Origin: Flavobacteriaceae bacterium
Lineage (GTDB): Bacteria > Bacteroidota > Bacteroidia > Flavobacteriales > Flavobacteriaceae
Direction of reading: 5' to 3'
Length of the DNA: 39,080 bases
Assembly: GCA_009921505.1 (NCBI GenBank)
Contig: RFXU01000002.1
Location: 1 to 39,080 of the forward strand
Shown: piece after piece, positions 1 to 39,080 of the stretch
How positions within the stretch are numbered: the first letter of the stretch is position 1
Layout: every line of letters starts with the position of its first letter
Program-made: the position numbers and the translations under genes
Notes under the pieces: model-generated
The model's input: the letters and a program-made list of their open reading frames with translations, nothing else
What the model was told of the DNA's origin: nothing
Databases searched by the model: none

Positions 1-304
1 CATCGGCAACTTCTTTGTATTGGGTAATGGGTATTTCTAAAACTCCTTTTGGCCTCCCGTATAAAAACGCCGTCCATTGAGAGACCTCCGGGGCCTCAAG
101 ATTAGGAACGATACACATCAAAACCTCAAATCCCGGTGGTTTTGCAGCGATGGACAAATGCATATTATTGGCATTTGGAGAATCATCTGGTGCTAAAACA
201 TAGGCAAATAGGGCCAAAAACGTGGCCAAAATAAGAAGAATAAAACTCAGGAGCCCCAATGGATTTTTAATAAATTTTAAACCCCATGAGTCTGATTGCT
301 CCAT
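1..304 (-). CDS. ABC transporter permease (OppC/DppC-like), N-terminal fragment truncated by window edge
   Basis: Open frame read on minus strand from ATG at 304: MEQSDSWGLKFIKNPLGLLSFILLILATFLALFAYVLAPDDSPNANNMHLSIAAKPPGF...; one N-terminal TM followed by a periplasmic segment, as in peptide ABC permeases; runs off the window start. Confidence 0.65.
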   Translation of the reverse strand, partial: MEQSDSWGLKFIKNPLGLLSFILLILATFLALFAYVLAPDDSPNANNMHLSIAAKPPGFEVLMCIVPNLEAPEVSQWTAFLYGRPKGVLEIPITQYKEVAD

Positions 305-322
305 AGCCTTAGCACGCATAAA

Positions 323-2491
323 TCAATCCTGAATCTTAGCGACCTTATTGGGTCGGATATTGTTCATTTTTAGATCCGCTAATATGTGAACGGCCTCCTC
401 CACATAAACGTCTTTAGCCAAAGCCTTATGCCAGCGTCTGTGTTGCTCGCGCAAGGTGGTATCTTGATCCATAAGTCGTAAATCATCCTGTAAAGAGGCA
501 TAATTCAACTTATTATCATAGTCCTTAATCGCCTCAAATCGCTCATTCTCTTGTTCGCGACGTTGCATTTCTGCAATGTACTCATCAAGGGATAGGCTGA
601 GCTCTTGATCGTTTTGGTTGGATTTAATCCATTGAGCATTTTCTTCGATAAGATTTACTTGAGCATTAGAGGCTAAACGCTCCTTACTTCGCTCAATAGT
701 TCCCTCATAGTCAATATACCCTGGCCAAACTTCATACTCTGCAGCAGTAATATTGTCGTGTGGCAGTGGATTGTCATAATCGCGTTCCCCAATTTCAATA
801 TAACTATATCGATCCGGCATCACAATATCGCTCTTCACCCCTTCGAGTTGTGTAGACCCACCGTTTACGCGGTAAAACTTCTGTGTGGTCATCTTTAGTG
901 CGCCCATATCTCCAAGATCATTATTGCGCAACCATTGATTGAGGTCAATCATATTTTGGACCGTTCCTTTACCGTAGGATTGTGCACTCCCTAAAATAAT
1001 TCCACGTTTATAATCCTGCATCGCAGCAGCGAGAATCTCTGAAGCGGAAGCAGAGAGTTCATTAATCATCAGGACCAATGGGCCATCCCAAGCAATATCA
1101 TTGTCTCGGTCTTTTAACACCTCTTTACGTGCCCCATTGGAGGCCACCTGTACCACAGGGCCATTTTTAATGAATAACCCGGCGATATCGACTGCCGTTC
1201 TCAAAGAACCTCCACCATTGTTGCGCAAATCCATAACCAGGCCATCAATTTGCTCATTTTTTAGTTTTTCAATTTCGAGTCGCACATCCGTAGCAGCATT
1301 ACGCTCTCCATAATCCGTCATGTCAAAATAAAAGGCCGGTAAGTTAATTAAGCCATAGCGCTTACCATCCTGTTCAATAATTGTGGATTTAGCATAAGTC
1401 TCGGCGAGTTCCACCACATCACGCTCAATAATTTCCTCATCGATCGTGCCGTCAACCCGCTTTACCGTCAAAATAACTTTAGTCCCCTTAGGCCCTTTGA
1501 TCAGTTTAACCGCATCGTCCACACGCATCCCGACCAAACTGACGGCTTCATCTTCATCCTCTTGACGCACCTTAATGAGGGCATCACCCACCTCGAGATG
1601 TTCTCCACGCCAAACTGGACCTCCGCTAATCACTTCCACTATGGTGATGTAATCATTTTTCTTCTGCAGGCGCGCACCGATTCCCTCGAGTTTCCCGCTC
1701 ATGCGCAAATCAAATCGATCTCGATCCGGCGGCGCAAAATAATTCGTGTGCGGGTCAAATTCAGAAACGATGGCATTGAGATAAACAGCAAAGTAGTCTT
1801 TACGTTCCAAGTCATCGGTGAAGTCATAATTATCGTCTAATGTAGAAAGCGTGGTCTCACGGGCCTTGGCCTCGAGATCTGCTGTACTCATATCAATCAA
1901 ATCTCTAATCTCGTCCGACGGGATACTGTCTGGATTCATTCCTCTGGCTTCCTTTTGTTCTTCTATCAGATCGTAAAAATTAGACAGCGCCGTATACTTA
2001 AGTTGTTTGCGCCAATGTTCTTTTAATTCTTGAGAAGTTGTAGCATATTCCAATTGGTCGTAATCGGTATTGATACTTTCCTGAACGGCATAATCAAAAG
2101 GCTCGGCCAAAATATCTTTGTAATAGGCCTTAGTCGCCTCTGATCGCTCAAGATAAGTCTCGTATACAATATCAAAAAAGCTTAACTCCTTCTGACGGAT
2201 TTGATCATCAATAAGCAAACTATAGGCCCGAAAATCCTCTATGTCTTGAGCTAAAAAATAGCGTTTTAAAGGATCCAAGGACTCAATAAAGTTCTCCCAA
2301 ACATTCATTGAAAAAGTGTCATCGAGTTCCTTTGGGTCATAATGTCCTTTTTCCAAAACATAACTGATCAGATCGATCAGCAATCGATCTTTACTTGGAT
2401 CGTTGAATTCTTTGGCGGTAAAGCTGCACGAAGCCACAGCAACAAACACCCCTAAGAGTAAAATTTTCCAATTCCTTTTCAATATTCGCAT
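323..2491 (-). CDS. Carboxy-terminal processing (tail-specific) protease, S41 family with PDZ domain
   Basis: 722 aa; VMDLRNNGGGSLRTAVDIAGLF, SASASEILAAAMQDY, SYGKGTVQ catalytic-core motifs; lipobox-like ASCS at N-terminus. Confidence 0.93.
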   Translation of the reverse strand: MRILKRNWKILLLGVFVAVASCSFTAKEFNDPSKDRLLIDLISYVLEKGHYDPKELDDTFSMNVWENFIESLDPLKRYFLAQDIEDFRAYSLLIDDQIRQKELSFFDIVYETYLERSEATKAYYKDILAEPFDYAVQESINTDYDQLEYATTSQELKEHWRKQLKYTALSNFYDLIEEQKEARGMNPDSIPSDEIRDLIDMSTADLEAKARETTLSTLDDNYDFTDDLERKDYFAVYLNAIVSEFDPHTNYFAPPDRDRFDLRMSGKLEGIGARLQKKNDYITIVEVISGGPVWRGEHLEVGDALIKVRQEDEDEAVSLVGMRVDDAVKLIKGPKGTKVILTVKRVDGTIDEEIIERDVVELAETYAKSTIIEQDGKRYGLINLPAFYFDMTDYGERNAATDVRLEIEKLKNEQIDGLVMDLRNNGGGSLRTAVDIAGLFIKNGPVVQVASNGARKEVLKDRDNDIAWDGPLVLMINELSASASEILAAAMQDYKRGIILGSAQSYGKGTVQNMIDLNQWLRNNDLGDMGALKMTTQKFYRVNGGSTQLEGVKSDIVMPDRYSYIEIGERDYDNPLPHDNITAAEYEVWPGYIDYEGTIERSKERLASNAQVNLIEENAQWIKSNQNDQELSLSLDEYIAEMQRREQENERFEAIKDYDNKLNYASLQDDLRLMDQDTTLREQHRRWHKALAKDVYVEEAVHILADLKMNNIRPNKVAKIQD

Positions 2492-2642
2492 TCTTCTGAT
2501 TTTAGTCTTCTAAAATAGCTAAAAATAAAAGGGGAGCCTTAGCGATTCGCTGCTAATTTTTTGTTAAACAAGGGGCTTTAAAAATCAATTTCAAATTGTG
2601 TTTTCCCCTCAGATAAGCGTATTTTTAACCCTAAATCAAAAT

Positions 2643-3428
2643 ATGGAGCAAGATAGACCCCTTATATTGGTCACTAATGATGACGGGATAACCGCCCCAG
2701 GAATCAGAACCTTGATCAAGGCCATGCTGCCTTTGGGTGAAGTGGTTGTCGTGGCGCCCGATGCTCCACAAAGCGGTATGGGTCATGCCATTACGGTTAA
2801 TGACACCTTGTATTGCGATCCAATAAATGTAGATGATTCCTTAGATATTCGGGAGTTCAGCTGCAGTGGAACTCCGGCGGATTGTGTCAAAATTGCGGTC
2901 AACGAAGTCCTGCATCGCAAACCTGATCTTCTGGTCAGTGGGATCAATCATGGAAGCAATGCCTCGATAAACGTCATCTACAGCGGAACGATGAGTGCCG
3001 CCGTGGAAGCAGGAACGATGGGCATTCCCGCTATCGGCTTTTCACTTTTGGATTTTAGTTACAATGCAGACTTTAGTCACACCATAGAACCCATTCAACA
3101 CCTCACCAAAGAATGCCTCAAACACGGCATGCCTCAGGGGGTTGTTTTGAATGTGAATTTTCCCAAAATCGACCAAGCGCCCTTCAAAGGAATCAAAATT
3201 TGTCGTCAGGCCAATGCCCAATGGGTGGAACAATTCGACAAACGCAAAAGCCCATGGGGACGCACGTATTATTGGCTCTCAGGGGAATTTGTAAACCTAG
3301 ATCAAGGCCAGGACACCGATCAGTGGGCTTTGGACAATGGCTATATCTCAGTGGTTCCTGTTCAATATGATTTGACAGCGCATTATGCTATTCCTTTAAT
3401 TAACCAATGGAAGTTAAGTCATGAGTAA
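2643..3428 (+). CDS. surE: 5'/3'-nucleotidase SurE
   Basis: ILVTNDDGITAPGIRTL, GTPADCVKIAVNE, LVSGINHGSNAS motifs. Likely start is ATG at 2643 (MEQDRPLILVTNDDG), not the 2598 ATG in the ORF track. Confidence 0.95.
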   Translation: MEQDRPLILVTNDDGITAPGIRTLIKAMLPLGEVVVVAPDAPQSGMGHAITVNDTLYCDPINVDDSLDIREFSCSGTPADCVKIAVNEVLHRKPDLLVSGINHGSNASINVIYSGTMSAAVEAGTMGIPAIGFSLLDFSYNADFSHTIEPIQHLTKECLKHGMPQGVVLNVNFPKIDQAPFKGIKICRQANAQWVEQFDKRKSPWGRTYYWLSGEFVNLDQGQDTDQWALDNGYISVVPVQYDLTAHYAIPLINQWKLSHE

Positions 3429-3708
3429 AAGAATCTTTAAAGGCTTATTAGTAGGGTTTATATTTAACGGAATTGGCGTGCTGCTGTGCCTGTTTATTTT
3501 TAGTCTGTTAAACAACAGTAATATTGAAGCGATGTGGACCGGATTTTTAGAAACTCAACGATTGTGGATGTTGATTTCCCTCGGCGCACTGCCTAACTTA
3601 CTTGCCTTTTTTGAGTTTTTAAGACGCAACCAAGAATACGAAGCTCGTGGCGTCCTTTTGGCAACAATTGTGGCGGCTCTAGCCACCTATTTCCTATATT
3701 TTTTCTGA
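3421..3708 (+). CDS. Small conserved membrane protein located between surE and lpxB
   Basis: 95 aa with about three hydrophobic helices; overlaps the surE stop by 8 nt; TGA followed immediately by the lpxB ATG. Confidence 0.75.
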   Translation: MSKRIFKGLLVGFIFNGIGVLLCLFIFSLLNNSNIEAMWTGFLETQRLWMLISLGALPNLLAFFEFLRRNQEYEARGVLLATIVAALATYFLYFF

Positions 3709-3709
3709 T

Positions 3710-4743
3710 ATGAAGTATTACATCATTTCGGGAGAGGCCTCTGGAGATTTACACGGATCTAACCTGATTCGTGAACTCAACCAAAAAGACCCAAAGGCAG
3801 AAATTCGAGTATCGAGGTTTTATTCAATCTCAAAACCATACTGGGCAATATAAAACGCTGTAAAAAAGACATTCAGGCCTTCAGTCCGGATGTTTTAATT
3901 CTCATTGATTATCCTGGCTTTAATATGCGTATTGCGCGCTGGGCCAAAAAACAAAATATTCCGGTTCATTACTATATTGCCCCTCAAGCTTGGGCGTGGA
4001 AAGAAAATCGCGTTAAAGATATTCGCCGTGATGTTAAGGCCCTCTATGTTATTTTGCCCTTTGAAGAGGAATTTTTTGGCCAGCGAGGCTGTCCTGTTCA
4101 TTTTGTGGGACACCCGCTTCGTGATGCGCTCTTAAATAAGCCCGAAGTCCATGAGGATCAGTTTCGATTAAAATACAATTTGGATCAGCGTCCGATAATT
4201 GCTCTGCTTCCTGGAAGTCGTAAGCAAGAAATCTCGGCAATGCTCCCCACTATGGCAAAAATGGCGGATAAGTATAAAGACTATCAGTTTATTGTTGCCG
4301 GCGCTCCGTCGATAGAATTAAGCTTTTACCAACAACTGATTGACTTGTCAAAAATTCAGGTGGTCACTCAAGACACTTATTCCATTCTCAGTGTTGCCCA
4401 TGCCGCGATGGTTACCTCTGGCACAGCCACATTGGAAACGGCCTTATTAAATGTGCCCCAAGTGGTTTGTTACAAAGGACATTGGCTATCTTATCATATT
4501 GCCAAACGCATCATTAAGCTGTCCTACATTTCTCTGGTCAATTTAATCCTTGATGCTCCTGCGGTTCCAGAACTTATTCAAGACCAGTTCAATGAAAGGA
4601 CCCTTATGGATCACTTGTCTCATTTGCTTAGCCCACAGGGGCGATCTGCGCAACTCAAGGCTTATGATCAGCTCCTTGAAAAGTTGGGTCCCTTAGGGGC
4701 GAGTAAACGCGTTGCCAAATTAATTTTTGAACACGCCCAATAA
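3710..4743 (+). pseudogene. lpxB: Lipid-A-disaccharide synthase LpxB, disrupted by an internal deletion/frameshift around 3808-3811
   Basis: N-terminus in frame from ATG 3710: MKYYIISGEASGDLHGSNLIRELNQKDPKAEIR, then the frame reads VSRFYSISKPYWAI*. The rest of LpxB resumes in another frame at 3811: IEVLFNLKTILGNIKRCKKDIQAFSPDVLILIDYPGFNMRIARWAKK... to 4743. The expected FWGGDLMQ...MGF segment is missing. Confidence 0.85.
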
Positions 4744-4755
4744 GTAAAAAACGAC

Positions 4756-5274
4756 ATGGTCTCTTCTCATAAACCATTAGTTAATTTAATCATTCTGTGT
4801 TCATTAGCTCTAGGTCTGTCGAGTTGTGGCAGCAGTCGAAATGTGAGTCATCGAAACGCTAATGTCCCCGGAAACAACATTTCACTAACCAAAAAAGAGT
4901 CCATATTAATTGACCAAGCAAAAAGCTTTATTGGCACCCCATATCAATGGGGCGGAGACAGTAAAAAAGGCATGGACTGTTCTGGACTCATTTACCAAAG
5001 CTTTAAAGCCATAGATATAGATGTTCCGCGGACTACAAAAGAGCTGATCCATCAAGGGCGCAAAATTGCGCCGAGTAAATTAAAGCCCGGTGACTTGGTG
5101 TTTTTTAAAACACTCAAATCAAAAGCCAAAGCGACTCATGTTGGTCTGGTTACGCAGAGTGCAAAAAATGAAACACTCTTTATTCATTCGGGGACTTCAA
5201 GCGGAGTGACAATTTCTAAATTAGAGGATACCTATTGGAAAAAGCACTTTGTTTTTGCCCGACGCATTTGGTAA
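4756..5274 (+). CDS. NlpC/P60 family (C40) cell-wall peptidase lipoprotein
   Basis: 172 aa; lipobox LGLSSCGS; DCSGLIYQSF, HVGLV and IHSGTSSGV catalytic motifs. Confidence 0.92.
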   Translation: MVSSHKPLVNLIILCSLALGLSSCGSSRNVSHRNANVPGNNISLTKKESILIDQAKSFIGTPYQWGGDSKKGMDCSGLIYQSFKAIDIDVPRTTKELIHQGRKIAPSKLKPGDLVFFKTLKSKAKATHVGLVTQSAKNETLFIHSGTSSGVTISKLEDTYWKKHFVFARRIW

Positions 5275-5316
5275 ACATGTAGCTTGCATTAAACTCCCTT
5301 TAACCTCATTTAGGGA

Positions 5317-7398
5317 GTGTCACAACCAATCAATACACGACTTTTTGAAATAGCTCTTGGGCTCAGTTTCGGAATACTTTTGGGCCATTTTTATAACGTG
5401 CCCAGCCTTCCAATTAGGGCTTTTTACCTAGGAATGGGTTTGGTATTGGTCATAAGCTACTCTATAACCGCTCATCATAGACCTCAATTCTGGTGGTTTT
5501 TTCGGCTTTGGTTTTTCTGCCTTTGGGCGGTCATCGGAGGTCTGCACTATACCAATCAAAGGCCTGCAGAGCCTTTTAAGGATGACAAAAATAACACAGA
5601 AGAAACTCATGAGCATGACCACCTTGATCCAAGGCAATTGCATGCCATACAGGTTCAAGCAAGACTAAAACCATGGGGAAACACTGCACGATACCTAGCC
5701 GTTTATCACTGCCCGGAGCAAAATATACGTTATAAAGTAGCCCTGGTCTCCAACGATTCTCTACTGAAATCATTCATAGATTTAGATCAAACACTTTGGA
5801 CCCATACCACACCAAAAGTCATCAGCAAAAGTAAAAATCCCGGAGGGTTTGACCCTAAAGCCTATTACCACAGTCAAGGGATTGAGCGATATATTCAAAT
5901 TTCAAGCAAAGAAATTTATTGTTGGAGCAAACACCCTTTGAGTTTTAAGGCCAGAGCCCAAAAAATCAATGCTCGACTGGCTCAATTTTGGCAGAAGGCT
6001 CCAATATCAAATGCATCCAGGGCCCTAGCGCTGGCCATAATACTCGGGCAAACAGAAGATTTAACGCCAGAGCTAAAAACACAATTTGCCCATGCTGGGG
6101 CCCTGCACGTTCTCGCACTATCGGGCATGCATGTAGCCATGGTGGTGTTGCTTTTAAAGTGGCTCCTGAGCCCACTAAAATCTCTAGCCTATGGCACGAA
6201 AATTCAAGCCTTTACTCTTATTTTATTGCTCTGGTTCTATGCCACAATCTGCGGACTTAGCCCTTCAATCACCAGGGCCGTATGTATGTTTAGTGTATGG
6301 CAATGTGCTTCTTTATTGGGTCGACCTATAAGTGGCTCCAACAGTTTAATCTTGAGCTATATATTACTCCTTTGGGCTGCGCCCTATTGGTTGTTCTCGG
6401 TGGGCTTTCAGTTGAGTTTTGTTGCCGTGATGGCTTTAACCTTTATCCCCTCACGAATCGAAAGCCTGTGGCGCCCAAAAAACAAAGCTTACCGTTATCT
6501 CGTTCAGCTTCACATTGTCGGGATGGCGGCACAAATCGGAGTAGGTCCCTTATCCGTTTATTATTTTCACCAGTTTCCGCTAATGTTTTGGCTGAGTAAT
6601 TTCATAATTCTCCCATTGATGGGCCCAGTGGTGGTTCTTGGGGTGGTCATTACCTTGAGCAGTATCATGATAAATATCCCCCCGATGGTTTTTGACATTT
6701 GGGAACAGTTAATCCAATTTATCTTAAGCAGCGTTGAATGGATTTCGAGCGATCAGGACTTACTCCTAGATGAATTAAACCTCTCTATACATACCTTATG
6801 CAGCTATTATTTATTGGCCATGTTTTTATGGTGGGCCGGACAACATCCATGGATTAATAAAAGAAAAATAATTACCCTCTATTGCCCCCTCCTACTGAGC
6901 ATTATCTCAACAGGGCACATTGTCCAGCGTCTCACGGCTGAAGAGCAAGAAATTCAATTTGCGTTATTGCATCGATACAAGCATACTGTAGTTATCGCAA
7001 AAACGAAAGAAGGTGTTTTGGGATTTTCGAATGTGCCTGAACAAAATTCTCGCTTAATGCGCGATTATACAAGGCATAACAACCAGATTTTGACACGGGA
7101 ACGTGCCTTAAGCAGCATTATGAGGTTTGACCAAATCCCCATCATTGTCATTGACTCAAGCGGTTTATATCCTCAACTCAGTGGTGCGATTGTCCTGCTT
7201 ACTAAAAATGCCAATATTCATTTGGAGCAACTGGTTCACGAGCTCAAACCTCGAGTTATACTCGCCGATGGATCTAATAATCAGTACGTGGTTCAACGCT
7301 GGCGAAAACATGCCAAAAAAATAAATCAAAAGTTTTTGGACACTTACCAATTCGGGGCCATTGAGGCCCGTGAGCCTGCGTTTAAAAATTACCTTTAA
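5317..7398 (+). CDS. comEC: ComEC/Rec2-family DNA uptake channel protein
   Basis: 693 aa multi-TM; AHAGALHVLALSGMHVAMV competence-domain signature; N-terminal DUF4131-like region; GTG start. Confidence 0.88.
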   Translation: MSQPINTRLFEIALGLSFGILLGHFYNVPSLPIRAFYLGMGLVLVISYSITAHHRPQFWWFFRLWFFCLWAVIGGLHYTNQRPAEPFKDDKNNTEETHEHDHLDPRQLHAIQVQARLKPWGNTARYLAVYHCPEQNIRYKVALVSNDSLLKSFIDLDQTLWTHTTPKVISKSKNPGGFDPKAYYHSQGIERYIQISSKEIYCWSKHPLSFKARAQKINARLAQFWQKAPISNASRALALAIILGQTEDLTPELKTQFAHAGALHVLALSGMHVAMVVLLLKWLLSPLKSLAYGTKIQAFTLILLLWFYATICGLSPSITRAVCMFSVWQCASLLGRPISGSNSLILSYILLLWAAPYWLFSVGFQLSFVAVMALTFIPSRIESLWRPKNKAYRYLVQLHIVGMAAQIGVGPLSVYYFHQFPLMFWLSNFIILPLMGPVVVLGVVITLSSIMINIPPMVFDIWEQLIQFILSSVEWISSDQDLLLDELNLSIHTLCSYYLLAMFLWWAGQHPWINKRKIITLYCPLLLSIISTGHIVQRLTAEEQEIQFALLHRYKHTVVIAKTKEGVLGFSNVPEQNSRLMRDYTRHNNQILTRERALSSIMRFDQIPIIVIDSSGLYPQLSGAIVLLTKNANIHLEQLVHELKPRVILADGSNNQYVVQRWRKHAKKINQKFLDTYQFGAIEAREPAFKNYL

Positions 7399-7975
7399 AG
7401 GCCTCTTGATACTGAATCCAAGCCTCTTCTGTCGTAATTTCTTTGTACTGATCAGAAGCGATCATCTTTAAAAAGATTTCTAGTTCTTCGGCAGTCTTAT
7501 AGCCTGGAAGGGCTTGAATCAAATCACCATTTTCATCAAAAAAGACCAAACTAGGATAGGCATTAATGCGTAAAGCATCTGCAAAAAAGTGCTGTGCATT
7601 TCGGCCCTTGCGCTCAGGCTGATGATTTGGGTTCGTGTAAGTAAAGTCTTTGTAATCAATAGCCTCAGTACCTTCTCCATCAAATTTTACAGCATAATAA
7701 TGCTTATTGACATAGCGTATCAAGCGCTTATTGGTAAAAGTATTTTTATCGAGCATCTTACAGGGGCCACACCAATCGGTGTACACATCCATAAAAATTT
7801 TCTTGGGATTTTGTGCCTGGGCCGCCAAAGCCTCATTCATACTCATCCATTTTATTTGGGCATGCATCGGAAGTGTGCCTAAACACAAAATAAATAAAAT
7901 GACTAAGCTAATTTTATGCCCCTTTAGCGGATACCTCAAAGCTCGAGGCATCAATTCATTTTTTAGTCCATTCAT
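7382..7975 (-). CDS. Thioredoxin-fold protein (WCGPC), paralogue 1
   Basis: Signal-like N-terminus; VYTDWCGPCKMLDKNTF; cis-Pro NAYPSLVFFDENG. Confidence 0.88.
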   Translation of the reverse strand: MNGLKNELMPRALRYPLKGHKISLVILFILCLGTLPMHAQIKWMSMNEALAAQAQNPKKIFMDVYTDWCGPCKMLDKNTFTNKRLIRYVNKHYYAVKFDGEGTEAIDYKDFTYTNPNHQPERKGRNAQHFFADALRINAYPSLVFFDENGDLIQALPGYKTAEELEIFLKMIASDQYKEITTEEAWIQYQEAFKGNF

Positions 7976-8517
7976 TGGAAACTGGGTTTAAAATTAGCGA
8001 CATATTGATCATAAGCCTCTTGAGTACGGATGCTTTTCCAGAGCTCGGTCCCAAAAAATCTTAAGAACAACTCTAATTGTGGCGCCGTTCTATAGCCTCG
8101 AACACTTTTAATCAGTCCCCCTGATTCATCCATAAACACCACAGTCGGGTAGGCATTTATCCCCAAAAAACGCGAATACTCATGAACCGAATTGCGTCGC
8201 TTAGCCTTGGCCGGGTCGTATCTCGGATTGCCATAGGTTTTTCCTCTATACACGATTGTTTCATCCCCCTCTCCATTAAACTTAACCGGGTAGAAATACT
8301 CGTTAATAAACGCCGCTACATCCGGATTACTGAAAGTGTTTCGATCGTAACTTTTACAAGGGCCACACCAAACCGTATAGACGTCGATAAAGATTTTTTT
8401 GGGCTTGATTTTTTGAGCTGCAAGGGCCTCACTCATAGACATCCATTGAACCTCCTGAGCCATGAGTACAGGGGTCAATAAAATAAAACCTAGCAGTATA
8501 ATCGCTCGAAAACTCAT
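7972..8517 (-). CDS. Thioredoxin-fold protein (WCGPC), paralogue 2
   Basis: Signal peptide; WMSMSEALAAQ...VYTVWCGPCKSYDRNTF...NAYPTVVFMDESGG; same architecture as the adjacent gene; 4-nt overlap with it. Confidence 0.88.
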   Translation of the reverse strand: MSFRAIILLGFILLTPVLMAQEVQWMSMSEALAAQKIKPKKIFIDVYTVWCGPCKSYDRNTFSNPDVAAFINEYFYPVKFNGEGDETIVYRGKTYGNPRYDPAKAKRRNSVHEYSRFLGINAYPTVVFMDESGGLIKSVRGYRTAPQLELFLRFFGTELWKSIRTQEAYDQYVANFKPSFQ

Positions 8518-8561
8518 TCTTTATTCTTTCTATAAACAGCTCAAAAAATTAACTTCCCTGG

Positions 8562-10307
8562 TTAACGGACTCCGTGCATTAATTTCTTTACCAGCGGGTA
8601 CATTAATGCAGAAAATACGCCTAACCCAACAGCGACAAAGGTGAGCATCCAAAAGAAGGAACTCAAGCCTTCAGTCTGCGCAATTTCTTCAGAGGCCTCA
8701 CCAAAAACACCAGCAAGTTTCATACCAATAGCTACAGCCAAATACCAAACTCCAAACATGATCGCAATCATACGTCCAGGAACTAACTTACTGACATAGG
8801 ATAGAGCCACTGGGGAAACACAAAGCTCTCCCATGGTATGGAAAAAATAGACCAGGACTAACCATATAATACTTACTGAAGCTGTCTCAGCCCCAACAGG
8901 TATATCCGATGCCCCCACGGCAACACAAGCCATCCCTAGACCGAGTAAGAGCATCCCAATGGCGTATTTCATATTGGCACTTGGATTGTATTTACTTTCC
9001 CACCATCGCGAAAACAACGGGGCAAATGTAATGATGAACAAGGAGTTCAAAATACCAAACCAAGACGCATCAATCTCGGCTACATCTTGACTGAATTTAT
9101 CATTTAATCGATAAAGCGCAATAGCCCAGATTATTATAAAACTTAGCCCCAAGATGATATTTGACCACTTAAAACGGGTAAATATTTGACCAAAAAGCTT
9201 GAATAACACCCAAGTAATAACCGCCAATGGAACAATCGTGACCAGTCCATCAACGACTTTAAAAATCAAGGCAGCATTCCCTTCGAGCATGCGATCGGTA
9301 TAATCACGAGCAAAGATGGTCAATGAACTCGGTGCTTGTTCAAAAATCGCCCAAAAGAAAATGGTAATAAACGCAAAAAACATTACCGCTAACATCCGGT
9401 CCTTAGTGATTTTGTCATAGCGCGGCAGACGAATGGCTAGGAGCAATATAAACAGGACAAGAGCCAATAAAATCATAAACGAAGATCCCGCTAAACCAGC
9501 AATACTGAAATCAAACAGATTATAGGCTCCTTCCGAAATTTTTGCTACCGGATCGTTGATCATCCAGGCTAAGCCAATGATAGAAGCAAGAGCAATAATT
9601 AACAATTGGAGGTTGGTAAACGGGTTGAGTTTTGGTTCATCGGGTCCCAGCTCAGTTTCGTTATCTACTTTTTTAGGCTTAAGTCCGATACTTCCAAAAA
9701 TATCTTGAGCCCACCAAAATTGGAGCAATCCAAAAAGCATAAAGATTCCTGCAAGACCAAAGCCCCAAGACCAGCCCACTTGCTCACCCATATAACCACA
9801 GAGCAATATCCCGAGGAACGCTCCGGCATTAACCCCCATATAAAATATGGTATAAGCGCCATCCTTTTTCTCTGGACGCGTAACGTACATGGCAGAGATA
9901 ATCGAAGTCATGTTGGGCTTAAAAAACCCTGTCCCAAAAACCAAAAGAACAAGACCTGAATAGATAAAAAATTCAGTTTCTAAAGCCATAAAGGCATGTC
10001 CCAAGGTCATGAGTAATGCGCCAATCAAAATAGCATATCTGAATCCTATTTTCTTATCAGAAATATAACCCCCGAGCAGGGTAGCGAGATAAACCAAAGA
10101 AGTGTAGGTTCCAAAAATGGCAAAGGCGTATTCGCGAGGCCATCCCCAACCGTGGTCGAGTAAAGAGGCTGTAAAGAACATCACCAAAAGGGATCGCATT
10201 CCATAATAAGAAAATCGTTCCCACATTTCGGTAAAAAACAATACAAAAAGTCCTGCTGGATGCCCGAGAACCTTGTCTTTGAATAAATTTTCGATATCAG
10301 TGTTCAT
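8562..10307 (-). CDS. POT/PTR family proton-dependent oligopeptide MFS transporter
   Basis: 581 aa; HPAGLFVLFFTEMWERFSYYGMRSLLVMF (ExxER motif region), FYMGVNAGAFLG; C-terminal GELCVSPVALSYVSKLVP. Confidence 0.92.
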   Translation of the reverse strand: MNTDIENLFKDKVLGHPAGLFVLFFTEMWERFSYYGMRSLLVMFFTASLLDHGWGWPREYAFAIFGTYTSLVYLATLLGGYISDKKIGFRYAILIGALLMTLGHAFMALETEFFIYSGLVLLVFGTGFFKPNMTSIISAMYVTRPEKKDGAYTIFYMGVNAGAFLGILLCGYMGEQVGWSWGFGLAGIFMLFGLLQFWWAQDIFGSIGLKPKKVDNETELGPDEPKLNPFTNLQLLIIALASIIGLAWMINDPVAKISEGAYNLFDFSIAGLAGSSFMILLALVLFILLLAIRLPRYDKITKDRMLAVMFFAFITIFFWAIFEQAPSSLTIFARDYTDRMLEGNAALIFKVVDGLVTIVPLAVITWVLFKLFGQIFTRFKWSNIILGLSFIIIWAIALYRLNDKFSQDVAEIDASWFGILNSLFIITFAPLFSRWWESKYNPSANMKYAIGMLLLGLGMACVAVGASDIPVGAETASVSIIWLVLVYFFHTMGELCVSPVALSYVSKLVPGRMIAIMFGVWYLAVAIGMKLAGVFGEASEEIAQTEGLSSFFWMLTFVAVGLGVFSALMYPLVKKLMHGVR

Positions 10308-10320
10308 AGTGGTTGTTCTA

Positions 10321-11658
10321 TTAATGTTCGGTATCTTCTATACCATGCGTTAATACTTCTAATTTTTTTCTGATCAACAAGACTATTAGCCCGAAGGTGA
10401 TACAAAATACAGCGATTCCTGTAAATATGGTAAATTCTCCATAGGTCGATGCAGATTCTCCCAATAGACCAGCAAGTTTATTCCCAAAACCAGTCATGGC
10501 AAAATAAACCCCCATCATCAGTGAGGCGTATTTCAGTGGGGCCAATTTCGTAATATATGAAAGGGCCACAGGAGAGATACAAAGCTCTCCTACAGTATGA
10601 AATAGATAGGCCAAAACCAACCAATACATCGCAGAGGACCCTGTCGTTTCAAATTCTGTTGAGGCCGCCGACATAAAGAAAAACCCAGTCCCCATGATGA
10701 TTAAACCAATGATCATTTTGAAAAGTGAGGTCGACAGTTGACCGCGCAACTTGCGCTTTGCCCAGTAGGCAGCGACTGCAGTTCCCAAGAAGATAATAAA
10801 CATGGCGTTTAAAGACTGAAACCACGAGGCGGGTACTTCAAGACCAAAGAGCATTCTATTGGTATTCTCCATGGCGTAAATATTCATGAGACCGCCCGCC
10901 TGTTCAAAAGCGCCCCAAAAAACAATCACCAAGAAAAACGATAAAAATAGAACCACTACGCGGTCTTTTTCAATCTTGGTAAGCGGACGATTCAGTGCCG
11001 CGATCTCTTCCTCATCTTTGGAAGCACCAATATAATTTCCGACATCTTTAAGGTATTTTTGACCCAAAACATACTGGATTAAGCCCAAAGTCATTCCAAT
11101 TCCTGCAAGTCCAAATCCATAATGCCAACCCATAACTTCGCCGACATAACCCACGATTAGACTCGAGAGAAAAGCACCTAGGTTAATGCCAATATAAAAT
11201 ATGGTAAACCCTTTATCTCGACGGATATCTCCGGGCTTATACAACCCACCTACCATTGTAGAAATATTAGGCTTGAGCATCCCAACCCCCGCAATGATTA
11301 ATGATAGTCCAGAATAAAATGCCCACATTTCTTCTATTGCAAGAACACTATGTCCAATAACCAAAAGGATTCCGCCGTAGAGCACTGATTTCTTTTGTCC
11401 AAAAAACTTATCAGCCAGCCAGCCTCCGGGTATTGATGCCACATAAACCAACATGGTATACCATCCGTAAAGCGCTAGGGCACTATCGTTAGCCCAACCC
11501 AAGCCGGCGTTCGCAGCATCCGTTTGGGATACAAGGTAAAGTACGAGAATCGCGCGCATTCCATAATAGGAAAAACGCTCCCACATCTCTGTAAAAAAGA
11601 GGACAAAAAGCCCTCTGGGATGGCCAAAAAATTCTTTGGTAGTGGTTGCTGATGTCAT
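10321..11658 (-). CDS. POT/PTR family oligopeptide MFS transporter (second copy)
   Basis: 445 aa; HPRGLFVLFFTEMWERFSYYGMRAILVLYL, FYIGINLGAFLSSL, GELCISPVALSYITKLAP. Confidence 0.92.
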   Translation of the reverse strand: MTSATTTKEFFGHPRGLFVLFFTEMWERFSYYGMRAILVLYLVSQTDAANAGLGWANDSALALYGWYTMLVYVASIPGGWLADKFFGQKKSVLYGGILLVIGHSVLAIEEMWAFYSGLSLIIAGVGMLKPNISTMVGGLYKPGDIRRDKGFTIFYIGINLGAFLSSLIVGYVGEVMGWHYGFGLAGIGMTLGLIQYVLGQKYLKDVGNYIGASKDEEEIAALNRPLTKIEKDRVVVLFLSFFLVIVFWGAFEQAGGLMNIYAMENTNRMLFGLEVPASWFQSLNAMFIIFLGTAVAAYWAKRKLRGQLSTSLFKMIIGLIIMGTGFFFMSAASTEFETTGSSAMYWLVLAYLFHTVGELCISPVALSYITKLAPLKYASLMMGVYFAMTGFGNKLAGLLGESASTYGEFTIFTGIAVFCITFGLIVLLIRKKLEVLTHGIEDTEH

Positions 11659-11669
11659 ATTTGTTCGTT

Positions 11670-13865
11670 TTATTGGTTAGTCATTAAGTTTTTTTGAATA
11701 AAATCGGTCATTTTTCGAAAAAGATGCTGACGGGTATACCCCCCGTAGATTCCGTGATTTTTATCCGGATAAATAAGCCAATCAAAAGGCTTGTTGGCTT
11801 TCACAAGAGCATCGATTAATCGCATCGAATTTTGAACATGTACATTGTCGTCTGCCGTTCCGTGAACCAAGAGTAAATCTCCGGTCATTTTTGAAACATG
11901 ATCTAAAGGGGCGTATGCGTCATAACCCTGGGGGTTATCTTGAGGAAGTCCCATATAGCGCTCTGTATAGATTGAATCGTAAAAGCGCCACGAAGTTACC
12001 GGGGCCACAGAGATTGCCATTGAGAATACCCCCTCGCCCTGAAAAAGACAATTAGCGGACATAAAGCCTCCATAACTCCAACCCCAAATCCCTATTTTGT
12101 CAGGATTTACGTTAGACCACTTGGCGATCTCTTGTGCTGCTACGATTTGATCTTGTACTTCGTATAATCCTAATTTTCGCTGGGTCACCTTTTTGAAATC
12201 TCGTCCTTTAAGACCCGTGCCACGGCCATCAACACAAACCACAATCAGTCCTTGATTAACCAAGTATTGATGCCAATAATCATTGGCATCATTCCATCGA
12301 TCTGCGACCTGCTGGGAACCGGGCCCACTGTATTGAAACATCAATACTGGATATTTCTTAGTGAGGTCAATGGACTTCGGTTTGATGACATAAGTATTGA
12401 GCCAATTTCCATTGACATAAATACTATCAAAAGTTTTTGGATTAAGATTGTAGTTCTTTACCAAGTCAATTAACTCGGAATTATCTTCTAGAACCCGCAA
12501 TTCTGAACCGTCTAATCCGGAATGTAAAGTAAATCGATTAGGTGTCGTCACCGAGGAAAATTTCTGAATATAATGACTGAAATCTGCACTAAAATCGGCG
12601 TCGTGGGTTCCTTTTTCTTGAGATAATCGAACCTGATTGGTCCCCGAGATATTCATGGAATAGAGATCGCGATATATACTTCCTCGCTGGGAAGACTGAA
12701 AATACAATCGTCCGATTTTAGGATTAAACCCATAAAAGGCCGTAACGTCGTAATTCCCTTGAGTCAATTGACGAATCAATTCTCCTTGTGCATTGTAGTG
12801 GTATAAATGACGCCATCCGTCTTGCTCACTCGGCCAAATAAAACTGTTATCATTCAAAAAGGTCAAATCATCGTGAATATCGACATAGGCCTCATCGTGC
12901 TCCTGTAATAATACCCGAGTTTGATTTTCACGCATATCGACTTGAAGCAGTACAAGATCATTTTGGGCTCTATTGAGCAACTGAACGGCAAGCTGATCGG
13001 GGTTTTTGGACCACTTAATCCGTGGGATATATTCGTATGGCCAGGGTGATAAATCGATATCTGCTGTGCTACCCCCTTTGAGTTGATGGATATGTAAAGA
13101 AACCTGAGCATTCTTCTCTCCTGCTTTTGGGTACTTGAATACACTTTGTGTTGGGTATAAGCCTTGCCCGTAAACATCCATTGAAAATTCTGGGACTTCG
13201 GATTCATCGAAGCGCAAATAAGCCAAGTAATCCCCATCGCGACTCCATTGATAGGCTTGTACAAAAGCAAACTCCTCTTCGTAGACCCAGTCCGTCAGAC
13301 CATTAATAATTTGATTTTGGCGACCATCTTGGGTCACTTGAACCAGCTTTTGCTCTGAAATAATCCAATAATACAAATTATTACTTCTGACAAATCCCAG
13401 ATACTTTCCATCAGGACTAAAAGTGACCTCTTGTAAATCGGGGCCTTCTATTTTAATCAGGGTCTTGTCGGTTAAATCATATAAAAAATGTTGTGCAAAA
13501 TAAGAACGCCTGTATTGGGCTTGGCGCTGAGTTTTAATCAAAATCTTTTGCTCATCTGGACTCAGTTCGTAATCAAAAATACCCGTTAAGTCGGGATAAT
13601 TACCGCCGCTAAAAATTACACCAGTTTTTTGCCCCGAAGCATATTCATATTTGTTGATCTCCATCGCGTTTGACGAGGCACTGCGCTCTAAAACCGTAAA
13701 ATGCCCGCCATCAGACATACTCCTTATTGATTGAAGTCCAGCAGGAGTAAACTGTCCATTCCAAATTTCGGTAAGGGTTAAGGAGCGGTCTTGAGAAAAC
13801 AGACTCACGGACCAAAAAACACCAATCACAACGGCTAAAAGAGCCCTCACATCGCGTCGTATCAT
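11670..13865 (-). CDS. S9 family dipeptidyl peptidase IV-type serine peptidase
   Basis: 731 aa; signal peptide; DPPIV N-terminal beta-propeller region; GIWGWSYGGFMSA nucleophile elbow; HGTADDNVHVQ and DKNHGI Asp/His motifs. Confidence 0.94.
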   Translation of the reverse strand: MIRRDVRALLAVVIGVFWSVSLFSQDRSLTLTEIWNGQFTPAGLQSIRSMSDGGHFTVLERSASSNAMEINKYEYASGQKTGVIFSGGNYPDLTGIFDYELSPDEQKILIKTQRQAQYRRSYFAQHFLYDLTDKTLIKIEGPDLQEVTFSPDGKYLGFVRSNNLYYWIISEQKLVQVTQDGRQNQIINGLTDWVYEEEFAFVQAYQWSRDGDYLAYLRFDESEVPEFSMDVYGQGLYPTQSVFKYPKAGEKNAQVSLHIHQLKGGSTADIDLSPWPYEYIPRIKWSKNPDQLAVQLLNRAQNDLVLLQVDMRENQTRVLLQEHDEAYVDIHDDLTFLNDNSFIWPSEQDGWRHLYHYNAQGELIRQLTQGNYDVTAFYGFNPKIGRLYFQSSQRGSIYRDLYSMNISGTNQVRLSQEKGTHDADFSADFSHYIQKFSSVTTPNRFTLHSGLDGSELRVLEDNSELIDLVKNYNLNPKTFDSIYVNGNWLNTYVIKPKSIDLTKKYPVLMFQYSGPGSQQVADRWNDANDYWHQYLVNQGLIVVCVDGRGTGLKGRDFKKVTQRKLGLYEVQDQIVAAQEIAKWSNVNPDKIGIWGWSYGGFMSANCLFQGEGVFSMAISVAPVTSWRFYDSIYTERYMGLPQDNPQGYDAYAPLDHVSKMTGDLLLVHGTADDNVHVQNSMRLIDALVKANKPFDWLIYPDKNHGIYGGYTRQHLFRKMTDFIQKNLMTNQ

Positions 13866-13971
13866 TCTGAAGCTATAGGTCGTTTTAATTTGAATTGAAA
13901 TATAAGGCTTTTTGGGTAAATTTTGCTGCTCCGCGATGACTAAAACAACCCCTTATGCCTCACAAAAGACT

Positions 13972-13979
13972 TATATTTG
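13972..13979 (+). promoter_or_regulatory. Candidate Bacteroidota -7 element TATATTTG upstream of HMG-CoA reductase
   Basis: Exact TAnnTTTG match 20 nt before the ATG at 14000; no clear -33 TTTG at the expected spacing. Confidence 0.45.
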
Positions 13980-13999
13980 CAGCTAAAGTGGCGTGACTC

Positions 14000-15322
14000 A
14001 TGACAATTAAAACCATCAACGGCTTTTCAAAACTTTCCAAACAGGAAAAAATTAATTGGTTATCCAAAACCTATTTAAGTGGAAACACGCAGGCCTCAAA
14101 TCTGCTCAGTCTATATTGGCACGAGGATTCTGAGCGCCAGAAACGTCATGATGAATTCATTGAAAATGCGCTTTCAAACTTTTTTCTGCCGTTTGCTGTA
14201 GCCCCAAATTTCAAAATTGATGGCCGCATCTTCGCCATCCCCATGGTTATCGAAGAAAGCTCTGTAGTTGCCGCCGCAAGCAATGCCGCTAAATTCTGGC
14301 TCGAACGTGGTGGATTTAAAACCGAGATTGTAAGCACGATCAAAAGTGGGCAGATCCATCTAAATTATCCAGGCGAGGCGCAAAGCCTTATCAAGTTTTT
14401 TGAGACCCATAAAAAACAATTGATCAGCAGTGTTGATGAGTTATCTCAAAGTATGGTAAAGCGCGGCGGAGGCTTAATCGATTTAACCTTGGCCAACGAA
14501 TCTGAATCCTTAAGCGATTACTATTACATCGATGCCCGCTTTAACACTGCAGACGCTATGGGGGCGAATTACATCAATTCTTGTCTTGAGACGATTGCAG
14601 AAAACTTCAGGATTTTGGCTTCTGATTTTGACGGTTTTGGTCCAAACGAGCAACCTGAAGTGGTCATGAGCATCTTGTCCAATTTCGTTCCTGAATGTCT
14701 GGTCCGTGTAACTGTGAGTTGCCCAGTTTCTGAGCTCGCCCAAGAAGGCCTGAGCGGAAAAGAGTTTGCCCATAAATTTGTACGTGCCGTTGATATTGCC
14801 CAAACCAATCCGCTCCGCGCAGTGACTCATAACAAAGGCATTATGAATGGTGTCGACGCCGTGGTTTTAGCCACAGGAAATGACTTCCGAGCCGTTGAGG
14901 CCGGAGTGCATGCCTATGCGTGTCGCGACGGGCATTACAAAAGCCTTTCAAAAGCAAAAGTTAATCAGGACCACTTTGAATTCTCGATAGAACTTCCTTT
15001 GGCCCTAGGGACCGTAGGAGGACTGACAAAACTACACCCTATGGTTGGGGTAGCTATGTCGATATTACAAGAGCCTTCGGCCGAAGAACTGATGAAAATT
15101 GTTGCTACAGCCGGACTGGCCCAAAATTTCGCTGCGGTCCGTTCCTTGGTCACTACTGGCATTCAAAAAGGCCATATGAAAATGCACCTTTTAAATTTAC
15201 TGAGTCAATACAATGCTGACGAGTCGACCAAAATTGCCGCAGTAGAACACTTTAAAAGTAATTCCATTTCGGCGCGCAGTGTCGCAGAATTCGTCGCCTC
15301 ACATCAAAAAAATGATCACTAA
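14000..15322 (+). CDS. Hydroxymethylglutaryl-CoA reductase, class II (degradative-type family)
   Basis: 440 aa; DARFNTADAMGANYINSCLE, NKGIMNGVDAVVLATGNDFRAVEAGVHAYACRDG, GTVGGLTKLHPMVGVAMSIL motifs. Confidence 0.95.
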   Translation: MTIKTINGFSKLSKQEKINWLSKTYLSGNTQASNLLSLYWHEDSERQKRHDEFIENALSNFFLPFAVAPNFKIDGRIFAIPMVIEESSVVAAASNAAKFWLERGGFKTEIVSTIKSGQIHLNYPGEAQSLIKFFETHKKQLISSVDELSQSMVKRGGGLIDLTLANESESLSDYYYIDARFNTADAMGANYINSCLETIAENFRILASDFDGFGPNEQPEVVMSILSNFVPECLVRVTVSCPVSELAQEGLSGKEFAHKFVRAVDIAQTNPLRAVTHNKGIMNGVDAVVLATGNDFRAVEAGVHAYACRDGHYKSLSKAKVNQDHFEFSIELPLALGTVGGLTKLHPMVGVAMSILQEPSAEELMKIVATAGLAQNFAAVRSLVTTGIQKGHMKMHLLNLLSQYNADESTKIAAVEHFKSNSISARSVAEFVASHQKNDH

Positions 15323-16238
15323 ACTCCACAAAAACGGAAAGTTATTACTCTCTGGAGAATACGCTGTACTCGATGGAGCAACCGCCTTAGCCATCCCGAC
15401 TCATTATGGACAAAAATTCATTTTTGGTCAAAATAAGAATCCCGGGCAACTTATTTGGCGTGCACTTGATCATACCAACACGCTTTGGTTTGAAGCAGAA
15501 TATGAACTTGACACGCTTAACATTAGAAGGGCCCAAGAACAGGAGCTTGCTCGAGCGCTTCAGAAAGTCCTTCGTGCAGCACGAAGTCTCAATCCTAATT
15601 TTCTAGCCGCTGCACAGGGATTTACTGCTGAAAGTCAGTTAGACTTTCCCCGGTCATGGGGCTTAGGCAGTTCTTCAACCTTAATTGCCGCGATTGCACA
15701 ATGGAGCAATACCGATGCTTTTCAATTATTGCAGATGAGTTTTGGCGGCAGTGGTTATGATATTGCCGCAGCTGATTCAACAGGACCATTTACCTATAGC
15801 ATTAGGAAAAATACGCCAGAGGTCGTTCCCACTAAACTCAATTGGCCCTTTAAGAACAAACTCTATTTTATTCATCGCAATCAAAAACAAAATAGCAGAC
15901 AGTCCATTGCGCATTACCGCAGTCATGAGACGAGTACCGATTTCATCAACGAAATAAGTGCGATCACTCATGAAATGATTAAAGCTACTTCGGCAGAGGA
16001 ATTCAGTACCCTAATGACTGTACATGAAACACTTATTGCCAAAACATTAAACATGAAACCCGTAAAGGAAGTATTGTTTAGTGATTTTCCAGGGGCAATC
16101 AAAAGCCTCGGGGGATGGGGCGGTGATTTTATTATGGCCCTTGATCTCGAACTGGGACCGCAAAATATTAATGAATATTTTACACAAAAAGGATTCCCTA
16201 CGGTCCTTAGCTTTGACCAAATGATACTTCAACCATAA
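15312..16238 (+). CDS. GYDIA family GHMP kinase
   Basis: HKNGKLLLSGEYAVLDGATALAIPT; PRSWGLGSSSTLIAAI (GHMP motif 2); GGSGYDIAAADSTGPF. ATG at 15312 overlaps the HMGR 3' end by 11 nt. Confidence 0.9.
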   Translation: MITKLHKNGKLLLSGEYAVLDGATALAIPTHYGQKFIFGQNKNPGQLIWRALDHTNTLWFEAEYELDTLNIRRAQEQELARALQKVLRAARSLNPNFLAAAQGFTAESQLDFPRSWGLGSSSTLIAAIAQWSNTDAFQLLQMSFGGSGYDIAAADSTGPFTYSIRKNTPEVVPTKLNWPFKNKLYFIHRNQKQNSRQSIAHYRSHETSTDFINEISAITHEMIKATSAEEFSTLMTVHETLIAKTLNMKPVKEVLFSDFPGAIKSLGGWGGDFIMALDLELGPQNINEYFTQKGFPTVLSFDQMILQP

Positions 16239-16293
16239 CTTAGACCGGTATTTATAAACGTGCATCCTGAGGGGTTAAAAAATATTGAGCGCT

Positions 16294-16334
16294 TAAAAAA
16301 AATGCGCGGGCCCATGGCCCGCGCATTTTTTTTA
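16294..16334. terminator. Bidirectional intrinsic terminator between convergent GYDIA kinase and ppiD genes
   Basis: Perfect 19-bp inverted repeat TAAAAAAAATGCGCGGGCC-CAT-GGCCCGCGCATTTTTTTTA with A/T tracts on both sides. Confidence 0.93.
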
Positions 16335-16367
16335 TACTTCTGTACTATAATCGATCAAACAGCTCTT

Positions 16368-18437
16368 TTAATAGAAATCAGCACGATTATCTTCGATATC
16401 TGCAATAGCTTTCAACGCATTAAAGATTCTTGTATTTATGGCGTTTACAAGTAGTCCAGATTTAATCTGATTGACATAAGAGGAATAATTCTCTAAAGCC
16501 ACTGCAGGCTGCTCTGAAAGCACGCGAACTTTAAATACTCCTGTCTCACCATCGATGAGTTCAGTTGTATTTAAGGCCCCTACACCAAATGCAGCGCCGA
16601 CCACAACAGGCTCTGTTCCCGCTCCAGCAATCGTAGGCGTTGCTCTTGTTAAGGCACTTGCGGTCTTAACCGTTACATTTTGGCTCGAAGCTAACTCTTG
16701 TAGTGTTGTTCCGCTAAGTCCCTGACGAATCATTTGGGCTTTTTTCTGCTTGCGCAAAATTGGTGTAACTGTTGCAGAAGCTTCTGCGACACTCATTAAT
16801 GCTTTTTCAGTACTCTTGCGTGTAACCTGAGCCACAACATAAGATTCATTTAAATTAAAACGCTTAACGTCTCCAACAGATACATCTTCTTGAAACGCCC
16901 AGTTAATAATGCTTCTGTTATTTCCAATTCCTGGAATATTCGCATCCAATGCCCCTATTCTGTTTACTGGACGAGGGGTTAATCCCTTCTGATCGGCCGC
17001 AACCGTAAATCCTTCATTGCGCGCGGCTTCTTCAAACTTTGCAGATTCTGTAAAAACAAGGGATAGAGTGGCCTCTGACGGCTCTATTTCCCGTGATATT
17101 GTCGCTACTTTGTAGGCTGTTGACTTTTCTTTTTGGCCTTCTATCTCAATGATGTGTACGCCAAATTGAGACTCTACCACCCCTAAATCTCCGGTGCGTC
17201 CTTCAAAACAAAAATCTCTAAATGGGGCAACCATAGTGTTGTATCCGAAGTAATCGTAATGCCCCCCTTTTTCAACACTCCCTACATCACTCGAGTGTGC
17301 ACGAACAAAATCGGCAAATTTTCGGCGGTTTTTCTTGAGTTCGGCATAGAGACTGTCCGCAAAAGCACGCGCTTCTGCAGGCGAACGTGTGATGCTGTCG
17401 GCACGACTCAGTCCCACTGGAATTAAAATGTGACGTGCTTCAACTGAGTCGGGCATTTGCATGGTCGCAACAACCTTAGACAATTTAAAATTACTCCCAT
17501 CGCGATAAGGTCCATAAACATCTCCTTCAGGCAAAGCAAGAAGTGAGTCTCTTAAAATCTGAGCCATGCCCTCTTTGCGCACCCACTGATCTACAAAATT
17601 TTGATCTGAATTGTCATTCACATAAAACGCCACGTCATCTGTAGAATTAAACCCATCAATCAATGCGGTCAAATCCCCTTTTTGAGCCTCCATATCTTCA
17701 TTGGACGCAGACTCTTCAAAAATGACATATTCTAGGTCTACCATAGGGTCTACCTCAAAATCTTTGGCATGCTCTCGTATGTAGGCCTTGATTTCGCTTT
17801 CAGAAACCTCGACCTCTTCATCCGCAATACTAGAGTAAGGAACATGAAGATATTCGATGTCTATTTTATCATTTTCAAAACGATATAACTGCTCACCGTC
17901 GGCCATAGAAACTTCCATTCCACTGGTGACTAAAGTAGCATAAGTGGACTGTCCTAAACTCTCGCGCACTCCTTTCAAAAAAGTGTCCCACTGTTGTTTG
18001 GCTCGGGCATTATTTTGGATCGCCGCCATATACTCTAAAAGGCGGGCATCACTGTATAGCCCATTTTCATCCTGAAAGGTAGGATTATTGGCCAGGGTCA
18101 TACGCAATTGGTCATTGAGTTGCTCTTCAGAAATGGTCAAGCCTAAAGCCTTAACCTGCTGATCGTACAACAAAGATTTCAATTGACGGTCCCAAACGAG
18201 ATTCATCGCTTGAGAGGCCGCTGCGTTTGGTCCTAAATTACGTTGATATTCATCGACCTGGGTCATAAAATCTTCACGTAAAATCTCTGTTCCATTGACT
18301 GTTGCTACAACATTCTGCACACTCGCTGCACTGCTGCCTTTGTTAATGATATCACTCAAAATGAATGAAAACAAAGCCAAAGCAATGATGAGAATCAAGA
18401 ACACACCGCGCTTACGAATACTATTTAAAACTGCCAT
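16368..18437 (-). CDS. ppiD: Peptidylprolyl isomerase with SurA_N domain (PpiD-like periplasmic chaperone)
   Basis: 689 aa; N-terminal TM anchor AVLNSIRKRGVFLILIIALALFSFILSDI; parvulin motif EARHILIPVG...FADFVRAHSSDVGSVEKGGHYDYFGYNTMVAPFRDFCFEGRTGDLGVVESQFGVHIIEI. Confidence 0.93.
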   Translation of the reverse strand: MAVLNSIRKRGVFLILIIALALFSFILSDIINKGSSAASVQNVVATVNGTEILREDFMTQVDEYQRNLGPNAAASQAMNLVWDRQLKSLLYDQQVKALGLTISEEQLNDQLRMTLANNPTFQDENGLYSDARLLEYMAAIQNNARAKQQWDTFLKGVRESLGQSTYATLVTSGMEVSMADGEQLYRFENDKIDIEYLHVPYSSIADEEVEVSESEIKAYIREHAKDFEVDPMVDLEYVIFEESASNEDMEAQKGDLTALIDGFNSTDDVAFYVNDNSDQNFVDQWVRKEGMAQILRDSLLALPEGDVYGPYRDGSNFKLSKVVATMQMPDSVEARHILIPVGLSRADSITRSPAEARAFADSLYAELKKNRRKFADFVRAHSSDVGSVEKGGHYDYFGYNTMVAPFRDFCFEGRTGDLGVVESQFGVHIIEIEGQKEKSTAYKVATISREIEPSEATLSLVFTESAKFEEAARNEGFTVAADQKGLTPRPVNRIGALDANIPGIGNNRSIINWAFQEDVSVGDVKRFNLNESYVVAQVTRKSTEKALMSVAEASATVTPILRKQKKAQMIRQGLSGTTLQELASSQNVTVKTASALTRATPTIAGAGTEPVVVGAAFGVGALNTTELIDGETGVFKVRVLSEQPAVALENYSSYVNQIKSGLLVNAINTRIFNALKAIADIEDNRADFY

Positions 18438-18527
18438 CTTTAGTCTTTTTTGATAGGGGGCGAAAATACCACTTATTAACGATTTATAAAAAACTCAAAT
18501 GAAAAAAAACACAACCAAAACGCAAAA

Positions 18528-19781
18528 TCAATCTGCATCGACTCTGGCGAGTTCTACGAGCTCGATTTTCGTATTGGACACTTCAAGGATTGTAAGGGTA
18601 AAATCTTCTATGTCAATGACTTCACCTTGCTCAGGAATTTCCTCAGCCACATGGACGATTAATCCTCCCAAAGTCTCATATTGCTCACTTTCTGGCAAGT
18701 CCAATTTGTAGGTTTCATTGAGATAATCCACTTCCAAACGCGCCGAAAAGCGCCAACGATTTTGATCCAGTTCTTCCTCAACCAAAGCGAGCGAGTCGTG
18801 TTCGTCTTCAATTTCACCAAAAAGTTCCTCAATGATGTCCTCCACAGTAATGATGCCGGCTGTACCCCCATATTCGTCCACAACCACTGCGATACTCTTG
18901 CGTTTGCGCGTGAGCACTTGAAGGATATCCTTAGCAAGCATGGTCTCGGGAATAAAGACCACAGGCATTAAAACTTGACTCAGCACCTCAGGTTTTTTAA
19001 AGAGTTCAAAAGAGTGTACATATCCAAGGATGTTGTCCAAATTATCTTGGTAAACCAAAATTTTCGAGAGTCCCGTTTCTGTAAAGCGCTCACTCAGGGC
19101 CCGAGGGGTCGTTTGCACATCAACCCCGATTACCTCTGTACGTGGGATCATTACCTCACGTGCCTTTACATCAGAAAACTCCAGTGCATTTTGAAAAATT
19201 TGTATTTCACTATCCACCTCATCCTCGATTTCCAAGCTGTCCATCTGCTCATTGATGTAATGGCCCAATTCTACTTTACTGAAGCTCAATTGGAGGTTAT
19301 CTCCTGGGGTTCTAAACAAAACCCTTAATATAAAATCCGAAATCCAAATCACTAATTCGGAAATCACCGAAAACAATAGATAAAAGATGTAGGCAGGCAA
19401 GGATAAAATAACCACCAACTGATTGGCGTAAATCTGAAAAAACACTTTAGGCAAAAACTCGGCCGTCCATAAAATCACTAAAGTTGAGATAAATGTATGG
19501 GCCATGAGTCCCCAAAATCCATCAAGAGGAACCCAATGCATCAAAACTTCGCCCATAAATAGTCCGTAAATCACCAGGGCAATATTATTACCAACCAACA
19601 TAGTAGCGATAAACTTAGAAGGACGAAGCGTGATTCGCTTTAAAACGGTAGCAATAAAATTATTTTGTTTCTTTTCAATTTCGAGATGAATCTTATTGGC
19701 CGAAACATAGGCGATTTCCATTCCGGAGAAAAAGGCCGAAAAAAGCAATGAAATAAAAATGATTAACAGGGATCCTTCCAT
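18528..19781 (-). CDS. CNNM/DUF21 + CBS-pair + CorC/HlyC domain protein (hemolysin family; GldE-like)
   Basis: 417 aa; FFSGMEIAYVSANKIHLE; AREVMIPRTEVIGVD; VVVDEYGGTAGIITVEDIIEELFGEIEDEHD. Confidence 0.92.
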   Translation of the reverse strand: MEGSLLIIFISLLFSAFFSGMEIAYVSANKIHLEIEKKQNNFIATVLKRITLRPSKFIATMLVGNNIALVIYGLFMGEVLMHWVPLDGFWGLMAHTFISTLVILWTAEFLPKVFFQIYANQLVVILSLPAYIFYLLFSVISELVIWISDFILRVLFRTPGDNLQLSFSKVELGHYINEQMDSLEIEDEVDSEIQIFQNALEFSDVKAREVMIPRTEVIGVDVQTTPRALSERFTETGLSKILVYQDNLDNILGYVHSFELFKKPEVLSQVLMPVVFIPETMLAKDILQVLTRKRKSIAVVVDEYGGTAGIITVEDIIEELFGEIEDEHDSLALVEEELDQNRWRFSARLEVDYLNETYKLDLPESEQYETLGGLIVHVAEEIPEQGEVIDIEDFTLTILEVSNTKIELVELARVDAD

Positions 19782-19784
19782 AAA

Positions 19785-19979
19785 TTATTTGGAACGATTT
19801 TCCATGTTTTTTCTAAACCAACGCTTAAAAAAATACATTCCTACGGCCACAACAGCAAAAATAATAAACATATAAGATCGCTCTCTATTTTCACTCCAAT
19901 TCGTAAGGACTAAGTATATCGAAAATAGAGCCATTGCGATGTAGCCATATTCAAAAAGCTTGTAAATCTTGCCGCGCAT
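19785..19979 (-). CDS. Small membrane protein of unknown function
   Basis: 64 aa with two hydrophobic segments; 3-nt gap to the downstream CNNM/CBS gene, consistent with operon membership. Confidence 0.65.
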   Translation of the reverse strand: MRGKIYKLFEYGYIAMALFSIYLVLTNWSENRERSYMFIIFAVVAVGMYFFKRWFRKNMENRSK

Positions 19980-19990
19980 ATTTATAGGGT

Positions 19991-20551
19991 TTATTCGGAA
20001 TCCACAATACGTTGAATCCCTTTATTATTTCTTGAAAGAAAGATAGTAAAATCTTCATTGGCATCAAATCGACTCCCATCATTATACGAGCCGTCACTAA
20101 AGGTGATTCGATAGGGTTGATCGGTAAACAACCATTGTCCTCTTTGATTCCAATACAGTTGCTCTGCCTCCAAAATATTTCCATCTGCCGTGGTCAACAC
20201 TACATTTTGACGCAAATCAACAAGTCCACTCGAGCCATAGCGTATGGCATAGTCTGAGCGGACCGTACTCTCTTGGTCCTGATCAAAAAAGTGGATATCA
20301 ATGCCTTCTGGAAATTCCTGGTAATCAAACTCATAATTACTATAATCCAAAAGTTTGGGCGCAATAAGATTGGTCACTAAGCGCCCTGAATCAGTATATT
20401 TTAAATTCACCTCTTGTCCTTCTGCAATTGGACGCTCATCACTCAGGTTTAATTGCTGCACCTGATCATAAGTTCCTTCACAAGAAAAAAACGCCATAAG
20501 TCCGAAAAAGACTATGGCGTTTACAGGCAAATTGTGTTTGTATTTTCTCAT
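19991..20551 (-). CDS. lptC: LPS export ABC transporter periplasmic protein LptC
   Basis: Lipobox AFFSCEGT; LYSNYEFDYQEFPEGIDIHFFDQDQESTVRSDYAIRYGSSGLVDLRQNVVLTTADGNILEAEQLYWNQRGQWLFTDQPYRITFSDGS is LptC-like. Start chosen at 20551 (MRKYKHN), coupled TAATG with the upstream stop. Confidence 0.85.
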   Translation of the reverse strand: MRKYKHNLPVNAIVFFGLMAFFSCEGTYDQVQQLNLSDERPIAEGQEVNLKYTDSGRLVTNLIAPKLLDYSNYEFDYQEFPEGIDIHFFDQDQESTVRSDYAIRYGSSGLVDLRQNVVLTTADGNILEAEQLYWNQRGQWLFTDQPYRITFSDGSYNDGSRFDANEDFTIFLSRNNKGIQRIVDSE

Positions 20552-21903
20552 TAAAGATTGGGCACTTTTACACTGCCGCCGATCCAACAATTAATGGTAA
20601 TCACCTTTCCGGCCATCCCTTCAGCAAAAATATCACTTTTGCTCGGAGCGCGTCCGCGATAACTCTCAGCAGTAGCTTTTGCCGTAGCGGCAACAGACGC
20701 ATCTACACGAGCCGCACGATCAGCCATTTCAGCGGCTTTCCAGTTAATGGCTCTCTTTTCAAATACACTTCCTCCACAATCATTAGAACTTTTGGAGTAC
20801 ATATCGGCAATTCGCAAGTAACAAATCCCTTTTGAAGGCTTTTGCTCCAAAACTTTATAATAACTGCTTCGCGCATTGCTATAACTTCCTCGTTTGCGAT
20901 AATTCTCTGCAATAGCAAAGGTATAATCGGCTGCCTTATTCAAATTGGTTTCGAGTTCAACGGCCTGATTATAATAGTTTATGGCATCAGTATTGTTTCC
21001 ATCACGATCGGCCAATCTACCGAGATAAAAAGCAGAGGCTGCAGAAGGTTGAAGTGAATGCAATTGTTGGACTAACTGATAAAACAAAGGCGTCTCACAA
21101 TCCTTGGCATTCAAACGACTCGCTGCACTTTTAAGCCAAGCGATATCTTCTTTCTTTTCTTCAAAATTCTTCTCGTACAAGGGAATTAAATTGTCACAAT
21201 CGGCAACAGATCCCAACTTGGCGTCTACACTTTCTTTAATTTTTGCATAATAACCCAAGTACTTTTCATAACCATCAAGTTTCTTTTGATCCTTGCTACT
21301 CAATTTCTGACCGGCCTCTTCTTTTTCAATCATTTTGTTGATTTGCAAAGCGTAATTCCCTTCTTCTTTTTCGATTTTCTCTACAATGATGTCATAAAGA
21401 TCAAAGACTTCTTGTATGTCCTTTTGGCCGTCTTTATAAAGATCCATAACCAAGGAAAAATAAGTATAAATCGCTTTTGGGCTTTTAAAATTTGGCTCAT
21501 CTGTTTTGTAGGCCAAATCAAAAGCATTGTACTGAGACAGCTTGTCGCCAATACCGTTGTCGTATTTAATTTGAGCGATGTCCGCCATAATCTCCCCTTT
21601 TTTAGACTTTTTAGGGAAGTATTTCATACGCAATTGATAAGCATTCTCAAGATCTTTAATTTTGGTTTGATCTCCTTGCTCAATAAAGTATTCGAACATT
21701 TTCACCGCGTATTGATATACAGCGACATTGTATTGAGGACATGAGGTGATTACCTTATTATAATGAGGCAATGCTCCTTCATAATTTTTAATTTTAGCTG
21801 GTTCTGTATATAAAGAAACAGCTATAGTGCAGTCGTCTTGAGCACTAGCGTTTGTCGTCATCAAAATGGCAAAAAATGCCAAAAGCAAAATCTTAGTTTT
21901 CAT
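20551..21903 (-). CDS. Tetratricopeptide-repeat secreted protein
   Basis: 450 aa; signal peptide MKTKILLLAFFAILMTTNASAQ; TPR-like AFYLGRLADRDGNNTDAINYYNQAVELE. Confidence 0.75.
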   Translation of the reverse strand: MKTKILLLAFFAILMTTNASAQDDCTIAVSLYTEPAKIKNYEGALPHYNKVITSCPQYNVAVYQYAVKMFEYFIEQGDQTKIKDLENAYQLRMKYFPKKSKKGEIMADIAQIKYDNGIGDKLSQYNAFDLAYKTDEPNFKSPKAIYTYFSLVMDLYKDGQKDIQEVFDLYDIIVEKIEKEEGNYALQINKMIEKEEAGQKLSSKDQKKLDGYEKYLGYYAKIKESVDAKLGSVADCDNLIPLYEKNFEEKKEDIAWLKSAASRLNAKDCETPLFYQLVQQLHSLQPSAASAFYLGRLADRDGNNTDAINYYNQAVELETNLNKAADYTFAIAENYRKRGSYSNARSSYYKVLEQKPSKGICYLRIADMYSKSSNDCGGSVFEKRAINWKAAEMADRAARVDASVAATAKATAESYRGRAPSKSDIFAEGMAGKVITINCWIGGSVKVPNL

Positions 21904-21912
21904 AACTCTATT

Positions 21913-23151
21913 TTAATCGTATAATCTTTTTTCGAACCACTTGTCATTAAGAGAAAGGCCTACAAATATATTGACAAATGATTCCTCTACCAATCCATTG
22001 TTTTTAGTCCCACGACCTCCGTACTCGACACCAATATTTACATTTGAAAATGTACGTCCTAGATTAATCCCTAGTCCAAAAGACATGCCAAACTCTGAGA
22101 TCGCGTTGCCGTTTACATTAATTCCAGTCTCTTCAAAGCGGAACCCGCCACGGTAAACAATCCGCTTGAGGAGGTTTGAAAATGAATTGTAGTCTGGTAT
22201 ATAAAACCCGCCCATTTTAAAACGCAAGGCATCTTCGTAAGTAACATTGTCTAACACAACCGTACTACTGGCCAAATTACTTGTTTTCTGTGCACTAACT
22301 TCTGCGGATAACGACCATTTTCGTTCCTCCACTAATCCAAGTCCCACAGTTATCTGAGAAGGAAAAACAAAATCAGTGTTAGCCAATTCAATATCGCGTC
22401 GGTCGATAGGGGAAGTATTTCCGTTTGGCAATAAGAGCACAGTCGCTATTTGCCGGGCATTTTCCGAAGTGAATTTGGTCTCGGGTGTATAACTCACAGA
22501 GGCCAAACCATTGAGTTTTCCTTTGAGAACGCGTCTGTATTGTAGTCCCAAATTCATACTGAGTCCCAGCAAGTCACTTTCGTTGTCTTCTTCGGTCCCT
22601 AGTTGTATGTCGTCTTGAAAGGTTACCGCATTATTGCGGATTTTACCAAAATTATAATTCGCCTCAACCCCTAAATTCAGTTCAGGTGTTAGGGCATAAC
22701 CAAGACCAAAAAACACTTTGTTCATTCCACCACTTCCTGTGTATTGTGTGGTATTGGTGCCGTCTATATTTTCTAGTTTATACCCAGAGGTCGTTAAAGG
22801 CAAAAGCCCAAAAGCGCCTCCAAATTTTCCCATGGGGAACGCCACCGCCATATAATCTAGCGTTGTCGTAGTGGCCCGCTCGCTATCCAAGGCCGTACTT
22901 AGCGTGTTGAACTTATGACTGCCCGCAATTGAATAATTGACTAATTTCAAATTGGCCAGACCCGCTGGATTCAGAAGATTTACGTGAATACTATCGGAAT
23001 AAGTGCTCACGCCCCCCATAAGTCGATTTTCGACAGTTCCACGAAAATTTAAATTGCCGATCCCAAAAAAAGAATAAGGCGAGGTCGTCCCCTGCCCCCA
23101 GATCGGGGCAGTAATGGCAAATGCCATGACGATAAATATTTTTTTGAGCAT
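21913..23151 (-). CDS. Outer-membrane beta-barrel protein (FadL-like / uncharacterised)
   Basis: 412 aa; signal peptide; SPYSFFGIGNLNFRGTVENRLMGGVSTYSDSIHVNLLNPAGLANL; alternating beta-strand pattern. Confidence 0.7.
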   Translation of the reverse strand: MLKKIFIVMAFAITAPIWGQGTTSPYSFFGIGNLNFRGTVENRLMGGVSTYSDSIHVNLLNPAGLANLKLVNYSIAGSHKFNTLSTALDSERATTTTLDYMAVAFPMGKFGGAFGLLPLTTSGYKLENIDGTNTTQYTGSGGMNKVFFGLGYALTPELNLGVEANYNFGKIRNNAVTFQDDIQLGTEEDNESDLLGLSMNLGLQYRRVLKGKLNGLASVSYTPETKFTSENARQIATVLLLPNGNTSPIDRRDIELANTDFVFPSQITVGLGLVEERKWSLSAEVSAQKTSNLASSTVVLDNVTYEDALRFKMGGFYIPDYNSFSNLLKRIVYRGGFRFEETGINVNGNAISEFGMSFGLGINLGRTFSNVNIGVEYGGRGTKNNGLVEESFVNIFVGLSLNDKWFEKRLYD

Positions 23152-23882
23152 CAGTCCTTGTTGATCAATAAAATTTGGTTGAGTCCTTCCAATAAAAAAT
23201 TAGGATGGGCAAAGATGTCATTTTTTATGTGATCTCGCAAAATTTCAAGGTCTCCTCCTGTTAAAAATGTCGTTAAATTCGGATTGTATTGCTCATACTG
23301 ATTTATGAACCCATGAATTTCATGAATTAATCCACGAAATGCTCCTTGATGCATCGAGTTATCCGTGCTGTCTCCATACCAATGGTCAGTGGCTTGAATG
23401 CTCAGATTAGGTAACTTCTCTGTGTAGTCATGCATTGCTTTGTAACGCATGGTTAGACCGGGACTTATCGCTCCACCATAATAGCGTCCGTTAGCATCAA
23501 TAAAATCGTAAGTTACGCAGGACCCGCAATCAATCACCAATGACGCGACCCCTGGAGCATGAAATTTGGCTGCACTCACTAAGGCCAAGCGATCATGTCC
23601 CAAAGTTTTCGGAGACTTATAGTGATTATCTACGGGCAATTTTAAATTATGATTCATGTGGAAAACCTTGAGTTTACTCGAAACATAATCTAAGAATAAG
23701 GGACGATCGGCACCGCTCTGACACCAAATAGCCGTGTTCAACTCTGGATAGGTTATTAAGAGATGCTCAAAGCCATCGCGCAAATTTTTTTCTAACCAAA
23801 AGCCATGAGCGATTAATTTGTGGTGCTCAAATACACCGAACTTTACCCGCGTATTGCCTAAATCAAGAACTAAGTTCATCAA
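23151..23882 (-). CDS. coaX: Type III pantothenate kinase
   Basis: LVLDLGNTRVKFGVFE; GHDRLALVSAA; LVIDCGSCVTYDFIDANGRYYGGAISPGLTMRYKAMHDYTEKLP. Confidence 0.95.
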   Translation of the reverse strand: MMNLVLDLGNTRVKFGVFEHHKLIAHGFWLEKNLRDGFEHLLITYPELNTAIWCQSGADRPLFLDYVSSKLKVFHMNHNLKLPVDNHYKSPKTLGHDRLALVSAAKFHAPGVASLVIDCGSCVTYDFIDANGRYYGGAISPGLTMRYKAMHDYTEKLPNLSIQATDHWYGDSTDNSMHQGAFRGLIHEIHGFINQYEQYNPNLTTFLTGGDLEILRDHIKNDIFAHPNFLLEGLNQILLINKD

Positions 23883-24087
23883 ATTATTGAATATTGTTAG
23901 GGCGAAAATACAATTTGCCCACGTTTTCTTATGTCAATTTATTGTCAAATTTATCCCATATGATGATTTACATGAAGTCAACTCATTGATTTCTATGGAA
24001 TTCTATTTTGTTTAACATTTTTAACAAAAGATTAAACAAAAAATGAAGTTAATGCCGTTACTTTGTGACTCATAAAAACAATTAGCT

Positions 24088-25074
24088 ATGATTTTTCAAA
24101 AATTTCTTAAACCAACAACCCTTGCCTTATTGGCCATTGCGTTTTCTTTTGTTGCCTGTTCAGATGACGACGAGAACACAACAAATACACCAGAACCCTT
24201 AAACATCGTTGAAACTGCTCTAGAAACAGCAGATTTAAGCTCCTTAGTTGCTGCACTTCAAGCCGCTGACGGGGATCTAGTCAACGTATTGAGCGGCGGT
24301 GAGTTCACTGTACTAGCGCCGACAAATGCTGCTTTCGACAGCTTCTTAACCGCTAATGGATTTGCTGATTTAAGCGAAGTCCCTACAGACGTTTTAGCCA
24401 ACATCCTTTTAAACCATGTCGTTGCTGGTACTGTAATGTCTACAGACCTAACTGCAGCCGGTGCTGGATACACGCAAACAAACGCGACCAATATGGACGG
24501 TGATGTTTTGAGCTTGTACTTCAACACATCAAACGGCGTTGTTTTCAATGGAGTAAGTACAGTAGCACAAGCTGATATTGAAGCAACAAATGGTGTGATT
24601 CACATCGTGGACCAAGTTATTGGGTTACCTACCATTGCAACATTTGCTACTGCAGACCCAACTTTTGAGACTTTGGTTGCGGCCTTAACGCGTCCAGATT
24701 TAGAAGTGCCTTTTGTAACTATTTTAAGTTCAACCGGACAAGGAACGCCATTGACCGCATTTGCACCAACCAATGATGCATTTGGCAGCTTATTGACCGA
24801 ACTTGGCATTGATGATCTTTCTCAAATCGATGTGAATACATTGACTGCAGTTCTTCTAACACACGTGGTTGGAGAAGCCAATGTTCGCGCAGAAGATTTA
24901 ACCCAAGATATGCCCGTACCAACTTTAGTCGGAGAGAGTTTAACTGTTGATCTAACCAATGGTCCACAGCTTGTTGACCCGAATGGACGTGTGGCCAATA
25001 TCATTGCTAACAATGTACAGGCTTACAACGGAGTAGTACACGTTATCGACAAAGTAGTTTTACCACTATTATAG
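24088..25074 (+). CDS. Lipoprotein with two tandem fasciclin (FAS1) domains
   Basis: Lipobox FVACSDDDE; two repeats containing FTVLAPTNAAFDSF / LTAFAPTNDAFGSL and NGVIHIVDQV / NGVVHVIDKV. Confidence 0.93.
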   Translation: MIFQKFLKPTTLALLAIAFSFVACSDDDENTTNTPEPLNIVETALETADLSSLVAALQAADGDLVNVLSGGEFTVLAPTNAAFDSFLTANGFADLSEVPTDVLANILLNHVVAGTVMSTDLTAAGAGYTQTNATNMDGDVLSLYFNTSNGVVFNGVSTVAQADIEATNGVIHIVDQVIGLPTIATFATADPTFETLVAALTRPDLEVPFVTILSSTGQGTPLTAFAPTNDAFGSLLTELGIDDLSQIDVNTLTAVLLTHVVGEANVRAEDLTQDMPVPTLVGESLTVDLTNGPQLVDPNGRVANIIANNVQAYNGVVHVIDKVVLPLL

Positions 25075-25095
25075 ATTAGTTATTGACGATAATAG

Positions 25096-25122
25096 AAAAG
25101 GCCAGCAGTAGCTGGCCTTTTT
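25096..25122 (+). terminator. Intrinsic terminator after fasciclin gene
   Basis: AAAAGGCCAGC-AGTA-GCTGGCCTTTTT hairpin with T tract. Confidence 0.9.
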
Positions 25123-25158
25123 ACGTTTTATAAGGTCACTTAACAACTTAAGTAACAA

Positions 25159-25737
25159 CTACTGTTCATTTGGAATAAACAATAATGAAACTTTAATATC
25201 AAGCGCGTCGTCGATATCTTTTAGCATGAACGATGGCAAAGGCATGTCAAATAAAGTGGGCTGAACTGTGAACGTCCCGAAGACCTTGTATTGGTCCAGT
25301 GTAGACTCGAGGTTCATGTTTACCGAAATATCTCGGCTTACGCCGCGGAATTGTAAAATCCCGTCCATAACTACTTGTTGACCGCTCTGGGTAAACTTTT
25401 TAGCCAAAAATCGAACATTGGGAAAATCAAAAACATCCAGAAGCTCCAGAGCGTGGGCATCGCGATTTTCATTACCACTGTCAAAGTCCGCGACCTTAGC
25501 AGACACGGCTATCATGTCAAGTTGCCCATCATTGGATTTCATCAAACCCACCAAATTTTTATTGACGCCCGTCCACTCATGTAATAGATGTGCGCCCGTA
25601 TAACTTATTTCCGAGCGACTTGGATCTAAGGTCCATGTACTTGAACTTGTTGTCTGATTTTGACCCATCAGATTTGAATAGGACAAAACCAGGGCAAATT
25701 TAACCACGAATAGAACTTTTTTGATATTTAGAAACAT
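25159..25737 (-). CDS. YceI family periplasmic protein
   Basis: 192 aa; STWTLDPSRSEISYTGAHLLHEWTGVNKNLVGLM...AHALELLDVFDFPNVRFLAKKF...GILQFRGVSRDISV. Confidence 0.88.
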   Translation of the reverse strand: MFLNIKKVLFVVKFALVLSYSNLMGQNQTTSSSTWTLDPSRSEISYTGAHLLHEWTGVNKNLVGLMKSNDGQLDMIAVSAKVADFDSGNENRDAHALELLDVFDFPNVRFLAKKFTQSGQQVVMDGILQFRGVSRDISVNMNLESTLDQYKVFGTFTVQPTLFDMPLPSFMLKDIDDALDIKVSLLFIPNEQ

Positions 25738-25746
25738 AGCAAAAAA

Positions 25747-26391
25747 CTAAAAGGTGAGTACTAAAGTTGCGGTCGCGAAGCTACCAAAGGCGGTGTAAGC
25801 CGCTATTCTATGCAGATTTCGACCTGTCTGACTTTCACTCGCCCCATCAGCCAATAAATTTGTAGCTACCATAGCTGAAAAATGAATACTCGCTAACCAC
25901 TTATGTGCTCTTGCTGACGACAAACCTTTTTCTGTACGATTAATTAGTGGAGGGGGGGCAAAAAGAGATAAAGCTGCACCTGAAAAATAGCTCACATTAA
26001 CGACACCAGCCATGGTTTCGTGTGCATTTTTTATTTGGTTGTATTCTCGTGAATTACAGTTATCGCAGTTGTAAAGTTTTCCGCCAATAATGCCTTGAGC
26101 GATCATCGAGGCAAGAGTAACGTAGCCCAAAACCTGATGCGTTATCAGCATTTTACGCCGCAATTCAATCTCTCGACTTCTTTGGATTGGGGACAGTGGA
26201 GCCAATTCAGAGCGTCTGAGAAGACCATTTTCCCCCCACAAAAAGCGCTGAGTAAATAACATTTTGTCAGGCAATAAGGGAAACTCCTCTTCCTGTTCAA
26301 ACGAATTAAAAATGTCGTCGAGCTCCTGGGCTTGTACTTCAGCAATACCAAAAGAAAAAACAAAAATTAATAAAAAATACAGTCGTCCCAA
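25747..26391 (-). CDS. Uncharacterised membrane protein with about 4 TM helices and several conserved-looking His (cytochrome b561-like organisation suspected)
   Basis: 214 aa; signal peptide; LITHQVLGYVTLASMIAQGIIGG, NAHETMAGVVNVSYFSGAALSLF, HKWLASIHFSAMVATNLLAD, LHRIAAYTAFGSFATATLVLTF; CDNC in a loop. Confidence 0.6.
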   Translation of the reverse strand: MGRLYFLLIFVFSFGIAEVQAQELDDIFNSFEQEEEFPLLPDKMLFTQRFLWGENGLLRRSELAPLSPIQRSREIELRRKMLITHQVLGYVTLASMIAQGIIGGKLYNCDNCNSREYNQIKNAHETMAGVVNVSYFSGAALSLFAPPPLINRTEKGLSSARAHKWLASIHFSAMVATNLLADGASESQTGRNLHRIAAYTAFGSFATATLVLTF

Positions 26392-26395
26392 TGTG

Positions 26396-26884
26396 CTAAG
26401 CTTTTGTAATTACTAGTGTGTTATTAGTGAGCACTGTCGTGTATTTCTTCAAACCTCCAGAGGTGGCTCCTGAATTACAAGATTCAACATTGTTTCCATC
26501 ATTTGAGTAGCTATTACCATGGTTACCACACGTCCATGTCCCCGATGAATAACTCCAAAGATTATTAGTGCCTCTGTGCGGGCAACAATTATCGTAAGCC
26601 GCTATTTCTGTTGAACTTAGGCGCAATAAAAGCACTCCTGCATTTAAAATATTGGTATATCCCCCAGGATTTGCCAAATCAGTAAAATTAGCATTGCCTA
26701 AATCAACGGTTACCGTATTACCACTGATCTCATAACCAGAGGTCCCTCCTGGCTGGTCGTTATTTGTTGGACCCGACGCCGTATCTGAATCACTCGAACA
26801 AGCCTCCAGAAAAGAAAGGCCAAAAAAAGCAAAGGCTACCGACGGGCATGTTTGCGTTAAAAAATGTCTTCTTGACTGTTTCAT
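26396..26884 (-). CDS. Rieske [2Fe-2S] protein, probable Tat-exported lipoprotein
   Basis: 162 aa; twin-Arg SRRHFL; lipobox LEACSS; Rieske ligand motifs CPHRG and CGNHG. Confidence 0.88.
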   Translation of the reverse strand: MKQSRRHFLTQTCPSVAFAFFGLSFLEACSSDSDTASGPTNNDQPGGTSGYEISGNTVTVDLGNANFTDLANPGGYTNILNAGVLLLRLSSTEIAAYDNCCPHRGTNNLWSYSSGTWTCGNHGNSYSNDGNNVESCNSGATSGGLKKYTTVLTNNTLVITKA

Positions 26885-27101
26885 AGTAAATTATTTTTTT
26901 GAAATACAGATTGAACTCTTTTATAAGGGTTCTCTTAAAGTAAAACAACGTTGATTTACTCTACCCTACCCAAAATTCAATAAGATTTTAATTTTCACTA
27001 AGATACATTGAATATTTAAAATTGTTCCTGCTCAATTAAACGCATTATGGTGATTTGAAGGAAGAACCTGTATCGTTTAAAGAAAATTTAAAAAAGAAAT
27101 A

Positions 27102-27138
27102 AAAAAAGCGACCAAACAAATTGTTTGATCGCTTTTTT
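27102..27138. terminator. Intrinsic terminator downstream of tRNA-Phe (near-perfect hairpin, A/T flanked)
   Basis: AAAAAAGCGACCAAACAA-AT-TGTTTGATCGCTTTTTT type inverted repeat with one mismatch/wobble. Confidence 0.85.
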
Positions 27139-27142
27139 ATTG

Positions 27143-27215
<73 letters not shown>

Positions 27216-27247
27216 TCCTGCTCACAGTCAAAACGCTGCAGCGGGTG

Positions 27248-27278
27248 CAAATATAAATTTATTTTAGCGTCTGCAAAA
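27248..27278 (-). promoter_or_regulatory. Promoter for tRNA-Phe (Bacteroidota -33/-7 type)
   Basis: Minus strand TTTTG - 18 nt - TATATTTG (27278 down to 27248), ending 33 nt before the tRNA 5' end. Confidence 0.75.
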
Positions 27279-27325
27279 CAAAAATTTCATTTTTAAATCT
27301 GAATGGAATGAGGCAATATGGAAGC

Positions 27326-28228
27326 CTATTTTGAGATCAAATTATTTAGATCCCAAGTACTTATTTCAGGATTAGCCCCCGCTTTAGCCGCAACAATACT
27401 CCCGATTTTCACTGCGGCGTCCAATGCTTGCTCTGGCGAGCGTTTTTCGATAATTAATTCCTGTATTAAAGCCGCCAAAAAACTGTCTCCTGCACCCACA
27501 GTGTCCATAACCTCCACGACATAACCCGAATGAGCATACCAGAACCCCTCAACAAATAATCTCGCTCCTGCACCACCTAAGGTCACACACCAAATTTTAT
27601 TAGGGTCAAAGGCCGAGAGTTTAGCACATTTTTCATCAATGGAATCACTTTCTTGAAAATCAAGTGATGACGCATATAAATAATCCAATTCTTCATCATT
27701 CATTTTAACCAGGTCTGCCTTTTTTATCATGCCTTCAATCCAGGACAAATCAAAATGTGGTGGTCGAAGATTGACATCGAAAACCTTCAACAGGTTGTAT
27801 TTCAATAAATCATTGAGGCTCTTTTGGTTGGGCGGATGACGCAAAGCCAAACTTCCAAAAACTAAAACCTGGGCGGACTCCATCAAAGGTTCAATCTTAT
27901 TATTTACATTAATGTCATCCCAGGCTGCAGGATCCTCGATGGTATAGCGAGCCGAGCCTTGATGATCCAAGATAACATTGACCCTTCCAGTGGCTAAATG
28001 GTCGTGCCGCGAAACACCCCGTGTGCTGAGTCCCTTTTGTCGCATATAATCCAAGACGTTTTCGCCGAGTTGATCATGACCTATCGTACTGACCATGAGT
28101 GTGCTCACGTCAAAACTATGGAGCCTTTGGGCGACATTAAATGGAGCGCCTCCGATAACAGAATGATCCTCAAAGACATCCCACAGAATTTCCCCCCAAC
28201 AAATTATTTTTGGGGAATCAGGCTTCAT
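27326..28228 (-). CDS. PfkB family carbohydrate kinase (probable fructokinase)
   Basis: 300 aa; CWGEILWDVFEDHSVIGGAPFNVAQRL; VMDTVGAGDSFLAALI PfkB signature; context with GH32. Confidence 0.92.
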   Translation of the reverse strand: MKPDSPKIICWGEILWDVFEDHSVIGGAPFNVAQRLHSFDVSTLMVSTIGHDQLGENVLDYMRQKGLSTRGVSRHDHLATGRVNVILDHQGSARYTIEDPAAWDDINVNNKIEPLMESAQVLVFGSLALRHPPNQKSLNDLLKYNLLKVFDVNLRPPHFDLSWIEGMIKKADLVKMNDEELDYLYASSLDFQESDSIDEKCAKLSAFDPNKIWCVTLGGAGARLFVEGFWYAHSGYVVEVMDTVGAGDSFLAALIQELIIEKRSPEQALDAAVKIGSIVAAKAGANPEISTWDLNNLISK

Positions 28229-29570
28229 GATCGACCAATTCCTTTTCTAAATCCTCTAGAGAAATTCCTTTGGTTTCCGGCATTTTGAATAGGGCCCACA
28301 ATAATTGTAAGACCATCATAAAGGCAAAGAAGTAATAAATCACCTCTAAATTATCGCGAAAAATTCCCTCTTGATCATCGATAAAAAATGGGGTAATCAT
28401 GGTGATAATCGCCGCGAAAACCCAGTGGGTTCCAGTACCCCAGCTCTGCCCATAAGAGCGCACCCGATTGGGAAATATCTCAGAGATAAATACCCATATA
28501 ACGGCACCTTGGCCGATGGCATGGGCTGCCACAAAAAGACAAATAAACGTCAATAACAAAGTTGAACTTAAGGCGTATTGAAAACACACCCCAACCATCA
28601 CAAGACTCAAGATATAACCTATAGATCCGATTATTATCAATTGACGACGACCGAGTCGATCAATTAATCGCACCCCAATAAGGGTAAATATTAAATTGAC
28701 AATACCGATCGCAATCGAATTAAAAAGCGAATCACTGCCTCCTAATCCGGCTTGCTCCAAAATTTGTGGGGCGTAGTAAAGAACAAAATTTATTCCTGAA
28801 AGCTGATTAAAAAAGGCGATGAGAAAACCTAGATAAAGTACTTTCTTATATTTCTTTTGAAATAAGCGATCCGATCCGCTCGATTCTTGACGGTCTAATT
28901 TAATCTCGGCCAAATGTCTTTTGGCCAAATCGACTTTTTGATAAATGATGGTCAAAATTGATAAAGCGCCTTGCTCATCACCCTTTTGTAACACCAACCA
29001 TCTTGGGCTGTGTGGCACCTTTAGGACCATTAGTGTATAGGCTAAAGCAGGAATGGCCTCTACGCCAAGCATCCAACGCCAATCATTGGCCCCATCAAAA
29101 CCTTTAAGGGCCCAATTCGATATAAACGCCACCAAAATTCCAAAGACTAAACAAAATTGATACAGGCCTCCTAATTGACCTCTTTTGTCAGAAGAAGTGA
29201 TTTCAGATATATAAATAGGAGCCGCCACTGAGGAAACCCCAACACCAACACCTCCTATAAATCGAAAAAATGAAAAAAGAAAAGGATCAGAAACTACCGC
29301 GCTTCCTATAGCAGACACAAAAAATAATACTCCAATCCAGAACAAGGTTTTCTTGCGCCCCATTTTCTGAGTAGGAATGCCTCCCATAAGAGACCCCAAA
29401 ACAGTGCCCCAAAGCGCCATGCTCATGATAAAAGTACCATGCATGAACGGAGAAAGATCCCAAAGTTCTTGTAGCGGTTTATTTGCCCCGCTGATCACCA
29501 CGGTATCAAAACCAAAAAGAAACCCCGCAAGAGCTACGGTAATTGAAAAAATCAAAATTTTATTGTTCAT
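28218..29570 (-). CDS. MFS sugar porter family transporter
   Basis: 450 aa; GFLFGFDTVVISGA; RFIGGVGVGVSSVAAPIYISEI; PHSPRWLV; DRLGRRQL; PETKGISLEDLE. Confidence 0.94.
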   Translation of the reverse strand: MNNKILIFSITVALAGFLFGFDTVVISGANKPLQELWDLSPFMHGTFIMSMALWGTVLGSLMGGIPTQKMGRKKTLFWIGVLFFVSAIGSAVVSDPFLFSFFRFIGGVGVGVSSVAAPIYISEITSSDKRGQLGGLYQFCLVFGILVAFISNWALKGFDGANDWRWMLGVEAIPALAYTLMVLKVPHSPRWLVLQKGDEQGALSILTIIYQKVDLAKRHLAEIKLDRQESSGSDRLFQKKYKKVLYLGFLIAFFNQLSGINFVLYYAPQILEQAGLGGSDSLFNSIAIGIVNLIFTLIGVRLIDRLGRRQLIIIGSIGYILSLVMVGVCFQYALSSTLLLTFICLFVAAHAIGQGAVIWVFISEIFPNRVRSYGQSWGTGTHWVFAAIITMITPFFIDDQEGIFRDNLEVIYYFFAFMMVLQLLWALFKMPETKGISLEDLEKELVDHEA

Positions 29571-31086
29571 GCCAAATTGAATTGAATTCTGAAAAAATAA
29601 TTTTATCGGTTATCGTCCCGTCTGAAACAATCTTTAAGCGGTTATAAGGCTCCTCAGGAAAGACTTGATTGGTAAATACATAGCGGCCGTCATCCACAAA
29701 TATTTCTATGGAAGATGCATCACAAAAAATGGCCACCTTTGCGGCTCGATTCTCCGGGTTGAAATTTGAAATTTGCGGTCCCGGGGCAAATTTCTCGGAA
29801 AATCCAATTTTGCCAGAAACGCGCCGATCGATCAACATTTGTCCTGGAGTTGAATTGATCGAAAAAACAAATTGATCCTGATCGTTGGATAACTCAAATA
29901 CTGTCTTTTCACTCAGGTCTACGTCAAATTCTATTTTAAATTGACCGGAGGGCAAAACAACCCCTTCGTTGACTTGAGAAATATCAAACTCCTCGGTCTG
30001 ACGAACAATGGAAGGCTCAATTATAGGACTTTGCACAAGGTAATAATCTGAGTTGCTCCCCTTCAATTCTAGACGTCTTGGCAGGGTCATTGCACTGCGC
30101 CAGGTCGTGGTAGGGGTTACCTGTGCATAATCCCAATTGCTCATCCAACCGATTAAAATTCGTTGGTCCTCTGGAGCATCATTATAAGTTACTCCGGCAT
30201 AATTGTCACGGCCAAAATCCAGCCATTTACTCCCCTCTTGTGTTGTGGTAAATTTTTGTCCATCAAAATCACCAACAAAATATTGAGTTGCTGACCCGCC
30301 TTTTGGCCCTCCAGGATTAACACTTACGATTAAAATCCATTTTTCATTCCCTTGATCAGTAGTTAAAGGAAATAAATCTGGACACTCCCACACACCGCCA
30401 TGGGCACCTTCATTATGACCAAAATCACTTAAAAATGTCCAATTAATAAGGTTAGGAGAATTGTAAATGCGCGCGTGATCTCCCGCAACCAAAATCAAAA
30501 TCCATTTTTGAGAAGGCTCATGCCAAAATACCTTTGGATCCCTGAAGTCTTTAATTCCGGGATTTTCAATTACTGGATTTCCATCATATTTCTCCCAGGT
30601 CATCCCATGATCAAGACTAAATGCGATGCCTTGAGTTTGATAATCCTTTCGTCCTGAGCGCTCGTGTTCCATATTATGATAGGTAAATATGGCCACTAGA
30701 GCAGGTTGATCATCTGTTCCCAGTCCTGAAGAATTTTTAGTGTCCATTACGGCGCTGCCAGAAAAAATATACCCCAATGAATCAGGATAAAGGGCTATGG
30801 GTTGATTGGTCCAATGGGTCAAATCTTCACTCGTTGCGTGTCCCCAATGCATAGGCCCCCATACGGTGCTGTCCGGGTAAAACTGATAGAACAAATGATA
30901 CTGATCGTTTTCAAAAATCAACCCATTTGGATCGTTCATCCAATTTGATTTTGGAGAAAAATGAAATTGCGGCCGATAGCGCTCTGAATATTCTGAGCGA
31001 TGATTTTCTCCCGCTTTGATCAAGGGATCAATACAGCTACTAGGCAGTATAAAAAGGGCGGCAAATAAGCCAAAAAGCAGACGCAT
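29560..31086 (-). CDS. Glycoside hydrolase family 32 (levanase/inulinase-type) lipoprotein
   Basis: 508 aa; lipobox ILPSSCID; WMNDPNGLIF nucleophile motif; FRDPKVFW; WECPDLF. Confidence 0.95.
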   Translation of the reverse strand: MRLLFGLFAALFILPSSCIDPLIKAGENHRSEYSERYRPQFHFSPKSNWMNDPNGLIFENDQYHLFYQFYPDSTVWGPMHWGHATSEDLTHWTNQPIALYPDSLGYIFSGSAVMDTKNSSGLGTDDQPALVAIFTYHNMEHERSGRKDYQTQGIAFSLDHGMTWEKYDGNPVIENPGIKDFRDPKVFWHEPSQKWILILVAGDHARIYNSPNLINWTFLSDFGHNEGAHGGVWECPDLFPLTTDQGNEKWILIVSVNPGGPKGGSATQYFVGDFDGQKFTTTQEGSKWLDFGRDNYAGVTYNDAPEDQRILIGWMSNWDYAQVTPTTTWRSAMTLPRRLELKGSNSDYYLVQSPIIEPSIVRQTEEFDISQVNEGVVLPSGQFKIEFDVDLSEKTVFELSNDQDQFVFSINSTPGQMLIDRRVSGKIGFSEKFAPGPQISNFNPENRAAKVAIFCDASSIEIFVDDGRYVFTNQVFPEEPYNRLKIVSDGTITDKIIFSEFNSIWHEQ

Positions 31087-31124
31087 AATGAATTGCTAAA
31101 ATATTGGTTAGGCTAAATGTAAAA

Positions 31125-32147
31125 TTATTTTGGCGTTGAATCACGCTCAACTATTTTCGTCTTAAGCGTTTTAGTTATAGGGGTAAAAGCAATTCCTTGT
31201 TTTTTTGCATTCATTTCTTTGCGCAAAAGTTTAAAAGTTTTACGGCCCATCTTATAACCTGGCTGATCCACAGTACTTAGCGCAGGGGTTATAGCCTGAG
31301 ACAAAAACCAATTACTAAAGCCCATAAGGGCAATATCTTGAGGTACTTTAATGCCATTTTCCTTGAAGACCGTCAAAGCTCCAGTTGCCGCCATATCGGT
31401 AATGGCAAATAGCCCATCGATTTTATGCCCATCCGCTAAGAGCTGAATTGCGGCTGCTCTTCCATCATCATAATCCACCTTTTCGCAGATATAAACTAAT
31501 TTGGGATCAAAAGGTAAACCGTGATCTTCAAGGGCCTTTTTGTAACCTAAAAATCGATCAATGCTATTTTGCGGTAGTAAAGCCCCTCGAAAGTGGGCAA
31601 TTCGCTTACATCCTTTATCAATTAAAAATTTTGTTGCGTCGTAAGCAGCCTGTCGATCGTTAATCACTACTTTGGAACATGCAATCATTTTTGAAATCTT
31701 ATCAAACATGACCAATGGTGTATTTGCTCTTTTTATGGAAGCAATATGATCGACCTCTACGGTGGTATTGGCTAAAGACATCATGATTCCGTCCACACGC
31801 TTGCTCAAAAGCAAATCAACCTGCTTGCGCTCGAGTTCTTCGGATTCATTGGATTGGAGAATAATAACGAGATACCCAAATTTTTCAGCTTCATTGATGA
31901 TTCCATTAATCACACTGGAAAAAAAGTGATGCACCACCTCGGGTATTATTAACCCGACAGTCCTGGACTCCTTTGTACGCAGGTTTACCGCAAAGACGTT
32001 TGGTTTGTAATTTAATGCTTTGGCCTCAGCGCGAACTAAGGCCTTAGTCTCCTTACTGACATCTTTATAATCCTTTAGCGCCTTGGACACAGTCGTTACT
32101 GATATTCCAAGATTTTCAGCGATTTGTTTTAAGGTAACCTCTTTCAT
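31125..32147 (-). CDS. LacI family transcriptional regulator
   Basis: 340 aa; VTLKQIAENLGISVTTVSKALKDYKDVSKETKALVRAEAKALNYKPNVFAVNLR HTH; TVGLIIPEVVHHFFSSVINGI periplasmic-binding-like domain. Confidence 0.95.
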   Translation of the reverse strand: MKEVTLKQIAENLGISVTTVSKALKDYKDVSKETKALVRAEAKALNYKPNVFAVNLRTKESRTVGLIIPEVVHHFFSSVINGIINEAEKFGYLVIILQSNESEELERKQVDLLLSKRVDGIMMSLANTTVEVDHIASIKRANTPLVMFDKISKMIACSKVVINDRQAAYDATKFLIDKGCKRIAHFRGALLPQNSIDRFLGYKKALEDHGLPFDPKLVYICEKVDYDDGRAAAIQLLADGHKIDGLFAITDMAATGALTVFKENGIKVPQDIALMGFSNWFLSQAITPALSTVDQPGYKMGRKTFKLLRKEMNAKKQGIAFTPITKTLKTKIVERDSTPK

Positions 32148-32220
32148 TTGGGTTTGATCTGATGTGCGAAATGTATAATTTTCAATTCAATGATTGCAAG
32201 TTATTTCAAGTAAATCGAAA

Positions 32221-32236
32221 ACGAAAACGATTTCGT
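32221..32236. promoter_or_regulatory. Candidate LacI-family operator
   Basis: ACGAAAACGATTTCGT: 6-bp perfect arms ACGAAA/TTTCGT around a central CG, in the divergent lacI-susC intergenic region, 74 nt from the lacI start. Confidence 0.65.
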
Positions 32237-32409
32237 GTTCAAAATTGATAATTTGTAAGGCAATCGCTTCATTTTTCAAAAAAAAGCTAGAAATTGTACC
32301 TTAAATTAGGATTTCATTATACGCCTCGGAATCCATTACTGAGGAAAAAACAAAATCTATGTTATAAAAAAATTGTATATTTCACCGCAATTTGCGGCAT
32401 TCTTAACGG

Positions 32410-32442
32410 TTTGAATGCCTCCTTTTGTATTTGTAATATTTG
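32410..32442 (+). promoter_or_regulatory. Possible susC promoter (-33 TTTG, -7 TAATATTTG)
   Basis: TTTG at 32410-32413 and TAATATTTG (one nt longer than TAnnTTTG) at 32434-32442, 20-nt spacing, 45 nt before the ATG at 32488. Confidence 0.35.
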
Positions 32443-32487
32443 AAAACGACTGATTAACAAGTAAATTAACCTAAAACCGAGAATTAT

Positions 32488-35400
32488 ATGAAAAACAAAC
32501 TACTAACTAAACTTTTGTTGCTCCCTGTAGTTCTGCTCATGGGAAGTACCGCATTTGCCCAGATGACTGTTAGTGGAACAGTTTCCGATGCAAATGGACC
32601 TGTTCCTGGAGTGAATGTTGTGGTGCAGGGCACTTCAAATGGAGCACAAACTGATTTTGACGGTAACTATTCCATCAGTGATGTCGCAAATGACGCCACT
32701 TTGGTATTCAGTTACATTGGCTATGCAACCCAAGAGGTTTTTGTAAATGGCCAGTCATCAGTTGACGTAACTCTAGCTGAAGACGCTCAAGCTTTGGCTG
32801 AGGTTGTGGTTATTGGTTATGGTACTACCACGGTTCAAGACGCAACCGGGTCCGTAACAGCAGTAACTGCAAAAGACTTCAACCAAGGGGTCATCACCTC
32901 TCCTGAGCAATTGATCCAAGGTAAAACTGCCGGGGTTCAAATTTCTCAGAGCAATGGTGAGCCAGGTGCGGGTATCGACATCCGTATTCGTGGAGCAGCT
33001 TCTGTTCGATCTAACAACAATCCATTATTCGTAGTTGATGGTATTCCATTATCAGGAGGTAATACTTCTGCTGAAACTGCAAATACTGGGGTTGGATCAA
33101 ATGCAGCTAAAAACCCATTAGCCTTTATCAACCCTAACGATATTGAAAGTATCAGTATCCTCAAAGATGCCTCTGCAGCCGCTATTTACGGTTCACGTGG
33201 TGCTAACGGAGTTGTGTTCATTACCACTAAATCTGGTAAAGGAGCAAAAGGAAGTTCATGGGAATATTCTTCAAGTATGGCGATTGCGTCAGTAGCAAAA
33301 ACTTTTGATTTGTTGTCTGCTGAAAAATATTTAAGCCGTTCGAATGATTTTGGATTCAATGTTGAAGAGCGTGATTTCGGATCAAACACGAACTGGCAAG
33401 ACTTTATTTTTAGAACTTCGACTTCTACAAACAATGATATTGCATATTCTAACAACTATGGTTCAGGTAACTTACGTGCAACCTTTGGTTACAGCAAGAA
33501 CTTTGGTGTTGTGGAAAATACGTCTTTAGAGCGTATTACAGGTCGTCTTAACTGGAATCAAAGATTTTTAAATGACAAACTTAAAATTGGGGTTCAGTCT
33601 ACACTTTCTCGCGTAAACGATGAAGGTGCGGCTACTGCAGCATCTGCTGGTTTCCGAGGAGATCTTCTCGGAGCAGCTTATTCAGCTAACCCAACTTGGC
33701 CTACCTCTCCTGACTTCGATGGAACTGGAGGTCTTTTGTCTCCTGCCACAATGTTGGATTATTACCAAAACCTAGCAAACACTAACCGTATGTTAGTTAA
33801 CGTTTCTGCAGAGTACGCTTTAACGTCAGATCTTTCTGCTAGAGTAAATATTGGTATTGATGAATCTGAGTCAACTAGAATTGGTGTTTCTTCGCCAAAC
33901 GCGCGTAACTTCGGTGCGGGTGCCTTTGGTAATGGACGTGGAATCTTAAGCGACTTAAATACAAGCAGCGAACTTTTGGAAGCAACTTTGAACTATTCAA
34001 AAGACTTCGGAAATTCTAGCCTTGATATCTTAGCCGGTTACTCTTATCAGAACTTCAACCGTAACGGTCGTACCGCCAACGCTTGGGGATTCTTCACAGA
34101 GAATATGAACGAAATGGGTGATGCAATCGAAAGCACTGCTAACGCTATTGAAGCAAAAATTACTGGTGACTATCAGCAGTATGGTTTTGCCGGTAATACC
34201 GGTGGAATTTTCGTAAATCGCCTATTCCCTGATCCAGCAACTGATATCATCACTGACCTAAATAACCTGGCTGTAAAATCGATCTTTGTTGACACTTTTG
34301 ACAACACTGACGAATTACAATCTTACTTTGGTCGTGTGAACTACTCTATCAATGATAAGTATTTATTCACTGCAACAGTTCGTGCGGATGGTTCTTCTCG
34401 TTTTGGTGAGGACAACCAATACGGTTATTTCCCTTCAGGAGCTTTCGCCTGGAAATTACACAACGAAGACTTCGTAAGTGATGCATTCTCTACTTTAAAG
34501 CTTCGTTTAGGTGCCGGTATTACTGGTAACCAAGAAGGTCTTGGATATGGAAACTTCACCCAAAGACAGCGTTACGCTGGTGGTGGACCAGATGATGGTG
34601 GAAACATCAACATCCCAGGTATCGTAGACGTTTCTTATCCTAACCCAGCACTTAAGTGGGAAGAAACAATGCAATATGCCGCAGGTCTTGACTTCGGATT
34701 CAACAATGATCGTTTTAACGGTAGCTTAGATGTTTACCGCAAGGAGACTTCTGACCTATTGTTCAATGTACTTGCAGCTCAGCCTTCAGTTCAACCATTC
34801 TTGTTCTTGAACTTACCAGATTCTAAAGTGGTAAACCAAGGACTTGAAGTAAGCTTAGGTTATGATCTTATCTCTAGTGATGATTTAACCTGGAATGCAA
34901 CCTTAAACGCAGCTTACAATGACAACATGGTTGAGTCACTTCAAGGAGAGTTTGATGCTGGTACCATCCGTGGACAAGGTCTTTCTTTAGCCTTCGCTCA
35001 GAAATTAAAAGCTGGAGAGCCATTGTTCTCTTACTTCTTACGTGAATTTGAAGGATTTGATCCTGCGACTGGACAACCAGTACAAACAGACGTTCAGGAC
35101 TTCGTTGGAAAGAGCGCATTGCCTAACCTAACTGGAGGTCTTTCAACTTCTTTGAGCTACAAGAGATGGACAGCATCCGCTTATTTCTCAGGTCAATTTG
35201 GTCACTATATTTACAACAACACGGCTAACGCCTTCTTTACTGCAGGGGCTTTCCGTGGAGGTCGTAACGTAACTTCAGACGTGCTTACCGCTGGTGAGTC
35301 ATTTGATGCTGCCGCTGACGTATCTACTCGTTTCTTAGAAAGTGGAGATTTCGTTCGTTTCCAAAATGCTACAGTAAGTTACAATTGGCCTCTATCTGGG

Positions 35401-35601
35401 GATGAGTTCTTCTCATCACTAGTGTTCTCAGTGACTGGACAAAACTTATTTGTAATCACAGATTATTCAGGTTTGGATCCTGAAGTAAGTAGCTCGCCTT
35501 CAGGTGGAGACTTATTAAATGGTCTTCCAGTATTTGGTATTGACTACGCGTCATACCCAAGACCAAGAACATTTACTTTTGGACTTAACGCTAAATTTTA
35601 A
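32488..35601 (+). CDS. susC: SusC/RagA family TonB-linked outer-membrane protein
   Basis: 1037 aa; signal peptide; VSGTVSDANGPVPGVNVVVQGTSNGAQTDFDGNYSI carboxypeptidase-like domain; VVVIGYGT; plug SILKDASAAAIYGSRGANGVVFITTKSG. Confidence 0.97.
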   Translation: MKNKLLTKLLLLPVVLLMGSTAFAQMTVSGTVSDANGPVPGVNVVVQGTSNGAQTDFDGNYSISDVANDATLVFSYIGYATQEVFVNGQSSVDVTLAEDAQALAEVVVIGYGTTTVQDATGSVTAVTAKDFNQGVITSPEQLIQGKTAGVQISQSNGEPGAGIDIRIRGAASVRSNNNPLFVVDGIPLSGGNTSAETANTGVGSNAAKNPLAFINPNDIESISILKDASAAAIYGSRGANGVVFITTKSGKGAKGSSWEYSSSMAIASVAKTFDLLSAEKYLSRSNDFGFNVEERDFGSNTNWQDFIFRTSTSTNNDIAYSNNYGSGNLRATFGYSKNFGVVENTSLERITGRLNWNQRFLNDKLKIGVQSTLSRVNDEGAATAASAGFRGDLLGAAYSANPTWPTSPDFDGTGGLLSPATMLDYYQNLANTNRMLVNVSAEYALTSDLSARVNIGIDESESTRIGVSSPNARNFGAGAFGNGRGILSDLNTSSELLEATLNYSKDFGNSSLDILAGYSYQNFNRNGRTANAWGFFTENMNEMGDAIESTANAIEAKITGDYQQYGFAGNTGGIFVNRLFPDPATDIITDLNNLAVKSIFVDTFDNTDELQSYFGRVNYSINDKYLFTATVRADGSSRFGEDNQYGYFPSGAFAWKLHNEDFVSDAFSTLKLRLGAGITGNQEGLGYGNFTQRQRYAGGGPDDGGNINIPGIVDVSYPNPALKWEETMQYAAGLDFGFNNDRFNGSLDVYRKETSDLLFNVLAAQPSVQPFLFLNLPDSKVVNQGLEVSLGYDLISSDDLTWNATLNAAYNDNMVESLQGEFDAGTIRGQGLSLAFAQKLKAGEPLFSYFLREFEGFDPATGQPVQTDVQDFVGKSALPNLTGGLSTSLSYKRWTASAYFSGQFGHYIYNNTANAFFTAGAFRGGRNVTSDVLTAGESFDAAADVSTRFLESGDFVRFQNATVSYNWPLSGDEFFSSLVFSVTGQNLFVITDYSGLDPEVSSSPSGGDLLNGLPVFGIDYASYPRPRTFTFGLNAKF

Positions 35602-35611
35602 AAAATAAATT

Positions 35612-37171
35612 ATGAAAAGAAACATGATAAAATTCATGAAGCCCGTTCTAGCGACTGCGTTTCTATCTTTATTGACCGTTTCCTGTACAGACTTAGCGAT
35701 TGAAGAATCTGATTCTATTATCGCCGAGGGATCTACAGTATTCGAAGGAGTAGCTGATGTAGATGCATCGATTACTAACCTATACAATGACACATACGGA
35801 CAACTTGGTGACCAAGGAAATTTCTTTGCCTTGAACGAAGTTTCTACAGATGAAACCCTTGTACCTACTCGTGGTACGGACTGGGGGGATAATGGAATCT
35901 GGAGAACGCTTCACGCACATACTTGGAGTCCTACCCACCAATTTGTCTTAAACACTTGGAACAATTTGAACCAAAACGTTTTGCGTGCCTCTCAGATCCT
36001 AGATCCATTGAGCGCACCAAACGCTGAGCAAGAAGCACAAGCTCGTTTCTTGCGCGCATTCAGTATGTACTTTGTGTTAGACCTATATGGTGTTGCACCG
36101 TTCCGTCAACCAACAGACGCTTCTGATGTTAATCCATCTGTATACTCAGCGTCTGAAGCTTATGCTTTCATCGTAAATGATCTTGAAACAGCGTTGCCAA
36201 ACTTGCCTATGGCAGGTCCTGGACCAACTGAAGAAGGTCACTCTAGAGCCAACCGTGCTGCTGGACACTTTATGTTAGCAAAAGTTATGTTGAACGCTGA
36301 GCGTTACACCGGATCTCAACCAAACTATCAGGCTGTTATCGATCACGTAGACGCCATTGCTGCTGAGGGATATGCCCTACAAGCTGGATATTTCGATATC
36401 TTCAAGCAAGACGTTCCTGATTCAGAAACAATTTGGTATGCTAAAGCTGGTGTAGGTAACCGTATTTGGAATGGATTGCACTACAACCAAAACTCTCCTG
36501 ATAACTCAGGGGGTGGTTGGAACGGATTCACTACTTTGGCTGAATTCTATGACAGCTTCGAAGGGCCTGAAAGCAATGCTGCAGGTTCTGGTCAAGAAGA
36601 GCGTCGTGGATGGGTGCCAGGTGCTTCTGATGCTGACTCTCAAAACTTGGGAATTGGTTATGGTTTCCTAGTAGGCCAGCAATACGAAGAAGATGGAACT
36701 ATCCTAAAAGATCGTTCTGGAAACCCACTTGTATTCACTAAAGAATTACCAGGTCTTTCTGGTAATGGTGAAAATACTGGTATTCGTATTATTAAATATC
36801 ACCCTGGTGATGACGGCGGATCTTTCCGTTCACATGAAATCGTATTCCGTTATGCTGATGCGCACTTGATGAAAGCGGAAGCTATGATGCGTATGGGTGG
36901 TAATGCTACTCCGATGGTGAATGAACTACGTACACTTCGTGGCGCTACTCCACTAGGAAGCGTTACAGATGCTGATTTATTGGCTGAGCGCGGACGTGAG
37001 TTATACGTTGAGTTCTGGAGAAGAAACGACATGTTGCGTTTCGGACAGTTCACTCGTGCTTGGGAATTTAAAAACGAAGCATCAGTAGGTGACGATACTT
37101 GGAAACTTTACCCTATCCCGGTAAACGCCTTGTTATCTAACCCTAACTTAGTTCAGAATCCTGGATACTAA
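35612..37171 (+). CDS. susD: RagB/SusD family nutrient-uptake outer-membrane lipoprotein
   Basis: 519 aa; lipobox LLTVSCTD; NEVSTDETLVPTRGTDWGDNGIWRTLHAHTW; ARFLRAFSMYFVLDLYGVAPFRQ; C-terminal LLAERGRELYVEFWRRNDMLRFG...YPIPVNALLSNPNLVQNPGY. Confidence 0.97.
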   Translation: MKRNMIKFMKPVLATAFLSLLTVSCTDLAIEESDSIIAEGSTVFEGVADVDASITNLYNDTYGQLGDQGNFFALNEVSTDETLVPTRGTDWGDNGIWRTLHAHTWSPTHQFVLNTWNNLNQNVLRASQILDPLSAPNAEQEAQARFLRAFSMYFVLDLYGVAPFRQPTDASDVNPSVYSASEAYAFIVNDLETALPNLPMAGPGPTEEGHSRANRAAGHFMLAKVMLNAERYTGSQPNYQAVIDHVDAIAAEGYALQAGYFDIFKQDVPDSETIWYAKAGVGNRIWNGLHYNQNSPDNSGGGWNGFTTLAEFYDSFEGPESNAAGSGQEERRGWVPGASDADSQNLGIGYGFLVGQQYEEDGTILKDRSGNPLVFTKELPGLSGNGENTGIRIIKYHPGDDGGSFRSHEIVFRYADAHLMKAEAMMRMGGNATPMVNELRTLRGATPLGSVTDADLLAERGRELYVEFWRRNDMLRFGQFTRAWEFKNEASVGDDTWKLYPIPVNALLSNPNLVQNPGY

Positions 37172-37192
37172 TCCGATTGTGATTTAAATATT

Positions 37193-37222
37193 AAAGCCAC
37201 CTCAATGAGGTGGCTTTTTTTT
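37193..37222 (+). terminator. Intrinsic terminator after susD
   Basis: AAAGCCACCTCAATGAGGTGGCTTTTTTTTT hairpin with T tract. Confidence 0.92.
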
Positions 37223-37310
37223 TAATCTTTTATTAATCTTTTTAATTTTTCAACTGCTCGAAGTATATAATCTGATGGCTACATTAGTGATTGGAAAATA
37301 CTATCTAATA

Positions 37311-39080
37311 ATGACCCTACTTGGAAGAATAGTTCTTCAAAGATTTACTAAGAAAACGATGCTATTGCTTATCATTCTAGTGAGCTTAACATCGTGTGGG
37401 CATGAGACGCGGTTTAAATTAAGGTCTTCAGGGGAAACGGGTATTGATTTTATTAATCAACTGGTCTCTTCGCCTAAGCAAAATATTTTAAACTACATTT
37501 ATTTTTATAACGGTGGTGGTATTGCGATAGCCGATTTGAATAACGACAATTTACCCGACATCATATTTAGCGCGAATCAAACATTACCCGAGCTTTACCT
37601 CAATCGGGGTAATTTAAAATTTCAAAAAGCGCCCCTCCCAAAACTCCCCCCGGGATGGAATAACGGTGTGGCTATAGGTGATATCAACGGGGATGGTTGG
37701 ATGGATCTTTATCTAGCCCGCGTAGCCGCAGACTCCGTGCCAGAGGTTCACAATGCACTTTTAGTCCATCAAGGACTGGATGAACAGGGAATACCGCTAT
37801 TTGAGGAGCAGGCTAATCAATATGGCCTCGACTTTCGCGGACTCAGCACACACAGTAGCTTTTTAGACTATGACTTGGACGGGGATTTAGATTTATTTCT
37901 TTTAAACCACAGCATTAATCCGAATATGAATTATGGAAATGGGGTCAAACGAGAAAAAGTAGATTCCATTTCGGGCGATCGTCTATATGAAAATCAAAAC
38001 GGTGTATTTGTCGATGTTTCACAACAGGCGGGTATTTTTCAAGGCAATATCGGCTATGGCCTCGGGCTCAGCGTTGCAGACTACAATAATGATGGTTATC
38101 CTGATATTTACGTAGGGAATGATTTTTTTGAAAATGACTACCTCTACCTCAACCAAGGGGATAAAACATTCATAGAGGTTATTCAAACTCAAAAAGAGGC
38201 CTTGGGACATACCACACACTATTCGATGGGAAATGACAGTGGCGACATAAATAATGACGGTTTAATAGATTTAGTGTCAGTAGATATGCTTCCTGAAGAC
38301 CGAGTCACTTACAAGACCTCAGGAACCGAGTTCAATTATCAGTTGTACGATCAATACATCAAAAATGGATATGATCATCAGTACATGCAAAACACCCTTC
38401 AACTAAATCGTGGCGCAGCCATATTTAGTGAAATTGCTAACGCTTGGGGCGTCTCCGCAACTGAATGGTCCTGGAGTCCTCTTTTGGCAGATTTTGATTT
38501 AGATGGCCTAAATGACCTTTTTGTGACAAACGGTATCCTCGGGGCGACCAACGACATGGATTTTATAAATTTCGTCGCAGACCAAGCCATTCAAAAGCAA
38601 TTAGGCGCTTCCATGAAGCGAGAATCAATGAGCTTTATTGACGCGATTCCCGCAAAAAAAACACCTAATTATATTTTTAAAAATACGGATGGTCAGGCTA
38701 TGACCGACCAGACCGGAACTTGGATTCCTGAAATTCCAAGCTACAGTCATGGTGCCGCCTATGCCGATCTCGACCTAGACGGTGATTTGGACTTAGTGGT
38801 TAACAATACCAATGAACCCTGCTTTATTCTCCAAAATCAAACCAGGGAGATGGATCCTGAGCAACATTATCTTAGTATCGCCCTGCGCGATACAACAAAA
38901 AATGCCTTTGGTATCGGTGCAAGAGTAACCGCATATTATAAAAACCAAAAATTTACGCGTGAAAATTACACCACTCGGGGCTTTCTTTCATCGAGTCAAG
39001 CAGTCATGCATTTTGGTCTTGGGGACATCAAGCAGATCGATTCCTTAGTTATAAACTGGCCCACCTCAGGACAACAAGTG
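37311..39080 (+). CDS. FG-GAP/VCBS repeat lipoprotein with ASPIC/UnbV C-terminal region (CRTAC1-like), truncated by window end
   Basis: Open frame from ATG 37311 (alternative ATG 37359), not in the ORF track because no stop is reached. Lipobox VSLTSCGH; repeated Asp-rich motifs DLNNDNLPD, DINGDGWMD, DYDLDGDLD, DYNNDGYPD, DINNDGLID, DFDLDGLND, DLDLDGDLD; IGARVTAYYKNQKFTRENYTTRGFLSSSQAVMHFGLGDIKQIDSLVINWP. Confidence 0.92.
   Translation, partial: MTLLGRIVLQRFTKKTMLLLIILVSLTSCGHETRFKLRSSGETGIDFINQLVSSPKQNILNYIYFYNGGGIAIADLNNDNLPDIIFSANQTLPELYLNRGNLKFQKAPLPKLPPGWNNGVAIGDINGDGWMDLYLARVAADSVPEVHNALLVHQGLDEQGIPLFEEQANQYGLDFRGLSTHSSFLDYDLDGDLDLFLLNHSINPNMNYGNGVKREKVDSISGDRLYENQNGVFVDVSQQAGIFQGNIGYGLGLSVADYNNDGYPDIYVGNDFFENDYLYLNQGDKTFIEVIQTQKEALGHTTHYSMGNDSGDINNDGLIDLVSVDMLPEDRVTYKTSGTEFNYQLYDQYIKNGYDHQYMQNTLQLNRGAAIFSEIANAWGVSATEWSWSPLLADFDLDGLNDLFVTNGILGATNDMDFINFVADQAIQKQLGASMKRESMSFIDAIPAKKTPNYIFKNTDGQAMTDQTGTWIPEIPSYSHGAAYADLDLDGDLDLVVNNTNEPCFILQNQTREMDPEQHYLSIALRDTTKNAFGIGARVTAYYKNQKFTRENYTTRGFLSSSQAVMHFGLGDIKQIDSLVINWPTSGQQV

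Follow-up and report, generated by a model that had tools for sequence, protein, structure and literature searches.

Does the flavobacterium behind this DNA lack a working lpxB, or does its draft genome only read that way? The window, meaning the whole stretch of 39,080 nt that we analyzed, is an entire contig (RFXU01000002.1, assembly GCA_009921505.1) of a Flavobacteriaceae draft genome. In place of the continuous frame of about 370 codons expected of LpxB, it carries two frames with 76 nt missing. From sequence comparisons, we estimate a probability of about 0.9 that this loss is an artefact of assembly rather than the mark of a lineage that lost the gene.

The frame opening at 3710 encodes the LpxB N-terminus, MKYYIISGEASGDLHGSNLIRELNQKDPKAEIR, and then loses the frame, reaching a stop at 3851-3853. 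A second frame, matched to LpxB in a profile search, is open from 3775 to 4743. A preliminary description of this DNA had reported a change of frame between the two halves and the absence of the block that normally joins them, and both observations hold. In DNA alignments, all six congeners keep a block between positions 3809 and 3810 that the window does not have, and none is naturally without it. Even the size given in that description, about 26 residues or about 76 nt, proved exact: the net loss could be measured against five relatives and was 76 nt each time. In the intact protein of G001, the closest relative by lpxB, the block spans residues 34-59 (GWGGDLM...AFMGF; 26 residues less 2 retained bases). 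What follows the join is 93% identical to the G001 protein and scores well above family thresholds (215.5 bits vs. a cut-off of 190.25 for TIGR00215, and 236.8 vs. 22.6 for the LpxB profile, TIGR00215/PF02684 family), and the 47-aa reading of the 5′ part has a weak Pfam LpxB match (E 1.9e-4). Solved LpxB chains (5w8s, 5w8n) can be aligned across the missing region without a gap, and its loss should therefore abolish enzyme function even if the frame were unbroken.

The neighboring genes are intact (Table 1), and the order surE, 95-aa protein, lpxB, NlpC/P60 is the same in G001. Farther along the window, a run of genes at 27326-37171 reads by eye like a fructan-use locus, with a sugar-kinase-like gene, a sugar transporter, a protein bearing the WMNDPNG motif of GH32, a LacI-type regulator, and SusC- and SusD-like genes. 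A single tRNA gene (27143-27215, minus strand) is the sole Rfam match within the window.

Table 1. Features around lpxB in the window, and other block losses in the same draft (C1 and C14 are other contigs of that draft).
Feature	Position	Strand	Basis
surE, intact, upstream of lpxB	2598..3428	+	Profile match; omega 0.02 vs. G001
95-aa conserved small protein, intact, immediately 5′ of lpxB	3421..3708	+	Comparison with G001
lpxB 5′ fragment, codons 1-33 plus one base	3710..3809	+	DNA alignments, frame reading, weak Pfam LpxB match
lpxB join, site of the 76 nt missing vs. congeners, 0-1 nt microhomology	3809..3810	+	DNA alignments
lpxB 3′ fragment, residues 60 to end, different frame, TAA at 4741-4743	3810..4743	+	TIGR00215; G001
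NlpC/P60 protein, intact, downstream of lpxB	4756..5274	+	Profile match, comparison with G001
ahcY (adenosylhomocysteinase), 113 nt missing with frame change	C1, about 38160		Block kept by aligned congeners
actB-like iron-sulphur gene, 175 nt missing, frame change	C14:13418		Block kept by congeners
actC-like gene, 105 nt missing in frame	C14:14363		Block in all seven loci (six congeners) reaching it

If lpxB had been lost for some time, its remains should look neglected, and they do not. Compared with G001, dN/dS is 0.10 in the 3′ part and 0.05 in the 5′ part, and lineage-specific codon changes number 16 synonymous and 1 non-synonymous in the window vs. 14 and 2 in G001. The remnant is constrained like the G001 orthologue and is evolving like a working gene. 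With omega at about 0.1, we detected no relaxed selection or further lesions in it, and it does not fit pseudogene decay. Therefore, the lesion must be very recent if it is real at all. The genes lpxA, lpxC, lpxD, and lpxK, for which the preliminary description had proposed a search, are present with open frames: LpxC and LpxK each gave one match above the cut-off with no internal stop, LpxD is full-length, and an LpxA-type frame of 260 aa is intact on another contig (C434), alongside other lpx genes.

We scanned 393 kb of the draft, about 16% of the genome, against the proteins of five congeneric genomes, which covered about 176 kb of coding DNA and 147 genes near full length. The draft totals 2.44 Mb in 480 contigs and is 81.6% complete and 4.7% contaminated. 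Besides lpxB, three clean internal deletions turned up in the roughly 176 kb of conserved coding DNA, none of them shared by any relative (Table 1). The actC-like gene lies directly downstream of the actB-like gene, and their two losses fall within 1 kb of each other. For this pair, the names are presumed from our own reading of the sequence and its Fe-S domains, with no family assignment. A second intact copy of the missing ahcY block is absent from the draft. Decaying genes mostly show frameshifts of 1-2 nt and premature stops; among the 147 other conserved genes with near-full matches, we found no one- or two-base frameshifts and no credible premature stops. Most “internal stop” matches in the scan look, from their length and position, like short shadow open reading frames or translations continued beyond the true stop codon. 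On C14, an infB-like gene showed a 27-residue gap, but it falls in a variable linker where blastn gave no clean join, and we took it for natural variation in length. The scan also showed a 50-residue gap in a 65%-identical 204-aa protein. By rough extrapolation, four losses in 176 kb would imply some tens of such joins across the genome.

The preliminary description had offered three options for lpxB, namely an assembly or consensus error, a culture-derived mutation, or a loss compensated by another copy. We favor assembly error because the same draft has clean block losses at several unrelated places, in conserved genes whose missing blocks are kept by the relatives aligned. The other two options fared poorly. 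A culture-derived mutation is unlikely, since the assembly is a fragmented draft and the genomes of the named collection that lie nearest to it are environmental MAGs. As for a compensating copy, a profile search of the draft, at 81.6% completeness, found a single LpxB place and no second lpxB, and no other contig of the draft carried the missing block.

The anatomy of the joins bears on how such losses could arise. TCGAG does occur twice at the lpxB junction (3805-3809 and 3812-3816), as had been pointed out. Still, a deletion between these direct repeats is ruled out because such an event leaves one copy at the join, and both are present. In relatives, the right-hand copy is native sequence, ATC-GAG (I60-E61), as is the left-hand copy, an Ile-Arg codon pair (I32-R33). 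Inspected base by base, the three frame-changing joins (lpxB, ahcY, and the actB-like gene) are blunt, with 0-1 nt of microhomology. Perfect tandem duplications, expected if overlapping contig ends had been concatenated, amounted to one 15-nt unit in 393 kb, leaving that variant of the artefact unsupported. We propose instead that a short stretch of an intact lpxB was left unassembled between two assembled pieces, and that these may have been joined end to end with no N marker, so that lpxB comes out frameshifted in the contig. The organism itself would then have an intact lpxB. A blunt join of this kind, lacking spanning reads, would need a scaffolding, gap-closing, or N-removal step. This counts against an artefact, as such a join is not expected from a plain de Bruijn assembler.

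The drafts of relatives offer a comparison. In the same scan, a cleaner draft (G005, 198 kb) had a single split, at the far C-terminal end of a 124-aa protein. The sister draft G001 had four interruptions in three genes (loci L095, L099, and L104), all of them runs of N (66, 98, 101, and 108 nt). Short unassembled gaps of similar size thus occur inside G001 genes, where they are marked by N. The window's draft has no N in the 393 kb sampled, a weak sign alone given that the stretches of G005, G006, and G002 are also N-free. In ahcY, two G001 contigs stop close to the position of the join, and one stops about 29 nt before that of the actC-like gene. Because G001 contigs end there, these two sites appear hard to assemble, a pattern that we noticed after the fact. 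One further record among the relatives, OMJU01000080.1, is titled Candidatus Rokubacteria isolate AM_2207 and is a flavobacterial contig from a congener of the window, with an LpxB 84% identical; that genome record is probably mislabelled or mixed.

A genuine deletion of the 76 nt, recent and either fixed or common in the population, would leave a cell that lacks LpxB and manages without normal lipid A or survives in some other way. In its favor, the join is clean and unique, the draft yielded no second lpxB, and the constraint on the remnant is compatible with a very recent event. Indeed, a very recent true deletion would likewise show no relaxed selection, which counts against the artefact reading. 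Yet the like losses in ahcY and the actB- and actC-like genes make a cause particular to lpxB unnecessary, the remaining lpx genes are retained, and the lpxB join has almost no microhomology. Moreover, lpxB is essential in Bacteroides fragilis, Porphyromonas gingivalis, and Bacteroides thetaiotaomicron (PMC4072883). We therefore consider a real deletion very unlikely. Similarly unlikely is its physiological consequence, a flavobacterium that truly and very recently came to be without LpxB, kept the rest of the pathway, and either accumulates lipid A precursors or makes no lipid A.

Alternatively, the deletion could be confined to some cells, with intact lpxB in most of them and the assembler having chosen the variant path. 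An assembly of a mixed population can take a minority path. However, this explanation needs independent deletions in several essential or conserved genes, each carried by a minority and each chosen over the majority, and the draft bin holds no alternative contig with the missing lpxB block, although one could have been left unbinned. Such a minor variant strikes us as highly improbable. Programmed frameshifting, which would rejoin the halves into a working but shorter LpxB, finds some room in the stop-free overlap of the two frames from 3775 to 3850. Even so, restoring the frame would leave out 26 residues kept by every congener and by the solved chains, and by eye the overlap contains no classical slippery heptamer, making this the least credible of the alternatives.

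With assembly error as the best explanation, the lpxB lesion probably does not matter as biology. Its value is as a warning: this draft appears to silently drop stretches of 76-175 nt from conserved genes, and claims of gene loss or pseudogenes drawn from it are therefore untrustworthy without reads. Measured against the LpxB family (TIGR00215, PF02684; chains 5w8s and 5w8n), both window fragments belong to it, but the contig is short of 26 residues of the N-terminal domain and its frame is broken. For MAGs, Chen and colleagues (PMC7111523) report protein-coding genes in public databases that were corrupted by local assembly errors, as well as N gaps where scaffolds are joined. The window resembles those cases in that genes at joins are incomplete or incorrect and conserved genes seem broken. 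It differs from their scaffold gaps in that its own gap carries no N and the two pieces abut exactly.
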